64,000 nucleotides of DNA. It comes from Chryseobacterium ginsenosidimutans (GTDB taxonomy: Bacteria; Bacteroidota; Bacteroidia; Flavobacteriales; Weeksellaceae). The notes beneath the pieces are model-generated. The model searched no databases. It was not told where the DNA came from and saw nothing but the letters and a program-made list of their open reading frames with translations. Each line of letters opens with the position of its first letter. Positions within the stretch are counted from its first letter, which is position 1. Positions 1-64,000 of the stretch are shown here, in pieces. Position numbers and translations under genes: made by a program. Where the stretch lies: NCBI RefSeq assembly GCF_030823405.1, contig NZ_JAUSXC010000001.1, positions 4,221,001-4,285,000 on the forward strand, given 5' to 3'.

Positions 1-564
1 GAAGGTCAGGTAAAAGCTCAGCTTATTTTTCCACATTATTATGAAAGATTTAAATCGGATGGAGTTGAGCATAATTTATATACAGGCCAAAATATTGCAC
101 CGGAACTTCCCTATAATTCAAAAGTTGTTCACAAGCTCAGATATTGGCAGCTGAAAACAATTTGTAATATGGAACAAGAATTCCAGATCTTTAAAAAAGA
201 CCTTCCGATTTGTTTGGATATTGCTTCATTAATCTTTGTTTATAATGAAAAAATAGATATCCGCTTCAGAATGGATGAAAAGCGATTTGACGTAGATGGA
301 GCCTACAATTCTTACTACGAAATTATCAAAAAGCGATTGGATAAAGCCCATGTAAAAGATACTACAGAAAGAATTACCTGTCCCGGCAAAATAACAATCG
401 TTTATTTCGGAATGGAAAACCAAAAAGAATATCTGGAATATATCAATAAATTACAGAAAAAAAACGTGCTGCAAAACGATATTGAATTTTTAAAAGTAGA
501 AGATTTACAGGGAATTACCGGTCTTCTTGCATTGAGAGTTTCAATAAGCAAGATTAGTCTATAA
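1..564 (+). CDS. C-terminal part of a probable GAF domain-containing protein (5' end outside window)
   Basis: The reading frame is open from base 1, so this is the 3' end (about 187 codons) of a longer gene and the ATG at 169 is internal. The visible part resembles, from memory, the C-terminal region of a conserved roughly 790-residue GAF-domain protein of flavobacteria: an IFPHYYERFKSDGVE stretch near the window start, then DIRFRMDEKRFDVDGAYN and a final LQGITGLLALRV. No GAF domain itself is in the visible part, so the name rests on recalled similarity. Its last 11 bases overlap the convergent bestrophin gene. No function can be assigned beyond a likely cytosolic sensory or signalling role. 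Confidence 0.6.
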   Translation, partial: EGQVKAQLIFPHYYERFKSDGVEHNLYTGQNIAPELPYNSKVVHKLRYWQLKTICNMEQEFQIFKKDLPICLDIASLIFVYNEKIDIRFRMDEKRFDVDGAYNSYYEIIKKRLDKAHVKDTTERITCPGKITIVYFGMENQKEYLEYINKLQKKNVLQNDIEFLKVEDLQGITGLLALRVSISKISL

Positions 565-1468
565 AATAAGAATCTGCTTTTTTTAATTCATCCTGCGGAA
601 TTTCTGCCTGTTCAAAAATAGAAAACTCAATTGATCTGCAAATACTGTTCAAAGCAAGATCATTTTCTTCTTCGCCAAAAGGTTCGCCAATTTCCTGAAT
701 AATAGCTTCTAATGCAATAAAAGTATAGCTGATTAAAAGGACAATTAAGGGCATCATCCAGTCAAGTGTATCAACCAACCCGAAAGGGAGCCAAAAACAA
801 TATAAATAAACCGTTCGGTGCAGCAAAATAGTATAAGCAAACGGTAAAGGAGTATTGCAAATTCTCTCACAACCACCAGAAATACTAGAAAACTGGTTCA
901 ATTGATGATCCAACTGAACCAAAACAATCGTATCAATATTCCCTTTTTTGTGTTGGTCTTTAAACCATTCTGCAATAAAACTTAGAATTATACTGGGAAT
1001 AAATTTTTTATTATTTAATTTCTCAACCTGGTCAGAAGAAAGTAATCTCGAAAGATGTTCAGTTCCCGATTTACCTCTTAACTGATAATTTAAAGACCAG
1101 CTGAAAGCAGAAATCATTTTTATAACTTCCTGTTTTTCTTCGTTTGACGGACCATCTACAAGAGAAAAAATCTGTCTCGTTAAAGATCTTGTTTCAACAA
1201 CCAATAAGCCCCAGAGTTTTCTTCCTTCCCAGTAACGATCATAGCTTGCGGAATTGCAGAATCCCATAAAAATTGCCAATGCCAAGCCGATCAGCGTAAA
1301 AATAGTGGGATTAAGATGAACTTTATAGTCGAAGATCCTTCCTTTAAAAAAATAGATCGCCAAAGAAAATACCATAATGATAACCAGCTGAACAACTATT
1401 TTCTTCAACACAGAACCTCTCCATATGAAAAGCATTCTCAGCCAGTTTACACGCTGTCTTACAATCAT
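554..1468 (-). CDS. Bestrophin family anion channel
   Basis: 304-residue inner-membrane protein of the bestrophin (UPF0187) family; bacterial members form pentameric ion channels. Membrane segments appear at about 22-41, 55-71, 213-229 and 237-255. The family signature NSASYDRYWEGRKLWG lies at 72-87 and the acidic motif GEPFGEEENDL at about 261-271. The upstream gene (HD-PycTM protein) ends 16 bp before this start on the same strand, so the two are probably co-transcribed, which could link channel activity to signalling by the upstream protein (inference). The 3' end overlaps the convergent partial gene by 11 bp. Length is normal for the family. Confidence 0.88.
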   Translation of the reverse strand: MIVRQRVNWLRMLFIWRGSVLKKIVVQLVIIMVFSLAIYFFKGRIFDYKVHLNPTIFTLIGLALAIFMGFCNSASYDRYWEGRKLWGLLVVETRSLTRQIFSLVDGPSNEEKQEVIKMISAFSWSLNYQLRGKSGTEHLSRLLSSDQVEKLNNKKFIPSIILSFIAEWFKDQHKKGNIDTIVLVQLDHQLNQFSSISGGCERICNTPLPFAYTILLHRTVYLYCFWLPFGLVDTLDWMMPLIVLLISYTFIALEAIIQEIGEPFGEEENDLALNSICRSIEFSIFEQAEIPQDELKKADSYFID

Positions 1469-1484
1469 TTTTTAGGCTAAAAAT

Positions 1485-2669
1485 TTAAAGCGAAAGAAAA
1501 GCATATCCAAAAGATAATACCGAAATAATAATTCCGGCCATAAAAATCTGATAGGTTATTGATAAAAGCCTGTATTTCCTGTCTAAAACTTTACCCAGAT
1601 AATATAAATCTTTCACCATAGAATCGTAAATATAATCACGGTCTTTGATAAGAACATTCATTGCATCCTGATAATCATCAAAAATCATTCTGTTAAAATT
1701 CCCGAAGAATAAAAGATTTACTTTTCTGTCAGCAACATCCTGTAAGGTAAATCTCGCTTTTGTAACATTTGGCTTTGTAGATAAAATAGCAAAAATAATC
1801 GTTAAAACAGCAGATAATAACAGAATAAAACTAGGAATAATTAAATGTGAATTCTTAGGCGTATCCAGTTTCGGAACTAAAACAGAAAGACAAACCGAGA
1901 TGATAATTGCATTTACAGAAAGTAGAATATTCGCTTTACTGTCAGCAATATCACTCAATCGGGTATGATTGCTTAGAGTTACTCTAAACAAAGTATCCAC
2001 ACTTCGGTCGGATTTGGGTTCTTTTTCTTTATCTTTTTTATTTTCAGAATTGTCTTTTTTGCCGTCTTTTTTATCTTCCTCTTTTTCCAGTTTTTTCTCT
2101 ATTTTCTTAATATTTTTCTCTTTCAGAGACTGCCAGTTTGCTTTTGCATAATCTGTATAAAATTTATGCTTATTTTTCAGCATCTCAAGATTCCCGGCAT
2201 TCCATTCATCATTAGAAAAACATCGTACATTCGTCAGTTCCCATTCTTTTCTCAGGGCATCCGAAATATCATTGTAGTCGTGACCTGCAAAATGGCTGCA
2301 ATCAGCATCTTTTACAATCTGTTCTAAAAAATTTTGTGGATCGTAAGTAATTTTTGTTGCTAAAATTAATTTAGAAACATCCTCAATATAATCCTCAGGA
2401 TAATCTTCTTTTTGAAGAAAATCCTTCATGATCTTCACCCCTTCTTCCTCATGATTCTGTGCACATTCTATATATCCAGTATCATGAAACCAAAGTGCCA
2501 ACAGCACTTTTTCTTCATCTTCTTTGGAAACAGAAGAATTTTTAATAATTTCTTCCGCTTTGTTTACAGTATATGTAGTATGTATAAAATTATGATAAAA
2601 ATATACCGAAGATAACTTATCTTTGAATAAGATTTCGACATAATCTTTGGCTTTATGTAAAATATTCAT
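1485..2669 (-). CDS. HD domain protein with C-terminal Pycsar effector-like (PycTM/DUF5706) membrane domain
   Basis: The ATG at 2667-2669 is taken as the start; the codon just upstream is GTG. Residue numbers below count that GTG as 1 (395 residues). The N-terminal half looks like an HD phosphohydrolase domain, with His at 27 and 31, the HD pair in WFHDTGY (63-64) and a KDAD motif near 121-124. A Lys/Glu-rich low-complexity linker runs about 183-223. The C-terminal part has membrane segments near 248-266, 278-297 and 376-394 and the DSKANILLS motif typical of PycTM effectors of cyclic-pyrimidine anti-phage systems. No adjacent nucleotide cyclase is present. Only 27 bp separate it from the divergent gene at 2697. 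It may hydrolyse a nucleotide signal and disturb the membrane; function unproven. Confidence 0.8.
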   Translation of the reverse strand: MNILHKAKDYVEILFKDKLSSVYFYHNFIHTTYTVNKAEEIIKNSSVSKEDEEKVLLALWFHDTGYIECAQNHEEEGVKIMKDFLQKEDYPEDYIEDVSKLILATKITYDPQNFLEQIVKDADCSHFAGHDYNDISDALRKEWELTNVRCFSNDEWNAGNLEMLKNKHKFYTDYAKANWQSLKEKNIKKIEKKLEKEEDKKDGKKDNSENKKDKEKEPKSDRSVDTLFRVTLSNHTRLSDIADSKANILLSVNAIIISVCLSVLVPKLDTPKNSHLIIPSFILLLSAVLTIIFAILSTKPNVTKARFTLQDVADRKVNLLFFGNFNRMIFDDYQDAMNVLIKDRDYIYDSMVKDLYYLGKVLDRKYRLLSITYQIFMAGIIISVLSFGYAFLSL

Positions 2670-2696
2670 CACCGAAATTTTGTTAATTGTAAATTT

Positions 2697-5600
2697 ATGA
2701 ATTTATCCTTGAAAACTCATCTAAAAAATACTTCTGTTGTGCTCCGAGTAGTATTATCCGCCGGAGTTCTCTATTCCTGCGCAACATATAACGTAAAAAA
2801 GGGTAAAAACTTATCTGAAATAGGAAATTCTGATATAAAATCCGAAAACGATTTTAGAATTTTCTTAATAGGTGATGCCGGAAATGCAGATGAGCCTCAA
2901 TCTCAGCATACTTTGAATCTTTTAAAAGATCAATTGGAATCTGCAGGCAGTAACTCAATGCTTATATTTTTGGGTGATAATATTTACCCGAGCGGAATGC
3001 CTAAAGAATCTGATAAAGATTATGCTTTAGCAAAACAAAAGCTTGAAAATCAATTAACCATCACAAAAAACTTCAAAGGCAAAACATTGGTTATCCCAGG
3101 AAATCATGATTGGTACAATGGTTTAGACGGATTGAAATCCCAGGAAGAACTTGTGAAAAATTATTTTAATGATAAAAAAGCTTTTCTCCCAAAAAATTCT
3201 TGCCCGATTGATGATATCAGCCTTACAAAAGACATTAAATTAATCGTAATTGATACAGAATGGGCATTGGTAAACTGGGACAATTATCCTGGAATCAATA
3301 AAAACTGTGATATCAAAACCCGTGAAGATTTTTTCGATGAATTTAAAGATTTAATTAATAAAAATCAGGACAAAAAGATCATTGTTGCTCTTCATCACCC
3401 GATTATCAGCAGCGGAACTCATGCAGGCTTTACCTCCGCAAAAGCTAATCTTTATCCTTTCAAAAGTAAAGTTCCTGTTCCGGGAGTTGCAAGTCTATTG
3501 AATGTCGTGAGAAGTTCTTCGGGAGCAAATCCTGAAGATATTAACAACCAACATTATGCAGATCTTTCAAACAGATTAAAAAGTATTGTTCAGGAAAAAG
3601 AAAATGTCATTTTTGTTTCCGGGCATGATCATAATTTACAATATCACAAAGACAGAAATATCAGACAGATCATCAGTGGGGCGGGTTCAAAAGTTGATCC
3701 GGCATCGATTGGTGAAAAAACAGATTTTTCTTATGGAGGAAGTGGTTTTGCTGTTTTAAATATTAGAAAAGATCAAAGTTCTGATGTTGAATACTTTTCT
3801 ACAAAAAATAACAATTTAGAAAAACTAGCACAGATTCAGGTGATTGATAAGCCTAAAGAATTTGTAAATAACTATCCGAATTCTTTTCCATCTGCAGTTT
3901 CATCAACAATTTACAATAAAAAATTAACGCAAAAAGGAGGAATCTACAGATGGCTTTGGGGAGAACATTACAGAAAATATTACGGAATGCCGATTGAAGC
4001 TCCGACAGCTAATATTTCTACACTTGACGGCGGTTACACTCCTTTTAGAGAAGGAGGAGGAAATCAGTCGAACAGTTTACGCTTAAAATCTCAGGACGGA
4101 CAGGAATTTGTAATGAGAGGTGTTAAAAAAAGTGCCGTTCGTTTCCTTAATAATATGGCTTTCAAGAAAAGTACATTTGGAAATGAATTAAACAATACGT
4201 TCCCTGACAAATTCTTGCTTGATTTTTATACTACCAATCATCCGTTTACTCCATTTTCAATTGGAAATATGGCAGATAAGCTGAATATTTTCCACAGTAA
4301 CCCAAGATTATTTTATATCCCTAAGCAGCAGGCTTTAGGTGAATATAACACGAATTATGGTGATGAAATGTATATGATAGAGGAACGTTTTTCTTCAGAT
4401 CCGAAAACTCTGGCAACTCTTGATAATGCAAAAGATATTGTTTCAACGGATGATGTTCTGAAAAATTTCAATAAAAACTACAAATATTCAGTCGATCAGG
4501 AATCTTACATCAGAGCAAGGATTTTTGATATGTTAATTGGTGACTGGGACAGACATTCCGATCAATGGAAATGGGCAGAATATCAGGACGGCGACAAAGT
4601 AATTTATAAACCGATTCCAAGAGACAGAGATCAGGCTTTCAGTAAATATGATGGGGCTGCTTTCAAAATTATCATGAATATTCCGGCAATACGCCACATG
4701 AAAACTTTTAAAGAAGATATACAAAGTGTGAAATGGCTTGCTATGGAGCCTTATCCTATAGATTTAATTTTCCTTAAAGGCTCAACTGAAGAAGAGTGGA
4801 TTGCACAGGCAAAATATATTCAGGAACATTTAACGGATAAAGATATTGATGATACCTTCAACAATTTACCAAAAGAAGTTAAAGACGAAACAATTGCCGA
4901 TATTCAAAGAAAACTAAAAATAAGAAAGACCAAATTACAGTCTTACGCTTCACAATATTACGATGTTTTACAGAAAAAAGTTCCGTTAGCAGGAACGGTA
5001 AATCCTGATAAATTTGTGATTACAAAAACAGGAAATTCTGTTAACGTAAAACAATATAAATTAGATAAAAACAAAGAAAATCCTGAGTTGGTTTTTGAAA
5101 AAACATATAACGATTCAAAAACTAAAGAACTTTGGGTTTACGGATTGGAAGATGATGATATTTATGAAGTTTCCGGTGATGGAAAACCTAAAATGAATAT
5201 CAGATTAATTGGCGGTTACAATAATGACACCTATAATGTGGCCAATGGAAGTAAGGTGAAAATTTATGATTTTAAATCACAAAAAAACACGTACAATACC
5301 CATGGCGCGACGAAAAATATTTCGGACGATTATGACATCAACACGTATAATTACAAACACCCTAAATATAACTTCTTTGCAGGTTATCCAAATGCAGATT
5401 ACAATCCCGATGACGGCGTGATTCTTGGTGTTCTGGCAAATTATACGGTAAATAATTTCATTCGCTCTCCTTACACTCAAAAACACAGCTTAAAAGTAAA
5501 CTTTTATACTGCAACAGGTGGCTTTAACGCTATTTATAAAGGAATTTTCAAGAAAGCAATTTCGAGCTGGGATTTCAATATTGATGCAGGATTTACAACT

Positions 5601-6413
5601 CCTCGTTTTGCAGAAAACTTCTTTGGTCTATCCAACGAAAGCGATTTCGACAGGGAAACAACGGAAATGAAGTACAACAGAGCAAGAATTTCAAAATTCA
5701 ATTTTGCACCTTCTATTTCTAAGAAAAGCTGGGCAAATTTATTTCAGCAATTTCAATTAACTTTTGAAAGTAATAAGGTTCAGCGAAATGGGGATCGTTT
5801 TGTGGATGTTTCTCATGATGTAAGACCCGAAGTTTTCGACAATCAACAATTTGGAGGAGCCAATTACACATTCAGTTATAAAAATTTAGATAACAACGCC
5901 TTTCCGACTTTAGGGATGGAATTAAAATTAAACGCAGACTGGAAAACCAATCTTACGGATTTTAACAGAAACTTTCTGATCTTAAGCGGAACTTTATCTG
6001 TGGATCACAGACTTGACAGCAGAGGAAATTTCGTATTTGCTAATTCCAGTAATGCAAGATGGATCAATAATAACAACTTTGAATTCTATCAGGCTGCAGC
6101 AATTGGTGGCAATAATGGAATGAGAGCTTTCCGAAATGACAGATTTTCAGGGAGATCTTACTTTACCAATAACTCAGAAATTCGTTGGGATTTCGGAAGA
6201 GTAAAAAATAATATTATTCCTGCAAACATGGGTATTCTATTAGGCTACGATGTAGGAAGAGTCTGGAATGACAACGAAGATTCCAAAAAGTGGCATCAAT
6301 CTGTCGGTGGCGGATTTTGGCTAAGTATTGTTGAAATGTTCTCCGCAAGACTGAATTATTTCTACGGAACAGATGGCGGAAGAATTTCCGGAGGTGTGGG
6401 GATGACGTTTTAA
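2697..6413 (+). CDS. Outer-membrane fusion: metallophosphoesterase, kinase-like middle domain and Omp85-like barrel
   Basis: 1238-residue surface protein. The N-terminus has a hydrophobic segment ending LYSC (Cys28), suggesting a lipoprotein signal. Residues about 52-355 are a calcineurin-like phosphoesterase: GDAG (59-62), GDNIY (93-97), GNHDW (135-139), HH (233-234) and GHDHN (309-313). The middle region has a Gly-rich stretch (453-456), FVMRGVKK (471-478), GDWDRHSDQW (615-624) and PIPRDRDQAF (639-648), which follow the order of PI3/4-kinase- or CotH-like kinase motifs. From about 900 it looks like a surface-antigen/BamA-type beta-barrel ending in Phe. A TAAATTTA box overlaps the start codon, so the transcript may be nearly leaderless. 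The phosphatase and barrel calls are firm; the kinase-like reading is inference. Confidence 0.85.
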   Translation: MNLSLKTHLKNTSVVLRVVLSAGVLYSCATYNVKKGKNLSEIGNSDIKSENDFRIFLIGDAGNADEPQSQHTLNLLKDQLESAGSNSMLIFLGDNIYPSGMPKESDKDYALAKQKLENQLTITKNFKGKTLVIPGNHDWYNGLDGLKSQEELVKNYFNDKKAFLPKNSCPIDDISLTKDIKLIVIDTEWALVNWDNYPGINKNCDIKTREDFFDEFKDLINKNQDKKIIVALHHPIISSGTHAGFTSAKANLYPFKSKVPVPGVASLLNVVRSSSGANPEDINNQHYADLSNRLKSIVQEKENVIFVSGHDHNLQYHKDRNIRQIISGAGSKVDPASIGEKTDFSYGGSGFAVLNIRKDQSSDVEYFSTKNNNLEKLAQIQVIDKPKEFVNNYPNSFPSAVSSTIYNKKLTQKGGIYRWLWGEHYRKYYGMPIEAPTANISTLDGGYTPFREGGGNQSNSLRLKSQDGQEFVMRGVKKSAVRFLNNMAFKKSTFGNELNNTFPDKFLLDFYTTNHPFTPFSIGNMADKLNIFHSNPRLFYIPKQQALGEYNTNYGDEMYMIEERFSSDPKTLATLDNAKDIVSTDDVLKNFNKNYKYSVDQESYIRARIFDMLIGDWDRHSDQWKWAEYQDGDKVIYKPIPRDRDQAFSKYDGAAFKIIMNIPAIRHMKTFKEDIQSVKWLAMEPYPIDLIFLKGSTEEEWIAQAKYIQEHLTDKDIDDTFNNLPKEVKDETIADIQRKLKIRKTKLQSYASQYYDVLQKKVPLAGTVNPDKFVITKTGNSVNVKQYKLDKNKENPELVFEKTYNDSKTKELWVYGLEDDDIYEVSGDGKPKMNIRLIGGYNNDTYNVANGSKVKIYDFKSQKNTYNTHGATKNISDDYDINTYNYKHPKYNFFAGYPNADYNPDDGVILGVLANYTVNNFIRSPYTQKHSLKVNFYTATGGFNAIYKGIFKKAISSWDFNIDAGFTTPRFAENFFGLSNESDFDRETTEMKYNRARISKFNFAPSISKKSWANLFQQFQLTFESNKVQRNGDRFVDVSHDVRPEVFDNQQFGGANYTFSYKNLDNNAFPTLGMELKLNADWKTNLTDFNRNFLILSGTLSVDHRLDSRGNFVFANSSNARWINNNNFEFYQAAAIGGNNGMRAFRNDRFSGRSYFTNNSEIRWDFGRVKNNIIPANMGILLGYDVGRVWNDNEDSKKWHQSVGGGFWLSIVEMFSARLNYFYGTDGGRISGGVGMTF

Positions 6414-6464
6414 TGTAAAGTAAACTTCGATTCAATAAGGTAAAAATTATTTAATTGAATATAA

Positions 6465-6493
6465 AAAATCCGCAGAGAATTTCTGCGGATTTT
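6465..6493. terminator. Bidirectional rho-independent terminator
   Basis: A 12-bp perfect inverted repeat (AAAATCCGCAGA and its complement) around a 5-nt loop sits between the convergent genes ending at 6413 and 6498 and can serve both strands. Confidence 0.9.
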
Positions 6494-6497
6494 GCTT

Positions 6498-7379
6498 TTA
6501 TTGTAAAAGAAATTTATAAACATTTCCGCCTAATTTTTTATCCTTTTCATCAGCAATCAAGAGTGTTTTATCATCTAAAAAAACAACAGCTTCTTTTTGT
6601 GAATTGTGATTCAATGAAATTTTCTGAATTTTCGTTTTGCTGAAATCATTCGGTGAAAACCCGGTAAGAACCTGAATATTTTTATGGTTAAGCAAAATAA
6701 TTTTATCTTTTGTACTGTTAATTGTTGCAGAAGTAATCGCTGCATCACTATAACCGCCGTCAAGCTTTAATTTACCTATCATTTTCGCTTCAAAATCACC
6801 TTCTTTATTTGGAATCTGGAACACTAAGAAAGTGCCGTCAAAACCTTTGCTCCTGTTTTTTGTGAAAAGATAAAAATTACCGTCCATTTCTACAAAAGCT
6901 TCACAGTCGTATAACAAGTTTGACTTTTTCGGAGGAAATTCTGTTTGACCTTGATAATGAAATCTCGTTGTCTGAACTACCTTTGTGGATTTCTGAGAAG
7001 CATCTTTCAAATCTACTTTTAAAATAGCAAGATCTTTTCTGTCATTTTCATTATTTCCAAAATCTCCTATATAAATATTTCCTTGCGGATCTGTTGTGAT
7101 ATCTTCCCAATCAGTATTTTCGGCATTTTCTACCAAAACATCGTTAGTTAAGTTTCCTTTTTGATCCAAGCCGTAAATAACATTTTTATTTCCCTGATCT
7201 TCAATTGCCCAAATTGTATTTTTATCTTTAGACAGAGTAATTCCCGAAACTTCTTTCAGTTTTTTAGGTAAAGAAAACTGTACCGTTAAAGTATCATCTT
7301 TAGATTGTTCACTTTGAGTTTTCGGATTGCATCCGACGATCAAAAGTGAGGCTATTGCACAAAAAATAGTCATTTTCAT
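6498..7379 (-). CDS. Predicted lipoprotein with beta-propeller-like repeats (SdiA-regulated/esterase-like)
   Basis: 293 residues. The signal sequence ends in LIVGC (Cys17), a lipobox. The mature part has repeated blades of the type KNTIWAIEDQGN, NTDWEDITTDPQGNIYIGDFGN and DKIILLNHKN, which suggest a beta-propeller of the SdiA-regulated or phytase-like esterase kind. I cannot name a substrate. Its ATG overlaps the stop codon of mazG in a TAATG arrangement, so it is translationally coupled and in the mazG operon. Probably sits on the periplasmic face of a membrane. Confidence 0.6.
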   Translation of the reverse strand: MKMTIFCAIASLLIVGCNPKTQSEQSKDDTLTVQFSLPKKLKEVSGITLSKDKNTIWAIEDQGNKNVIYGLDQKGNLTNDVLVENAENTDWEDITTDPQGNIYIGDFGNNENDRKDLAILKVDLKDASQKSTKVVQTTRFHYQGQTEFPPKKSNLLYDCEAFVEMDGNFYLFTKNRSKGFDGTFLVFQIPNKEGDFEAKMIGKLKLDGGYSDAAITSATINSTKDKIILLNHKNIQVLTGFSPNDFSKTKIQKISLNHNSQKEAVVFLDDKTLLIADEKDKKLGGNVYKFLLQ

Positions 7380-8152
7380 TAGTTATTATTTATTAGTTTA
7401 GCTTTTTCCCAAAGAACATCCATTTCTTCCAAAGACATATCAGAAAGACTTAAATTATCATTTAAAGCCAGATCTTCCATTTTTTGGAATCTTGAAATAA
7501 ATTTTAAATTTGTTCTTTCTAAAGCCGAATCCGGATTAATACCTGAAATTCTTGCATAATTAATCAATGAGAAAAATACATCACCCAATTCCTGTTCTTT
7601 TTTATCCAGATCAGTTTCCGCATGAAATTCCTGAATTTCTTCATCCACTTTTTTCCATGCATCTTCTGCATCATGAAATTCAAAACCGATGCCTTTTACT
7701 TTATCCTGAATTCTGTAAGCTTTCACCAAACTCGGAAGACTTTTCGGAACTCCGCCCAAAATAGATTTATTTCCTTCTTTTAATTTTAATTTCTCCCAGT
7801 TCTGTTTCACTTCTTCCTCGTCTTTTACTTCTGTATCACCGTAAATATGAGGATGACGGAAAATTAATTTTTCATTCAAAGAATTAATGACATCAGCAAT
7901 ATCAAAACTTTCTTTTTCGGAACCGATTTTAGCATAAAAAACCAAATGAAGCAAAACATCACCAAGTTCTTTTTTTATTTCCTGCAAATCTCCCTGCAAA
8001 ATAGCATCCGAAAGCTCATAGGTTTCTTCCAAAGTTAAATGACGAAGCGATTCTAAGGTCTGTTTCTGATCCCACGGACATTTTTCCCGCAAATCATCCA
8101 TAATATCCAATAATCTTCCGAAAGCTTCTAACTTTTCCTGTCTGGTATTCAT
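7379..8152 (-). CDS. mazG: Nucleoside triphosphate pyrophosphohydrolase MazG
   Basis: About 257 residues with two tandem MazG domains, hydrolysing (d)NTPs to NMP and pyrophosphate as a house-cleaning enzyme. The first domain shows LEETYEL and ELGDVLLHLVFYAKI; the second shows EIQEFHAE and ELGDVFFSLINYAR; CPWDQKQT near the N-terminus is typical. The start at 8152 (MNTRQEK) is chosen over 8176 because the promoter box TAAATTTG at 8174-8181 would lie inside the longer reading. It is followed without a gap by the lipoprotein gene (TAATG overlap). Confidence 0.93.
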   Translation of the reverse strand: MNTRQEKLEAFGRLLDIMDDLREKCPWDQKQTLESLRHLTLEETYELSDAILQGDLQEIKKELGDVLLHLVFYAKIGSEKESFDIADVINSLNEKLIFRHPHIYGDTEVKDEEEVKQNWEKLKLKEGNKSILGGVPKSLPSLVKAYRIQDKVKGIGFEFHDAEDAWKKVDEEIQEFHAETDLDKKEQELGDVFFSLINYARISGINPDSALERTNLKFISRFQKMEDLALNDNLSLSDMSLEEMDVLWEKAKLINNN

Positions 8153-8173
8153 AATTAAGAATTCAAAGTGATA

Positions 8174-8181
8174 CAAATTTA
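8174..8181 (-). promoter_or_regulatory. Bacteroidota -7 box of mazG
   Basis: TAAATTTG on the minus strand, 21 bp upstream of the chosen mazG start. Confidence 0.65.
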
Positions 8182-8256
8182 AGGTAAATCTTTATGATTG
8201 TCCTTCTGTCTTGAAACTTTTGCAACTTTCCGCTAAATTCAACTTAATTGAAACAA

Positions 8257-8284
8257 AAAACCTCATCATTGCTGACAAGGTTTT
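8257..8284 (-). terminator. Terminator after the ruvX-def-DUF5606 group
   Basis: AAAACCT...AGGTTTT with a second inner TCA/TGA pairing and a TTGC loop, just downstream of the DUF5606 stop at 8309; an A-run on the plus strand gives a U-tract on the minus transcript. Confidence 0.7.
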
Positions 8285-8308
8285 ATTATTAAATTCAAAG
8301 GATGAGAA

Positions 8309-8875
8309 TTATCCCATTTTTCTGTGTGTACTTTTTGTAGCTGCTTTTGCACCAGAAGAAGCTTTCGCTTTCGGAGTTACCGGTTTATCAGCCTTTGGAG
8401 CTACTTTTTTTGGAGCTTCCTTATCTGTTAAGGTTACTTCTTCTCCTTCCTGAGCCGGATCCAATGTTTCAGGTTCAGCCTTTACAAAGCTTTCAGGAGT
8501 AATATATCCTGCTTTGTGAAGAATGTTGTACCACTGAGCCAATTTCTTGATATCAGAAGCATAAACTCTCTCTGTATCGTAGTTTGGAAGAGAAGCCGTC
8601 ATGAATTCTTTCAATTCAGCATCGCTTGATTTGTGAGCAATAGCTTCTTTGTAGTCGTAGTTTTTAGCAATATTTTCAAAAACTTCAAATAAAGGAACTT
8701 CTTTATCAAATGTAAACATTGCGATGTTGTCTAACAAACTTACTTGGCTAGAATTTCCGATGCTAACTTTTTTCTTTGTAGTAACATCTTCAATAATAAA
8801 TCCGTTTCTTAATTGAGAAACTAATTTGAAAAGTCCTGGCTTACCAGAAATTGAAATTATTTTTTCTAACAGCAT
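8309..8875 (-). CDS. DUF5606 domain-containing protein
   Basis: 188 residues, cytosolic, no signal peptide. The N-terminal region (about 1-150; LLEKIISISGKPGLFK, VSIGNSSQVSLLDNI, YDTERVYASDIKKLAQWYNIL) matches the conserved Bacteroidota family DUF5606, of unknown function. The tail from about 150 is rich in Lys, Ala and Pro and probably disordered, with a basic end (STHRKMG). It follows def on the same strand after 76 bp and is probably the last gene of the ruvX-def group, ending at the hairpin near 8270. Confidence 0.8.
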   Translation of the reverse strand: MLLEKIISISGKPGLFKLVSQLRNGFIIEDVTTKKKVSIGNSSQVSLLDNIAMFTFDKEVPLFEVFENIAKNYDYKEAIAHKSSDAELKEFMTASLPNYDTERVYASDIKKLAQWYNILHKAGYITPESFVKAEPETLDPAQEGEEVTLTDKEAPKKVAPKADKPVTPKAKASSGAKAATKSTHRKMG

Positions 8876-8951
8876 AATTTTATTTTTTTAAATTCTGCAA
8901 TCGGCTGTGGGCTTTTTGCGCTTTATTGTTTTTTTATTTTATTAATTCAAA

Positions 8952-9524
8952 CTATTTTGGAAACCTCATTTTGTAACTGATGCTTACGTCACCTTGAGTA
9001 ATTTTCGTCAGTTTACCTTTCACAAGTTTCTTTTTCAGGGCACTTAGATGGTCTGTAAACAAAATTCCTTCAATATGATCATATTCATGCTGAATTACGC
9101 GGGCTCTAATATCGGAAAAAGTTTCTGTATGTTTCACAAAATTTTCGTCATAATATTCAATTATGATCGTTGATTTTCTCTTCACATCTTCTCTCACATC
9201 CGGAATAGAAAGACATCCTTCATTGAATTTCCACTCTTCGCCGGATTCTTCAAGAATTTTAGCATTAATGAAAACTTTTTTGAAATCCACCAATTCATCC
9301 TTGATATCATCATAATCTTCATCCTCGGCAAGAGGAGAAACATCTATAACAAATAAACGAATATCCAGTCCGATCTGAGGTGCTGCCAAACCTATCCCAT
9401 TTGCACTGTACATTGTATCGAACATGTTCTCTATCAACTCTTGTAGCTCAGGATAATCTTTATCAATATCCTTGCTTACTTTTCTTAAAACTGGGTCACC
9501 AAAAGCTCTTATCGGTAAAATCAT
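8952..9524 (-). CDS. def: Peptide deformylase
   Basis: 190 residues. Removes the formyl group from the N-terminal methionine of nascent proteins. All three metal/active-site motifs are present: GIGLAAPQ (43-50), EGCLSIP (102-108, metal ligand Cys104) and QHEYDH (145-150, ligands His146 and His150). An acidic insertion (AEDEDYDDIKDE, about 66-77) lies between motifs I and II and is common in Bacteroidota. The start codon overlaps the ruvX stop by 4 bp (ATGA), indicating an operon with translational coupling. Confidence 0.97.
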   Translation of the reverse strand: MILPIRAFGDPVLRKVSKDIDKDYPELQELIENMFDTMYSANGIGLAAPQIGLDIRLFVIDVSPLAEDEDYDDIKDELVDFKKVFINAKILEESGEEWKFNEGCLSIPDVREDVKRKSTIIIEYYDENFVKHTETFSDIRARVIQHEYDHIEGILFTDHLSALKKKLVKGKLTKITQGDVSISYKMRFPK

Positions 9525-9937
9525 CTTGTTTTTTGTTCTAAAAAATTCTGCAATATAATGGTTGCACTTATTTTATCTATTAATCCTTTTTCCTGTCGTT
9601 GTTTTTTACTTTTTCCGCTTTGAGAAATAAAAAACGAAGCCATTTTAGATGTAAATCTTTCATCGAGGCGGTTAACTTTAATTGTAGGAAATTCTTTTTG
9701 AAAAATTTCTATAAATTTTAAAATATCAGTTTCCACTTCTGAAAGATTTCCTTTCAAATCTACAGGAAGCCCGACTACCACTTCATCTACTCTGTTTTCA
9801 GCGAAATATTTTTTCAAAAATTCCATTAACCCCGGAGTCAGAATGGTATCCAGTCCGCTTGCAATAATTTGCATATCATCTGTTGCAGCAATACCACAAC
9901 GTGCCTTTCCATAGTCTATTGCAAGGATTTGTCCCAT
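9521..9937 (-). CDS. ruvX: Putative pre-16S rRNA nuclease / Holliday junction resolvase YqgF (RuvX)
   Basis: 138 residues, an RNase H-like fold nuclease now mainly linked to 5' maturation of 16S rRNA. Visible motifs: IDYGKARCGIA near the N-terminus (catalytic Asp8), VVGLPVDLKGN, LDERFTSKMA and IDKISATIILQNFL. Length is normal. First gene of a leftward group with def (4-bp overlap). Its promoter box lies 8 bp upstream of the start codon, so the leader is very short. Confidence 0.93.
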   Translation of the reverse strand: MGQILAIDYGKARCGIAATDDMQIIASGLDTILTPGLMEFLKKYFAENRVDEVVVGLPVDLKGNLSEVETDILKFIEIFQKEFPTIKVNRLDERFTSKMASFFISQSGKSKKQRQEKGLIDKISATIILQNFLEQKTR

Positions 9938-9944
9938 AAGTTTG

Positions 9945-9952
9945 CAAATTTA
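9945..9952 (-). promoter_or_regulatory. -7 box of ruvX
   Basis: TAAATTTG on the minus strand, ending 7 bp before the ruvX ATG. Confidence 0.6.
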
Positions 9953-10050
9953 GTAAATTTTAATGATTTTATCCCATACACAGTTTTTTTTATAAATCAT
10001 GTTTTATTCCGTTATTTTTTTTATAATTTTAATCTTCAAAAAAACGAAAC

Positions 10051-10527
10051 ATGAAGAAACTCATCCTCGTAAGACATGCGAAAAGCGACTGGCCGGAAGA
10101 AACAGAAGACTTCGACAGACCATTGGCAGACAAAGGTTTAGAAGACGCAATGCGTATGTCAAGATTTATGAAAAATAATAGTATTTTGATAGATTATTTT
10201 GTATCGAGCCCAGCGGTTCGGGCATTGAATACGTGCAAAATATTTAATCAGACTTACAATTTAAATTTTATTACTAACGAAAAACTTTATAATCCGTCAG
10301 AAAGTAATTTCGAATCTGTAATCTACAATCTGGATGACAGTCATGAGGCGGTTGCTTTCTTTTCTCATAATAATGGAATTTCTAATTTTGCAAATTCTAT
10401 TTCTGATGATATTTTTCACTTTCCTACTTGCGGAGTTGCAGGTTTTGAGATAGATTGCGATTCGTGGTCTGAATTTGATGGTGCCGATAAAAAATTATTA
10501 TTCTTTTACGAACCCGGAAAGATTTAG
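10051..10527 (+). CDS. SixA-like histidine phosphatase family protein
   Basis: 158 residues of the phosphoglycerate mutase-like (histidine phosphatase) superfamily, SixA branch. The RHG-type motif is VRHAKSDW (Arg8, nucleophile His9); Arg58 in SSPAVRALNT and His106 in FFSHNNGI complete the usual site. SixA acts on phosphohistidine proteins in E. coli; the target here is unknown. Single-gene unit on the plus strand, ended by the hairpin at 10550-10577. Confidence 0.88.
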   Translation: MKKLILVRHAKSDWPEETEDFDRPLADKGLEDAMRMSRFMKNNSILIDYFVSSPAVRALNTCKIFNQTYNLNFITNEKLYNPSESNFESVIYNLDDSHEAVAFFSHNNGISNFANSISDDIFHFPTCGVAGFEIDCDSWSEFDGADKKLLFFYEPGKI

Positions 10528-10549
10528 AAAAAAGCTTAATATTTTAAAA

Positions 10550-10577
10550 AAAAGCTCCAACAGAAGTTGAAGCTTTT
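10550..10577. terminator. Bidirectional terminator
   Basis: AAAAGCTCCAAC pairs with GTTGAAGCTTTT (one mismatch) around an AGAA loop, between convergent genes ending at 10527 and 10582. Confidence 0.85.
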
Positions 10578-10581
10578 CATT

Positions 10582-12126
10582 TTATTTTCTTTCTAAATCC
10601 AAATCATCAAAATCAAAACTGAAATCTGTAACATCGGAAATCGGTTTTAATCTTGCTGACTGAGCTTTTCCCGTTTCATCATAATCAAAGATAATATACG
10701 CATCGGCATCATAGCTTCTGTCATCCCATTTGATAATAAAAGAATTATTGGAAAAAGGCAATAATTCACCTTTCAGCCTTGGAGAGTTTTTACATGAAAT
10801 TCTAAAGGCATTTCCTTGTTGGGTAACTTCAACATCTCCAAACCATTTATCGCTATATAGTCCTACGAATTGTTCTGATTTTGGCTGAAGGTTCTTATCT
10901 TTTTTGAAAACCTCAGATTTTGCAAAAGCTTCTTTCTTCTGTTTATCAAAACTTTCTTCCATTTTTGACATTCTGTCGCCGTACGTTTTCAGCCAATTTC
11001 GGTCTGCAATGCCTAAATAAGAATCTTTAACTGTATTCGTAATCGTGTTGAAAGCTGCACCAGATTGTTGATTTGTCAACACTACTATTCCTAATTTCAT
11101 ATCCGGAATCAAAGTAAACTGAGTTACCGTCCCGATCAATCCACCTGTGTGCTGAATTTGTTTGTGACCTTTAACATCGCTTAAAAACCAACCCATTCCA
11201 TAACCATAAAAACTTGTATCATAAGGATTTTTAACAGCAACTCCACTTGGAATCTGTAAATTCCAAAGCTGTTGGATATTTTTATCTGAAACCAATTTTT
11301 TCCCGTCTTTTGTTGTGAAATTATTCAATAAAAATTCTGCCCAAGTCGTCATATCTTTAATGTTACTCATAATTCCACCTGCGGCATTTGCGGTTTCACT
11401 CCAGTCGTGAAGAACCGCAACTGCCTTTCCATCAACCGGAGCATGTGCGTCGATTTTATTGGCAACAGCTTTTGCTCTGTTGTAGCTTCCGAAGCTTGAA
11501 GTCATTCCGACAGGTTTCATAATTCTCTGTTCAATAAAATCTGCCCAGCTTAATCCTGAAACTCTGTGAATAACTTCTCCTGCCACGATAAACATAATAT
11601 TATTGTAATCTAAAGTCGTTCTAAAAGGATTTTCTGGCTTTAAATATCTTACATTATGCACAATATCATTGACTGTTAAATTTCCGCCTTCAGGAAAAAA
11701 CATCAAATCCCCTTGTCCTAAACCTAAACCTGCTCTGTGAGTCACCAAATCTTTAATCGTAACATTTTGAGAAACATACGGATCATACATCTGAAACTCA
11801 GGAATATATTTTGAAACGTTATCATCCCAGTTCAATTTTCCTTCATCTGCCAAAATCGCTAATGCGGTACAGGTAAAACCTTTTGAATTGGATGCAATTC
11901 CGACCAATGTATTGTCATCCATCGGTTGTTTTGAATTTAAAGAGCGTACCCCAAAACCTTTTGAATAAATAACTTTTCCATCCTTGATAATTCCGACAGA
12001 CATACCTGGAACATCAAAAGTTTTTAATGTATTCTGGATCAATTCGTCCAGTTTTTTATCTTCAACCTGCGCATTAATTAAGCCTACGGTTAAGAGAATA
12101 AGGAGAAAAGAAAATTTCTGCTTCAT
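10582..12126 (-). CDS. Beta-lactamase-fold serine hydrolase, secreted
   Basis: About 514 residues. The start at 12126 (MKQKFSFLL) gives a clean signal peptide ending near INAQ; the ATG 18 bp further upstream is rejected because a promoter box (12142-12149) abuts it. Class C/penicillin-binding-like motifs: SNSK (SxxK, Ser79 and Lys82), a DYNN (YxN) motif and an HTG-like IQHTGG. The C-terminal roughly 120 residues after the catalytic domain look like a DUF3471-type beta domain. Such proteins cut D-amino-acid peptides or esters; there is no sign that it gives antibiotic resistance. Confidence 0.88.
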   Translation of the reverse strand: MKQKFSFLLILLTVGLINAQVEDKKLDELIQNTLKTFDVPGMSVGIIKDGKVIYSKGFGVRSLNSKQPMDDNTLVGIASNSKGFTCTALAILADEGKLNWDDNVSKYIPEFQMYDPYVSQNVTIKDLVTHRAGLGLGQGDLMFFPEGGNLTVNDIVHNVRYLKPENPFRTTLDYNNIMFIVAGEVIHRVSGLSWADFIEQRIMKPVGMTSSFGSYNRAKAVANKIDAHAPVDGKAVAVLHDWSETANAAGGIMSNIKDMTTWAEFLLNNFTTKDGKKLVSDKNIQQLWNLQIPSGVAVKNPYDTSFYGYGMGWFLSDVKGHKQIQHTGGLIGTVTQFTLIPDMKLGIVVLTNQQSGAAFNTITNTVKDSYLGIADRNWLKTYGDRMSKMEESFDKQKKEAFAKSEVFKKDKNLQPKSEQFVGLYSDKWFGDVEVTQQGNAFRISCKNSPRLKGELLPFSNNSFIIKWDDRSYDADAYIIFDYDETGKAQSARLKPISDVTDFSFDFDDLDLERK

Positions 12127-12141
12127 TTTTTTTAATTTTTC

Positions 12142-12149
12142 CAAATTTA
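12142..12149 (-). promoter_or_regulatory. -7 box of the serine hydrolase gene
   Basis: TAAATTTG on the minus strand, 15 bp before the chosen ATG; supports the shorter start. Confidence 0.6.
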
Positions 12150-12218
12150 CTAAATATTGAATGAAGCTATTTTTATTAGTAAAAAAGTTTCCTTATTTTC
12201 GATTTAATACTTTAATCA

Positions 12219-12620
12219 ATGAAAAAATCAATCTATACTTTTATAATTTCAACTTTTGCATGTATTACAGTCAACAGCCAAAATAAAGTTGATAATCCTT
12301 TACTTCTACATACCTGGAAATTAAATAAAATAGATCTGATAACTTATACTTTCAAGAAAAATGGTTTTGATAAAAAATTCATTGGTTTCAAATTTAAAAA
12401 GAATGGGAAAATTATTGGAAACGTTGCTCAATTGTCTTGTCCAGTCGGAGGATTTAAAGTAAAACTAGAAAGAATTACCGGAGTTTGGAAAAAAGTAAAT
12501 GATACTATGATAACAATAGAATTTCCATATTTTACAGCAATCAGTGGTGGAAATATTGTTGAAAAAGTAAATGAAAATGAATTGGTAATAAGAAGAAACT
12601 TCAGATTGAATAAAAAATAA
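12219..12620 (+). CDS. Small secreted protein of unknown function
   Basis: 133 residues with a signal peptide (hydrophobic residues 5-18, cut near VNSQ). The mature part opens with LLLHTWKLNKIDL and continues as alternating beta strands with Lys/Ile/Val bias, like lipocalin-type small beta proteins that begin with a W-x-L motif; this is a loose resemblance only. No catalytic motif is visible. It stands between the divergent serine hydrolase and the phosphoesterase, whose promoter lies immediately after its stop. Confidence 0.6.
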   Translation: MKKSIYTFIISTFACITVNSQNKVDNPLLLHTWKLNKIDLITYTFKKNGFDKKFIGFKFKKNGKIIGNVAQLSCPVGGFKVKLERITGVWKKVNDTMITIEFPYFTAISGGNIVEKVNENELVIRRNFRLNKK

Positions 12621-12626
12621 ATCATC

Positions 12627-12634
12627 TAAATTTG
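12627..12634 (+). promoter_or_regulatory. -7 box of the phosphoesterase gene
   Basis: TAAATTTG with a TTG at 12606-12608 (18-bp spacer); start codon 13 bp downstream. Confidence 0.7.
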
Positions 12635-12647
12635 CAAAAAAGTTTCA

Positions 12648-13145
12648 ATGACCAAAATCCTTCTTCTCTCCGATTCTCATTCTTATATTGATGACCGAAT
12701 TTTAGAATACGCTCACCAAGCTGATGAAGTTTGGCATTGTGGAGATTTTGGGAGTATGGATGTAATTGAACAGCTCGAAAAAATCAAGCCGCTAAAAGGA
12801 GTTTACGGTAATATTGATAACGCAAAAATCCGTTCCGAATTTCCGGAAGTAAATCGTTTTTTTTGTGAAAATGTGGAAGTTTTAATGATTCATATCGGCG
12901 GTTATCCCGGAAAATATACTCTGCTGACGAAAAATGAAATCTCCGAAAAGGCTCCGAAGTTATTTATTTCAGGACATTCACATATTTTGAAGGCAATGTT
13001 TGATGCTAAAAATAATCTGCTCCACCTTAATCCCGGAGCTTGCGGAAAACAGGGATGGCATAAAACAAGAACTATGATGCGTTTTGTAATCGATGGTGAG
13101 GAGATTAAGGATTTGGAAATTATTGAATTGGGACCGAAAGTTTAA
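12648..13145 (+). CDS. YfcE/MJ0936-like metallophosphoesterase
   Basis: 165 residues, cytosolic. Calcineurin-like phosphoesterase motifs: SDSHS (Asp9, His11), HCGDFG, YGNID and SGHSH. The length fits the small YfcE/MJ0936 phosphodiesterase group, which acts on model phosphodiesters; the natural substrate is unknown. Followed at 11 bp by the Smr gene, so probably an operon with 13157 and perhaps 13670. Confidence 0.88.
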   Translation: MTKILLLSDSHSYIDDRILEYAHQADEVWHCGDFGSMDVIEQLEKIKPLKGVYGNIDNAKIRSEFPEVNRFFCENVEVLMIHIGGYPGKYTLLTKNEISEKAPKLFISGHSHILKAMFDAKNNLLHLNPGACGKQGWHKTRTMMRFVIDGEEIKDLEIIELGPKV

Positions 13146-13156
13146 GAATTAAAGTA

Positions 13157-13651
13157 ATGAAGATTGGAGATAAAGTTTCTGTCGTAGATGAGGATTTGAG
13201 TGGAGTTGTAACTTCTGTCAATGGAAATATTGTTGTATTTAAGGATGAGTATGGATTTACCTATCAATATCCGAAAGAAAAGCTGGTTCCGAAAATTTCG
13301 AATTTTTACGAAAATATAAGAGTTATAAAAAAACCGGAGCCCAAAAAGAATATTTCTAAAAAACATCAGAAAAATCATTTGGTTTTAGACTTGCATTTTC
13401 ATAATTTAGTTAAAAATCCTAACGACTACGACAGTTTTGAAAGACTCTTTATTCAAAAAGAGAAACTTTTGGAAGTCATTGCCTTTTGCAGAAAAAATAA
13501 TTTAAAAAGATTGGAAATCGTACACGGAATAGGCGACGGGATTTTACAGAGAATGGTTTTTGAAGTTTTAGAAAGCCAGGTAAATCTGGATTTTTATAAT
13601 AAGGAAATACTTCACCATCAATCGGGTGCGGTAATGGTAGAATTTCACTAA
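13157..13651 (+). CDS. Smr domain-containing protein
   Basis: 164 residues. The N-terminal 50 residues (GDKVSVVDEDLSGVVTSVNG...) look like a small beta-barrel (SH3/Tudor type). After a Lys-rich linker, residues about 77-164 form an Smr domain with VLDLHFHNL (the DLH motif) and LKRLEIVHGIGDGILQRMV (HGxG). Smr domains are nucleases or nucleic-acid binders; standalone versions have been tied to RNA quality control and recombination. It follows the phosphoesterase closely. Confidence 0.85.
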   Translation: MKIGDKVSVVDEDLSGVVTSVNGNIVVFKDEYGFTYQYPKEKLVPKISNFYENIRVIKKPEPKKNISKKHQKNHLVLDLHFHNLVKNPNDYDSFERLFIQKEKLLEVIAFCRKNNLKRLEIVHGIGDGILQRMVFEVLESQVNLDFYNKEILHHQSGAVMVEFH

Positions 13652-13656
13652 ATTTG
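13649..13656 (+). promoter_or_regulatory. -7 box overlapping the Smr stop codon
   Basis: TAAATTTG begins with the TAA stop of the Smr gene and lies 13 bp before the DUF3822 start, so the downstream gene can be transcribed on its own. Confidence 0.55.
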
Positions 13657-13669
13657 CAGGAATTGAAAT

Positions 13670-14386
13670 ATGAACGTACTTAATTTACTTTTTACCAAAG
13701 ACGGATTAATTTACCAGATTGCGAAAAATAAAAGCATTGTGGAGGAAAAATCTTATTTCGTGGACGAAGAATCTCCGGAAAATCTGATTTCGGATCAACT
13801 TGATGAAATATTAATCAAGCAAAGATTTGATGAGATTCATGTAATTTCTGCCTTGAATCATTTTACATTGATGCCTGAAGGATTTTCTGAACATGAAACA
13901 GGATTTGAGTTAATTGCTTATAATGCTCCTGTTGACAAAGAAAAAGAAGAATTGATGCTTTCTATCAATGAAAAATTTAAGATTCAGTTTTATTATACTT
14001 TTCCAAAGAATTTTTACAAAAAGATTAAAGAATTGGCAATTCCTGTTCAATTTAATTTTTCAGGGGAAAAGTTTTTAAATTCAATCAACAATAAAAATAA
14101 TAAGGAAATTCACATTAACCTTTATCATAATCAATGTGAATTTTTCGCTATAGACAACAAAAAAATTATTTTATACAATAATCTGGATGTCAGTTCCGAG
14201 GTTGATTTCCTCTATTTTGTAATGTTTACACTAAGCAAAATCGGTTTCGGCATTAATGAAACCAACTTTTTCGCTTACGGAGAAACCACTGAAAACGAAA
14301 CATTTATTTCAGAATTACAGAAATTCGTAAAGCATTTAAAAATTGTATTTGATAATATTCCTAATAAAAATTTTATATTAAATTAG
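13670..14386 (+). CDS. DUF3822 family protein
   Basis: 238 residues, matching the Bacteroidota family DUF3822, usually found next to rsmD as here (rsmD starts 67 bp downstream). Members are predicted to have an actin/ASKHA-like ATPase fold. Visible conserved stretches include FDEIHVISALNHFTLMPEGF and FLYFVMFTLSKIGF near the C-terminus. No enzyme activity is known. The conserved neighbour suggests a role linked to rRNA modification, but that is only association. Confidence 0.85.
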   Translation: MNVLNLLFTKDGLIYQIAKNKSIVEEKSYFVDEESPENLISDQLDEILIKQRFDEIHVISALNHFTLMPEGFSEHETGFELIAYNAPVDKEKEELMLSINEKFKIQFYYTFPKNFYKKIKELAIPVQFNFSGEKFLNSINNKNNKEIHINLYHNQCEFFAIDNKKIILYNNLDVSSEVDFLYFVMFTLSKIGFGINETNFFAYGETTENETFISELQKFVKHLKIVFDNIPNKNFILN

Positions 14387-14453
14387 GTTGCAGGAATCAG
14401 ATGACAATTTTATTTCATCGCTGCTTATACCTACAATCTAACAACTCTACAAC

Positions 14454-15041
14454 ATGTACAGAATCATCGCTGGCAAATGGAAAGCCAAGAAAATAGCCGC
14501 TCCCAAAAATTTTGACGTAAGACCGACAACAGATTTTGCAAAAGAAGCATTATTCAGTATTTTGGAGAATACATATGATATGCAGTCAATCTCTGTACTG
14601 GACCTGTTTGCGGGAATAGGCTCGATTACTTTTGAATTTGCTTCAAGAGGCTGCCAAGATATCACTTCCGTAGAAATGAATCCTAAACACACAAGCTTTC
14701 TAAATTCTACTGCTTCCGAGCTTGGATTTAGCCTGCTGGTAAGTGTTCAGAGAGGTGACACTTTCGATTGGCTGAAAAAGTTCAGGAATAAGAAAAGCTA
14801 TGAGATTGTATTTTCTGATGCTCCTTTCGAAATGGAAGAAAAAAAATATCACGAATTAATTTCTTTAGTTCTTAATAATAAATACCTGAAAGAAAACGGA
14901 GTTTTAGTGGTAGAGCATCAAAGCCGAATGAAATTTGACCATCCTAATTTAATCGATACCAGAAAATATGGAAACGTAAGTTTTAGCTTTTTTGAACCGA
15001 ATAAAGGAGAAATAACAGAAATACAAAATCAGGAAGTTTAA
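14454..15041 (+). CDS. rsmD: 16S rRNA (guanine966-N2)-methyltransferase RsmD
   Basis: 195 residues, a SAM-dependent class I methyltransferase modifying G966 of 16S rRNA. Motifs: RIIAGKWKAKKI and VRPTTDFAKEALFSIL at the N-terminus, LDLFAGIGSITFEFASRG (SAM-binding motif I) and VEMNPKHT. The catalytic (D/N)PP(F/Y) motif is SDAPFEM here, with Ala in place of the first Pro. The stop codon lies in the loop of the terminator hairpin at 15026-15052. Confidence 0.92.
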   Translation: MYRIIAGKWKAKKIAAPKNFDVRPTTDFAKEALFSILENTYDMQSISVLDLFAGIGSITFEFASRGCQDITSVEMNPKHTSFLNSTASELGFSLLVSVQRGDTFDWLKKFRNKKSYEIVFSDAPFEMEEKKYHELISLVLNNKYLKENGVLVVEHQSRMKFDHPNLIDTRKYGNVSFSFFEPNKGEITEIQNQEV

Positions 15042-15052
15042 TTCCTGATTTT
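15026..15052 (+). terminator. Terminator of rsmD, overlapping its stop codon
   Basis: AAATCAGGAA / TTCCTGATTT stem with the TAA stop codon in the loop, followed by a T-run; also positioned to serve murI from the other strand. Confidence 0.85.
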
Positions 15053-15058
15053 TTTTAT

Positions 15059-15889
15059 TTATAAAACTTTAAATTCTAAGTCTATACTTTTTCCAAAGAA
15101 TTTCTTTGATATTTTTTCAAAATTTTTCGTTAAATCCGAAAGGTAAAAATGATAATTCGGTTTTGGATTTTGATCATTTAAAAGATGATATTTATCCAAA
15201 ATGATTTTTAAATGATTGGCAACAATATTCGGAGAATCAATTACACGAACACGATTTCCATAATACTGTTTGATTTCATCAATTAACAGAGGATAATGTG
15301 TACATCCCAAAATCAAAGTTTCTATATTTTTTAATTTACTATTACTCAAATAATTATAAATAATTGCATGAGTAATCGGATGGTTCTTAAAACCTTCTTC
15401 TATTGCAGGAACCAATAAAGGTGTTGCCAACTCATCTACTTTGATCCACTTATTATGCTTTCTGATACTTTTTTTATAAAGTCCGGAATTCACAGTTGCC
15501 TTCGTCGCAATCACTCCCACATTATTGTGAATTTCATATGATACTTTCTCTGCAACAGGATTGATTACGTCGATCACGGGAACTTTTCCTGCAACAGACT
15601 GCATCACCTCATTTAAAGCATTTGCTGTTGCCGTATTGCACGCAATCACAATCGCTTTACAATTTTGTTCCAGCAAAAAATTGGTGATTTTTGTAGAATA
15701 TTCGATGATCGCTTCTTTCGATTTTTCGCCATAAGGAAGATGTTTAGTATCTCCAAAATAGATAAGATCTTCGTTGGGGAGAAGTCTTTTGATCTCTTTG
15801 GCTACCGTTAATCCTCCAACTCCACTATCAAAAATTCCGATAGGCTGTTTTGGTGAAAGATGCGAATAATCTTGCTTTTTAGTTTTCAA
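15059..15889 (-). CDS. murI: Glutamate racemase
   Basis: 276 residues. Makes D-glutamate for peptidoglycan. Motifs: IFDSGVGGLTVAKEI (19-33), ACNTATANAL with catalytic Cys84, and LGCTHYPLL with catalytic Cys196. Cofactor-independent two-cysteine mechanism. Length is typical. Transcribed alone from a TATTTTTG box 21 bp upstream; shares the hairpin at its 3' end with rsmD. Confidence 0.96.
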   Translation of the reverse strand: MKTKKQDYSHLSPKQPIGIFDSGVGGLTVAKEIKRLLPNEDLIYFGDTKHLPYGEKSKEAIIEYSTKITNFLLEQNCKAIVIACNTATANALNEVMQSVAGKVPVIDVINPVAEKVSYEIHNNVGVIATKATVNSGLYKKSIRKHNKWIKVDELATPLLVPAIEEGFKNHPITHAIIYNYLSNSKLKNIETLILGCTHYPLLIDEIKQYYGNRVRVIDSPNIVANHLKIILDKYHLLNDQNPKPNYHFYLSDLTKNFEKISKKFFGKSIDLEFKVL

Positions 15890-15909
15890 AATTGAGTTGA
15901 AATTTTATA

Positions 15910-15917
15910 CAAAAATA
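15910..15917 (-). promoter_or_regulatory. -7 box of murI
   Basis: TATTTTTG on the minus strand, 21 bp before the ATG. Confidence 0.55.
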
Positions 15918-15951
15918 AGGAATTTTATGGCATCGAATGCAAATATGCATA

Positions 15952-17076
15952 TTAAACAATAAACAAATCCGAAGCAATTCCGTCTGCCATAAACCAATGT
16001 TTTTCCGGAATTTTAAGATAATTATTCTCAATTACCAGAATTTCTTCTTCCAGTTTCGATTTAATTTCACTTTGAAAGTGATCTAAAATTTTATTATTAA
16101 ACTTTTCTTTAAGACTTTCAAGGTCTACACCCCAAATTGTTCTTAAACCAATCATGATCATTTCATTAAACTGATCATTTTGAGAGAGAATTTCTTCTTC
16201 TTTAGCCAAAAGATTTGAGTTTAATTTTTTAATATACTGTTGATTATTGGCGACATTCCAGCTTCTGACATCAAAGCCGTTGTAAGAATGTGCAGAAGGA
16301 CCGATTCCCAAGTACTCTTTATACTTCCAATACGATGAATTGTGCCTTGAATAAAAGCCCGGTTTTGCAAAATTGGAAACTTCATAATGCTCAAATCCGT
16401 TATCTTTTAAGAAATCTGACAGGTAATAGAACTCTTTATTCTGTTCTTCTTCTTTCGGGCTTGTCACTTTTCCTTTCAATATCCAGTTTTCTAAGGCTGT
16501 TTTTGGTTCAACAGTCAATGCATAAGATGAGATATGCGGAACTTCAAGTGCTATTGTTTTATTTAAATTTTCCTTCCAGATTTCTAAATTGGAGGTTGGC
16601 GAACCGTAAATTAAATCAATACTCAAGTTTTCAAAGCCAAAATCCTGCGCTCTTTTGATAGAATCTTCCGCTTCGGAAGCTGTATGTGCACGGTTCATCA
16701 GCTTTAAATCTTCCTCAAAGAAACTTTGTGTACCAATTGACAGTCGATTTACAGGAGAATTTGACAATCCTTTCAGGAAATTTTTATCCAAATCATCCGG
16801 ATTTGCTTCTAAAGTGATCTCAATATCTGTATCAAAACTAAAATATTTTAAAACTTCATCAATTAAAGAATGGATTTCATCGGGAGAAAGGATAGAAGGA
16901 GTTCCTCCACCGAAATAAAGAGACTGTAAATTTTTGTTTTGCAACTCATCTTTTCGTAAAAATATTTCCTTTTTCATGGCAACAATCATTTCATCTTTAA
17001 AGTTTAAAGACGTTGAAAAATGGAAATTGCAATAGCTGCACTTTTGTTTACAAAACGGAATGTGAATATAAATCAT
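15952..17076 (-). CDS. hemW: Radical SAM protein HemW (heme chaperone)
   Basis: 374 residues. The radical-SAM cluster motif CKQKCSYC is at Cys9, Cys13 and Cys16, very close to the N-terminus as in HemW, which lacks the longer N-terminal extension and extra cysteine of true HemN. GGGTPS and the SIGTQSF motif are also present. HemW delivers heme to target proteins, although it is often annotated as oxygen-independent coproporphyrinogen oxidase. A terminator for the upstream SprF-like gene ends only a few bases before this start. Confidence 0.92.
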   Translation of the reverse strand: MIYIHIPFCKQKCSYCNFHFSTSLNFKDEMIVAMKKEIFLRKDELQNKNLQSLYFGGGTPSILSPDEIHSLIDEVLKYFSFDTDIEITLEANPDDLDKNFLKGLSNSPVNRLSIGTQSFFEEDLKLMNRAHTASEAEDSIKRAQDFGFENLSIDLIYGSPTSNLEIWKENLNKTIALEVPHISSYALTVEPKTALENWILKGKVTSPKEEEQNKEFYYLSDFLKDNGFEHYEVSNFAKPGFYSRHNSSYWKYKEYLGIGPSAHSYNGFDVRSWNVANNQQYIKKLNSNLLAKEEEILSQNDQFNEMIMIGLRTIWGVDLESLKEKFNNKILDHFQSEIKSKLEEEILVIENNYLKIPEKHWFMADGIASDLFIV

Positions 17077-17104
17077 AAAAAAAGCTCTGAAAAAATTCAG
17101 AGCT
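17077..17104 (-). terminator. Terminator of the PorP/SprF-like gene
   Basis: AGCTCTGAA / TTCAGAGCT stem with an AAAA loop; the A-run at 17077-17082 gives a U-tract on the minus transcript, directly before the hemW ATG. Confidence 0.85.
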
Positions 17105-17127
17105 CAAATTTATTTAAATTAAATTGA

Positions 17128-18078
17128 TTAATATCTATAACCTCTATGATTAATGAAATTATCAAAGTTATATCCTAATCCGATCATAAAGCTGTTTCCT
17201 CCATATTCCTGAATATCAGATAAACCAAGGTTGTAAGTAGCACCAATCATGAATTTGTTGAATCTTACTTTTACAACAGGTGCAATCTGTAACTGCTGAC
17301 TGTCGAATCTGTTCTGAACAGATCTGTAGCTAACTCCGAAAGAGAATGCATTGATATCATTAAAGAACGTAGCCATTAAGTTATAATCTACGGTTCTCGT
17401 AGAGTTCGTATTAAGGTTGATCAACGCTGATGGAGTAAAATAAATATTATCTCCGATATGCCAATCATATCCTAAGTTTAAGAAAAACTTAATTGGAGAA
17501 GGTTCACGTCCGTTTACGATCGCCTCATCATTTGTAAGCGCGATATCGTTAACAGAAACTCCAGCAAAGATGTTTTTATAAGTAGCTTGTGCTCCGAAGT
17601 TTGCATAAGCCATAAAAATATTACTCTCGCTACCTTGTAATAGTGGATCTGAAGCGTCTTGCGTATTAATTTTTGAATAATCAAAATTCATATTATAGAA
17701 GCTTACACTTGTACCGAAAGAGAACTGGTCTTTTCTGTCTCCTTCACTGCTAAGAGGAATAAAATATGAAGCACCAGCCGTAATCCCCCCCGCAGAAATA
17801 GGGCCATTACTGTCTCTGAATACAGATAAACCTGCTCCTACTCTATCAAAGATGTTCGCGTTGATCCCCACCGATTGTACGTTTGGAGATTCGCTGAACT
17901 TCGAAAATTGCTGCTGATAGTTAAGATTAAGTTGCACATAGTCAGTTTTTCCGTATTGTGCTGGGTTGAACAGAAACTCACCATCCAAAAGGTACTGTTG
18001 ATAGTATGGTAATGTTTCTTGTGCTTTGTATGCATTTGACAAAAGAGCTAAACATACGATAGCATATAGTTTTCTCAT
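17128..18078 (-). CDS. PorP/SprF family type IX secretion membrane protein
   Basis: About 316 residues using the start at 18078 (MRKLYAIVCLAL), which gives a normal signal peptide cut after YKAQ; the upstream ATG at 18096 would add six charged residues. The N-terminus of the mature protein (LPYYQQYLLDGEFLFNPAQYGKTDYVQLNLNYQ; split here for description into PYYQQYLLDG and NPAQYG) and the regular beta-strand pattern ending SFMIGLGYNFDNF fit the PorP/SprF outer-membrane family. SprF-type proteins help export or anchor large adhesins. No sprB-like adhesin or gldKLMN gene is nearby, so the partner is elsewhere. Confidence 0.87.
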   Translation of the reverse strand: MRKLYAIVCLALLSNAYKAQETLPYYQQYLLDGEFLFNPAQYGKTDYVQLNLNYQQQFSKFSESPNVQSVGINANIFDRVGAGLSVFRDSNGPISAGGITAGASYFIPLSSEGDRKDQFSFGTSVSFYNMNFDYSKINTQDASDPLLQGSESNIFMAYANFGAQATYKNIFAGVSVNDIALTNDEAIVNGREPSPIKFFLNLGYDWHIGDNIYFTPSALINLNTNSTRTVDYNLMATFFNDINAFSFGVSYRSVQNRFDSQQLQIAPVVKVRFNKFMIGATYNLGLSDIQEYGGNSFMIGLGYNFDNFINHRGYRY

Positions 18079-18129
18079 AACAAATCTTGATTTCAATTCA
18101 ACAAATATAAAAAAATTCTCAATATATTT

Positions 18130-19203
18130 TTAGTTTTCTAAATAATTTCTCCATTTTTTTACAGCATCCGTCATATCTTTAGGCATTGGGCTCTCAAAAT
18201 ATAATTCTTTCTTCGTCGTTGGATGTATAAATCCTAAAGTATGCGCATGGAGTGCATGTCTAGGTAAAATTTCAAAAACATTTTTTATAAACTGCTTATA
18301 CTTAGGAAGATTCACCCCGCGGAGAGGTGTATGACCTTCATATCTTTCATCATTAAATAAAGTATGCCCTATATGTTTGAAGTGTGCCCGAATCTGATGA
18401 GTTCTTCCTGTTTCCAATTTGCACTCTACCCAAGTCATATATTTAAATCTTTCTAAAACTTTATAATGGGTCACCGCATGCTTCCCTTGGCTTCCGTCTT
18501 CATAAGTGTGCATCTGCATCCTGTTTTTAGGATGACGCCCTATATGGCCTCTTATTGTACCTTCATCGTCCTGTACGTTCCCCCAAACAAAAGCCCAGTA
18601 TAATCTTTTCGTCTTTCTGTCAAAAAACTGTTTTGCTAAAAAGCTTAAAGCATATTCAGTTTTTGCAATTACCAAAAGCCCAGAAGTATCTTTATCAATT
18701 CTGTGGACTAAACCGACTCTATCGAGATCAGATTTTTCATTGTTTTGTTCAAAATGATAAGCAAGAGCATTCACCAAAGTTCCGTCCCAGTTTCCGAATC
18801 CCGGATGAACAACCATTCCCGGTTCTTTATCTACCACCACCAAATCATCATCTTCATATATAATATTAATAGGAATATTCTGAGGAATAATAAAGTTCTC
18901 CCTCGGCGGATGTGCCAATAATACAGAAACCTGATCTCCAGGTTTTACACGATAATTTTGTTTTACGGAAACTCCGTTGACAACAACATTTCCTGCTCTG
19001 CATGTCTGCGAGATTTTATTTCTTGAAGAATTATTACGGTGTATCAATAAGAACTTATCGATCCTCAAAGGCTCCTGATTCTTATCAACAATGATATTAA
19101 GATGTTCGTACAACCCCTTATTTTCCTCATCAATATCGATATTATCAATACTGTTTTGGTTTAACAATTCTTCATCTAAAAAATCTTCGTTGTCTTCTGC
19201 CAT
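18130..19203 (-). CDS. RluA family 23S rRNA pseudouridine synthase
   Basis: 357 residues. An acidic N-terminal extension (about 1-35) precedes an S4 RNA-binding domain (about 40-95, RIDKFLLIHRNNSSRNKISQ) and the RluA catalytic domain with VHRIDKDTSGLLVIAK, whose Asp is the nucleophile, and GRTHQIRAHF. It fits the RluD subgroup, which modifies helix 69 of 23S rRNA, but the exact target cannot be fixed by eye. It lies downstream of the PASTA gene on the same strand, separated by a terminator. Confidence 0.93.
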   Translation of the reverse strand: MAEDNEDFLDEELLNQNSIDNIDIDEENKGLYEHLNIIVDKNQEPLRIDKFLLIHRNNSSRNKISQTCRAGNVVVNGVSVKQNYRVKPGDQVSVLLAHPPRENFIIPQNIPINIIYEDDDLVVVDKEPGMVVHPGFGNWDGTLVNALAYHFEQNNEKSDLDRVGLVHRIDKDTSGLLVIAKTEYALSFLAKQFFDRKTKRLYWAFVWGNVQDDEGTIRGHIGRHPKNRMQMHTYEDGSQGKHAVTHYKVLERFKYMTWVECKLETGRTHQIRAHFKHIGHTLFNDERYEGHTPLRGVNLPKYKQFIKNVFEILPRHALHAHTLGFIHPTTKKELYFESPMPKDMTDAVKKWRNYLEN

Positions 19204-19220
19204 TGTTTTATCTTTTATGC

Positions 19221-19255
19221 AAAAGGCCTCAACATAATGAAAGTTGAAGCCTTTA
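19221..19255 (-). terminator. Terminator between the PASTA gene and the pseudouridine synthase gene
   Basis: AAAGGCCTCAAC pairs with GTTGAAGCCTTT (one mismatch) around a 9-nt loop. Short U-tract on the minus transcript. Confidence 0.75.
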
Positions 19256-19276
19256 TTTTTTATAATATTAAATTAA

Positions 19277-20380
19277 TTACTCTACGACTACTTTTTTAGC
19301 TTTTGGCTTTTCAGCAGGTTTTTGTGCAGTTGTAGATTTATTACTTGATCCTGTATTATTACCAGAATTACTTCCTGAAGAAGTAGACTTTGGTTTATTT
19401 TCACTTACAGAAACAGACGGCTTTGCAGTCGTTGTTTTTTGTACATCAGATCTGGTTGCGTCTGTTGATGGTTTCGGGTTGTCTCTTTTCGGAGCCTGTA
19501 TTACAGGAGGAGGTGCATCATAAACAGGCTCCTGATTCGTAGGAACTTCCTCATAATGTACAGGAGGCAGACCTGTATCTACTTTCATTCTGTAGATAGA
19601 ATTTAGCTGCTCGATTTTAGCACTCAGCTCGGCAGGTGTTTTTTTACTTGCCCAAAGATCAATCTGCATACCCTGATCTCTGACATCTCCTGCTGCTGGA
19701 TCCTGATAATAAATAATATCAGATTCGTCTTTGCTTCCATCTTCATGCTCTACAAGACCCACTTCAAACATACTTCTTGCAATCACTGCTCTTGCTTCTT
19801 TTATTGTTAATCCTACAACATTAGGAATTGAGATATTTCTCATCGGTCCTGAACCTATCACAACGTCTACTATAGAAAATCTCGGAAGCTTAGTTTTTGG
19901 TTTTACGGCTGTACCTTTATATAAAATTCTTAAAACCGCATCTTTTTGAATACTTGGTTCGAAAATCGTATCTCCAACTTTCAATCCTACCTGTTCCAGT
20001 CTTTGGAAAGCAAGACCTGAATATTTATTAATTACATCAGGAACTTCTACCCTTGCCCAAGTTCTTGGATTAACTTTTAATATAATAGACCTTCCGTCTT
20101 TCACTCGGGAACCCGGCATAGGATATACCTGCAATACCTGAAAAGGTCTGTATTTAGGATTATACTGAGGACTGTCTACTTCATATTCCAATCCGGAATC
20201 ATCCAATATTTTGATTGCTTCCTGTACAGATTTATTAACAATATTTGGAACGGGAATTTCCTGACCATGATTAGTATGATATTCTAACCAACGAAATGTA
20301 AGCCAAACCAACCCCACAAAAACACCGATGGCTACGACTAAGTTCAGTAAAACTTTCCAATTGAAAAGTGATTTAAGCAT
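19277..20380 (-). CDS. PASTA domain-containing membrane protein
   Basis: 367 residues. A single membrane segment (about 12-30) is followed by three PASTA domains outside: about 40-107 (PVPNIVNKSVQEAIKILDDSG), 112-180 (VEVPDVINKYSGLAFQRLEQ) and 184-253 (ISIPNVVGLTIKEARAVIA). A Pro/Ser/Thr/Lys-rich tail follows. PASTA domains bind muropeptides or beta-lactams. Unlike Firmicutes and actinobacterial PASTA proteins there is no kinase domain. The divergent neighbour is ddl (D-Ala-D-Ala ligase), in line with a cell-wall role. Confidence 0.9.
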   Translation of the reverse strand: MLKSLFNWKVLLNLVVAIGVFVGLVWLTFRWLEYHTNHGQEIPVPNIVNKSVQEAIKILDDSGLEYEVDSPQYNPKYRPFQVLQVYPMPGSRVKDGRSIILKVNPRTWARVEVPDVINKYSGLAFQRLEQVGLKVGDTIFEPSIQKDAVLRILYKGTAVKPKTKLPRFSIVDVVIGSGPMRNISIPNVVGLTIKEARAVIARSMFEVGLVEHEDGSKDESDIIYYQDPAAGDVRDQGMQIDLWASKKTPAELSAKIEQLNSIYRMKVDTGLPPVHYEEVPTNQEPVYDAPPPVIQAPKRDNPKPSTDATRSDVQKTTTAKPSVSVSENKPKSTSSGSNSGNNTGSSNKSTTAQKPAEKPKAKKVVVE

Positions 20381-20405
20381 ACTTAAAATGACTATAATTA
20401 GACAG

Positions 20406-20413
20406 CAAATATA
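20406..20413 (-). promoter_or_regulatory. -7 box of the PASTA gene
   Basis: TATATTTG on the minus strand, 25 bp before the ATG. Confidence 0.6.
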
Positions 20414-20505
20414 ATTAATAATTTTCTAATGTCATTTTTATTTAACACATTTCATTTTTGAGCTTAAAATTTGCGAATTTGCGGTTATCCATTATATAAA
20501 ATGAT

Positions 20506-20513
20506 TAAATTTG
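20506..20513 (+). promoter_or_regulatory. -7 box of ddl
   Basis: TAAATTTG, 22 bp before the ddl ATG; the divergent PASTA promoter lies about 95 bp to the left. Confidence 0.6.
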
Positions 20514-20535
20514 CCTTAATTGATACTATAAGGTT

Positions 20536-21525
20536 ATGAGCAAAAAACAAGTTGCCGTAGTAATGGGAGGCTATTCGGACGAATATGTTGTATCATTAAA
20601 AAGCGGACAATTAATTTATGATTCTTTAGATAGAGAGCTTTACGATGTATATAAAGTAGTTATTCTTAAAGATGAATGGTATTTTTTAGGTGAAAATGAT
20701 AAAAAATATGAGATCAACAGAGGTGACTTTTCTGTTACACTAGATAATGAAACATTGAAATTCGATGTATGCTTCAATATTATACACGGAACACCTGGTG
20801 AAAACGGTATTTTGCAGGCATATTGGGATGCGATCGGACAAAAATATACGGGTTGTGATTTTTATCAAAGTGCTTTAACCTTTAATAAAAAAGATACATT
20901 AGCTGTACTTTCAAAATATGGAATCCCTTCTGCAAAAAGTATTTATTTAAGAAAAGGAGAAAACATTAATGTTGATGAAATTGTAGAAAATCTTGGACTT
21001 CCAGTTTTCGTTAAACCCAATCAATCAGGTTCTTCATTGGGAATTTCAAAAGTAAAAGAAAAATCAGAGTTAATTGCGGCGACAGAATTTGCTTTCAAAG
21101 AAGATAATGAAATTTTAATTGAAAGCTTCCTCGACGGAATGGAAGTTTCTGTAGGAGTTATCGACTATAAAGGTGAAACGATTGTTTTGGGAATTACAGA
21201 AATTGTTCCTCAAAATGAATTTTTCGATTATGAAGCCAAATATGAAGGTGCTTCCGAGGAAATTACCCCTGCGAGAATCGGCGACGAAACAAGAATCAGA
21301 GTTGAAGAAATATCAAAAAGAGCTTATAATTCTCTTGGAATGAGCGGTTTCTCTCGTAGTGAGTTTATTTTGATGGATGGCATTCCCTATATGTTGGAAA
21401 TGAATACGAATCCTGGATTCTCACCTGCAAGTATTCTCCCTCAACAGGCGAAAATCTACGGAATTTCTATTACGGATCTTTGTGGGAATGAAGTTGAAAA
21501 AGCATTGGCTAAAAAATCAAAATAG
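20536..21525 (+). CDS. ddl: D-alanine--D-alanine ligase
   Basis: 329 residues, ATP-grasp enzyme joining two D-alanines for peptidoglycan. N-terminal VVMGGYSDEYVVSLKSG, then IIHGTPGENGILQAYWD, the ATP-binding FVKPNQSGSSLGISKVK, and the C-terminal metal/substrate loop LEMNTNPGFSPASILPQQ. Length is standard. Followed after one base by coaD, so the two are in one operon, an arrangement common in flavobacteria. Confidence 0.95.
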   Translation: MSKKQVAVVMGGYSDEYVVSLKSGQLIYDSLDRELYDVYKVVILKDEWYFLGENDKKYEINRGDFSVTLDNETLKFDVCFNIIHGTPGENGILQAYWDAIGQKYTGCDFYQSALTFNKKDTLAVLSKYGIPSAKSIYLRKGENINVDEIVENLGLPVFVKPNQSGSSLGISKVKEKSELIAATEFAFKEDNEILIESFLDGMEVSVGVIDYKGETIVLGITEIVPQNEFFDYEAKYEGASEEITPARIGDETRIRVEEISKRAYNSLGMSGFSRSEFILMDGIPYMLEMNTNPGFSPASILPQQAKIYGISITDLCGNEVEKALAKKSK

Positions 21526-21526
21526 T

Positions 21527-21994
21527 ATGAAAATCGCTGTTTTCCCTGGATCATTTGATCCAATTACTTTAGGACATTATGATATTATTGAGAGAGCGGC
21601 ACCGCTTTTCGATAAATTAATTATTGCAATCGGACAAAATTCTCAGAAGAAATACATGTTCCCATTGGAAAAAAGAATGGAATTTATTCAAAATTCGGTT
21701 GCAGAATTCCCCAACGTAGAAGTTGATTATTTTGAAGGCTTAACGGTTGACTACTGCTTCGAAAAAAATGCCCAATATATCCTCAGAGGCTTAAGAAATC
21801 CTGCCGATTTTGAGTTTGAAAAAGCTATCGCCCATACCAACAGAACCTTAGCTCATAAAAAATTAGAAACTGTATTTTTATTAACCTCATCAGGAAAATC
21901 TTTCATCAGCAGCAGTATTGTGAGAGAAATTATTAACCATGACGGTGAGTATGAACTTTTAGTTCCGGAAGCGGTAAGAGTTCAAAAAAAGTAA
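21527..21994 (+). CDS. coaD: Pantetheine-phosphate adenylyltransferase
   Basis: 155 residues from the ATG at 21527; an upstream in-frame ATG at 21482 is inside ddl and is not used. Catalyses the fourth step of coenzyme A synthesis. Motifs: PGSFDPITLGHYDII (nucleotidyltransferase HxGH variant GHYD), RGLRNPADFEFE and SSGKSFISSSIVREI. Starts one base after the ddl stop codon (TAG, T, ATG). Confidence 0.96.
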   Translation: MKIAVFPGSFDPITLGHYDIIERAAPLFDKLIIAIGQNSQKKYMFPLEKRMEFIQNSVAEFPNVEVDYFEGLTVDYCFEKNAQYILRGLRNPADFEFEKAIAHTNRTLAHKKLETVFLLTSSGKSFISSSIVREIINHDGEYELLVPEAVRVQKK

Positions 21995-22007
21995 ATAATG
22001 TTAAGCA

Positions 22008-22072
22008 ATAAATGATAGTTGACACAATGGCAGAAGGTTTACTTGCAAAGAAAAACATCAATTATCATTTAT
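22008..22072 (+). repeat. Intergenic inverted repeat (15-bp stem, 35-nt loop)
   Basis: Bases 22008-22022 pair with 22058-22072 without mismatch apart from one G-T pair. No T-run follows, so it is not a standard terminator. It lies between coaD and the TRIC channel gene. Confidence 0.7.
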
Positions 22073-22084
22073 CATAGATAAAAC

Positions 22085-22717
22085 ATGCACGAACAGTTCA
22101 ATTTTGCCATAGAAGTTCTCGGAACGATCTCCTTTTCGATGTCGGGAAGTTTTGCAGCGATGCAGAAGCGTCTTGACCCTTTTGGAGTACTTATTATTGC
22201 GTTTGTAACTTCTGTCGGCGGCGGAACTGTAAGAGATTTACTGCTTGATATTCCCGTTTTCTGGATGCATGACCTGCTGACGTGTGGATTAATTATCCTG
22301 ACAAGTATTTTCACGATGATTTTTAAATCTTTTGAAAAAAACTTCAGGGTAACTTTATTTATTTTTGATAGTTTCGGACTCGGATTATTTACCATTATCG
22401 GTGTCCAAAAAGGTCTCAACGCAGGTATTCATCCATTAATATGTATTGGATTGGGAACAATTACGGGCTGTTTCGGAGGTATTATCCGAGATATTTTACT
22501 GAATAGAATCCCCTTGATTTTTAGGAAAGAAATTTATGCAACAGCTTGTATCGTTGGCGGCTCCATATTTCTACTTTTAACAAAATTTACGCCTTTAACA
22601 TTTACTATTGTTCAGGTTTTTACGATCTTATTAATTGTAGCAATACGAACACTTGCCGTAAAATACCATTGGCGAATTCCAAAGTTTTATGGGTATGATC
22701 ATTCTTCTGAAATGTAA
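22085..22717 (+). CDS. TRIC cation channel family protein (YicG-like)
   Basis: 210 residues with about seven membrane segments. It has the two-fold internal repeat of the family: GGGTVRDLLLDIPVF in the first half and GCFGGIIRDILLNRIPL in the second, the glycine-rich kinks that line the pore in TRIC trimers. Formerly UPF0126; bacterial members are potassium-permeable channels of unclear physiological role. Ended by a hairpin at 22728-22760. Confidence 0.9.
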   Translation: MHEQFNFAIEVLGTISFSMSGSFAAMQKRLDPFGVLIIAFVTSVGGGTVRDLLLDIPVFWMHDLLTCGLIILTSIFTMIFKSFEKNFRVTLFIFDSFGLGLFTIIGVQKGLNAGIHPLICIGLGTITGCFGGIIRDILLNRIPLIFRKEIYATACIVGGSIFLLLTKFTPLTFTIVQVFTILLIVAIRTLAVKYHWRIPKFYGYDHSSEM

Positions 22718-22727
22718 TTTAACATAA

Positions 22728-22760
22728 AAAATGCACCCGAACTTTCTTCAGGTGCATTTA
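22728..22760. terminator. Bidirectional terminator
   Basis: AAATGCACC pairs with GGTGCATTT, extended inside the loop by GAA/TTC; between convergent genes ending at 22717 and 22783. Confidence 0.85.
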
Positions 22761-22782
22761 TATTTTAATTAAAAAGTTCTTT

Positions 22783-23349
22783 CTAGAATTTCCCTCTGTT
22801 TCTCATATTAGGATTGTGCATATGTTTCTGCATCGTAGGCATTTTCATTTGATCTTTCATCATTTTTATCTGATCCTTCATCATCCCTGCGCTGTCTAAT
22901 CTTTTTGCTTCTTCCAATAATCTCTGCCCTTCCTGCTTTCTTCCTTTAGAAATGGCAGCTGCAGCAAGATTCAATGTTGCCATTGCTCTGTCGTGCTTCA
23001 TATTTAAGCCATATTCCAGGGCTTTTTTCATTAAAGGCTCCACTTTTGTCGGATGATCCTGTGCCTGTGTCAACCCCATCAAATAATGAAAATATCCATA
23101 CTGAGATTTGTGAAGCTGTGCCTGATAATTGGTGATACTCTGTAACCAAACTCCTGCCTTCTCCATATTTTGTTTTCTCAATTGCCAGAAAGCCAAAAGA
23201 ATATATTCATTTTTAAAGAAAAGTAAAATAGGAAATGCCGCAAGAAGGAAAATCACAATTCCCCAACCCAGATTTCGTGTAAAAAACATCATCCAAAGTC
23301 CTAAAAGGATAAGAACTGCCGCAACAGCAATTTTTATGTATTTATTCAT
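22783..23349 (-). CDS. Membrane-anchored TPR-like protein of unknown function
   Basis: 188 residues. Two membrane segments near the N-terminus (about 5-22 and 27-45) form a hairpin, then alpha-helical repeats with TPR character: AGVWLQSITNYQAQLHKSQYG, VEPLMKKALEYGLN and HDRAMATLNLAAAAISKGRK. The C-terminus is rich in Met, Lys and His (KDQIKMMKDQMKMPTMQKHMH, described not quoted in full), perhaps a metal-rich or flexible tail. A role in binding partner proteins is likely; none can be named. Promoter box 18 bp upstream. Confidence 0.65.
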   Translation of the reverse strand: MNKYIKIAVAAVLILLGLWMMFFTRNLGWGIVIFLLAAFPILLFFKNEYILLAFWQLRKQNMEKAGVWLQSITNYQAQLHKSQYGYFHYLMGLTQAQDHPTKVEPLMKKALEYGLNMKHDRAMATLNLAAAAISKGRKQEGQRLLEEAKRLDSAGMMKDQIKMMKDQMKMPTMQKHMHNPNMRNRGKF

Positions 23350-23367
23350 TATTAAATTTTAGAAGTG

Positions 23368-23375
23368 CAAAGATA
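23368..23375 (-). promoter_or_regulatory. -7 box of the TPR-like gene
   Basis: TATCTTTG on the minus strand, 18 bp upstream of the ATG. Confidence 0.55.
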
Positions 23376-23381
23376 AATAAT

Positions 23382-23416
23382 TTAGAGCTTAGAAGCTAGA
23401 AGTTACAACCTAGAAT
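23382..23416. repeat. Short heptamer tandem repeat
   Basis: Five degenerate 7-bp units (TTAGAGC, TTAGAAG, CTAGAAG, TTACAAC, CTAGAAT) in the gap between two leftward genes. Confidence 0.65.
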
Positions 23417-23424
23417 TCTTACAA

Positions 23425-23919
23425 CTATTCGTTCTTAATTTTTTCGTATGTCTGAAAACAGAAATCATATTGGTTCTTTTCATCCTTTTCATGACAAACT
23501 TCCGTTGTCTTTTTCCAGATTTTGCTGTCGATTTTAGGGAAATAAGTATCTGCCTGAAGATCAGCTTTCACCAAAGTAACTTCAAGCTTATCAACAATAT
23601 CGATGGTCTGTTCATAAATATTCCCTCCTCCGATGATAAAAACTTCTTCGTCAATTTTTTTTGCAAATTTTACAGCTTCTTTGATACTTCCGACAATCAG
23701 GATACCCTCTTCAAACCAACCTTTTTTTCTGGACACAACAATATTGGTACGGTTTGGAAGTGGCTTTCCGATGCTTTCATACGTTTTTCTTCCCATAATA
23801 ATAGGATGCCCCGAAGTAATATCTTTAAAATGTTTCAAATCTTTTGGAAGATGCCAAAGCAATTGATTTTCAAAACCAATCTCGTTTTTCTCTCCCATTG
23901 CCACCACAATTGTTGTCAT
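23425..23919 (-). CDS. folA: Dihydrofolate reductase
   Basis: 164 residues, reducing dihydrofolate to tetrahydrofolate with NADPH. Motifs: VAMGEKNEIGFENQLLWHLPKDLKHFK (Trp in LLWHLP and the Asp in PKDLKHF at the active site), IIMGRKTYESIG, PNRTNIVVSR and VFIIGGGNIYEQ. Length is normal for chromosomal DHFR. The start region shares a short divergent promoter region with the lemA gene. Confidence 0.96.
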   Translation of the reverse strand: MTTIVVAMGEKNEIGFENQLLWHLPKDLKHFKDITSGHPIIMGRKTYESIGKPLPNRTNIVVSRKKGWFEEGILIVGSIKEAVKFAKKIDEEVFIIGGGNIYEQTIDIVDKLEVTLVKADLQADTYFPKIDSKIWKKTTEVCHEKDEKNQYDFCFQTYEKIKNE

Positions 23920-23934
23920 TAAAATAATTTTCTA

Positions 23935-23942
23935 CAAAATTA
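23935..23942 (-). promoter_or_regulatory. -7 box of the DHFR gene
   Basis: TAATTTTG on the minus strand, 15 bp before the ATG; lies back to back with the lemA box 12 bp away. Confidence 0.6.
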
Positions 23943-23954
23943 GCACATAATTTG

Positions 23955-23962
23955 TATATTTG
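23955..23962 (+). promoter_or_regulatory. -7 box of the lemA operon
   Basis: TATATTTG, 33 bp before the lemA ATG. Confidence 0.6.
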
Positions 23963-23995
23963 GATAGCACAAAAAATATTAAAAAAATTTAAACT

Positions 23996-24604
23996 ATGAA
24001 AAACAAAGGTTGTTTGAGCGCAGGAACTATCGGTATCGCTCTCCTTATAATTGTTGCTGTAATCTTCTTTTGGGGCAAAAGTGGTTACAATAATTTCGTA
24101 ACTAAAGAACAAACTGCCAATACAAAGTGGTCTAATATAGAAACTGTATATCAGAAAAGAGCCAATCTTATCCCGAATCTAGAAAGAACAGTTAAATCAT
24201 ATTCTAAGTTTGAGCAGGAAACATTGACAAAAGTAGTTGAAGCCCGCTCTAAAGCAACATCTATCAACATTGACCCTACAAATATGACAGAACAGGATCT
24301 TGCAAAATTCCAAGCTGCACAGGGTGAATTGTCCGGAGCTTTAAGCAGATTGATGGCAGTTGTAGAAGCGTATCCCAATTTAAAAGCAGATCAGCAATAT
24401 ATTAATTTCCAGAGAGAATACACTGCAATCGAAAACAGTATCAGAACCGAAACTGTTTATTACAACGAAGCAGCTCAGAATTACAATACATCGATAAAAA
24501 CTTTCCCGAATAATATTTTGGCGAATTTTACAAACTTTAAAGAAAAACCTTATTTCAAAGCTGAAGCAGGAGCTCAAAAAGCACCCGATGTATTCTCAGA
24601 ATAA
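23996..24604 (+). CDS. LemA family protein
   Basis: 202 residues: one N-terminal membrane segment (about 9-24) and a long helical domain outside with the family pattern TANTKWSNIETVYQKRANLIPNL (N-terminal part) and GELSGALSRLMAVVEAYPNLKADQ. The function of LemA is not settled. The stop codon overlaps the start of the next TPM gene (TAATG), forming the common lemA-TPM-TPM operon. Confidence 0.93.
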   Translation: MKNKGCLSAGTIGIALLIIVAVIFFWGKSGYNNFVTKEQTANTKWSNIETVYQKRANLIPNLERTVKSYSKFEQETLTKVVEARSKATSINIDPTNMTEQDLAKFQAAQGELSGALSRLMAVVEAYPNLKADQQYINFQREYTAIENSIRTETVYYNEAAQNYNTSIKTFPNNILANFTNFKEKPYFKAEAGAQKAPDVFSE

Positions 24605-25035
24605 TGGCAAATAATTTCCTAACAAAACAGCAGATAGCTTCCCTTGTGGAAGCTATTCAGTCAGCAGAAGAACATTCTACCGGCGAGATCAGAGTGCATA
24701 TCGATTCAAACACTGAAAATGATAATGCAAAAACGGCATTCAAAGTCTTTAAAGAATTATGCTTAAATAAAACTGCCGAAAAAAATGCTGTACTTTTTCA
24801 TGTGAATTTTGAACAAAAATATCTTACCATTATCGGTGATACAGGAATTCATGAGAAAGTAAACCAATCATATTGGGATCATCTGCATGATTACATTACG
24901 TCCGAATTTGCCAAAGGAAATTATTATAAAGCCTTAAAAAGCGGCATCCTGGAAACCGGTCTTGAACTAAAAAAACATTTTCCTGTAAAAGGAGAAAACC
25001 ACAACGAACTCCCTAATGAAATTACGTTCTCTTAA
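24604..25035 (+). CDS. TPM domain protein, short cytosolic type
   Basis: 143 residues consisting of a single TPM (Psb32/TLP18.3/MOLO-1) domain: LVEAIQSAEEHSTGEIRVHID, then FHVNFEQKYLTIIGDTGIHEKVNQSYWD. No signal peptide, unlike the neighbour at 25016. TPM domains in plants have acid-phosphatase activity and serve photosystem repair; in bacteria their role is unknown. Translationally coupled to lemA and overlaps the next gene by 20 bp. Confidence 0.88.
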   Translation: MANNFLTKQQIASLVEAIQSAEEHSTGEIRVHIDSNTENDNAKTAFKVFKELCLNKTAEKNAVLFHVNFEQKYLTIIGDTGIHEKVNQSYWDHLHDYITSEFAKGNYYKALKSGILETGLELKKHFPVKGENHNELPNEITFS

Positions 25036-25828
25036 AATAGTTTTTTCATTTTTATTAATTTGCTTTTACACTTTTGTATCAGCACAATATACCGTTCCTG
25101 AAAAACCTAGTGTTCTATATCCTGTTTTTGATGAAGCCAACATTCTTACGCAACAGGAAAAAACCGATCTCAATAATAAACTGATTGCCTTCGCAGATTC
25201 TACCTCGACGGAAATTGAAGTAGTCATCATTCCGTCCACAAAAGGTGAAGATGTGAATTTTCTTGCCACAATGTTTGGCGAAAAATGGGGCATCGGAAAA
25301 AAAGATGTTGATAACGGAATTGTTTTTCTTATCGCAACCGAAGACCATACTATGTCCATCCAGCAAGGAAGAGCAGTCGAACAATATTTAACAGCTTCTG
25401 TTGCAGGACAGATTTTGGACTATATCGTAACGCCGCATTTTAAGCAGGGAGAATGGTATGAAGGTATCAATCGTGGTACTTCTGCTATTATGGAGGCTGT
25501 ACAGGGGAAATTTAAACCTCTAAACAATAAAGAAACAGGTGGCGACGGAAGTATTTTTAAAATTCTTTTTATTGCTTTTGTGATTATCATTATTCTTGCT
25601 ATTCTTTTCGGAAACAAAGGTGGCGGAAAAGGTGGCGGCAATTATGACGATGATGATGTTATCCTTTCCAGAAGAGGTCGCAGAAATTATCCAGGAGGAT
25701 TTTTCCCTTTCCCAGGAAGCTTCGGAGGAGGTGGTTTTGGTGGCGGAAGTTCCGGAGGAGGTGGCGGATTTGGAGGTTTCGGCGGTGGAGGAAGTTTTGG
25801 AGGAGGTGGCGCTTCTGGTGGTTGGTAA
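25016..25828 (+). CDS. TPM domain membrane protein with Gly-rich tail
   Basis: 270 residues. Signal peptide (cut near VSAQ), a TPM domain at about 35-160 (VFDEANILTQQEKTDLNNKL, STSTEIEVVIIPST, GIVFLIATEDHTMSIQQGRAVE), one membrane segment at about 182-198 and a C-terminal tail of Gly/Ser/Phe repeats (about 200-270) after an RRGRR patch. This architecture is the usual YgcG-like form. The gene starts inside the end of the preceding TPM gene. A hairpin at 25854-25885 ends the operon. Confidence 0.92.
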   Translation: MKLRSLKIVFSFLLICFYTFVSAQYTVPEKPSVLYPVFDEANILTQQEKTDLNNKLIAFADSTSTEIEVVIIPSTKGEDVNFLATMFGEKWGIGKKDVDNGIVFLIATEDHTMSIQQGRAVEQYLTASVAGQILDYIVTPHFKQGEWYEGINRGTSAIMEAVQGKFKPLNNKETGGDGSIFKILFIAFVIIIILAILFGNKGGGKGGGNYDDDDVILSRRGRRNYPGGFFPFPGSFGGGGFGGGSSGGGGGFGGFGGGGSFGGGGASGGW

Positions 25829-25853
25829 ATTAAAAATAAATTCTAAATTAAAT

Positions 25854-25885
25854 AAAATCGGTCATTTGTGATCGATTTTTGTTTT
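25854..25885 (+). terminator. Terminator of the lemA-TPM-TPM operon
   Basis: AAAATCG / CGATTTT stem with inner TCA/TGA pairing around a TTTG loop, then a T-rich run. Confidence 0.8.
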
Positions 25886-26022
25886 TAATATCCCTGCTAC
25901 AATTTTAATAAAAGAAATTTCATATTATAAAATTTGTTTTTAAATATTAAAAAACCAATAAAGCTTATCAAAATCCATTTTATATTCAATAAAATTTCAT
26001 TATATTTACTCAAAACAGGTTT

Positions 26023-26544
26023 ATGAAGAAGACGTTGGTAGTTTTTGCGCATCCTTATTTAGAGCACTCAAACTCGAATGCAGAGCTCATCAATTTCTAT
26101 GTTCGTCACCAGCATTTTACTTTAAGAGATCTTTACGAAGAATATCCTGATTTTCATATTGCAGCTTTCAGGGAAAGAAAAAGGATAAAAAATTATGACC
26201 GTTTTATTTTTCAGCTTCCGTTAATCTGGTTCGGAATGCCTCCCTTACTAAAACTTTGGATCGATGAGGTTTTCGACCGCGATTGGCTGAAAGAGGATCA
26301 TTATAATCCATTGGAAGGTAAGGAAGTTCATATATTGGTAACAACCGGGGGTAAAGAAAGGTCTTTCAGCAAAGAAGGCACATACAAATATACCGTAGAA
26401 GAACTGATCAGCGGACTCATCGTTTCCCTTAATGTTTTTAAAGCAAATGTTAAAAATGTCAAAGTAGTTTACGAAGCCAATAAATTATCAAAAAAAGATA
26501 TTATTTTACATAAACAGGAATTCGTAGAACTTCTCAATCAATAA
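26023..26544 (+). CDS. NAD(P)H oxidoreductase, KefF/KefG-like flavodoxin fold
   Basis: 173 residues. VVFAHPYLEHSNSNAEL at the N-terminus, FQLPLIWFGMPPLLKLWIDEVFDRDW in the middle and VTTGGKERSFSKEGT match NAD(P)H:quinone oxidoreductases of the KefF/KefG/MdaB type, flavodoxin-like FMN or FAD proteins. It ends 2 bp before a CPA2 antiporter gene. This is the layout of kefF-kefC and kefG-kefB, where the oxidoreductase is an activating subunit of the potassium efflux protein. Near-consensus promoter box TATATTTA at 26001-26008. Confidence 0.87.
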   Translation: MKKTLVVFAHPYLEHSNSNAELINFYVRHQHFTLRDLYEEYPDFHIAAFRERKRIKNYDRFIFQLPLIWFGMPPLLKLWIDEVFDRDWLKEDHYNPLEGKEVHILVTTGGKERSFSKEGTYKYTVEELISGLIVSLNVFKANVKNVKVVYEANKLSKKDIILHKQEFVELLNQ

Positions 26545-26546
26545 AT

Positions 26547-28424
26547 ATGGAATCCAACTTAGCGATGAATACACTTATTTTCTTAGGCGTTGCCATTATT
26601 ATGGTTCCGCTGGCAAGGAAATTCGGGCTAAGTTCTGTAATAGGATATATTGCAGGAGGAATAATTATTGGCCCATATGTTCTCCGGTTAACAGGAAAGG
26701 ATGTGGACGGTATTATGCACGCCAGTGAATTTGGCGTGATTATGCTTTTATTTTTGGTCGGATTAGAATTAGAGCCGAGAAAATTCTGGGAAATGCGAAA
26801 AAAAATAGTTGGTCTTGGCTTAACACAAATGCTTCTGACAATTTCTTTACTTTTTCTGGTTTTCATTTGGGCGGGCTGGCAAATCGACAAAGCAATTGCC
26901 ATTGCCATGTGTTTTGCATTATCTTCAACAGCAATTGTTTTACAGACTTTACAGGAAAAAGACAATTTAAAAACCTTAGCTGGAGAAGCCTCATTTTCTA
27001 CGCTTTTGTTTCAGGATATTGCCGTAATTCCTATTTTGGCAATTCTACCGCTTATTGCAAATTATAAAGCCAAAAATCATGACAACGAAATTCAGGTTCT
27101 TATACAGACACTCCCAGAATGGATGCAGTTTGCAACAGTAATTTTGGGAGTTGTTGTTTTAATTTTATTAGGCAGATACGTTTTCGTCCCGTTTTTAAGA
27201 TATGTTTCAAAATCCGGAATGACTGAACTTTTAACAGCTTCTTCCCTATTTTTAGTTATCGGAGTTTCAGAATTGATGGTGGCAATCGGGTTATCTCCAG
27301 CTTTAGGCGCTTTCCTTGCGGGTGTGATGTTGGCGAATAGTGAGTTTCGTCATGAACTGGAAGCACAGATTGATCCGTTTAAAGGGCTTTTACTTGCCGT
27401 ATTTTTCGTGAGTGTAGGTTCTACGATGAATTTTAATATCATCCAAAAAGATCCGATCTTTATTTTCAGTACTGTTTTTGCTGTTTTAACTATAAAATTT
27501 TTCGTTTTATTTATTATAGGAAAGTTTTTCAAAATTGACACCTCACAAAGTCTATTCTACGCTTTTGCACTTTCGCAGGTTGGGGAATTCGCTTTTGTAT
27601 TAATTAATTACGCCTCAAGCCTTTATCTTTTAAACCCGGAACTGAATGCTCAAATGATGGCCGTCACTGCCATTACCATGTGCATCACTCCTTTTCTTTT
27701 AATTATTAATGATAAACTGACCCCAAAATTCCTTAAAGAAATTCCGGAAGAACAAAGTGATTTTAATATCCTTGACAAAGATGTTTCACAAAAGAAGATT
27801 ATTATCGTCGGTTTCGGGCATTTCGGAAGTACAGTTGGGCGGCTTTTGAAAGCTAATAAAATTCCCGCCACGGTTTTAGACAGAGATTCTGATCGCGTAA
27901 AGTTACTGAGAAGTCATGGCTTTAAAGTTTATTACGGTGATGCCACCAAAATCCCAACTTTAAGAGCTGCAGGAATTGATGATGCCGAAATTTTGGTTCT
28001 CTGCCTGGATGATCCTGATGATAATAAATTTATTGCAGATATTGTACGTGAAAATTATCCAACCGTGAAAATTTTCGTAAGAGCAAAAAATAGACTGGAT
28101 GCTTATGATTATCTGAATAACGGAATTAATAATATTTATCGTGAAACATTGGGAACAGCCGTAGATATGGCAATTGACGTACTTCATGAAACAGGTATGC
28201 GAAAATATGCAGCAAGGCGTCTCGGACAAAGATTTATGGCGATTGATAAAGCTTCCGTAAGAAAATTAGCCAAAATGAAGCAGGAAGATGATCTCGTTCT
28301 ATTTAATATAAAAGAAATCCTCCAACGAGAGGAGGAATTACTGGCTTATGATAATCTTAATTTTGATAATCAACAATGGCAGGATTCCTCAACTGATGAT
28401 GAAGATGAGGAATCTGACAAATAA
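26547..28424 (+). CDS. CPA2 family potassium/proton antiporter with RCK domain (KefB/KefC-like)
   Basis: 625 residues. Residues about 1-385 form the CPA2 transport domain of about 12 membrane segments (VIGYIAGGIIIGP, FALSSTAIVLQTL, LGAFLAGVMLANSEFRHELE). From about 415 a cytosolic RCK/TrkA-N domain follows, with the Rossmann motif IIIVGFGHFGSTVGRLL and the acidic VLDRDSDR that reads nucleotide state. The C-terminal end is very acidic. Paired with the oxidoreductase upstream, it is likely a ligand-gated efflux system protecting against electrophiles by acidifying the cytosol (from Kef knowledge). Confidence 0.93.
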   Translation: MESNLAMNTLIFLGVAIIMVPLARKFGLSSVIGYIAGGIIIGPYVLRLTGKDVDGIMHASEFGVIMLLFLVGLELEPRKFWEMRKKIVGLGLTQMLLTISLLFLVFIWAGWQIDKAIAIAMCFALSSTAIVLQTLQEKDNLKTLAGEASFSTLLFQDIAVIPILAILPLIANYKAKNHDNEIQVLIQTLPEWMQFATVILGVVVLILLGRYVFVPFLRYVSKSGMTELLTASSLFLVIGVSELMVAIGLSPALGAFLAGVMLANSEFRHELEAQIDPFKGLLLAVFFVSVGSTMNFNIIQKDPIFIFSTVFAVLTIKFFVLFIIGKFFKIDTSQSLFYAFALSQVGEFAFVLINYASSLYLLNPELNAQMMAVTAITMCITPFLLIINDKLTPKFLKEIPEEQSDFNILDKDVSQKKIIIVGFGHFGSTVGRLLKANKIPATVLDRDSDRVKLLRSHGFKVYYGDATKIPTLRAAGIDDAEILVLCLDDPDDNKFIADIVRENYPTVKIFVRAKNRLDAYDYLNNGINNIYRETLGTAVDMAIDVLHETGMRKYAARRLGQRFMAIDKASVRKLAKMKQEDDLVLFNIKEILQREEELLAYDNLNFDNQQWQDSSTDDEDEESDK

Positions 28425-28426
28425 TT

Positions 28427-29248
28427 TTATTGAATGTTCACGCTTCCGCCGCTGCTTTCTTCTTTGGTGACAGAAGTTACATTTCCTTTTTTATTAACAC
28501 TTACGCTTCCTCCCGAAGAAGCTTCAGCATGTATTGTTGAGGATGCACTTACCTCTACACTTGAGCCGCTTGATGCTTCAGCCGTCAAATTCTCAGCAAT
28601 AAAATTCTCCGCTGACATACTGCTTCCCGAAGATAAACTGATATCAGCTTTTTTAGCTTTCCCGGAAATAGAAACACTTGCGGCAGAAGATGCCTCAAGA
28701 TCCAGATTCACTGCCCAGATTTTTCCGCTGAAACTGCTGCTGCTTCCGACATTAATTTCCATGTCATTCGCTTCCAGATCCCCCGAAATACTGGCTGCAC
28801 TAGAAGCTTCAACCTCTGTTTTTTCCTGAGTAAACTTATCTTTAATAGTGATGCTTGCTGCAGAATTCGCATCCAGTTTAGAGAAATCTTTAGTATAAAT
28901 TTTTGCCGAAACATTATGATTGTTCATCACTCTGATCCCCTTTTTATAATGAATGTGAAGACTTCCTCCACTGTTATCTACCAAGACTTCATCAATGATA
29001 TTTTCAGGAGCCGAGATTACTACTTTTTCAATGTCTGATTTTATAATCTCTGCTTTAATGGCCTGAGAAACTTCAATCTCATCAAAATCTCCGGTTATTT
29101 CTCTTTGTTTGATGGGCCCGTTGTCTTTTGTGACCACTTTTTCTACCCAGTTGTTTTCTTCATTACTGTTGTTTCTACGGTCATGCTTGCCTTCACAAGA
29201 TGCCAATACTGCACATGCTGATAAAATAAGAAGTTGTGTTGATTTCAT
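28427..29248 (-). CDS. Head-GIN (DUF2807) domain lipoprotein
   Basis: 273 residues with a lipoprotein signal ending in LASC (Cys19), then a charged spacer and the DUF2807 domain (about 65-273; ITGDFDEIEVSQAIKAEIIKS), a right-handed beta-helix-like or adhesin-like fold. The repeats carry Ser/Ala-rich turns such as EASSAASISG and EASSGSSVEVS. Widespread in Bacteroidota with no proven function. Its stop codon is 2 bp from the convergent antiporter stop, with no terminator hairpin seen between them. Confidence 0.85.
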   Translation of the reverse strand: MKSTQLLILSACAVLASCEGKHDRRNNSNEENNWVEKVVTKDNGPIKQREITGDFDEIEVSQAIKAEIIKSDIEKVVISAPENIIDEVLVDNSGGSLHIHYKKGIRVMNNHNVSAKIYTKDFSKLDANSAASITIKDKFTQEKTEVEASSAASISGDLEANDMEINVGSSSSFSGKIWAVNLDLEASSAASVSISGKAKKADISLSSGSSMSAENFIAENLTAEASSGSSVEVSASSTIHAEASSGGSVSVNKKGNVTSVTKEESSGGSVNIQ

Positions 29249-29478
29249 ATTTCTGATTATGGATTAACGTTTAGTTTTATGACAACTAATTTAAAGAAAA
29301 TATTACATCTGTTTCTAAAAATTATAATACTGAGATCATAATTAAGGAGATTATTAATTATTTTTTCTATTAAAACAAAAATAAAACACTCTAAAAATCA
29401 ATAACTTATACCACATTTTCTTTTTTAATGGTACAGAAATTGAACTTAAAACCATACACACCACAAAAAATATATAGT

Positions 29479-29844
29479 ATGATTTCATCAAAAACTCACG
29501 CCGTTTTAGATTATCTTGTAGGTATTCTGCTTATTGCTGCTCCCTGGCTTCTGGGGTTTGCCGACAACAGTGCTGCAACTATGGTTCCCGTAATTTTAGG
29601 GGTTTCTACATTATTGTACAGCCTCTTTACCAACTATGAATATAGTTTAGCACGTATGCTTCCTTACAAAATTCATCTTACAATTGATTTTGTTGCCGGT
29701 CTGCTTTTATTGGCATCACCATGGCTTTTTGGCTTCAATGACAGGATTTATCTGCCGCACGTTATTTTAGGAGCATTTGAAATAGTGGCAGTATTACTTT
29801 CAAGGAAAACGACTACCACCGTTCATAAGCCTCAACAGATTTAA
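29479..29844 (+). CDS. SPW repeat membrane protein
   Basis: 121 residues from the ATG at 29479 (MISSKTHAVLDYLVG); an upstream in-frame ATG at 29428 adds 17 residues with no membrane character. Four membrane segments in a two-fold repeat, each half carrying the family signature: APWLLGF and SPWLFGF. SPW proteins are of unknown function. Stands alone and is ended by the hairpin at 29870-29906. Confidence 0.85.
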   Translation: MISSKTHAVLDYLVGILLIAAPWLLGFADNSAATMVPVILGVSTLLYSLFTNYEYSLARMLPYKIHLTIDFVAGLLLLASPWLFGFNDRIYLPHVILGAFEIVAVLLSRKTTTTVHKPQQI

Positions 29845-29869
29845 TAACTATCCTTTAATTTTTCAATGT

Positions 29870-29906
29870 AATAAGGTTTTTCTTAATTTAGAAAAGCCTT
29901 ATTTCT
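29870..29906 (+). terminator. Terminator of the SPW gene
   Basis: ATAAGGTTTTTCT pairs with AGAAAAGCCTTAT (one G-T pair) around a 6-nt loop, followed by TTTCTTT. Confidence 0.85.
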
Positions 29907-29983
29907 TTATAAGCAGACTGTATTTTTTTAAATCTAATTTTTACCGTAAGTTTTAATATCTTTATGCAATAATAAAATAATTT

Positions 29984-32125
29984 ATGAAGAAGATTTCGTC
30001 GGTATTATTAATTTCCGCATTAGCATTTAATCAATCCTGTACTACCATGAAAAGCACTGATACACAGCAGGAAGTTCCTTTACCGGATGCTTCCTTGTCA
30101 TCAAACCCGTTTATGAAGAAAAGCAAGCTTCAGTATGAAGCTCCTGAGTTTGATAAAATTAAAAACGAGCATTTTAAACCAGCTTTTGATTTCGGATTAA
30201 AGCAACATGACGCGGAAATCCTGAAAATAGCCAACAATTCTGAAGCTCCGACTTTCGAAAATACAATTGTAGCTTTGGAAAAAAGTGGTGAAGTGCTGAA
30301 AAGAGCAACTATTGTATTTTCTAACCTGACGAGCGCCAATACAAACCCTACTTTACAGGCTTTAGACGAAGAATATGCTCCAATTTTTGCGGCACATTCC
30401 GACAAAATGTATCTTAATGAAAATCTGTATAAAAGAATTAAAGCTATTTCTGAAAACGGTTTAGATTCTGAAAGCAAAAGATTGGTACAATATTATAAAC
30501 AAAATTTTGAAATCGCAGGAGCAAATCTTTCTGCTGCTGACAAAGAAAAATTAAAGCAGATCAACCAAGAATTGGCCTCACTTTCTACTCAATATTCAAA
30601 TAAATTGTTGGAAGCGAGAAAACAGGGAGGTGTTTATTTTTCTGATGCTAAAGAATTAGACGGTCTTTCTGCTGATGAGATTGAAGCGGCTGCAACCGAT
30701 GCCAAAAATGCAGGAAAAGCAGGGCAATATTTGTTGGCTTTACAAAATACAACTCAGCAACCTCTGCTACAAAACCTTAAAAACAGAGCTACCAGAGAAA
30801 AATTATTCAAAGCATCTTGGTTAAGAGCTGAAAAAGGTGACGGTAACGACACAAGGGAAACGATTGAAAAATTAGCAAAATTAAGACTTAAAAAAGCACA
30901 AATTTTAGGTAAAAAAAGCTTTGCAGAATGGAAATTGCAGGATCAAATGGCAAAAACTCCGGAAGCTGCCACAAAATTAATGAATCAGATTGCAACACCG
31001 GCAGTAGAAACGGCAAGACGTGAAGCAAAAGATATTCAGGATCTGATTGATCAGCAAAACGGAGGCTTCAAAGTTGAACCTTGGGATTGGAATTTTTATG
31101 CTGAACAGGTAAGAAAAGCGAAATTTGATCTTGATGAAAGTGAAATAAAACCTTATTTTGAAATCACAACGGTTTTGGAAAAAGGAGTTTTCTTTGCTGC
31201 TGAAAAATTTTATGGATTAACGTTCAAAAAAAGAACCGATCTTCCTGTTTATCACCCGGATGTTGTTACTTATGAGGTTTTCGATCATGACGGAAAATCT
31301 ATTGCCATTTATTACTTAGATTTCTACACCAGAGATTCTAAAAACGGAGGAGCCTGGATGAGTAATTTCGTTGAGCAGTCTTATTTATTAGGAACAAAAC
31401 CTGTGATTGTAAACTGTTACAATTATCAGAAACCTGCGCCTGGAAAACCTTCATTAATAAGCTATGACGATGTGTCCACTATTTTCCATGAATTCGGTCA
31501 CTCCATTCACGGAATGTTTGCAAGTCAAAAATACCCTTCACTTTCAGGGACAAATGTACCGAGAGATTTTGTGGAATTCCCTTCACAAATTAATGAACAC
31601 TGGGCTTTAGATCCTGTGGTTCTAAAAAATTATGCGCTTCATTACGAAACAAAACAGCCGATTCCTCAAACTTTAGTTGATAAAATTAAAAAAGCATCAA
31701 CCTTTAATCAAGGCTACATGACAACAGAATTGGTTTCTGCTGCCGAACTTGATATGGATTGGCATACGGTAACAAATGAAAGTCAGTTAGTTCCTGTTTT
31801 AGATTTTGAAAAACAATCTTTAGCAAAACATGGCTTTACTTTGGCAACGGTTCCTCCAAGATACCATACTCCCTATTTTGCACATATTTGGGGCGGCGGT
31901 TATTCTGCAGGATATTATGCTTATTTATGGTCTGAAACATTGGATAATGATGCATGGGAGTGGATTTCAAAGAACGGTGGCTTGACAAGAGAAAACGGAG
32001 ATCGTTTCAGAAAATATATTCTTTCTGTAGGAAATTCTGTTGATCTTAACCAGGCATTCAGAGATTTTACAGGGCATGATCCTGATATTAAGCCTTTATT
32101 AAGAAACAGAGGATTTATTAAATAA
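29984..32125 (+). CDS. M3 family oligopeptidase (peptidyl-dipeptidase Dcp-like), lipoprotein
   Basis: 713 residues. Signal sequence with lipobox-like NQSC (Cys19). Zinc-metallopeptidase motif HEFGH at 502-506 with HSIHGMF following, and the distal NEHWAL and YLWSETLDNDAW regions typical of M3A (Dcp/OpdA/thimet) enzymes. Degrades short peptides in the periplasm (family knowledge). Near-consensus promoter box TATCTTTA at 29957-29964. Confidence 0.93.
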   Translation: MKKISSVLLISALAFNQSCTTMKSTDTQQEVPLPDASLSSNPFMKKSKLQYEAPEFDKIKNEHFKPAFDFGLKQHDAEILKIANNSEAPTFENTIVALEKSGEVLKRATIVFSNLTSANTNPTLQALDEEYAPIFAAHSDKMYLNENLYKRIKAISENGLDSESKRLVQYYKQNFEIAGANLSAADKEKLKQINQELASLSTQYSNKLLEARKQGGVYFSDAKELDGLSADEIEAAATDAKNAGKAGQYLLALQNTTQQPLLQNLKNRATREKLFKASWLRAEKGDGNDTRETIEKLAKLRLKKAQILGKKSFAEWKLQDQMAKTPEAATKLMNQIATPAVETARREAKDIQDLIDQQNGGFKVEPWDWNFYAEQVRKAKFDLDESEIKPYFEITTVLEKGVFFAAEKFYGLTFKKRTDLPVYHPDVVTYEVFDHDGKSIAIYYLDFYTRDSKNGGAWMSNFVEQSYLLGTKPVIVNCYNYQKPAPGKPSLISYDDVSTIFHEFGHSIHGMFASQKYPSLSGTNVPRDFVEFPSQINEHWALDPVVLKNYALHYETKQPIPQTLVDKIKKASTFNQGYMTTELVSAAELDMDWHTVTNESQLVPVLDFEKQSLAKHGFTLATVPPRYHTPYFAHIWGGGYSAGYYAYLWSETLDNDAWEWISKNGGLTRENGDRFRKYILSVGNSVDLNQAFRDFTGHDPDIKPLLRNRGFIK

Positions 32126-32141
32126 AAATATCATTTATATT

Positions 32142-32990
32142 ATGGTATTAAATGGTGCTAAAGTATTAGGCTCATTAACTATACTAGTTCTGGCTTGTTT
32201 TACAATGAAGAATAAAAGATTCGAAAGCAAGTCAGAATCTTTTTATCAATTAAAATCTGATACTATTTTGGATTCAGCTTATATTGCTGATAGAAATCAT
32301 TGGACTAAAGAAGAAAAAAAATATTGGGATTCGACGTGTCAGTCGGATACCAAAAGAGCAGAATCTGATATTAAAAATAAGAAATTAACGTATTTCCACT
32401 ATTTCGGAATGGTAAAACAATATCGAAGTAACGAGGAAATGAACATTCTTTTAGAAAAATACAATATCCAGATAGATTCTACAGCTTATTTATGTACTGT
32501 GCCCAGTGAACTTCAAAACTGCTATGCAACATTAATGGATAAAGAAATTGGCAGAAGGTTTGGTGGTAAATTTATTGATTCCTTAAGAAATATTGCAGAA
32601 ATACAATATGTGAAAAAAAATCCTGATAAACTCTACGATTTTGAGGAGTGTGATCACATACCAAGATATCCGGGGGACAAAACCTATGAAGATTTTTTCA
32701 AAAGTTATAGTAGAGATTTTTGGAAAAATGTAAGATATCCTGATGACTTCGACTATAGGAAAGAGGGTGATTATTACTCTCGTATTTCAGCTGATTTTAT
32801 ATTATCCAAGACAGGAACAGTTTCAAACATTATCATCGATTTAAGGTTTCAAAACAAAAAAAACTATAAATATTCATCTTATTTTATTACTCATTTTAAA
32901 AGCTTTATAAACAATACAAAATGGATTCCTGCTAAAAGCATGGGTATAGCCATCAACAGCAAAGTTCCATTAACTCTATTTTTTAAATAA
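32142..32990 (+). CDS. Secreted protein of unknown function with TonB-C-like end
   Basis: 282 residues with a weak N-terminal hydrophobic segment (about 7-20, LGSLTILVLACF). The mature part is charged and rich in Tyr, Lys and Asp. The last about 65 residues (SADFILSKTGTVSNIIIDLRF... then WIPAKSMGIAINSKVPLTLFF) have the strand-helix-strand pattern and PA-x-G-x-x-I-x-S-x-V spacing seen in TonB C-terminal-like domains. No function recognised. 16 bp after the M3 peptidase and 2 bp before the next gene, so likely co-transcribed. Confidence 0.6.
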   Translation: MVLNGAKVLGSLTILVLACFTMKNKRFESKSESFYQLKSDTILDSAYIADRNHWTKEEKKYWDSTCQSDTKRAESDIKNKKLTYFHYFGMVKQYRSNEEMNILLEKYNIQIDSTAYLCTVPSELQNCYATLMDKEIGRRFGGKFIDSLRNIAEIQYVKKNPDKLYDFEECDHIPRYPGDKTYEDFFKSYSRDFWKNVRYPDDFDYRKEGDYYSRISADFILSKTGTVSNIIIDLRFQNKKNYKYSSYFITHFKSFINNTKWIPAKSMGIAINSKVPLTLFFK

Positions 32991-32992
32991 CT

Positions 32993-33430
32993 ATGAAAAA
33001 AATTATTCTAGGAGCATTAATGATTACTTTCGGAGTAATGAATGGTCAGAAAGCAATTTCAAATTCTAAAATTAAAGCCAATAAAATTGACAAAAACCTT
33101 GTCGGATTATGGAAAGGAAGTGAAAAAGACCAGCAGATCATTGGTATGGAAAAACTTTGGATCATGGAGAGAAAAGAAGACGGAACTTTTATGCTTCTTT
33201 TCACCACAATTCAGAATTGCGTGATAGATCAACAAGTAGAAAAAGGACAATGGTGGGTTGAAAATGGAGAGTTTCATGAACTTCATTTTAATTCCGGGCA
33301 GGCCGATATTTACAATTATCAGATTCTTGACCCGTCGCACATTAAATTCAAGTCAAAGGAGCAGTCTATTCAAATGTCAACTGATGAATACTCTTTTGTA
33401 GACACAAGAATTGAAGAGGAAGATCAATAA
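32993..33430 (+). CDS. Small secreted protein of unknown function
   Basis: 145 residues with a signal peptide (MKKIILGALMITFGVMNGQ, cut after NGQ). The mature part begins with NLVGLWKGSEKD and continues as beta strands ending in a charged tail, like small lipocalin-like stress or lipid-binding proteins; resemblance only. Begins 2 bp after the preceding unknown gene. A strong hairpin follows directly. Confidence 0.6.
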   Translation: MKKIILGALMITFGVMNGQKAISNSKIKANKIDKNLVGLWKGSEKDQQIIGMEKLWIMERKEDGTFMLLFTTIQNCVIDQQVEKGQWWVENGEFHELHFNSGQADIYNYQILDPSHIKFKSKEQSIQMSTDEYSFVDTRIEEEDQ

Positions 33431-33468
33431 AAACAAAAAGCATCCAAAATTGGATGCTTTTTGTTTTT
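33431..33468. terminator. Strong bidirectional terminator
   Basis: AAACAAAAAGCATCC region pairs in full with its complement around an AAAT loop and ends in a T-run. Confidence 0.92.
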
Positions 33469-33520
33469 ATTTTAATTATAGAAAAACTTTTAAGACTTTT
33501 GCAATTCTAAAAATAAAACA

Positions 33521-33898
33521 ATGAACTGTCCATGCTGCTCAGGAAAATCCTACGAAGATTGCTGTAAACTTTATCATACGGGAGAAAAACATGCTCCAAC
33601 GGCTGAAGCTTTAATGCGTTCAAGGTTTTCTGCGTTTGCGATTCCGAATGGTGAATACCTTATGGAAACAACTTTCCCAGGAAAAAGAAAATATCACAAC
33701 AAAAAAGATTTGCAGGAATGGGGAGAGATGAACGAATGGACAAAACTGGAAATTATCAGGACTCCCACTTTAAATCATGTGGAATTTAAAGCTTATTACA
33801 TAGACGAAGATGGAAACCCACAACTTCATCACGAGCTTTCCGTTTTCCAAAAGATGAACGAAAGATGGTATTACGTTTCGGGAGAATTCTTAGATTAA
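33521..33898 (+). CDS. YchJ family SEC-C motif protein
   Basis: 125 residues. N-terminal cysteine cluster with Cys3, Cys5, Cys6, Cys14 and Cys15 (CPCCSGKSYEDCC), a SEC-C zinc motif, followed by the YchJ-type domain APTAEALMRSRFSAFAIPNGEYL and FKAYYIDEDGNPQLHHELSVF. The family (UPF0225) is widespread and without known activity; the second half has an NTF2-like fold. Single-gene unit between two terminators. Confidence 0.9.
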   Translation: MNCPCCSGKSYEDCCKLYHTGEKHAPTAEALMRSRFSAFAIPNGEYLMETTFPGKRKYHNKKDLQEWGEMNEWTKLEIIRTPTLNHVEFKAYYIDEDGNPQLHHELSVFQKMNERWYYVSGEFLD

Positions 33899-33921
33899 AA
33901 TAATATCAACAATATTGCAAA

Positions 33922-33950
33922 AAAAATGTCCGAAAATATCGGACATTTAT
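33922..33950. terminator. Bidirectional terminator
   Basis: AAATGTCCGA / TCGGACATTT stem with a short A-rich loop between convergent genes ending at 33898 and 33966. Confidence 0.88.
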
Positions 33951-33965
33951 ATTATTAAGTACTGC

Positions 33966-34466
33966 TTAGTGAGCTTCGTTTCCGTCAACTCCATGAGCAT
34001 GACCGTGCGCCAATTCTTCTTCAGTTGCAGGACGTGTATTTAAAATTTCCACCTGGAAATCTAAAACTTTTCCAGCCATTGGATGGTTAAGGTCTGCTAC
34101 TACAACTTCCGGTGTTACTTCTACTACAAATGCCTGGAAATTATTTCCTTCATTATCAGACAGAGGCAAAATAGCTCCAACAGGAGGAATTCCTGCTTCT
34201 TTAAACATATCTATTGGCAACTGTGCAACTGCTTGCGGATCTTTTTCACCATAAGCTTCTTCCGGTTGAATTACAAAAGCAGCTTTATCACCAGCTTTTA
34301 GACCTAAGATATTTTGTTCAAATTTTGGAATCATCATTCCAACCCCATATAAAAATGTAAGCGGATTTTCTGCTGTCGTTTCTTCTACAAGAATCTTACT
34401 TCCATCCTCCTCAATAGTGTGAAGTATGTAGCTCACCGCTACAACGTGATTGTAATCAATTGTCAT
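33966..34466 (-). CDS. FKBP-type peptidyl-prolyl isomerase, SlyD-like
   Basis: 166 residues. SlyD-like order: FKBP strands (VVAVSYILHTIEEDG, ENPLTFLYGVGMMIPKFEQNILGLKAGDKAAF), then the inserted chaperone flap (VEVTPEVVVADLNHPMAGKVLDF region) and a short His-containing tail (HGHAHG). Catalyses proline isomerisation and acts as a folding helper in the cytosol. The leader contains a small CGTGA...TCACG hairpin at 34484-34499. Confidence 0.93.
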   Translation of the reverse strand: MTIDYNHVVAVSYILHTIEEDGSKILVEETTAENPLTFLYGVGMMIPKFEQNILGLKAGDKAAFVIQPEEAYGEKDPQAVAQLPIDMFKEAGIPPVGAILPLSDNEGNNFQAFVVEVTPEVVVADLNHPMAGKVLDFQVEILNTRPATEEELAHGHAHGVDGNEAH

Positions 34467-34508
34467 AATTTTTCTTTTTTTTCGTGAGACTTTTCACGAT
34501 TAACGGCG

Positions 34509-34516
34509 CAAATATA
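34509..34516 (-). promoter_or_regulatory. -7 box of the FKBP gene
   Basis: TATATTTG on the minus strand, 42 bp before the ATG. Confidence 0.6.
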
Positions 34517-34579
34517 CTGCTTTTGAAATGATTGAATACCGAAAATACATTAAAAGACAATTATTATACAGCTATTTTA

Positions 34580-34828
34580 TTATCCTTTTTTTGCTTTGTT
34601 TTTCTTTTTCTGTCTCAATACATAGAGATACAAACTCTCCACTTTTGCTCTTGCCCAATCTGTTTTACGCAAAAATTTCAGAGAAGAATTGATACTCGGA
34701 TTATCTGTAAAACATTTGATATTGATTTGTTTTCCCAATTCCTCAAATCCCTGATAATATTCTACCAGTTCTTCGAGAATAGCATCAAGACGTTTTCCGT
34801 GAAGCGGGTCTTTTGATTTTTCTTCCAT
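34580..34828 (-). CDS. VF530 family DNA-binding protein (DUF2132)
   Basis: 82 residues, basic. The body SKDPLHGKRLDAILEELVEYYGWEEL-like pattern of the family is seen as KDPLHGKRLDAILEELVEYY, followed by NINCF-type IKCFTDNPSINSSLKFLRKTDWAR and ending KVESLYLYVLRQKKK. VF530 proteins have a helical double-stranded-DNA-binding fold. The last residues are a poly-basic tail. Length is normal. Confidence 0.9.
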   Translation of the reverse strand: MEEKSKDPLHGKRLDAILEELVEYYQGFEELGKQINIKCFTDNPSINSSLKFLRKTDWARAKVESLYLYVLRQKKKNKAKKG

Positions 34829-34894
34829 AACGCAGTAAAATTAAAATATTTTATCAGACTTACTACTAAAATTGTTTAAACTCTTAATCTTTAG

Positions 34895-34902
34895 TATTTT
34901 TG
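34895..34902 (+). promoter_or_regulatory. Promoter of the small basic gene
   Basis: TATTTTTG with a TTG at 34872-34874 (20-bp spacer), about 58 bp before the ATG at 34961. Confidence 0.65.
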
Positions 34903-34960
34903 ACGAAGGTATTTCTTTACAACAAAGTACTTATAAAAATTACTCGTTACAAAAATAAAT

Positions 34961-35114
34961 ATGAGCAAAAATAACGAAGCGAACAGGAAAAAAAAATAAA
35001 AAGGAAATTGACCAGAAAAAGCGTAAAATACAAAATGCTGAAGCAGAAAGAAAATTACGTTTAAAACAAATTCGGGAAGATTTTAAAGCAAGAGAATCCA
35101 ATAGTAAACTATGA
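34961..35114 (+). pseudogene. Small Lys/Glu-rich gene interrupted by a frameshift at an A9 run
   Basis: From ATG 34961 the frame stops after 12 codons at 34997-34999, right after nine A residues (34988-34996). Removing one A restores a 50-codon reading ending at TGA 35112-35114: MSKNNEANRKK, then a basic coiled-coil-like stretch (KEIDQKKRKIQNAEAERKLR...). A promoter (34895) and an A-rich leader precede it, so the gene looks real. Possible reasons are a sequencing error in the homopolymer, a true loss, or transcriptional/translational slippage. Function not recognised. Confidence 0.55.
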
Positions 35115-35208
35115 AAATTGTTAGGTAAAAATTATTTGTAAAAAGGATTGTTTTCTCAAGTAATTTGTATTTTAGTAAAACAAGGATATGAAAATAAAAA
35201 GTCAAAGG

Positions 35209-36063
35209 CTATTTTATTACTTCTTTAGATTTCGATTTTTCTTCTTTACCTTTACGAATGTTTTCTGTCATATTTTTAAAATTCTCGGTTTTCATAATCA
35301 CTAAATTATTATTGGGATTCCAAATACTTGCAAATTTTTCAGAAATGGTAATATAGCTTTCCCAATTTGTAAACTTCTGATAAAGCATTAATGTACAAAT
35401 ATCAGTTGGGGTTATAGTCTGCCAATTTTCAATTACATGAGAATGTATTCCACTTATTGTTTTTCCAACTTTCTCATCACTTACATTTTGTGTAATCATA
35501 CTGTTATGAAGCTTTTCGATGTGTTTAACTTCATTTTTATTATCAAAAGTAATTAAATAGTCATTTCCAAATACAACAACATTATCGACAGAAGGCCCAG
35601 TTAAAACATAGACTTTTTTTAGTTTGTTTTTAATAATCGGCACAATATTGAAACTCGTGTTCTTATACACTTTAAATATGGTATCCTTTTTTATTCTAGC
35701 TAAAGCATTCTGTCTGATTGTAAAATATTCAGTTTCTACTGGTGTAAAATCTCTTTCTTTTAAATCAAGTTTTGCATTTTTCGGATTATAGTTTGTGGGG
35801 AAAGCAATTGTCGCCAGAACTTTATTGTCTTTCGAAAAGAAAATACATTTGGGAACAGATTCATCAATATAAGAGAAATATCCACTCACGTTTTCCATCT
35901 TATTATAATTTTCTCTGAAAATATCTGTACCATACCAGCTTGCCATCTCGCTTCGATACAAAGTAATCCCTTCTTCGTTAATTTCTTTTGAAATTTTTTC
36001 GAGATTTTGAGCTTGAAAAGAAGCAACAAATAAAACAAGGAACAACGTTAAAATATATTTCAT
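35209..36063 (-). CDS. Secreted protein of unknown function
   Basis: 284 residues from the ATG at 36063 (MKYILTLFLVLFVASFQAQ), which gives a textbook signal peptide cut after FQAQ; the longer frame from 36096 puts 11 extra residues in front of it. The mature part starts with a helix (LEKISKEINEEGITLYRSEMASWYGTD, in part) and has mixed alpha/beta content, ending in a Lys/Ser-rich tail. No domain recognised. Confidence 0.6.
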   Translation of the reverse strand: MKYILTLFLVLFVASFQAQNLEKISKEINEEGITLYRSEMASWYGTDIFRENYNKMENVSGYFSYIDESVPKCIFFSKDNKVLATIAFPTNYNPKNAKLDLKERDFTPVETEYFTIRQNALARIKKDTIFKVYKNTSFNIVPIIKNKLKKVYVLTGPSVDNVVVFGNDYLITFDNKNEVKHIEKLHNSMITQNVSDEKVGKTISGIHSHVIENWQTITPTDICTLMLYQKFTNWESYITISEKFASIWNPNNNLVIMKTENFKNMTENIRKGKEEKSKSKEVIK

Positions 36064-36133
36064 AAGATTAGTTTTTCCAAAAGTAGGAAATAACATTTTC
36101 TTTAAGAAATTTCACATTAGGTTTTTAGTTTCT

Positions 36134-36141
36134 TAAATTTG
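36134..36141 (+). promoter_or_regulatory. -7 box of sbcD, four bases from the ATG
   Basis: TAAATTTG ends 4 bp before the sbcD start, which implies a leaderless or nearly leaderless transcript. Confidence 0.55.
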
Positions 36142-36145
36142 AACT

Positions 36146-37351
36146 ATGAAAATCCTCCACACCGCCGATTGGCATTTAGGAAAAAGATTAGATCGTTTTT
36201 CTCGTCTGGAAGAACAGATTTTAGTTTTAAACGAAATCGTTGAAATCACCGACGAACAAAACATTGATCTCGTTATTATTGCGGGAGATCTTTTTGATAA
36301 TTTTAATCCAAGTGTTGAAGCGGTAGAATTATTTTATAAAACATTAAAAAGGCTTTCTCTAAACGGAAAACGCCCGGTAATTGCCATTGCAGGAAATCAT
36401 GATTCTCCGAATCTTATTAATGCTCCCGATCCTTTAGCCCGAGAATGCGGAATTATTCTCATCGGTCACCCTAAAGCGAAAATCAGTCATTTTGAAACTG
36501 AATATTTTGGTATTTCAAATTCTGAAGAGGGATTTATTGAAATAAAATTTAAAAACTCTGAAATTCTTGTTCGTATTTTACATACTCCTTATGCGAATGA
36601 AATTCGTCTGAAAGAATATTTCGGAGAAAACAAAGAGGAGCAAATTAATAAAGTTTTATCCGAAAACTGGAAACATCTTGCCGATCAGTTTTGTGATGAA
36701 AACGGTATTAATATCTTGACAGCCCATTTGTATATGAATAAAAAAGGAACAGAAATTCTGGAAGAACCTGAAGGAGAAAAACCCATTAAAATAGGGAATG
36801 CAGACCTTATTTTTTCAGATATCATTCCGAGCCAGATTCAATATACGGCATTGGGGCATTTACATGGATTTCAAAATATAGGAAGCCCAGAAAAGCCTGT
36901 TGTTTATTCATCATCGCCTATTTCATACAGCTTCAGTGAAGCAGGACAGAAAAAATATATTGCTGTTATTGATGCAGAACCCGGTAAAAATGTTTCTTTT
37001 GAAAAAATACAATTGCAAAGCGGGAAAAGTTTAGCCAGAAAAACATTCGATTCCATAGATAAAACAGTTGATTGGTTGCTGAAAAATCCAAACACTTTTG
37101 TGGAACTGACTTTAGAAAGCGAAACATTCCTGACTGCTGATGAAAGAAAACGTCTTTATCAATCTCATAAAGGCATCGTTTATTTGATTCCGAAAATTAA
37201 AAATCAAAATCTGAATGAAAATTCTGTTCATGAAATCAATTTAAATCAAAATATAGAATTTTTGTTTCAGGATTATTTTAAATCAAAAAACGGCGGACAG
37301 GAAGCTAATGAAGACCTGATGAATTTGTTTAACGAAATTTTAAATGCTTAA
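36146..37351 (+). CDS. sbcD: Exonuclease SbcCD subunit D (Mre11 homologue)
   Basis: 401 residues. Phosphoesterase motifs of the Mre11/SbcD nuclease: ADWHLG (Asp8, His10), GDLFDNFNPS, GNHDSP, a later TAHLYM and GHLHGFQ. With SbcC it cuts DNA hairpins and blocked or covalently capped ends. sbcC starts 3 bp downstream, so the two form one operon. Confidence 0.96.
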   Translation: MKILHTADWHLGKRLDRFSRLEEQILVLNEIVEITDEQNIDLVIIAGDLFDNFNPSVEAVELFYKTLKRLSLNGKRPVIAIAGNHDSPNLINAPDPLARECGIILIGHPKAKISHFETEYFGISNSEEGFIEIKFKNSEILVRILHTPYANEIRLKEYFGENKEEQINKVLSENWKHLADQFCDENGINILTAHLYMNKKGTEILEEPEGEKPIKIGNADLIFSDIIPSQIQYTALGHLHGFQNIGSPEKPVVYSSSPISYSFSEAGQKKYIAVIDAEPGKNVSFEKIQLQSGKSLARKTFDSIDKTVDWLLKNPNTFVELTLESETFLTADERKRLYQSHKGIVYLIPKIKNQNLNENSVHEINLNQNIEFLFQDYFKSKNGGQEANEDLMNLFNEILNA

Positions 37352-37354
37352 ACT

Positions 37355-40300
37355 ATGATCCCGATTCAGTTGACTATTGAAGGACTTTATTCTTATCAGA
37401 AACGGCAGACTATTGATTTTAAAAACCTTACGGAAGCGGGTTTATTCGGCATTTTCGGTTCTGTAGGTTCAGGGAAATCATCTATTCTTGAGGCTATTTC
37501 TTTTGCACTTTACGGCGAAACAGAACGTCTCAATATGCGTGATAAAAGGGCTTACAATATGATGAACCTGAAATCGAACAGTTCCTATATAGAATTTGAT
37601 TTTTTGAATTTTGAAAACAAACTTTTCCGTGCTACAAGAGATTTTAAACGTAATTCTAAAAAATTTGATGATGTAAAACCGAGTTCCGTCACCTTTTATC
37701 AAAATATTGACAATAAATGGATTCCTTTGGATCATTCCAACGCAGAACAGATTATTAATCTCAGTTATGCGAATTTTAAGCGTACAATTATTATTCCTCA
37801 AGGTCAGTTCAAAGAATTTCTGGAGTTGGGAGCTACGGAAAGAACCAATATGATGAAGGAAATTTTCGGTCTTCAGCGTTATGATCTTCAAAATAATGTT
37901 TCTTCTTTGCATATAAAAAACAAGTCTGAGCTTGATAAACTTGATGGGCAGCTGAAGGGTTTCGAAGAAATAAATGAAGAGCAGATTTCTGTTCAGAAAG
38001 AAAATTTGGAAACGGAACAAAAGAGGTTTGAGAAAGCAAAAGAAAATTTCCAGAAAATTTCGGATGCTTATCAACAGCTTAAAAATCTAAAACTTGATTT
38101 TGAAAACTTACAGCAGAAAAAAGATAGTTTTAATAAATTATCGGCACAGAAAACCGAAATAGACATTTTAGAAACTGAGACAGATTTGTATGACCGTATT
38201 TCTAGAATTTTTAATCCATTAATTTCAGAAAAGAATAAACTTTCTAAAGAAATTTATGAGAAGCAAACCGAGGCTGAAAAGCAGCGCAAAACTGTTTATG
38301 AAACCCAATTACAATTTAATACTGTAAAAGAACAAATCACTCTTCTTCAACCACAATTTGATGCTTTGCAACAGTCTAAAATACAGGAAAATGATTTAAG
38401 TCTGATTTTGCAAACGCTGGTTTATTCAGATGAGATTAAAAATCTTCAGGAAAGAACTCAAAAAGGTTCAAAAGAAGTAATGGAAGTTGAGGAAAAAAGC
38501 AAAAACATCCAGCAAAATATTGATCATCTTACTAAAGAAATTGAAATAGTAAAGATAAAAAAACTCGATTCTACTCTACTTTTGAATGTTGGAAACTGGT
38601 TTATTCAACAAAAAAATCTCATAAAGTCACATGAAGAACAGTCCGAAAAAATCAAGAGACAACAAATTAATATTGAGCAGGTTTCAGAAGAATTAAAAAT
38701 ATTTCCGGATAATTTTAAAGAAACTTTCAAAAAGAAAAAAGAAACGTTGGAAGTTCAGAAAAAAGAACTTTCGCAAAAGCTTGACCAATTAAAAATACAA
38801 CAAGAGCTTGCAAAATTTTCCAATGAACTTCGTAATGGTGAGGCTTGTCTGCTTTGCGGTTCCTATGAACATCCGAATATTGTGGAATTTCATGATGTAA
38901 ATGCAGAATTAAATGAAATTCTGGCAAAAGCCCAAAATGTTGATAATGAAATTTTCACGCTTCAAAAACAGGAAACTGAAGCTGACAAAATATTAGAAAG
39001 AAAAAATATTTTTGAAAATCAATTAAAAACAGAGCAGGAAATTGTTTCTCAAATTCACAAGAATATTCAGAATCATCTGCAAAGCTTTACGTGGAGTTCT
39101 TTTAATCCTGAAAATGAGGGACAATTTGAGCAAAAACGTTTGCAATCATTAGAAACGGAAAAGCAAATTGAGCTTATCAGCCAAAACATTTCTAAGGAGC
39201 GTGAAACCTTAGGGAAAGAACTGGAAAATCTGGGGAAATATCAAAAAGCTCTTGAAGCTTTTAAAATTCAGGAAGCAAAGAAAGAGGAACAAATAAATAC
39301 CAATCGTTCCAATTTGAGAATATTAGATTGGGAAAATTATTCTTTGAAAACAACAGAAGAGATTGAAAATATTTATCAAAAACTCGCAAAATCAAATATT
39401 GAAACAGATAAAACTTATCAGGAATTAATTCAAAAGGAAAAAGAGCTTTCTCCGAAACTGGCAGAACATAAAACAATTTTCAATCAGTTGGAAAAGCAAA
39501 TTTCAGCGCTTAAACAGGAGATTTCTTCTAATCTTGAATGCATCAATATATCTCTATCTGAAAATAATTTTAACGATTTTGCTTCGGTTGAAAATATTTT
39601 GGAAAAGAAAATCAATGTTGAAGAATCAAGAAATAGTATTCAAAAATTCAGAATTGATTTTGAAACTTTAAAAAACGGAATTCTTGAGCTGGAAATAAAA
39701 CTGAAAGATTTCTCTTTTGATAAAGATCAGTTCATTTTAAAAGAAAATGAATTTAAGGAAGCAGGAAATGAATTAAAACATATTAATGATTCCGTTGTAA
39801 AACTTACTGCAGAAATCGAAAGACTAGAAAAAGAGTTCCGCAAAAAAGAAGATTTATTAAAAGAACATGCAAAACTTCAGAAACGTTCTGAAAACTTGAA
39901 AACGATGATAAATCTGTTTAAAGGAGCGGGTTTTGTACAATATGTTTCATCAATTTATCTGCGTCAGTTATGTGATCATGCCAATATCAGATTTCACAGA
40001 ATGACCCGAAACCAACTCAGTCTTCAACTGAACGAAAATAATGATTTTGAGATCATCGATTACCTCAACGAAGGAAGAAGCCGAAGTGTAAAAACATTAT
40101 CCGGCGGACAGTCTTTTCAGGTTTCTTTGAGCCTGGCTCTTGCTTTGGCAGAAAGTGTTCAGGCAAATGCACAATCAGAAAAGAACTTCTTTTTCATCGA
40201 CGAAGGCTTCGGAACTCAGGATCTGGAATCGGTAAATATTGTATTTGAAACCCTTAATGCGCTTCAAAAAGAAAATAGAATCGTGGGTATTATTTCGCAT

Positions 40301-40384
40301 GTGGAAGAGCTTAAAGAAAAAATTCCTGTGGCATTAGAAATTATTAAAGACGAAGAGCTTGGAAGCCTTATCAAAGTTATATAA
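37355..40384 (+). CDS. sbcC: Exonuclease SbcCD subunit C (Rad50 homologue)
   Basis: 1009 residues, SMC-like ATPase. N-terminal Walker A GSVGSGKS at 35-42, two long coiled coils with a zinc-hook CLLC (Cys498, Cys501) at the turn, and a C-terminal half-site with ABC signature LSGGQ at 915-919 followed by Walker B FFFIDEG. Together with SbcD it tethers and processes DNA ends. Length is normal. The antisense open frames within it are shadows of the AT-rich coiled coil. Confidence 0.96.
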   Translation: MIPIQLTIEGLYSYQKRQTIDFKNLTEAGLFGIFGSVGSGKSSILEAISFALYGETERLNMRDKRAYNMMNLKSNSSYIEFDFLNFENKLFRATRDFKRNSKKFDDVKPSSVTFYQNIDNKWIPLDHSNAEQIINLSYANFKRTIIIPQGQFKEFLELGATERTNMMKEIFGLQRYDLQNNVSSLHIKNKSELDKLDGQLKGFEEINEEQISVQKENLETEQKRFEKAKENFQKISDAYQQLKNLKLDFENLQQKKDSFNKLSAQKTEIDILETETDLYDRISRIFNPLISEKNKLSKEIYEKQTEAEKQRKTVYETQLQFNTVKEQITLLQPQFDALQQSKIQENDLSLILQTLVYSDEIKNLQERTQKGSKEVMEVEEKSKNIQQNIDHLTKEIEIVKIKKLDSTLLLNVGNWFIQQKNLIKSHEEQSEKIKRQQINIEQVSEELKIFPDNFKETFKKKKETLEVQKKELSQKLDQLKIQQELAKFSNELRNGEACLLCGSYEHPNIVEFHDVNAELNEILAKAQNVDNEIFTLQKQETEADKILERKNIFENQLKTEQEIVSQIHKNIQNHLQSFTWSSFNPENEGQFEQKRLQSLETEKQIELISQNISKERETLGKELENLGKYQKALEAFKIQEAKKEEQINTNRSNLRILDWENYSLKTTEEIENIYQKLAKSNIETDKTYQELIQKEKELSPKLAEHKTIFNQLEKQISALKQEISSNLECINISLSENNFNDFASVENILEKKINVEESRNSIQKFRIDFETLKNGILELEIKLKDFSFDKDQFILKENEFKEAGNELKHINDSVVKLTAEIERLEKEFRKKEDLLKEHAKLQKRSENLKTMINLFKGAGFVQYVSSIYLRQLCDHANIRFHRMTRNQLSLQLNENNDFEIIDYLNEGRSRSVKTLSGGQSFQVSLSLALALAESVQANAQSEKNFFFIDEGFGTQDLESVNIVFETLNALQKENRIVGIISHVEELKEKIPVALEIIKDEELGSLIKVI

Positions 40385-40407
40385 TACTTCAGAGTATCTT
40401 CATTAAT

Positions 40408-40445
40408 AAAAACATCTCCGCTGCAACTTCAGCGGAGATATTTAT
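40408..40445. terminator. Bidirectional terminator
   Basis: ATCTCCGCTG / CAGCGGAGAT stem with a 6-nt loop, flanked by A- and T-rich runs, between convergent genes ending at 40384 and 40447. Confidence 0.92.
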
Positions 40446-40446
40446 T

Positions 40447-41472
40447 TTATAAGTTTTTAATGACCGGCTTTACTTCTTTCCCAAACAACTCTATCGATTT
40501 CATCATAACATCATGAGACGGATCTCCGACATCCATATGCCCGATAAATCTTGTAATTCCGAAAATATCTTTTAAGTACGCGATTTTATCTGCAACTTCT
40601 TTCGGATTTCCTATAAATAAAGCTCCGTCTTTACTTCTCCCACCTTCATACTGCATTTTTGTGTAAGGCGCCCAACCTCTGGAAGAGCCTATTCTGTCCA
40701 TTTGAGATTTGTAATTGTGAAAATATCCATCAATAACCTCCGGATCATCGCTTACAAAAGTATGAGAATGAACGGCAATCTGCATTTTAGAAACATCATG
40801 ACCTGCTTTTTGATATTCCTGTTTATAGAATTCAATTAAACTTTTAAACTGAATCGGCATTCCTCCAATAATTGCCACAACTAAAGGCATTCCCAACTGC
40901 GCTGCACTTAAAACCGATTGCGGAGTTCCACCGACCGCTCTCCAGATAGATAATTTCCCATCATTTTTTGCTCTTGGATAAACGGTCTGATTTTCCATCG
41001 GCGCACGAAGCTTTCCTGACCATGAAACATTTTCTTCCGAATTTATTTTCAATAACAACTCTAATCTTTCGTCGAAAAGTTCCTCATAATCATTTAGCGA
41101 ATATCCGTACAGCGGAAACGATTCTATGAAACTTCCACGACCGACGAAAATCTCAGCACGACCATCAGAAATCAAATCCAATGTTGAAAAATCTTCGTAT
41201 ACTTTTACAGGTTCCGACGAACTTAAAACCGTTACGCCACTCGCTAATTTTATATTTTTTGTAATACTTGCTGCCGCAGCCAGAACGATTTCAGGGGAAG
41301 AAACTGCATAATCTGCACGGTGATGTTCACCCATGGCAAAAACGTCAATTCCAACCTCATCCATGAACTTTATCTGCTCAAGAATTTCACGGATTTTTAT
41401 TCCTGCGTCTCTATATTTTCCGGTTGTCTGGTCGAATGACAAATCGCCAAACATTCCTATTCCTAATTCCAT
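40447..41472 (-). CDS. LLM class flavin-dependent oxidoreductase
   Basis: 341 residues of the bacterial luciferase-like (TIM-barrel, FMN or F420) superfamily. N-terminal ELGIGMFGDLSFD, then EQIKFMDEVGIDVFAMGEHHRADYAVSSPEIV (in part) and IKLASGVTVLSS, typical of the group-1 LLM family. Substrate unknown; many members are of uncertain role. Transcribed alone from a TAATTTTG box. Confidence 0.92.
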   Translation of the reverse strand: MELGIGMFGDLSFDQTTGKYRDAGIKIREILEQIKFMDEVGIDVFAMGEHHRADYAVSSPEIVLAAAASITKNIKLASGVTVLSSSEPVKVYEDFSTLDLISDGRAEIFVGRGSFIESFPLYGYSLNDYEELFDERLELLLKINSEENVSWSGKLRAPMENQTVYPRAKNDGKLSIWRAVGGTPQSVLSAAQLGMPLVVAIIGGMPIQFKSLIEFYKQEYQKAGHDVSKMQIAVHSHTFVSDDPEVIDGYFHNYKSQMDRIGSSRGWAPYTKMQYEGGRSKDGALFIGNPKEVADKIAYLKDIFGITRFIGHMDVGDPSHDVMMKSIELFGKEVKPVIKNL

Positions 41473-41491
41473 ATTGTTGATTTTAGTTAAG

Positions 41492-41499
41492 CAAAATTA
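41492..41499 (-). promoter_or_regulatory. -7 box of the LLM gene
   Basis: TAATTTTG on the minus strand, 19 bp before the ATG. Confidence 0.6.
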
Positions 41500-41551
41500 G
41501 GGTAATCAATATTGAAAAACATTGATGTTTGGTAAGAAAGAAAAAGTGAGA

Positions 41552-42634
41552 TTAGGCCTTAATTTTATTCTTAAGTTTTAGAAATTGTTTTTCAAAAAGA
41601 TGATAAGATAATACAGAAGCTACCACAGAACAAATGAATGATAAGCTAATTATTACGATCCAATTTAATTCAAACTTACTTCCGATTTTAATGAATAACA
41701 TTATAAAGATGGTATGAAATAAATACAATCCGTAAGTATATTTTCCAAGTTTGGCTAAAATACTTTTATCCGAAATTTTAAATACATTTTTATTTCCCAG
41801 TGTAAGCAAGATTAGTCCGGAAAATAAAATACTGAACAGAAGTGAACTTATTTTAAAATCAAGAATTATATTGGTATTTGCAACCGTTACAATAACCGCT
41901 AAAACGGTTACAGCATATAGATATTTGAAAACAGCCGGAATTCGTTCCAACTTTTCAATTCTATCTTTTCTGAAAACAAAAATGTAAGCCGGAATTGCTC
42001 CAAAAGCAAAATAATGAATGTTTGTAAACAGATCCAAAGTAATAATGCCATACTTTTGATAAACTGTCTGCATCAAAAAAGAGAAAATTATACATCCAAA
42101 AAGTAATTTAGGAATATTTTTCAAAGAAATAACATAAAAAGCCAGTCCCCAGAAAATGTAAAAATGTTCTTCTATGCAAAGCGACCAGATTACCGTTATT
42201 GGTGAGACATTAGGAAGCTGCTTCTCAGACATTGCTACATAATTTTCCAGAAATGTCAATGTGAAAAACCATTTTGGCTGATATCCTTCATTGGAATAGG
42301 AAATATTAAAAAAATCAAGGATAAAAGGAGTACATATTGCAAACAGAACCATTACATAATACAAAGGCCAGATTCTTAATATTCTTCTTTTAAAAAACTT
42401 CTTTAACGGAACTTTTCCCTGATTATTAATCTTTTCAAGAATAAGGATATACGTAATTAAAAAACCACTTAAAACAAAGAAAAAAGAAACACCAATCCCT
42501 CCTTCCTTAGAAAAATAATGCAAAATACTATCTTCAGGAACTGGGGAATGGTGCAAAAAAACTAATAAAAAAGACAGAAACCTCAACGAATCAAACGTAT
42601 GAAAGTGTACTCTATCAGTTTTTACAAAGTTCAT
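41552..42634 (-). CDS. Membrane acyltransferase (acyltransferase-3 family)
   Basis: 360 residues with about ten membrane segments. Conserved family features: DSLRFLSFLLVFLHHSPVP near the N-terminus (the His of the acyltransferase-3 fold), FFVLSGFLITYIL, KRRILRIWPLYY and IEEHFYIFWGLAFY. Such enzymes O-acetylate or otherwise acylate polysaccharides or lipids on the outer face of the inner membrane. No polysaccharide gene cluster is adjacent, so the target cannot be inferred. It follows the DPP-like peptidase after 15 bp. Confidence 0.93.
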   Translation of the reverse strand: MNFVKTDRVHFHTFDSLRFLSFLLVFLHHSPVPEDSILHYFSKEGGIGVSFFFVLSGFLITYILILEKINNQGKVPLKKFFKRRILRIWPLYYVMVLFAICTPFILDFFNISYSNEGYQPKWFFTLTFLENYVAMSEKQLPNVSPITVIWSLCIEEHFYIFWGLAFYVISLKNIPKLLFGCIIFSFLMQTVYQKYGIITLDLFTNIHYFAFGAIPAYIFVFRKDRIEKLERIPAVFKYLYAVTVLAVIVTVANTNIILDFKISSLLFSILFSGLILLTLGNKNVFKISDKSILAKLGKYTYGLYLFHTIFIMLFIKIGSKFELNWIVIISLSFICSVVASVLSYHLFEKQFLKLKNKIKA

Positions 42635-42649
42635 TTTTATATTTAAATA

Positions 42650-44791
42650 TTATTTCTTCAGATTCTGATCAAAATAATCTGTTACTTTCTGCATCAAGTG
42701 CACTCTGTCTTTCCCGATAACATTGTGCGGATGCCCCGGATAAACAAAATAGTCTAACTGTACTCCATTGTCAACCGCAGATTTAATGAATTTTATCGAA
42801 TGCTGCCAAACCACTACATCATCCTGCGCCCCGTGAATCATCAATAATTTGCCTTTCAGATTCTGCACTTTATCCAAAAGGTTTGCAGCAGCATAACCTT
42901 GCGGGTTTTCCTGAGGCATATCCATATATCTTTCACCGTACATGATTTCGTACATGCTCCAATCGATCACAGGGCCTCCTGCAACTCCAACTTTAAAGAC
43001 ATCAGGTTGACGAAGCATAAAACTGGTCGTCATAAACCCTCCAAAACTCCATCCGTGAATTCCCATTTTTTCAGAATCCACATAAGGAAGAGATTTTAAA
43101 TAATCTACCCCTTTCATCTGGTCTTTCATTTCTGTTGTTCCTAAATTTCTGAAAACAGCCTGCTCAAATTTCAATCCACGGTTGGCAGAACCTCTTCCGT
43201 CCATCGTGAAAATGATATATCCGTTTTGGGCCATATATTCATACCAAAGATTTCCTGAACCCGGAAACGTATTTGTAATCAATTGTAAATGCGGTCCGTT
43301 ATACAAATAAACGATTACAGGATATTTTTTGTTAGGATCAAAATTCGTTGGAAGAATTATTTTTCCGTATAAAAGTGTTCCGTCGTCTGCTTTTAAATTT
43401 ACATTCTTAATTTCAGGTCTCTGATAATTTTTTAATGTATTTTCAGAAGTCAGCAGATTATTTGATTTTAATGTATTTGTATTAATAACATTTACTACTC
43501 TCGGTGTATTTGCATTGCTGTAAGAGTCATACAAATAATTTCCGTCGCTGCTTAAAACTCCTGTATGTACTCCTTCTGCATTATCCAGGCGTTGCATTTT
43601 AAAATTCGTCCAGTTGATTCTGTATATATGTTTTTCCAAAGGAGTTTCTTTCGTAGATGTGAAATAAATTTCCTTTTTCTTTTCATTAAAACCTAAAATT
43701 TCAGTTACCAGCCAATCACCTTTTGTAATCTGGGCAATCAATCCTTTTTCTAAACTGTAATGGAATAAATGATTGTAACCTGTTCTCTGACTTTGCCAGA
43801 TAAAGTCTGTATTAGAATTTGGAAAGAACGTTAATGGATGTTGCGGTTCAACATATTTGTCACTTGTTTCTTCAAATAAAGTTTTCACCAAATTTCCTGT
43901 CGCAGCATCATATTGATTCATTTTCATATGATTCTGACCTCTGTTCAGAACGCCTACAAAAATATATTTTGAATCCGGACTCCATGTTACAGCTGTTAAA
44001 TACTGATCTTTTTCGCCTTCAATTTTCAGGAAAGTCGTTGATTGATTTTTAATATTGAAAACTCCCAAAGTCACCTGATGAGATGTTTGCCCTGCCATCG
44101 GATACTTAATATTATGATTCACGGCTGGCGTTACAGACCAATCGATTACAGGATAATCTGCAACCATCGTCTGATCCATTCTGTAAAACGCTACACTTTC
44201 AGAATTTGGAGCAGGGAAAATGCCTGTGTCAATCCCGAATTCATTTCTGTGAACATTTGCTGCTCCGTTTAGGATATTTTCATCAGAATCATTCGTTACA
44301 GCGATTGTTTTTCCGTTTTTATTGATAAATAAGTTATTCTTTACTGTAAAAGCAAAAGTCTGGTTATCTCCGAAAACTTTTACATTAGAGGCTTCCTTAT
44401 CCACTGAAACAGAATTTTTCATTTTCCAGTCGCTTCCCGATTTTTCAACCCAAATCATTTTACCATCTGAATTAAAATAGCCATTAGAATTGCTGATAAA
44501 TTTAATCTGTGGAACAGCTTTTAATGTGTTATCTGCTAGATTTCTATTTAACTGAGTTAAAGATACCAAAGTGTCCTGCTTGTTTGTCTTCAAATCTGTA
44601 ATCAGATATCCACCTTTCACTGCCTGAATATATGATTTGCTATCTGCAGACCATGAAAACTGAGATATATTTTTCACTGCAAGATTGCTTCTTAAGCCGT
44701 TAACAGCTTCCGCCATCGTAAATTTTTGAGTCTGAGCAAATGCTGAACTGCCCAAAACCACCATCAATAAAGAAAACTTATATAATTTCAT
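42650..44791 (-). CDS. S9 family dipeptidyl peptidase IV-like serine peptidase
   Basis: 713 residues. Signal peptide (cut near SAFAQ), an N-terminal beta-propeller with WD-like motifs (FSWSADSKSYIQ, TWSPDSKYIFVG) and a C-terminal alpha/beta hydrolase domain. Catalytic Ser582 lies in GWSFGGFMT, the Asp in GAQDDVVVW and the His in PGHPHNV. It releases X-Pro or X-Ala dipeptides in the periplasm (DPP IV family). The acyltransferase gene follows 15 bp after its stop on the same strand. Confidence 0.95.
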   Translation of the reverse strand: MKLYKFSLLMVVLGSSAFAQTQKFTMAEAVNGLRSNLAVKNISQFSWSADSKSYIQAVKGGYLITDLKTNKQDTLVSLTQLNRNLADNTLKAVPQIKFISNSNGYFNSDGKMIWVEKSGSDWKMKNSVSVDKEASNVKVFGDNQTFAFTVKNNLFINKNGKTIAVTNDSDENILNGAANVHRNEFGIDTGIFPAPNSESVAFYRMDQTMVADYPVIDWSVTPAVNHNIKYPMAGQTSHQVTLGVFNIKNQSTTFLKIEGEKDQYLTAVTWSPDSKYIFVGVLNRGQNHMKMNQYDAATGNLVKTLFEETSDKYVEPQHPLTFFPNSNTDFIWQSQRTGYNHLFHYSLEKGLIAQITKGDWLVTEILGFNEKKKEIYFTSTKETPLEKHIYRINWTNFKMQRLDNAEGVHTGVLSSDGNYLYDSYSNANTPRVVNVINTNTLKSNNLLTSENTLKNYQRPEIKNVNLKADDGTLLYGKIILPTNFDPNKKYPVIVYLYNGPHLQLITNTFPGSGNLWYEYMAQNGYIIFTMDGRGSANRGLKFEQAVFRNLGTTEMKDQMKGVDYLKSLPYVDSEKMGIHGWSFGGFMTTSFMLRQPDVFKVGVAGGPVIDWSMYEIMYGERYMDMPQENPQGYAAANLLDKVQNLKGKLLMIHGAQDDVVVWQHSIKFIKSAVDNGVQLDYFVYPGHPHNVIGKDRVHLMQKVTDYFDQNLKK

Positions 44792-44810
44792 CGTAAAAAA
44801 TTGAATCTGT

Positions 44811-44818
44811 CAAAAATA
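44811..44818 (-). promoter_or_regulatory. -7 box of the DPP-IV-like gene
   Basis: TATTTTTG on the minus strand, 19 bp before the ATG. Confidence 0.6.
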
Positions 44819-44934
44819 AGAAATAAAAACCATCCGTTAAGAAATGTTAAAATAAAAGATTTGTAAAAATAAGAGTATTGCTTTGATGAATTCTAGTTCT
44901 TAATTTAATATTTCTGCTTTGGAAACAAGGTTTT

Positions 44935-45018
44935 AGCCCAGATAGTAACGGTTACCCCGCAACAAGTGCAGGACCATGCACTGGAGTGAGGAGTATGAGT
45001 GGATAGCTGGAAATAGCT
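44935..45018 (+). repeat. Structured dispersed repeat, copy A
   Basis: An 84-nt element in the gene-free stretch 44792-45182. Outer pairings are AGC (44935-44937) with GCT (45016-45018) and CCAG (44938-44941) with CTGG (45007-45010), leaving a 5-nt bulge; the middle holds a hairpin AGTGCA (44965) / TGCACT (44977). It shares AACGGTTACCCCGC and GAGGAGTATGAGTG with an inverted copy at 63557-63647. Function unknown; no T-run follows it. The rest of the gap holds the DPP and YceI promoters. Confidence 0.8.
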
Positions 45019-45143
45019 TTTGAAAAAATTATAAATGATAAAATAATTAGGATTTCCCTTTATTAAAATGACAACAATTATAAAAAATTAATGCAAATAT
45101 TATTTCTTATCCTACGTCAATGACTTGTACCTGCACTTTGATC

Positions 45144-45151
45144 TAAATTTG
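45144..45151 (+). promoter_or_regulatory. Promoter of the YceI gene
   Basis: TAAATTTG with TTG at 45125-45127 (16-bp spacer), 31 bp before the ATG. Confidence 0.7.
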
Positions 45152-45182
45152 CATCATAAATAACAATAAAAAACATATTACA

Positions 45183-45695
45183 ATGGCTACAAAATGGAAC
45201 TTAGACCCAGCGCACAGTGAACTTACTTTCAAAGTAAAACACATGATGATTTCTAACATTAAAGGAAACTTCACAAATTTCACTGCGGAAATCGAAGCTG
45301 AAGATGATACTTTTGCAAACGCTAAAACGACAGCGACGATCCAAACAGATTCTATTTCTACACACAATACAGACAGAGATAACCACTTGAAGTCTGCAGA
45401 ATTCTTTAATGCTGAAGCCAATCCTACGATTACTTTTGAATCTTCTGCATTGAATAACGAAGTAACAGGAAATCTTACAATCAACGGTATTACAAAACCT
45501 GTAACTCTTGATGTAGATTTCAACGGAATCAACGTAGACCCTTGGGGAAATACAAAAGCTGGTTTCTCTTTTGAAGGTAAAATCAACAGAAAAGATTTCG
45601 GATTAAACTGGAATGCAGCTCTTGAAGCAGGAGGTGTAATGGTAAGTGAAGAAGTGAAATTGGCAGGAGAATTACAGTTCGTAAAACAAGCATAA
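45183..45695 (+). CDS. YceI family protein
   Basis: 170 residues. Whole-length YceI lipocalin-like domain: KWNLDPAHSELTFKVKHMMISNIKGNF at the N-terminus (in part), DRDNHLKSAEFFNAEANPTITF in the middle and FGLNWNAALEAGGVMVSEEVKL at the end. The family binds polyisoprenoids or amphiphiles. There is no signal peptide, so this is a cytosolic form, unlike E. coli YceI. Strong hairpin downstream. Confidence 0.95.
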   Translation: MATKWNLDPAHSELTFKVKHMMISNIKGNFTNFTAEIEAEDDTFANAKTTATIQTDSISTHNTDRDNHLKSAEFFNAEANPTITFESSALNNEVTGNLTINGITKPVTLDVDFNGINVDPWGNTKAGFSFEGKINRKDFGLNWNAALEAGGVMVSEEVKLAGELQFVKQA

Positions 45696-45712
45696 TTTTT
45701 TAACAAACATTG

Positions 45713-45751
45713 TAAGAGGTTCAAGGATTTTCTAAAACCTTGAACCTCTTA
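45713..45751 (+). terminator. Terminator of the YceI gene
   Basis: TAAGAGGTTCAAGG pairs with CCTTGAACCTCTTA, a 14-bp perfect stem, followed by a T-run. Confidence 0.93.
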
Positions 45752-45774
45752 TTTTTTTATAATCTTCAATAAAA

Positions 45775-46602
45775 ATGAACCTCAGCGATTTACAAAATAT
45801 AAGCGAAAATTTTGGGAATACTCAAAGAATGCCTGTCTTATTTTTGGGACACGGTTCGCCTATGAATGCTATTGAAGAAAATCAGTTTGTACAGGGATTC
45901 CGAAAAGCGGCGACTGAAATTCCAAAACCTAATGCCATTTTGTGTATTTCTGCGCATTGGTTTACTGACGGAACCAAAGTAACCGCGATGGATATGCCGA
46001 AAACAATTCATGATTTTGGAGGTTTTCCACAAGCTCTGTTTGATGTTCAGTATCCTGCACCTGGAAATCCTGAACTGGCAAGAGAAACTGCCGAACTTTT
46101 ATCACCTGTTTTGGTTGAGGAAGATCATAATTGGGGTTTGGATCACGGCGCTTGGTCGGTAATAAAACACATGTATCCTGAAGCAGATATTCCTGTGGTT
46201 CAGATGAGTATAGATTATACTAAACCTCCCCAATATCATTTTGATTTAGCCAAAAGATTACATAAACTCCGCGAAAAAGGTATTTTAATTATCGGAAGCG
46301 GAAATATTGTTCACAACCTAAGACTGATTGACTGGAGAAATATTAACACAGTCGGAGCCGGATGGGATTGGGCAATTGAAGCTCGTGAAAAAACCAACAA
46401 CTGGCTTTTGGACGGAAATTTTCAAAATGTAATTGATTATCAAAAACAGGGAACTTCTCTGCAATATGCAGTTCCAAGTCCTGATCATTATCTGCCGTTG
46501 ATCTATACTTTAGGTTTAAAAGATAAATCTGAAAACCTTGTTTTATTTAATGATGAATTGATTGCCGGATCGTTGAGAATGACAAGTGTAAGGATTGGTT
46601 AA
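45775..46602 (+). CDS. ygiD: 4,5-DOPA dioxygenase extradiol family protein
   Basis: 275 residues, LigB-type ring-opening dioxygenase family. Motifs: LFLGHGSPMNAIE (metal His), ISAHWFTDG (second His), WGLDHGAWSVI and GSGNIVHNLR. In E. coli YgiD converts L-DOPA to betalamic acid precursors in vitro; the natural substrate here is not known. It follows YceI after a strong terminator, so it likely has its own promoter. Confidence 0.92.
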   Translation: MNLSDLQNISENFGNTQRMPVLFLGHGSPMNAIEENQFVQGFRKAATEIPKPNAILCISAHWFTDGTKVTAMDMPKTIHDFGGFPQALFDVQYPAPGNPELARETAELLSPVLVEEDHNWGLDHGAWSVIKHMYPEADIPVVQMSIDYTKPPQYHFDLAKRLHKLREKGILIIGSGNIVHNLRLIDWRNINTVGAGWDWAIEAREKTNNWLLDGNFQNVIDYQKQGTSLQYAVPSPDHYLPLIYTLGLKDKSENLVLFNDELIAGSLRMTSVRIG

Positions 46603-46604
46603 AC

Positions 46605-46629
46605 AAAAACCGGAAGATAAATCCTCCGG
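46605..46629 (-). terminator. Terminator of the cystatin-like gene
   Basis: CCGGAAGAT / ATCCTCCGG stem (one mismatch) with a U-tract on the minus transcript. Confidence 0.75.
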
Positions 46630-46653
46630 CTATTCTGAATAAGTCTATTCTAA

Positions 46654-46923
46654 TTAAATTCTAGTAATAGAAACAACATACGGAGTGCCTTCTATTGGGC
46701 TATAGATTTCCACAATTGCTTCCCAAATCACTTCTGAAGGCGGCATAGAAGCTGTACATTTAAAACGGTAATTGATACCATTTACAACTTGCGTAGATAC
46801 TGAATTGGGTGTATATTTTACTCCAACAAATCCTCTCATTGCTTCATCAAATACTTTTTGATCTTCTTGTGTAAGCGGGTGATACGCTGTCCAGCCACCT
46901 AATAATAACTCTTGTGTTGACAT
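46654..46923 (-). CDS. Cystatin-like small protein
   Basis: 89 residues, no signal peptide. It follows the cystatin/stefin plan: Gly9-Gly10 near the N-terminus (the GG before the first strand), a helix (about 17-33), QVVNG at 45-49 (the QxVxG first hairpin loop that enters the papain active-site cleft) and NYRFKCTA after it, then VEIYSPIEGTPY at 71-82 in the place of the cystatin second hairpin (PW-G). It lacks the paired disulfides of secreted cystatins (only Cys56), like stefins. Likely an inhibitor or relative of a papain-type protease inhibitor; unproven. Leader is about 160 nt. Confidence 0.7.
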   Translation of the reverse strand: MSTQELLLGGWTAYHPLTQEDQKVFDEAMRGFVGVKYTPNSVSTQVVNGINYRFKCTASMPPSEVIWEAIVEIYSPIEGTPYVVSITRI

Positions 46924-47091
46924 AATACTTTATTCCTACTCTTTTGGCCTTTCGGATTTACGCCCCGTTTATAAATGGTTTCTGGACTCCATGGTTATAG
47001 TTTTTTTTAATACAGATTGTTGAAGGAATATTGAAAATAGTTGATATTATCAATCTACCGTTTAACAAAAAGTATCGTTGTGATCACATGA

Positions 47092-47099
47092 CAAAGTTA
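47092..47099 (-). promoter_or_regulatory. Possible -7 box of the cystatin-like gene
   Basis: TAACTTTG on the minus strand in the 301-bp gap 46924-47224, about 170 bp before the ATG; no clear TTG at the usual distance. The remaining gap holds no gene that I can see. Confidence 0.4.
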
Positions 47100-47224
47100 T
47101 TATAGATAACATGAATATTTTAGCGTATATATACCAATTTTTCACCTTAGTAGAAACACTTACTCAATAGTCATTTTTATCAGAGATTATTACTTTGTTC
47201 TTTCAATGATTTTTAGTTGAAATC

Positions 47225-48721
47225 TTACTGAACAGCCTGCAAAACATTAATATTTCCGTATCCGTACTCTGAATTCGGACTTGGATAATACGTTGCCGAC
47301 TGTCTCATTTTATTCAAAACCTGATCTCTTGTCCAGGATGGATTTTTGGACCAGACCAAAGCTGCAATTCCTGCTGTAGAAGCAGTTGCTACAGAAGATC
47401 CACCAACATAATCTGTCTGTCCGTTATAATAACTCAACACCGGAATATTATTTTCTGAAGCTCTTTCCATCTGATACGTAAAATCTATTTCAGAACCGGA
47501 ATGGCAAACGTCGCATTTTTGATTGGAAGTATTTTCTTTAACACCCGTTATTGCCTGCGCTTCCGGCATCCATGCAGGGAAAATTACCCCTACGAAAGTC
47601 GTAAAACTTGTTGAAGTCCCTCCTGCACAGAAAATTAATTTCCCTTTCGAATACGCATATTTAACACCATCTTCAATTTTTCCGACAGAGAAAATGTGTC
47701 CCATTGACATGGAAATGATTTTAACGTTATTGTTATTTCCCAGTTCTGTAAAAGCGATTTTCACCCCGTTTTGTTCGTGATAACCGTCCAACACTACATT
47801 TGAAGCGGCTCTGTACGTCACCAGATTCGCATTATAAGCCACACCAACAGGCTGCCCCTGATTATTTCTTGGTGCTGCCATTGTCGAAGCCATGCTTGTT
47901 CCGTGTCCGCATTTATCGGCAGAACCGTCATAGCCTGTACTCCACGGCCAAACTGAATCTACATACACTCCGTTTTTGCTGATTGTTCTTCCGGATGAAA
48001 GTCCGTTATTAAAACTGCTTCCTAACAAACTTTGTTCAGGAGAAACCCCGCTATCAATTACTCCGATTGTAATTCCGGCTCCCGTGCTGTAACTCCAGGC
48101 ATTAATAATATTATGTTTTGTGAATGACCAAGGTGCTTTTGCATTTGGGGTTACTGTTGTATAATCTGTTGTACTCAAAGCCGTAGATTCAAAACCGCAG
48201 CCTGAAGAACTTCCGCTGGATTTTGCTGTTCCGTTTAACTTATTTTCATTTTCAAAATAATGATAATCTGCAGGTTCCAGATAACGGATATTTTTCATTT
48301 TTCGGAGTGCAATTACAGTTTCCTGTTTTTCAATAGCAACATCAATCTGATTTAAATATTGATCTGAAGACAATAAAATTCTTTCAGTTTTTCCTTCATA
48401 TTTTTTAATCAAATCTAAAATTTCATTTTCAATCGATTTACTTTCAGGATCTAAGTTTCTGTCAAAAGAAGATCCGAATCCTATAGAAGCGATCTTATTT
48501 CCCTGAAAGATTCCACTCCACACAAAATGATCTGAAGATTGGTTCCAGGAAAACCTGCCTTTCGTTTTGATGGTTTCGTTAATTTTTTCATTGATTTGTT
48601 TTGCCGTCAAAGGATCTTTCTGACTGACTTCAATGTTGTACGAATTATTTTGAAGGTCGTCTCTGTTACATGCTGTGAAAACAAAAAACAGCATGAGTAA
48701 ATAAAACACATGATTTTTCAT
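47225..48721 (-). CDS. S8 family (subtilisin-like) serine peptidase, lipoprotein
   Basis: 498 residues. Lipoprotein signal ending in FTAC (Cys18), a propeptide-like region (about 30-155) and the peptidase domain (about 200-498). Catalytic triad: Asp223 (GVIDSGVS), His273 (GHGTSMAS) and Ser443 (GGSSVATAS). The oxyanion-hole position, normally the Asn of AAGN, reads FCAGGTS (about 364-370), so the Asn is missing. A CDVC pair sits at 403-406. Probably surface or periplasmic. The cystatin-like gene lies downstream on the same strand after 301 bp. Confidence 0.9.
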   Translation of the reverse strand: MKNHVFYLLMLFFVFTACNRDDLQNNSYNIEVSQKDPLTAKQINEKINETIKTKGRFSWNQSSDHFVWSGIFQGNKIASIGFGSSFDRNLDPESKSIENEILDLIKKYEGKTERILLSSDQYLNQIDVAIEKQETVIALRKMKNIRYLEPADYHYFENENKLNGTAKSSGSSSGCGFESTALSTTDYTTVTPNAKAPWSFTKHNIINAWSYSTGAGITIGVIDSGVSPEQSLLGSSFNNGLSSGRTISKNGVYVDSVWPWSTGYDGSADKCGHGTSMASTMAAPRNNQGQPVGVAYNANLVTYRAASNVVLDGYHEQNGVKIAFTELGNNNNVKIISMSMGHIFSVGKIEDGVKYAYSKGKLIFCAGGTSTSFTTFVGVIFPAWMPEAQAITGVKENTSNQKCDVCHSGSEIDFTYQMERASENNIPVLSYYNGQTDYVGGSSVATASTAGIAALVWSKNPSWTRDQVLNKMRQSATYYPSPNSEYGYGNINVLQAVQ

Positions 48722-48836
48722 ATAAAATAATATTTGATTGGTAAAACCAAGATATCACTTTACATTGAATTACAGATATTTAAAATTTAATTTGTGTTTA
48801 ATTTTGTTATGCTTAAAATAAGATTTAAATACTTAT

Positions 48837-49283
48837 TTATATTAGTTTTTCATAGCAGACGCTTTTATCAATTCCGATATATTGTCCGTAATTGGGTATT
48901 CTGTAATAGCCACTTTTCTCATAAACAGAAAGTGCTTCATTTTGCTCCAATGAGCTTTCCAGAACAGTTTTTTTGTAACCTGATTCTTTTGCCCAGTTTT
49001 CCAATTCTTTTACAATTGCTGTTGCCAGACCTCTCTTTCTGAAATTGAGATTTGTAAACATTCTTTTGATTTCAACAGTATCATCTTCAAACTTTTTGAA
49101 AGCACCACAAGCTGCAGGAATTTCATCAATATAAATGATAATGCAGTTTTTAATCATATCAATTTTATTGAACTGATCGTAAAAAGCATGGTCATCACCA
49201 TTACGTATCGCCAAATCAGCGTCTAAAAGTTTTACTAAATGCTGAAAATCTTTATTTGAAGAGTCTGTTCTTATGATTGTCAT
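48837..49283 (-). CDS. GNAT family N-acetyltransferase
   Basis: 148 residues, single GNAT domain. The acetyl-CoA-binding motif A is FRKRGLATAIVKELENWAKE (R/QxxGxG/A form RKRGLA), preceded by strand VEIKRMFTNLN and followed by the C-terminal VYEKSGYYRIPNYGQYIG. Substrate unknown. Stands alone between the subtilase and hutH. Confidence 0.9.
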   Translation of the reverse strand: MTIIRTDSSNKDFQHLVKLLDADLAIRNGDDHAFYDQFNKIDMIKNCIIIYIDEIPAACGAFKKFEDDTVEIKRMFTNLNFRKRGLATAIVKELENWAKESGYKKTVLESSLEQNEALSVYEKSGYYRIPNYGQYIGIDKSVCYEKLI

Positions 49284-49365
49284 TTAATTGTTTTTTCTTT
49301 TACTAAATTAATAATTTTGATACTCTTACAATTGAATAAGGCACTTGCTCAGTGGAAAAATAAAA

Positions 49366-49391
49366 AAAGCTTCCATTTTCAGGAAGCTCTT
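49366..49391 (-). terminator. Terminator of hutH
   Basis: AGCTTCC / GGAAGCT stem with an A-run on its left, giving a U-tract on the minus transcript; directly after the hutH stop. Confidence 0.8.
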
Positions 49392-49410
49392 CATATTATT
49401 CAATTAAAAA

Positions 49411-50898
49411 TTAATTGACAACAAACTTTCTTTCGTTAATCAGTTCTGCAATTGCCAACATATCTTTACCTATTAATCGATCTTCTTCAAGTTTTGCTAC
49501 TTTAGAACGAAGAATTGCATAGTTTTCTTCAATAATTTTTGAACATTTTGCAGGTCTTCTGAATTCTAAACCTTGCGCTGCAAACATCAATTCAACGGAT
49601 AAAATATTCACCAGATTCCCAAGAACCTGATTAAATTTTCTACCGGAAATACTTCCCATAGAAACATGATCTTCCTGCCCTAAGCTCGTTGGAATAGAAT
49701 CTGCCGAAGCCGGGAAACACAATGTTTTATTTTCTGTAACCAAGGCCGCAGAAGTGTATTGAGGAATCATAAATCCTGAATTTAATCCTGAGCTTTCCGT
49801 TAATAATCTCGGTAAACCATATTTTCCTTCCAGTAATAAATAACTTCTTCTGTCCGAAATATTTCCTAATTCTGCTGCAGCCAAAGTGGCGTAATCTAAA
49901 GGCATTGCCAATAATTGACCGTGGAAATTTCCTCCAGAAATAGATTCTTCAGCACTTAAAACAATCGGATTGTCTGTTACTGAATTTAATTCCGTTTCAG
50001 CCAGCATTTTAAGATGTTCAAAAGCATTTCTGCTCGCTCCGTGAACCTGGGGAACACATCTCATCGAATAAGGATCCTGCACTCTCTCACAATCTTCGTG
50101 AGCTTTCATATTTTCTGAACCTTTTAAAAATTTCAGCATTCTGGCTGCTACTTTTTTACTCCCTTCGAATGGTCTGATATCATGAAGTTCTTTTTTAAAT
50201 GGACTCGCAGATCCTCTGTACGCTTCAAGACTCATCGCTGCCGTCATATCCGCCAGATCCAATAAATATTCAAATTTCTCCAACCCTTTTATAGCGTGGG
50301 AAAGGATAAACTGAGTTCCGTTAATTAATCCTAATCCTTCTTTCGGACCTAAAGTTAACGGCTCAAGATTATTTTTCTCTAATACTTCAGCAGTTTCGAA
50401 AATCTCATTTCCAACCCAAACCTGGCCCAAACCTAAAAGTGGCAACACTAAATGAGCCAAAGGTGCTAAATCTCCTGAAGCACCCACAGAACCCTGCTCC
50501 GGAACAACAGGAATAATATCTTTTTCCAACATTAAAATCAATCTCTCGATTACTTCCAAAGAAACTCCCGAAAATCCTTTTGACAAAGCATGAACTTTCG
50601 CAATGATCATGATTTTAGAAAATTCTTTATCAATTGGTTTTCCTACACCTACTGCGTGGGAAATAATTAAATTATATTGTAAAAGCGCTGTTTCGTCAGC
50701 AGAAATTTTGGTATCACAAAGTGGACCAAAACCTGTATTAATCCCATAAACACATCTGTCTGACTCTACAATTTCCTGAACATTTCTCTGAGATTTTAAA
50801 ATCTGTTCTTTTGCTGCTTTATTAAGTTTAGCTTTATTTGGAGTTTTACAGATCTCCAAAACATCATGGAAACTGAAAACATCTACACCGTATATCAT
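49411..50898 (-). CDS. hutH: Histidine ammonia-lyase
   Basis: 495 residues. Deaminates histidine to urocanate. The MIO cofactor triad Ala140-Ser141-Gly142 lies in GSVGASGDLAPLAHL, and YGINTGFGPL (51-60) carries the catalytic Tyr. Length is normal. Genes for urocanase, imidazolonepropionase and formimidoylglutamase are not in the window, so the pathway is either split or incomplete here. Near-consensus promoter TAATTTTA at 50915-50922. Aromatic ammonia-lyase relatives share these motifs, so histidine specificity is inferred. Confidence 0.9.
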   Translation of the reverse strand: MIYGVDVFSFHDVLEICKTPNKAKLNKAAKEQILKSQRNVQEIVESDRCVYGINTGFGPLCDTKISADETALLQYNLIISHAVGVGKPIDKEFSKIMIIAKVHALSKGFSGVSLEVIERLILMLEKDIIPVVPEQGSVGASGDLAPLAHLVLPLLGLGQVWVGNEIFETAEVLEKNNLEPLTLGPKEGLGLINGTQFILSHAIKGLEKFEYLLDLADMTAAMSLEAYRGSASPFKKELHDIRPFEGSKKVAARMLKFLKGSENMKAHEDCERVQDPYSMRCVPQVHGASRNAFEHLKMLAETELNSVTDNPIVLSAEESISGGNFHGQLLAMPLDYATLAAAELGNISDRRSYLLLEGKYGLPRLLTESSGLNSGFMIPQYTSAALVTENKTLCFPASADSIPTSLGQEDHVSMGSISGRKFNQVLGNLVNILSVELMFAAQGLEFRRPAKCSKIIEENYAILRSKVAKLEEDRLIGKDMLAIAELINERKFVVN

Positions 50899-51089
50899 TC
50901 TTAAAAATTTGTCTTAAAATTACACATTTAACAATAATTGGAAAAGCTAATTTTTTAGTATCTGCATTTTCTGAAAACAAGCAAATTAAAAAAATCATAA
51001 AATTCTATAAATAGGATTATTTCAACTTTCCGATAAGTGGATATATTGCGATACTAAAGGATAAAATTTAATTTTAACATACATTATGG

Positions 51090-51118
51090 AGCTGTAGCAT
51101 ATCTGCAGCTTTTTTTAT
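51090..51118 (+). terminator. Orphan terminator upstream of uvrC
   Basis: AGCTGTAG region pairs with CTGCAGCT (one G-T pair) and is followed by a seven-T run on the plus strand. No plus-strand gene precedes it for over 4 kb, and the uvrC promoter lies after it. Confidence 0.75.
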
Positions 51119-51132
51119 GCCTTTAAATTCCG

Positions 51133-51140
51133 TAATTTTG
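51133..51140 (+). promoter_or_regulatory. -7 box of uvrC, four bases from the ATG
   Basis: TAATTTTG ends 4 bp before the uvrC start, the same spacing as at sbcD. Confidence 0.5.
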
Positions 51141-51144
51141 TTAT

Positions 51145-52938
51145 ATGAATCCTTCTTTAGAATTACAGCTGAAAACTTTACCATCTGAACCCGGTGTTTA
51201 TCGTTATTATGATAAAAACGAGCAACTTTTGTATGTAGGAAAGGCAAAAAATTTAAAGAAAAGAGTTCTCTCCTATTTCAATAAAAATCTTCCCGGATAC
51301 CGAACAAGAATAATGGTCGGGAAAATCCAGCGACTGGAAACGACTATTGTAAACAGCGAATATGATGCGCTTTTATTAGAAAATAACTTAATTAAAGAAC
51401 ATCAGCCGTTTTATAATGTCATGTTGAAGGATGACAAAACCTATCCGTGGATTTGTATTAAAAATGAAGATTTTCCGAGGATTTTTTTAACGAGAACAAA
51501 AATCAAAGACGGTTCAGAATATTACGGACCTTATGCGAAAGTACGTCCTGCAAAGATTTTACTGGATACCATTAAGCATATTTATAAGCTTAGAACCTGT
51601 AACTTGAATCTGGCTCCCAATAAAATCGACGATGGAAAATATAAAGTCTGCCTCGAATATCATATTAAAAATTGTGAAGGCCCTTGTGAAGGGTTGGAAA
51701 GCAAGGAAGATTATGATGAAAAGATAGATGCAATCCGAGGAATTATCAAGGGAGATTTCCGAAAAGCAAAGGAATATCTGGTAACTCAGATGATGAAACA
51801 CGCCGAAAACTTACAATTTGAACAGGCACAATTCATCAAAGAAAGATTGGATGCTCTTGAAGATTATCAGGCTAAAAATACGGTTGTAAACCCAAGTATC
51901 GACGATGTAGACGTATTTGGAATGACGAGCGATGAAACTGCAGCTTACGTCAATTTCTTTAAGATCCGAAACGGAAATATTATTCAAAGCTTCACCACAG
52001 AAATAAAAAAAATACTTGAGGAAGATGATGAAGATATTCTTGAAGAAGCATTAATTGAAATCCGACAAAAATTTGCTTCAGATTCAAAAGAAGTTCTTTT
52101 ACCTTTTCATTTATCTGTAGAAATCCCGAATGTAAAATTGATCGTTCCAAAAGTCGGTGATAAAAAACGGATTGTAGAACTTTCAGAGAAAAATGCTAAA
52201 GAATATCGTTTGGAGAAGTTAAAGCAGGTTCAGATTATCGATCCGGAAAGACATTCCAACAGAATCATGGCAGAAATGAAGAAGTTACTCAGAATGCCTG
52301 TTGAACCTCGGCATATTGAAGGTTTTGACAACTCGAATATTCAGGGAACCAATCCTGTTTCGGCATGTGTTGTTTTTAAAGACGGGAAACCAAGTAAGGC
52401 TGATTACAGAATCTTTCATCCTAAAACCGTTACAGGTCCCGATGATTTTAAAACTATGGAAGAAGTGATCTATCGCCGTTATAAAAGAATTTTAGACGAA
52501 GGTGATGCTTTGCCTCAATTAATTTTGATTGATGGTGGAAAAGGCCAATTATCTTCTGCTGTAAAAAGTTTAAAATTGCTAGGACTTTACGGAAAAATCA
52601 CTATTGTCGGAATCGCAAAACGTTTAGAAGAAATTTTCTTCCCCGAAGATCCTATTCCATTATATCTTGACAAAAAATCTGAAACGCTGAAAATTTTACA
52701 AAGAGTAAGAGATGAAGCACACCGTTTTGGAGTAAAACATCACAGAACGAGAAGAACAAACTCAACCATAAAATCCGAATTAGAAGAAATCCCTGGGGTT
52801 GGAGAAAAAACAATCGAATTACTTTTATCTAAATTAAAATCCGTAAAACGCATTAAAGAATCAAGTTTGGAGACTTTGGAAGAAATTTTAGGGAAAAGTA
52901 AAGCGAAAGTTATTTATGACTTTTTTAATAATAACTAA
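51145..52938 (+). CDS. uvrC: Excinuclease ABC subunit C
   Basis: 597 residues. GIY-YIG nuclease domain at the N-terminus (PGVYRYYDKNEQLLYVGKAKNLKKR), then a UVR motif (LQFEQAQFIKERLDAL), the RNase H-like second nuclease domain (IEGFDNSNIQGTNPVSACVVF, in part) and C-terminal helix-hairpin-helix (IPGVGEKTIELLLSKL). It makes both incisions in nucleotide excision repair with UvrAB. Length is normal. Confidence 0.97.
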   Translation: MNPSLELQLKTLPSEPGVYRYYDKNEQLLYVGKAKNLKKRVLSYFNKNLPGYRTRIMVGKIQRLETTIVNSEYDALLLENNLIKEHQPFYNVMLKDDKTYPWICIKNEDFPRIFLTRTKIKDGSEYYGPYAKVRPAKILLDTIKHIYKLRTCNLNLAPNKIDDGKYKVCLEYHIKNCEGPCEGLESKEDYDEKIDAIRGIIKGDFRKAKEYLVTQMMKHAENLQFEQAQFIKERLDALEDYQAKNTVVNPSIDDVDVFGMTSDETAAYVNFFKIRNGNIIQSFTTEIKKILEEDDEDILEEALIEIRQKFASDSKEVLLPFHLSVEIPNVKLIVPKVGDKKRIVELSEKNAKEYRLEKLKQVQIIDPERHSNRIMAEMKKLLRMPVEPRHIEGFDNSNIQGTNPVSACVVFKDGKPSKADYRIFHPKTVTGPDDFKTMEEVIYRRYKRILDEGDALPQLILIDGGKGQLSSAVKSLKLLGLYGKITIVGIAKRLEEIFFPEDPIPLYLDKKSETLKILQRVRDEAHRFGVKHHRTRRTNSTIKSELEEIPGVGEKTIELLLSKLKSVKRIKESSLETLEEILGKSKAKVIYDFFNNN

Positions 52939-52955
52939 TTACAATATTTAAAAAC

Positions 52956-52980
52956 AAAAGTCCTCGAATTGAGGACTTTT
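52956..52980. terminator. Bidirectional terminator
   Basis: AAAAGTCCTC / GAGGACTTTT stem with a GAATT loop between convergent genes ending at 52938 and 52984. Confidence 0.92.
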
Positions 52981-52983
52981 CTG

Positions 52984-55860
52984 CTATTTCTTAATGATTT
53001 TGCTTAAATATTCTCCTTTGTCGGTTTTTATTTTTAAGAAATAAATTCCAGAAGATAAATCTGCAACATTTATTTTATCATTGTTATAAATAATATTCTT
53101 CACTTGTTTTCCTGAAGCATCAAAGATTTTTATTGCTTCAATTTTATAGTCATCTTTTACCTTTAATGAAAAATTATCTGAAACAGGGTTTGGATACACC
53201 TGAATAGCTGAAACTGGATTTTTAGTATTTACATTAGCTTCATTGGTTGCCAAATAAATCGGAAGTGGATCTGTAACGGTATACAACTCATTTCCATGAT
53301 CTTTTGTATAAATTGTTAAAAATAATTTTTCGTTATCTGTAGCCATTTTGAGAATATTTTCATTCGCCAATAATTGGTTATCATTATTCGTAATAAAAAT
53401 ATCTAAAGGAACTGTGCCTGCCGAAGTACCATTACTTCTCCAAATTTTTTGAGAATCATCATTAAGGAAATATAAATAATTATTGACACAAGCCATCTCT
53501 TTTATTGCCGAAAAATTTGCTCCCAAACTGGCAGTTCCTGTCGCTGTACCATTTGTCTTCCACAATTCTGTTGAATTATTATTCGTGAAAAATAATTGAT
53601 TTCCACATTTTTTTAATTTAATATCGCCAAAGAAATTACCTCCTGAATATACTTCTGTTGTACCAACCACAGTACCATCCGTAGAATAAACACCGCTTGG
53701 ATACCCAGTTACAAAATAGAATAACTTGTTATTCAATATCTCTGTATCTCTGTTGATAACAGCAGATCCAAAAGAAGAATTATGTGATTTTAATAATATT
53801 GCAGAAGCCTGATCTCCGTTGGAAGCATACAACTCACTATTTCCAGAGTTGGATGAGTTTTCTTTTCTTGATGTGAATAATAATTTGCTATTAAAATTTC
53901 CCAACACTTTTATGTCTCCATCCGTTCCGTCCTGAAAATTAAGTTGAATTGCTTTTGTCGTATTTACTTCAGTTCCATCAGATTTCCAAATTCCTAATTT
54001 TCCGTTTTCTTTAGCCACAAAATAAGCAAATCCGTTCAAAACAGTAGTCTTAGAATCTGTATTGTACATACTACCCATGCTTTCTGTCGAAATATCTTTT
54101 ACTAAAGAAAATGTATTCGAATTATTATCAATTTTCCAAAGTTCCGTTCCTAATACATTGTTGTATCCTGAAAATAATAAGGTATTATCGTTAAGATTAG
54201 CAAAGAAAGAGGTATCATATATGACGGTATTTCCCGTAGATATTCCAATCGAATTTGCAGAGGTTCCATCTGTTCTGTAAAACCCACTTACCGGATTGGG
54301 GGTATTATTTTTAGTGTAGAGAAAATTTCCAACTCTGAAGAGTGTATCACTAAAATTCGTATTCATTCCTGCACCAAAAGAACCGTTGGTAAAGTTGGTA
54401 AATCTTGTAATTTGCTGAGTATTTTTATCTCTTTTATAAAATTGATTATTGAATTCTCTGTTTGCAGCAATAAAAATCAGATTATCATTTAGTAACTCAT
54501 AAGAATGTGGTGAGCTACTGGAATTATGAGTAATATCTGAAGCTATGGCAACAACCTGTGTAGAAGGATCAACCGAGAAAAGCTCAGAACCGTATGCTGT
54601 ATTACTTGCTGTTAAATAAATTTTTGAATTTAAATCTATAAAATTATTATTGTAAGGCATTCCGGTGGCAATAATTTCAAATATTTGTCCAGAATTTCCA
54701 TTTTTAATCCAATATCGGCTACCTTCATTCGGTTTTGTGAGAATTAAATGCTGTCCGTCGGAACTTGTTCCATACAACATGTTGTTTGTTGGCGTATTAA
54801 CTATCGTTGTACCTGCCGTAGTTCCGTCCGTTTCCCAGATATAATTACCATAGGTTGTACCATTGGAATTGCTGTCGAAATAAATTTTATTACCTATTTT
54901 CAAAAACTTATCATTAAGTCCCATAGAACTTGTAGTTCCGGGAATAATATCTTTTAAAATTTTCGTTCCCGAAACCGTTCCATCCGATATCCATGGTTCA
55001 AAACCTCCATTTGCAGCATCAAACCCTATAAATACAAAATAATTTCCTGCAGAAATACCTTCTAACTGAAAAGTATTAGGAACAGGCATCAAAGGATTTG
55101 TACCAGCCGTAGTTCCATCACTTTCATACAGTTGATATGCTGTTCCCGTATTACCAACGAAATAAAATTTCCCATTATTCAAAGCTAAAATTTTGAAATC
55201 TGCAGGAATACCGTTTCCGCTATTTGCAGCAATATCTTTTAGCAAGGTTGTTCCTATTATAGTTCCATCTGATTTCCAAACTTCTTTACCGTTGACTCCG
55301 TCATTTGCTGCTAAAAACAATTGATTATTGAAAGTTTCCAATCTCATCGTTCCCGATGTGTATTCAAATGTTTTTAATGATGTAAGAGTATTGTTTGCAG
55401 GATCATATACGGAAAGTTCTTTATTTGAGAAAATGAACAGCTTATTTCCTGCCACTTGTGTTATAGCTCCATAATTTGAGCTTAAATCTTTAACCTTTTG
55501 TGTTCCAGCAACTGTTCCATCCGTCACCCAAATTTGGTTGTATGATGAATTATCGGATGCAATAAAATATATCTTATTATTGATTCTACCAAAATAAGGC
55601 TCACTAAACATTCCACTGTTATGTCCAGGTAAAATATCTTTCAGTAAAGTAGATTTTTGAGTTGATAAATTATAAGCCCATAATTCTCTTCCTTCATCTG
55701 TATTTCTTTCAGCAGAAAAAATAATCTGATCGTTAAATTTTATCAGACTAGAAGGTGAACTTGATTCTCCATAATGAATTTCATTCAATTTTGTATTCAG
55801 TATTTGAGCATATGAATACATAGAAAATGCGATTAATAAAGTCGTATAAATCTTTTTCAT
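52984..55860 (-). CDS. T9SS cargo protein with ELWxxDGT-type repeats
   Basis: 958 residues. Signal peptide (MKKIYTTLLIAFSMYSYAQ), then a long repetitive region with about ten copies of a W/Y-xx-DGT-xxGT turn (for example ITVTDGTVAGT-like VTDGTVAGT, KSDGTIIGT, ESDGTTAGT, ISDGTVSGT, ETDGTTAGT, STDGTVVGT), likely a beta-propeller or solenoid. The last about 75 residues are a T9SS type A sorting domain (VYPNPVSDNFSLKV ... ADLSSGIYFLKIKTDKG). Exported to the surface or medium by the type IX system. The repeat family is common in Bacteroidota and of unknown function. Confidence 0.92.
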   Translation of the reverse strand: MKKIYTTLLIAFSMYSYAQILNTKLNEIHYGESSSPSSLIKFNDQIIFSAERNTDEGRELWAYNLSTQKSTLLKDILPGHNSGMFSEPYFGRINNKIYFIASDNSSYNQIWVTDGTVAGTQKVKDLSSNYGAITQVAGNKLFIFSNKELSVYDPANNTLTSLKTFEYTSGTMRLETFNNQLFLAANDGVNGKEVWKSDGTIIGTTLLKDIAANSGNGIPADFKILALNNGKFYFVGNTGTAYQLYESDGTTAGTNPLMPVPNTFQLEGISAGNYFVFIGFDAANGGFEPWISDGTVSGTKILKDIIPGTTSSMGLNDKFLKIGNKIYFDSNSNGTTYGNYIWETDGTTAGTTIVNTPTNNMLYGTSSDGQHLILTKPNEGSRYWIKNGNSGQIFEIIATGMPYNNNFIDLNSKIYLTASNTAYGSELFSVDPSTQVVAIASDITHNSSSSPHSYELLNDNLIFIAANREFNNQFYKRDKNTQQITRFTNFTNGSFGAGMNTNFSDTLFRVGNFLYTKNNTPNPVSGFYRTDGTSANSIGISTGNTVIYDTSFFANLNDNTLLFSGYNNVLGTELWKIDNNSNTFSLVKDISTESMGSMYNTDSKTTVLNGFAYFVAKENGKLGIWKSDGTEVNTTKAIQLNFQDGTDGDIKVLGNFNSKLLFTSRKENSSNSGNSELYASNGDQASAILLKSHNSSFGSAVINRDTEILNNKLFYFVTGYPSGVYSTDGTVVGTTEVYSGGNFFGDIKLKKCGNQLFFTNNNSTELWKTNGTATGTASLGANFSAIKEMACVNNYLYFLNDDSQKIWRSNGTSAGTVPLDIFITNNDNQLLANENILKMATDNEKLFLTIYTKDHGNELYTVTDPLPIYLATNEANVNTKNPVSAIQVYPNPVSDNFSLKVKDDYKIEAIKIFDASGKQVKNIIYNNDKINVADLSSGIYFLKIKTDKGEYLSKIIKK

Positions 55861-55938
55861 GATTTAGTTAAAAAAATTATCCTTAGCTCATTCTCTCGTT
55901 TGAATTAAGGATATTTATATTCGTATATGTTGTTAATT

Positions 55939-56685
55939 TTATTTCTTTGAAAATACGTCTTTAGAATACTCTCCATTACCTTGTGGGATTTCTATCACAA
56001 TATTTCCGTTTTCAAAATATCCTAATGTAGAATCTCCGTTTTGTAATTTCACTCTGAAAACATCATTTTTAGTGGTAGCCTTAAAAGTTGCAAATGGTAA
56101 AGAACTGTTTGATCCTACTAAGATAAACTGACTGTTATCAATTTGAATTCTCTGCAAATCCATTTTACCATTACTGAATTTTTGCGCCCCGGTGTCTGTT
56201 GAAGTCGAAACCGTACTTGTTGCTACTTGAGTATTTGTAAGAGTAGTTTCCTGCACTTTGCTTTGAGGCTGAATTGTCGGGTTAGCAGGCGAAATCGAAA
56301 CATAGGTCTGTTTCAATGCATCCTGAAAACCTTCTTTAAATTCTTTAACATTAGAACTCCCCTTAATTGAAGAGACAACTTTTTCATTACAATCTTTAAA
56401 CTGCACTAATACTTTATTTCGTAAAAATCCGCTGTCATTAATAACATCCGCCATTAAAACATTACACGGATTACTCTGTGCATCAGATGGCCATTGCAAT
56501 TTATCTGAAGGAATAACTGTATAATTTTTGCTTCTCAATGTCTTTGTTAATAATTCACTTAATCCGAAATCTTCTTTAAAAGTTTCAAATTTACTCGGAA
56601 GAGAAATATATTTATAATCAGAAACTTTTTGTCCAAAAGCAAGCATTGAACAAGCAGTAAGTACAAGTATTGTTAGTTTTTTCAT
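55939..56685 (-). CDS. Secreted protein of unknown function
   Basis: 248 residues from the ATG at 56685 (MKKLTILVLTACSMLAFGQ), which gives a normal signal peptide and leaves a 10-bp gap to the PorV-like gene; the longer frame would overlap it. The N-terminal mature half (DYKYISLPSKFETFK ... LLTKTLRSKNYTVIP) resembles periplasmic alpha/beta modules that bind other envelope proteins; then a Thr/Ser-rich linker (about 150-175) and a C-terminal beta region. Placed between a PorV-type gene and a T9SS cargo gene, so it may take part in secretion (inference). Confidence 0.6.
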   Translation of the reverse strand: MKKLTILVLTACSMLAFGQKVSDYKYISLPSKFETFKEDFGLSELLTKTLRSKNYTVIPSDKLQWPSDAQSNPCNVLMADVINDSGFLRNKVLVQFKDCNEKVVSSIKGSSNVKEFKEGFQDALKQTYVSISPANPTIQPQSKVQETTLTNTQVATSTVSTSTDTGAQKFSNGKMDLQRIQIDNSQFILVGSNSSLPFATFKATTKNDVFRVKLQNGDSTLGYFENGNIVIEIPQGNGEYSKDVFSKK

Positions 56686-56695
56686 TTTTTTAATT

Positions 56696-57778
56696 TTAGT
56701 CATTTCTAAATTGTCCCATATCTAATTTCAGGGAGAAGAAGTTTGAATAGAAATTTGATCCGCCGATTCCTGAATTTGTAATCGCATAATCCAGTGTAAG
56801 ACCTCTGTATCTGATTCCTATACCTGCACTTGGCTGGAAAGAAACTTTTCTTTTAAGATCCTCAATATCTGTAATAGACTGGAATCTGTTTACACCTAAT
56901 CTTACAAAAATCATTTTCTGATATCCCAATTCAGCTCCCGCATAAGGTGTGATACTCGCAAAATCAGTAGAAAGAAGTGCTGCCGTTTTAGCAAAATCTA
57001 CATTAATTCCTGCTTCGGGTAACACATAAACACTGCTGTTGATTTCAAAAATTTTACTTACTCCTGCATTCAATTTCGGCATTGTCAATTCCATTTTATC
57101 TTTTGGAGCCGGGTTGAATTCTTCCCCGTTTACAATAGTTGAAAGCTCTTTTTGATTTACACTCCAGAAGTTTACAGTAGTCGTTGCATCTCTCAACATT
57201 CCACCGATTTTCCATCCGTTATCCATTTTATAGATTACACCAATATCAAAACCGAATCCGTACCCGTTAGCAAATTTTCCTACATTTCTGTAAACGATTT
57301 TAGCGTTAATACCAACATCTAATTTGGTATTTCCTGCAGGATTGAAAGCATAAGAAAGTATTGCCGCATAATCAGATTGGGAAAATTTTGTAATTTTATC
57401 ATAATCAATATTTCCTTCAGTATCGATCAGCTGAGTCGTATTCAAGATATTATCTACACCAAGTCTTACTACAGAAACTCCGAAAACACCGGTTTCAAGA
57501 ACTTTTGCATATGCCAGATAATCATATTTCGCAATAGATTCGAAATATTCTGCGTGCATTGCTGCTCCCTGCCAGTCTTTTTCGATAGCCATTAAACCTG
57601 CGGGGTTCCACATAGGAGAATAAACATCATCCTGATTCGTAACTACAGCCCCTCCCATAGCCAAACCTCGGGCTCCTGCACCAATATTCAGGAATTCATT
57701 AGAATATTTCCTGATAATCTGAGATTGTGACATCCCAAAAATCAGGGAAAATACAAGTAAAAAATATTTTTTCATCAT
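56696..57778 (-). CDS. PorV/PorQ family outer-membrane protein
   Basis: 360 residues (start 57778 or the next ATG at 57775). Signal peptide cut near SQSQ. NIGAGARGLAMGGAVVTNQDDVYSPMWNPAGLM (in part) is the hallmark of the PorV/PorQ (UPF0164-type) family, followed by a FadL-like 14-stranded barrel pattern. PorV carries T9SS substrates from the translocon to the attachment complex; PorQ has a related role. Likely in one operon with the gene at 55939. Confidence 0.88.
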   Translation of the reverse strand: MMKKYFLLVFSLIFGMSQSQIIRKYSNEFLNIGAGARGLAMGGAVVTNQDDVYSPMWNPAGLMAIEKDWQGAAMHAEYFESIAKYDYLAYAKVLETGVFGVSVVRLGVDNILNTTQLIDTEGNIDYDKITKFSQSDYAAILSYAFNPAGNTKLDVGINAKIVYRNVGKFANGYGFGFDIGVIYKMDNGWKIGGMLRDATTTVNFWSVNQKELSTIVNGEEFNPAPKDKMELTMPKLNAGVSKIFEINSSVYVLPEAGINVDFAKTAALLSTDFASITPYAGAELGYQKMIFVRLGVNRFQSITDIEDLKRKVSFQPSAGIGIRYRGLTLDYAITNSGIGGSNFYSNFFSLKLDMGQFRND

Positions 57779-57790
57779 ATATTTTGATGC

Positions 57791-58669
57791 TTAATTTAAC
57801 GTTTTTTGTTTCTTAGCTTTTATTAATCCATTGGCAATGATTGCCAGTATCATAACTCCTGAAGCGATATAAAAAATCGGACTCATCTGTTCTGATTCTC
57901 CAAAGATAAAAAAAGCTAGTATAATTCCGTAGACAGGTTCTAAATTAACTGTTAAAATTAATGTAAAGGGTGAAATATATTTCATTAAATTCACCGATTC
58001 TAACATTGGGAAAGCAGTAAAAAGACTTGCTAACAAGCATATTAACGCTATATCACGGTAACTTATTTCATTCATATGAAATATTTGTCCGGAAAACAGA
58101 TAAATAATCATTAAAATGAACCATCCGGAGAAAATTTCGTAAAAAATGATATTTCCTGAACTGGTTTTTCCAAACATTTTACCGTTAAAGACAGAAAATA
58201 TGGTTCCAAATATCGCACAAAGAACTCCATACAAAATCCCTTCTTTAAATCTAAACTCAGTTTTAAATATCAATAAAATACAGGCTACGATCACAACGCC
58301 CATAATTACTTCAGAAATATCAATCTTCCTTTTAAAAATGAGAGGTTCTAAAATCGAAGCAAATAATGTAGATAATGAAAGACAACTTAAGGCAATCGAA
58401 ACATTTGAAATTTTAATAGAATAAAAGAAACAATACCAATGGAGCGCCATCGAAAAGCCAATTGCTGCCAGTTGGAAAAATATTTTTTTTGAAACTTTAA
58501 TACTGTCTTTTTTAAAAACTCTGATGTAAACAAAAAGACAAATTGCGGCAAATAACATTCTGTAAAAAACAAGAATTTCTGCATTGGCATGAATCAGCTT
58601 TCCTAAAATTGCAGTAAATCCCCATAAAAACACAATCAAATGCAATCTGAAAAGAGCTAATTTATGCAT
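57791..58669 (-). CDS. EamA/DMT family transporter
   Basis: 292 residues with ten predicted membrane segments in two EamA repeats (first half HLIVFLWGFTAILGKLI...; second half LYGVLCAIFGTIFSVFNGKMF and VNLEPVYGIILAFFIFGE). The drug/metabolite transporter superfamily exports or imports small metabolites; substrate unknown. The PorV-like gene begins 12 bp downstream on the same strand, so the three genes may share a transcript. Confidence 0.92.
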   Translation of the reverse strand: MHKLALFRLHLIVFLWGFTAILGKLIHANAEILVFYRMLFAAICLFVYIRVFKKDSIKVSKKIFFQLAAIGFSMALHWYCFFYSIKISNVSIALSCLSLSTLFASILEPLIFKRKIDISEVIMGVVIVACILLIFKTEFRFKEGILYGVLCAIFGTIFSVFNGKMFGKTSSGNIIFYEIFSGWFILMIIYLFSGQIFHMNEISYRDIALICLLASLFTAFPMLESVNLMKYISPFTLILTVNLEPVYGIILAFFIFGESEQMSPIFYIASGVMILAIIANGLIKAKKQKTLN

Positions 58670-58693
58670 ATTCTATCTTCTTTTAATTTTTTG

Positions 58694-58701
58694 CAAATTT
58701 A
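58694..58701 (-). promoter_or_regulatory. -7 box of the EamA gene
   Basis: TAAATTTG on the minus strand, 24 bp before the ATG. Confidence 0.65.
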
Positions 58702-58823
58702 CAAATAGGTTTTACATAACAGGCGAAAATTTCTAATAAACTATGTTTTCTTTGATAAATTATATATTTAATTGTTTAAAAAAAATTAAATATAAATTTT
58801 GAATATACTTCAATTCTAAAAAC

Positions 58824-58856
58824 AAAAAACCCTGAAAATTTATTCAACTTTCAGGG
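58824..58856 (-). terminator. Orphan minus-strand terminator
   Basis: CCCTGAAA (58830-58837) pairs with TTTCAGGG (58849-58856); six A residues at 58824-58829 give a U-tract on the minus transcript only. Confidence 0.85.
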
Positions 58857-58945
58857 CCTTCAAATAATAAACTATTAAAAAAATAAACTAGGAACTTAGA
58901 GTATTTATGTAGAAACTTTCATCTCTACTACTCTACTGTAAAGTT
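58824..58945 (-). ncRNA. Candidate structured small RNA with its own terminator
   Basis: In the 418-bp gap 58670-59087. The minus strand has an outer stem AGAGTA/TACTCT (58929-58934 with 58898-58903) directly enclosing a 7-bp hairpin GTAGAGA...TTTCTAC (58909-58928) capped by a GAAA-type tetraloop, then an A/T-rich linker and a terminator at 58824-58856. No protein gene lies upstream on this strand until 60802. A weak TATTTTG sits near 58950. Family not recognised; the Flavo-1 motif is one candidate to compare. Confidence 0.5.
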
Positions 58946-59057
58946 AGCAAAATACGCACCAAAAAAAATATAACATTTGTTAAATATTTCATAATTTTCT
59001 GAAAACCAATTTATTAAACATTTGTTTTACATCAATTTGATTTCCTGTTAAAAATAG

Positions 59058-59065
59058 TATCTTTA
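59058..59065 (+). promoter_or_regulatory. Promoter of the acyl-CoA carboxylase gene
   Basis: TATCTTTA with TTG at 59037-59039 (18-bp spacer), 22 bp before the ATG. Confidence 0.55.
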
Positions 59066-59087
59066 AGCGGAAAAAATTGAAATTTTT

Positions 59088-60716
59088 ATGGACATTGAAT
59101 TCAACAAACGAGAAGATCAAAACAGATTAAAATTATCCGAAATAAATCGATTATTCGCTGATATTAAAAAAGGTGGTGGTGAAAAAAGGCTTCAAAAGCT
59201 TCGTGACGAAGGAAAAATGACGGCAAGAGAAAGAGTAGAATATCTTCTTGACAAGGATTCGGATTCCATAGAAATAGGTGCATTCGCCGGATATGAAATG
59301 TATGAGGAACACGGCGGCTGTCCAAGTGGCGGTGTTGTTGTTGTAATTGGATATGTTTCAGGAAGACAATGCCTCGTTGTTGCCAATGATGCTTCAGTAA
59401 AGGCAGGAGCATGGTTTCCAATTACCGGGAAGAAAAACCTGAGAGCTCAGGAAATTGCCATGGAAAACAGACTTCCGATTATCTACTTGGTAGATTCTGC
59501 AGGAGTTTATCTTCCGATGCAGGACGAAATTTTCCCTGACAAAGAAATGTTTGGTAGAATTTTTAGAAATAATGCCAAAATGAGTGCTGCAGGAATCATC
59601 CAGATTTCAGCCGTAATGGGCAGTTGTGTCGCGGGTGGAGCTTATCTGCCAATCATGAGCGATGAAGCAATGATCGTTGATAAAACAGGCTCTATTTTCC
59701 TTGCAGGAAGCTATTTGGTGAAAGCTGCAATTGGTGAAACTATTGATAACGAAACTTTAGGAGGAGCAACAACGCATTGTTCAATTTCCGGAGTTACAGA
59801 TTATAAGGCTAAAGATGATAAAGATGCTTTAAACAGAATCAAAAATATCATGAAATCTCTCGGATCTACTGAAAAAGCAGGTTTTGACAGAATAGAAAGT
59901 GCTCAGCCAAAAGAAAAACCGGAGAATATTTTCGGGATTATGCCAGTTTTAAGATCTGAGCAATATGATACATACGATATCTTAAAGTGTTTAGTTGATA
60001 ATTCTGAATATGAAGAATATAAGCCTGATTATGGTAAAAGTATTATCTGTGCAACGGCAAGAATCGACGGCTGGTCGGTAGGAATCGTAGCCAACCAAAG
60101 AAAACTGGTGAAAAACGGAAAAGGTGAAATGCAGTTTGGAGGAGTAATTTATTCTGATTCTGCTGATAAAGCAACGAGATTTATCGCTAACTGTAATCAA
60201 AGAAAAATTCCTTTGGTATTTTTACAGGATGTGACAGGTTTCATGGTGGGTTCAAAATCTGAACATGGTGGAATCATCAAAGACGGAGCAAAAATGGTAA
60301 ATGCCGTTTCCAATTCTGTGGTTCCAAAATTTACGATCATTACAGGAAATTCTTACGGAGCAGGAAATTATGCCATGTGCGGAAAAGCGTATGATCCAAG
60401 ATTAATCGTAGCTTGGCCTTGGGCAGATCTTGCCGTAATGGGTGGTGCTCAGGCTGCAAAAGTATTAGCTCAGATTCAGGAATCTACATTAAAAAAGCAA
60501 GGAAAAGAAATTACGCCGGAAGAACACAACGAAATTTTAGATTCTATTTCAAAAAAATATAAAAAGCAGACAGAGGCAACTTACGCTGCAGCAAGATTGT
60601 GGACGGATGCTATCATTAATCCTGTAGATACCAGAAAATGGATTTCTATGGGAATTGAAGCTGCCAATCATTCTCCGATTACTGAGAAATTTAATTTGGG
60701 AGTTATCCAGGTTTGA
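59088..60716 (+). CDS. Acyl-CoA carboxylase, carboxyltransferase (beta) subunit
   Basis: 542 residues, crotonase-fold carboxyltransferase of the propionyl-/methylcrotonyl-CoA carboxylase beta type. N-terminal half: KLRDEGKMTARERVEYLLD, GGVVVVIGYVSGRQCLVVAND, VDSAGVYLPMQDEIFPD; C-terminal half: VFLQDVTGFMVGSKSEHGGI and GNSYGAGNYAMCGKAYDPRL. The DSAGVYLP and MQDEIFPD signature favours methylcrotonyl-CoA carboxylase beta, but the substrate is not certain. The biotin-carrying alpha subunit is not nearby. Ended by a strong hairpin. Confidence 0.93.
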   Translation: MDIEFNKREDQNRLKLSEINRLFADIKKGGGEKRLQKLRDEGKMTARERVEYLLDKDSDSIEIGAFAGYEMYEEHGGCPSGGVVVVIGYVSGRQCLVVANDASVKAGAWFPITGKKNLRAQEIAMENRLPIIYLVDSAGVYLPMQDEIFPDKEMFGRIFRNNAKMSAAGIIQISAVMGSCVAGGAYLPIMSDEAMIVDKTGSIFLAGSYLVKAAIGETIDNETLGGATTHCSISGVTDYKAKDDKDALNRIKNIMKSLGSTEKAGFDRIESAQPKEKPENIFGIMPVLRSEQYDTYDILKCLVDNSEYEEYKPDYGKSIICATARIDGWSVGIVANQRKLVKNGKGEMQFGGVIYSDSADKATRFIANCNQRKIPLVFLQDVTGFMVGSKSEHGGIIKDGAKMVNAVSNSVVPKFTIITGNSYGAGNYAMCGKAYDPRLIVAWPWADLAVMGGAQAAKVLAQIQESTLKKQGKEITPEEHNEILDSISKKYKKQTEATYAAARLWTDAIINPVDTRKWISMGIEAANHSPITEKFNLGVIQV

Positions 60717-60744
60717 TCATAATTTGACTTGTATAATTTAGCAA

Positions 60745-60782
60745 TAAAAAAAGATGTGGAATTGGTTTCCACATCTTTTTGT
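60745..60782. terminator. Strong bidirectional terminator
   Basis: AAAAAAGATGTGGAA pairs with TTCCACATCTTTTT around a short loop, between convergent genes ending at 60716 and 60802. Confidence 0.93.
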
Positions 60783-60801
60783 TTTTATATTATTTAAAAT
60801 T

Positions 60802-62241
60802 TTACGAAAAGAAAACTCCCGTTTTAAATCTTTCTTTATTCAGTTTTTTATTCACGGCCAATCCCCACAGGATAAATTCTTTCATGAATAAAATATCTTC
60901 CGGCTCTGTTTCAGGCTGATATTTTTCAATAATACTCTCAAGCGGATTGATACGGTTAAGCGCTTTCGCATATATTTCGTCCGAAGATTCATCTGTAATT
61001 TCTAAAAAACCATCGTCTTCCAAAAACCAATCAGTAATTTGATTAAATGGACCTTCAACATTCTTTTTCTCCAGCTTTTCAACTTTTGGGAAATAAGACG
61101 TGAACAACGTTCTTATGGCATTATCGATCAACATTTGAGCTACGGCTTCCGCACCTTCCTGTTCGCCTTCATACACCAATTCCACTTTTCCTGTAATTGC
61201 AGGAATAACTCCTATAAAATCACTTAATCGTACCGAAGTTTTTTCCTCACCCGTCAACAAAGATCTACGTTCTGCTGTACTTAGTAAATTTTCAAATGCT
61301 GTGATGCTCATACGTGCACTTACCCCACTTTTAGAATCAACATATTCACTTTCACGGGCTTCAAAACCGATCTGTTCCAAAAGATCTTTAGCCAAAGAAG
61401 GAACATATATCGTTTCTTTCTGGCGATCATCCAAACTGGATTCATACTTTGTAATTTCTTTTGCAATATGAATATTTTCGGGATAATGGGTAAGAATCTG
61501 GGATCCGATACGGTCTTTCAGCGGAGTAACAATGCTTCCTCTGTTGGTATAATCTTCCGGGTTGGCGGTAAAAACAAATTGTATATCTAACGGCATTCTC
61601 ACCTTAAAACCACGAATTTGAACATCACCTTCCTGAAGAATATTAAATAATGAAACCTGAATTCTCGCTTGAAGATCCGGCAATTCATTAATCACGAAAA
61701 TACAACGGTTAGCGCGTGGAATCATTCCGAAATGAATAACACGATCGTCTGCATAAGAAAGTTTAAGATTGGCAGCTTTGATAGGATCTACATCACCAAT
61801 AAGATCGGCAACCGTAACATCTGGAGTGGCCAACTTCTCGAAAAATCTTTCATCGCGGTGCAGCCATTCAATCGGAGTATTTTCACCTTCTTCTTTAATA
61901 AGCTCTTTCGCATAACGCGAGATCGGATTGAAAGGATCATCATTAATTTCGCTTCCTCCCACAAAAGGAATCCACTCATCCAATAAAGTGGTCATCATTC
62001 TAGCCAAACGTGTTTTTGCTTGACCTCTCAACCCTAATAAATTGATATTGTGACGGCTGAGAATAGCATGTTCCAATTGAGGAATAACGGTATTTTCATA
62101 ACCGAAAATTCCTTCAAATACAGATTCTTTATTGAGAATTTTACTTCTTAAATTATCTCTTAATTCGTCTTTAATGCTTTTTATGGTATATCCTGATTCT
62201 TTTAACGAACCTAATGTTTTTATATTTGGCTTTTCAGTCAT
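60802..62241 (-). CDS. MoxR/magnesium chelatase-like AAA+ ATPase
   Basis: 479 residues. Walker A GLRGQAKT at 70-77, a Walker B-like strand RCIFVINELPDL, sensor-1 VFTANPEDYTNRG and an arginine-containing PLKDRIGSQI. This matches the AAA+ group annotated as magnesium chelatase ChlI-like or sigma-54-interacting protein, related to MoxR. It works with the VWA-domain protein encoded just upstream (82-bp gap, same strand), a pairing used in metal insertion and complex assembly. The target is unknown; there is no chlorophyll or cobalamin gene here. Confidence 0.88.
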   Translation of the reverse strand: MTEKPNIKTLGSLKESGYTIKSIKDELRDNLRSKILNKESVFEGIFGYENTVIPQLEHAILSRHNINLLGLRGQAKTRLARMMTTLLDEWIPFVGGSEINDDPFNPISRYAKELIKEEGENTPIEWLHRDERFFEKLATPDVTVADLIGDVDPIKAANLKLSYADDRVIHFGMIPRANRCIFVINELPDLQARIQVSLFNILQEGDVQIRGFKVRMPLDIQFVFTANPEDYTNRGSIVTPLKDRIGSQILTHYPENIHIAKEITKYESSLDDRQKETIYVPSLAKDLLEQIGFEARESEYVDSKSGVSARMSITAFENLLSTAERRSLLTGEEKTSVRLSDFIGVIPAITGKVELVYEGEQEGAEAVAQMLIDNAIRTLFTSYFPKVEKLEKKNVEGPFNQITDWFLEDDGFLEITDESSDEIYAKALNRINPLESIIEKYQPETEPEDILFMKEFILWGLAVNKKLNKERFKTGVFFS

Positions 62242-62323
62242 TTTATTTAAAATCTGATTTTATAACTTATTGAAATAGTATTTTACTGCTTAATTATATA
62301 ACTAAACATTGAATATTTTATTT

Positions 62324-63445
62324 TTAACGTAATCTTTTCTTTCGATTGGCTTCATAATCTTCAAAAATCATTTGACCTAAACCGTTAAGACCTGTATAAA
62401 AGGCTTTACCTTGGTTGGCTTCTGTAAATTCATTGACAAAATATCGAAGATAAGGATCTTGAGCAATCATAAAAGTAGTAATCGGAATATGTAACCGCCG
62501 AGCTTGGGCAGCCATATTATAACATTTCTGAACTACATATTCATCCAAACCGTTAGAATTCATATAATAACTACCATCCGGTTCACGTACACAACTTGGC
62601 TTCCCATCAGTAATCATGAAGATTTGTTTATTAGTATTACGTTTTCTCCTCAAAATATCCATTGCCAACTGAAGACCGGCAACAGTATTTGTATGATAAG
62701 GACCAACTTGCAAATAAGGAAGTTCCTGAATCTTTACAGGCCAGGCATCATTTCCAAAAACAATAATATCTAAAGTATCTTTCGGGTATCGTGTAGTAAT
62801 CAATTCAGCCAGTGCCATTGCTACCTTCTTGGCAGGAGTGATACGATCTTCTCCATACAGAATCATACTGTGACTAATGTCGATCATTAAAACCGTACTC
62901 ATTTGTGATTGGTGAATACTGTCTTCAACAATTAGATCATTTTCAGTAAGGTGAAAATCTCCGATTCCATTATTGATTTGGGCATTTTTAAGACTTTCCG
63001 TAATGGAAATTTTTTCAACCGGATCTCCAAAATTATAATTACGAAATTCTCCCGTTGTATCTTCACCAGCACCGCTTTTGTTAGTCTTGTGATTTCCGGT
63101 TCCACTTTTGGCTAAACTTCCAAAAATTTGATTCAGAGCCTGCTTACGGATATTTTGTTCCATTTTAGCACTTAATCGTACTCCTTTACCATCACCATTT
63201 GGATCTACTTCCTCTCGAATGTAGCCTTTCTTTTTAAGATCTTCAATAAAATTGTCTATGGTATAATCTGGTGTAGTAAGTTTGTATTCATCATCCAGCA
63301 TTCGAAGCCAGTCAATCGCTTCATCAAAATCTCCTGAAGTATGGGTCAGTAAATCTGTGAAAATTTCCAGCAACCTATCAAATACGGATAATTCCGGCGC
63401 TTTGTAAGTCTCAAATCTAAACCCTCTCACAATATGCTCTTTCAT
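62324..63445 (-). CDS. VWA domain-containing protein (partner of the AAA+ ATPase)
   Basis: 373 residues. Helical N-terminal region (about 1-170, with a Gly/Ser/Thr/Lys-rich segment near 110-132) and a C-terminal von Willebrand A domain with the metal-ion-dependent adhesion site DISHS (189-193) and downstream MITDGKPS. Cytosolic, no signal peptide. It is the usual partner of MoxR-like ATPases. The nearest box (TAACTTTA at 63450-63457) is almost at the start codon, so the promoter is uncertain. Confidence 0.88.
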   Translation of the reverse strand: MKEHIVRGFRFETYKAPELSVFDRLLEIFTDLLTHTSGDFDEAIDWLRMLDDEYKLTTPDYTIDNFIEDLKKKGYIREEVDPNGDGKGVRLSAKMEQNIRKQALNQIFGSLAKSGTGNHKTNKSGAGEDTTGEFRNYNFGDPVEKISITESLKNAQINNGIGDFHLTENDLIVEDSIHQSQMSTVLMIDISHSMILYGEDRITPAKKVAMALAELITTRYPKDTLDIIVFGNDAWPVKIQELPYLQVGPYHTNTVAGLQLAMDILRRKRNTNKQIFMITDGKPSCVREPDGSYYMNSNGLDEYVVQKCYNMAAQARRLHIPITTFMIAQDPYLRYFVNEFTEANQGKAFYTGLNGLGQMIFEDYEANRKKRLR

Positions 63446-63556
63446 TATATAAAGTTACAATATAAATTGGAAGGTCATTAAAGATTTAGTCTATTTTAAT
63501 ATTTACTAATTAAAATAATCTTTCATCAGTTTGTAAATAAAATATTCGATTTTAGG

Positions 63557-63647
63557 AGCTCAATCCTGCTATTCACTCATACTCCTCGTTCCGAAGCCTT
63601 CTTTCAGAGCCAATGTATACTGCGGGGTAACCGTTGCTATCAGGGCT
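63557..63647 (-). repeat. Structured dispersed repeat, copy B
   Basis: A 91-nt element in the 310-bp gap 63446-63755, in reverse orientation to copy A at 44935. Outer pairings on the minus strand: AGC (63645-63647) with GCT (63557-63559) and CCTG (63641-63644) with CAGG (63565-63568), with a 5-nt bulge; middle hairpin CTGAA/TTCGG (63603-63607 with 63591-63595). Conserved blocks lie at 63621-63635 and 63574-63587. The gap otherwise holds the rRNA terminator and the VWA upstream region. Confidence 0.8.
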
Positions 63648-63713
63648 AGGACTTTTGTCTGGATTAGCAATCGGATTCGGATTTTTGTCATTTTAGTTAA
63701 AGTAAGGGCATAA

Positions 63714-63747
63714 AAAAACCTCATTCACATACATGAATGAGGTTTTT
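63714..63747 (-). terminator. Terminator of the rRNA operon
   Basis: AAAAACCTCATTC / GAATGAGGTTTTT stem with an 8-nt loop and a U-tract on the minus transcript, 9 bp after the 5S 3' end. Confidence 0.9.
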
Positions 63748-63755
63748 AATAAAAA

Positions 63756-63859
<104 letters not shown>

Positions 63860-64000
63860 TAAAGGTTGTATATAGTGTAGGAATGTATTGCTACAAAAGT
63901 ACCCGATTTCTCAAGGCTTCTTTCATACTCTACATCTTACAATTTTTAATCGATAAAAACTTTCACAAAGACAAAACCTTTTCTGCACTTATAAGGCTTG

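Follow-up and report, generated by a model that had tools for sequence, protein, structure and literature searches.

The frame at 46654-46923 of the window (the whole 64,000-nucleotide stretch of Chryseobacterium ginsenosidimutans DNA that was analyzed) is a real, conserved gene, and profile, fold, and motif evidence supports descent of its product from the cystatin superfamily. On the basis of sequences and structure models, we favor with moderate confidence the reading that this cystatin would inhibit foreign papain-like cysteine proteases, for example those of bacterivores, when it is released on lysis. Bacterial stefins have been known since 2009, but the RNA leader and promoter that surround the window cystatin look new.

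The gene and the predicted fold of its product

The cystatin gene and the elements of its product that are discussed below are as follows.

46654..46923, minus strand: cystatin coding sequence (ATG open reading frame), 89 amino acids, short-helix stefin type, no signal peptide
46891..46899, minus strand: codons of G9-G10-W11, the N-terminal trunk, identical in all 31 aligned rows
46837..46869, minus strand: single short helix, residues 19-29, in both AlphaFold2 models
46777..46791, minus strand: codons of the first hairpin QVVNG (45-49), with Q45, V47, and G49 invariant
46684..46698, minus strand: codons of the second hairpin P76-I-E-G79-T80, with P76 and G79 invariant
46610..46629, minus strand: CCGGAGGATTTATCTTCCGG, a hairpin followed by a T run, likely a terminator (read by eye)

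A LigB-type dioxygenase gene (45775-46602) converges on the cystatin gene and likely shares the terminator hairpin with it; an S8 subtilase gene (47225-48721) lies upstream on the same strand as the cystatin gene. Tails resembling the hairpin and T run were also seen by eye in relatives. The genome of the strain, one 4.30 Mb contig, holds a single cystatin copy. A cystatin match (E <= 0.001) was found in 35 of the 148 same-genus genomes and not in the other 113; among the positive genomes, the frame of G066 contains stops and the match of G134 is in two pieces. LigB adjoined the cystatin gene in all 29 short same-genus loci (L002-L030), and the S8 gene was present within the DNA examined in 22 of them. 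This synteny indicates that the cystatin gene has been inherited at one site in the genus. A functional link with the S8 subtilase had synteny as its sole support and was dropped. Purifying selection on the cystatin is clear, with a median dN/dS of 0.175 when the window gene is compared with 31 relatives and of 0.126 across 47 pairs of equal length and at least 85% identity. Two loci carry decayed copies with in-frame stops (L063 and L064); one of them belongs to the same genus, the other to a different family of the order.

Two AlphaFold2 models, predicted from alignments of 24 and 31 rows with pLDDT values of 90.6 and 91.5, respectively, both display the cystatin fold of one helix on a four-stranded antiparallel sheet, with strands at residues 36-46 (36-47 in the second model), 49-60, 65-76, and 82-88. 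In a Foldseek search of the PDB, rows 1-31 of the best 50 were all cystatins, stefins, or scaffolds derived from cystatins. Their TM-scores, normalized by query length, were 0.51-0.71, and one row only had an E value <= 0.001. The matches included 1stf, stefin B in complex with a cysteine proteinase, and the second model gave the same picture. The best row in a viral structure library was a giant-virus cystatin-domain protein (E 0.014).

The single 89-residue sequence matched no Pfam family, including the cystatin family PF00031 proposed as a check in the preliminary description, and no NCBIfam family. PF00031 was weakly matched by 7 of 24 and 8 of 21 family members in two overlapping sets (best E 0.025), and a whole-genome search with PF00031 gave no match, though the positive controls gave none either. 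With the single sequence, the best phmmer match in the PDB was 6i1m, a type 1 cystatin of Fasciola hepatica (E 0.0046), and a designed repeat protein ranked second. The same order was obtained with a 24-row profile (E up to 10), for which 15 of the 17 matches were cystatins (6i1m, 3.4e-6; designed repeat protein, 4e-4). A wider 21-row profile gave 18 cystatins among 19 matches, 6i1m again being the best (E 1.4e-7). With a 31-row profile (E up to 0.05), five of seven matches were cystatins (best 9.2e-7), and the top match (4.5e-9) and the third were designed repeat proteins, whose scores add up weak repeats; the top match was rejected as an artifact of this kind. These profile matches and the cystatin structures at the head of the Foldseek results bear out the description of the product as cystatin-like, and its own tests gave a mixed result: the predicted fold agreed except in helix length, but the single sequence had no PF00031 match. 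The "long helix" of that description was wrong, because the helix has 11 residues (19-29) in both models and the alignments to 6i1m show about 8 extra residues in 6i1m around the helix end.

A 31-sequence alignment, drawn from the genus, another genus of the family, other families of the order, viral contigs, and green sulfur bacteria with identity down to 36%, has 15 invariant columns: G9, G10, W11, F25, G34, V35, Y37, P39, Q45, V47, G49, N51, Y52, P76, and G79. Stefins touch papain through the N-terminal segment and the first and second hairpins. Eight of the 15 invariant columns fall inside the 13 contact positions (9-11, 45-49, and 76-80), with a hypergeometric p of 8e-5 for contact elements chosen after the alignment was seen. 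Gly9-Gly10 and QVVNG were found in the 89-residue frame as first described. IYSPIEGT (residues 73-80) is indeed present at the site of the cystatin motif IYxxPWxG, but PI replaces PW and one residue fewer precedes it.

The N-terminus is hydrophilic and by eye contains no hydrophobic stretch, in agreement with the initial reading that a signal peptide is absent, and the protein has one cysteine (C56), so no disulfide is possible. As a single domain of 89 residues with an N-terminal Gly and a QxVxG first hairpin, it has the features of stefins (type 1). Type 2 cystatins carry PW in the second hairpin, two disulfides, and a signal peptide, none of which was seen in the window protein (the signal peptide as judged by eye). 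Eukaryotic stefins (stefin A/B, Dictyostelium cystatin A2, and Fasciola 6i1m), which are among its best fold and sequence matches, share its fold, N-terminal Gly, and QxVxG hairpin. Unlike them, the window protein has an 11-residue helix, a longer one being usual in eukaryotic stefins, a GGW start, and a PxxG second hairpin, and its identity to them in the Foldseek alignments is 16-28%.

The portion of Kordis and Turk (2009; PMC2784779) used here claims the first demonstration of bacterial stefins and cystatins, which are proposed there to inhibit host proteases. The window family resembles the stefins of that portion in belonging to the cystatin superfamily in bacteria, in its patchy distribution, and in being of a stefin lineage without a signal peptide. 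The same portion reports a stefin in Chlorobium tepidum, and the window family has green sulfur relatives; for Bacteroidetes it lists three genomes with stefins and two with cystatins, none of them Chryseobacterium, and, in contrast to what is described below, mentions no RNA leader, shared promoter, or phage copies. A 2012 review (PMC3594739) states, in the part consulted, that more experimental data on bacterial cystatins are needed. Among the open-license papers listed on bacterial cystatins and on cystatins in connection with Chryseobacterium, prophages, and amoebae or bacterivores, none apart from those cited here concerned the window family by title and abstract start, and the open-license literature yielded no tested function for bacterial cystatins.

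The RNA leader and the promoter boxes

The region upstream of the cystatin gene contains the following elements.

46929..46997, minus strand: Rfam RF03081 (DUF805 RNA), located in the 5' leader, which scores 68.0 bits (gathering score 51.1) and covers positions 1-68 of 68
47092..47099, minus strand: TAACTTTG, a pattern match to the -7 element TAnnTTTG
47125..47134, minus strand: GTATATATAC, a GTA-N4-TAC box (pattern) that starts 35 bp upstream of the -7 element
47152..47161, minus strand: GTGTTTCTAC, a degenerate upstream box (pattern)

When the coordinates of the two genus-wide searches were compared, 34 of the 35 positive genomes had the RNA next to the cystatin gene, with 30 matches over the gathering score and 4 under it; the broken G066 copy alone had none beside it. 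The RNA itself occurs in 102 of the 148 same-genus genomes (E <= 0.001), 87 of which are over the cut-off. RF03081 reportedly stems from a 2017 comparative-genomics study. Its name points to DUF805 protein genes, whereas in the genus the RNA leads cystatin, PixA, phosphatidylserine (PS) decarboxylase-like, lectin, tyrosinase, and propeller genes. Searches of the open-license literature gave no paper on the DUF805 RNA, and the papers on DUF805 were, by title and abstract start, not about RNA.

The genes behind the RNA were surveyed for 110 of the 150 RNA matches listed (30 + 80 loci), of which 109 gave a first open reading frame; 24 cystatin-adjacent rows, 2 own-genome rows, 14 low-scoring rows, and all unlisted matches were left out. 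Single linkage of BLASTP matches, with one representative scanned per class, gave 37 exported-looking proteins (representative RCC1-type), 29 PixA/AidA-like proteins (named through the own-genome protein of locus L046), 15 members of a 124-aa family, 10 cystatins, 7 PS decarboxylase-like proteins, 5 members of a 197-aa family, and 2 jacalin-like proteins. The single cases were a PI-PLC with a ricin-type lectin, a SCO4226-like protein, a tyrosinase, and a TNT-like protein. The representatives of the 124-aa family (L075) and the 197-aa family (L094, 196-197 aa; also L113) had no Pfam or NCBIfam match, and L075 also had none in PHROGs. A RebB/R-body identity considered for the 124-aa family was rejected, as Pfam, PHROGs, and NCBIfam were all without a match. 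In the strain's own genome, a PixA-family inclusion-body gene (L046, 2725-3363) stands directly behind an RNA of 66.1 bits (C1:336724-336793, plus strand) with GTATAAATAC upstream, and genes for a LodA-like oxidase and its FAD partner (L047, 1534-5962, near C1:3077000) stand behind a weak RNA match of 38.8 bits. At the latter locus, a lipoprotein-like open reading frame that has a TNT match (26.6 bits against a Pfam cut-off of 27) follows.

TAnnTTTG is what we take to be the consensus of the Bacteroidota -7 promoter element. We compared 31 cystatin upstream regions (L001-L030 and L039, with six duplicate loci, L036, and L038 excluded). All 31 contained a box, and a box started exactly 35 bp before TAnnTTTG in 30 of them, the window's included; the distance in the remaining one (L025) was 61. 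Two exact boxes 24-28 bp apart were present in 27 of the 31 regions, the window's not among them. A strict promoter pattern gave zero matches in the own genome, because the window's own upstream box is degenerate.

Among the surveyed RNA matches (L075-L104 and L108-L187), 72 of 109 cases had GTA-N4-TAC in the 250 bp that precede the RNA, compared with 7.9 +/- 2.7 (maximum 16) in 200 mononucleotide shuffles, a count uncontrolled for relatedness. The box was found in 27 of 29 PixA, 15 of 15 124-aa, 10 of 10 cystatin, 7 of 7 PS decarboxylase-like, and 5 of 5 197-aa cases, and was rarer in the exported-looking class (8 of 37) and in the six rare cases (0 of 6). With a relaxed -7 element and classes assigned by sequence pattern, the box lay at 61 bp in 20 of 23 PixA cases and at 35 bp in 5 of 5 197-aa cases; a fixed spacing of 35 or 61 bp was not seen for the 124-aa and PS decarboxylase-like genes. 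The boxes at fixed spacing suggest that at least the cystatin, PixA, and 197-aa genes share an activator. The exported-looking class mostly has the RNA in common with them but not the boxes.

A second form of the DUF805 RNA, in which GAAGC...GCU replaces GGGGC...GCC in an apparently paired change (by eye), leads exported-looking RCC1/propeller-like proteins, mostly without boxes (L104, L114-L116, L121-L123, L125, L127-L131, and others).

Relatives beyond the genus

The nine named relatives found comprised seven Chryseobacterium records, in which the gene has the same neighborhood as in the window, one from Flavobacterium, and one Crocinitomicaceae MAG. The alignment search gave a match in 21 of 395 genomes of the order and in 26 of 395 genomes of the phylum; 15 of these 26 belong to one family, which we assign to the green sulfur bacteria because the chlorosome protein PF02043 was present in 6 of 6 genomes tested. 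By eye, 10 of the 11 loci inspected in this family (two of the 10 identical) have a signal-peptide-like N-terminus before the cystatin domain, and one (L191) does not. The ten loci (L192-L201) thus place cystatin domains behind signal-like N-termini in a photosynthetic group.

Outside the Bacteroidota, we covered genome contigs in one scan with the single protein, viral contigs in one scan with the alignment, and phage and plasmid sets. Four IMG/VR viral contigs (L065-L068; 54.7-56.4% G+C in the DNA examined) encode the cystatin with 58-61% identity, the match lying at 5001-5267, and the conjugative plasmid pNK6d of Bradyrhizobium diazoefficiens encodes it with 61% identity. Two Persicobacteraceae plasmids carry relatives at 44-45%, one with two tandem domains, and 50,697 phage records held no cystatin relative. 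In one viral contig (L065), the cystatin gene sits between a CI-type repressor gene and exonuclease/Gam genes; besides the CI-like repressor, the exonuclease, and the Mu Gam-like protein, the neighbors include an anti-repressor and a membrane protein of the PHROG category moron. Another (L068) carries an integrase. The four contigs are probably prophages of Proteobacteria, a host group suggested by their G+C content, by GGAG before the start codon, and by their likeness to the Bradyrhizobium plasmid copy.

RNA matches that exceed the gathering score were obtained for the Flavobacterium locus L036, L058, each of the four viral contigs, and the Bradyrhizobium plasmid, and weaker ones, under the threshold, for L059 and L060. 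Scans at the gathering score gave no RNA in L038, L061-L064, or the two Persicobacteraceae plasmids, and none appeared up to E 0.1 in the eight green sulfur loci scanned. An RNA pattern scan of viral contigs gave three matches that were discarded: two had no Rfam match and apparently lie in coding sequence, and the third was at a contig end with a cut RNA match. By eye, a GGAG lies some nine bases ahead of the ATG in the viral and Bradyrhizobium leaders; none was seen at that distance in the Bacteroidota leaders inspected, a few of which had GGAG inside the 3' end of the RNA. The GGAG in the viral and Bradyrhizobium copies would be an added Shine-Dalgarno site, which suggests that the RNA is kept for something besides simple ribosome binding.

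The proposed target and role of the cystatin

In the mechanism that we favor, a three-part wedge formed by the GG(W) segment, the QVVNG hairpin, and the PIEG hairpin would block the active-site cleft of a papain-like protease. The gene would be expressed from a promoter with putative GTA-N4-TAC activator sites and a DUF805 RNA leader, which would also serve PixA/AidA-type and other proteins, and the cystatin, having no export signal, would accumulate inside the cell. It would act when the cell is lysed by a bacteria-eater, in a protist phagosome or a nematode or insect gut, and lower the digestive cysteine-protease activity of the eater. The window protein has no recognized export route, so release on lysis is an assumption, which weakens this reading. 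An inhibitor that acts on behalf of a digested cell would fit both the missing signal peptide and a foreign target. Action on host cathepsins upon release, which the preliminary description had considered, is possible and close to this reading, bacterivores being the broader target class.

A foreign target is suggested by the scarcity of strong papain-type matches in cystatin-positive genomes (counts below), and the signal-like N-termini of the green sulfur relatives likewise favor this reading. The company of the cystatin also bears on the nature of the target. The part of PMC9060813 consulted describes AidA as necessary for virulence in C. elegans and the PixA proteins as inclusion-body proteins tied to stationary phase. 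The RNA and boxes that the cystatin shares with PixA/AidA genes therefore point to dealings with eukaryotes. The consulted part of PMC10143992 links AidA to plant colonization and LuxR-type control and suggests a plant-colonization role of PixA/AidA in Ralstonia and Photorhabdus, which would count against action on eaters in particular. The missing tryptophan of the second hairpin and the short helix of the models would count against inhibition as such, and the want of a cystatin match in 113 of the 148 genomes of the genus weakens the reading as a whole. Nor is the RNA by itself the mark of a set of genes against grazers, because it also leads the large exported-looking class, 37 of the 109 proteins surveyed.

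More tentatively, and with some doubt on our part, one activator and the DUF805 RNA may govern a stock of unexported proteins directed against eukaryotes, namely the cystatin, PixA/AidA, the PS decarboxylase-like proteins, and the two unnamed families, which would act only once the cell is eaten. The RNA-plus-cystatin unit may have spread to phages and to a plasmid in other phyla, where it would serve as a portable gene against digestion. Fixed box spacing of 35 or 61 bp was observed in three of the five classes of this proposed stock. Mushrooms probably employ their cytoplasmic lectins and protease inhibitors in a similar way, after being eaten.

The preliminary description had suggested that the protein may regulate an endogenous cysteine protease. 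Both partners would be cytoplasmic, and the own genome does contain one PF00112 (Peptidase_C1) match, which covers model positions 164-205 in a 404-aa frame that is probably a C1B aminopeptidase. This genome has no strong papain-type (C1A) match, defined here as PF00112 at E < 1e-8, and across the genus strong C1A matches (27 of 148 genomes) and the cystatin tend to exclude each other, a strong match being present in 1 of 35 genomes that have the cystatin and in 26 of 113 that do not (Fisher p 0.005, with no correction for phylogeny; the C1 family alone was searched). These two findings disfavor an endogenous papain-type target. Moreover, some C1 match is present in 137 of the 148 genomes, the short kind being listed for many with and without the cystatin, and the cystatin-positive G033 has no C1 match (E <= 0.001). 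We thus consider regulation of the bacterium's own protease very unlikely.

The cystatin fold may instead have been repurposed to bind a non-protease partner in the cytoplasm, with loss of protease inhibition. The lack of a leader, the short helix, the loss of PW, and the failure of the single protein to match PF00031 would all suit such a change, and a 2025 paper (PMC12419801) proposes, in the part consulted, that a cystatin-like domain of polymorphic toxins serves in their packaging or deployment. We regard this as rather doubtful, since eight of the 15 residues conserved without exception from Chryseobacterium to green sulfur bacteria and viral contigs belong to the inhibitory wedge and the signal-like N-termini of the green sulfur relatives argue for extracytoplasmic work. 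Protection against cysteine-peptidase weapons of bacteria or phages (toxins, bacteriocin-processing peptidases, or defense peptidases), with the viral and plasmid copies as counter-defense or superinfection genes, would account for the four viral-contig copies, for the place of the L065 copy beside a CI-type repressor and exonuclease/Gam genes and near a moron-class PHROG protein, and for the copy on a conjugative plasmid. However, the cystatin gene in the genus is chromosomal, at one site, and has the promoter boxes of PixA-type genes, and no defense genes were seen among the RNA-led genes (no dedicated defense library was scanned), so that this explanation appears improbable.

Inhibition of foreign papain-like proteases thus being our preferred reading, the family provides a small, highly conserved example of a bacterial cystatin with a regulatory context that consists of an RNA motif, putative activator sites, and named genes that share them. 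It makes two questions directly testable, namely the targets of bacterial cystatins and the function of the DUF805 RNA. That the RNA is retained in the viral and plasmid copies suggests that the RNA and the inhibitor work as a unit across phyla.
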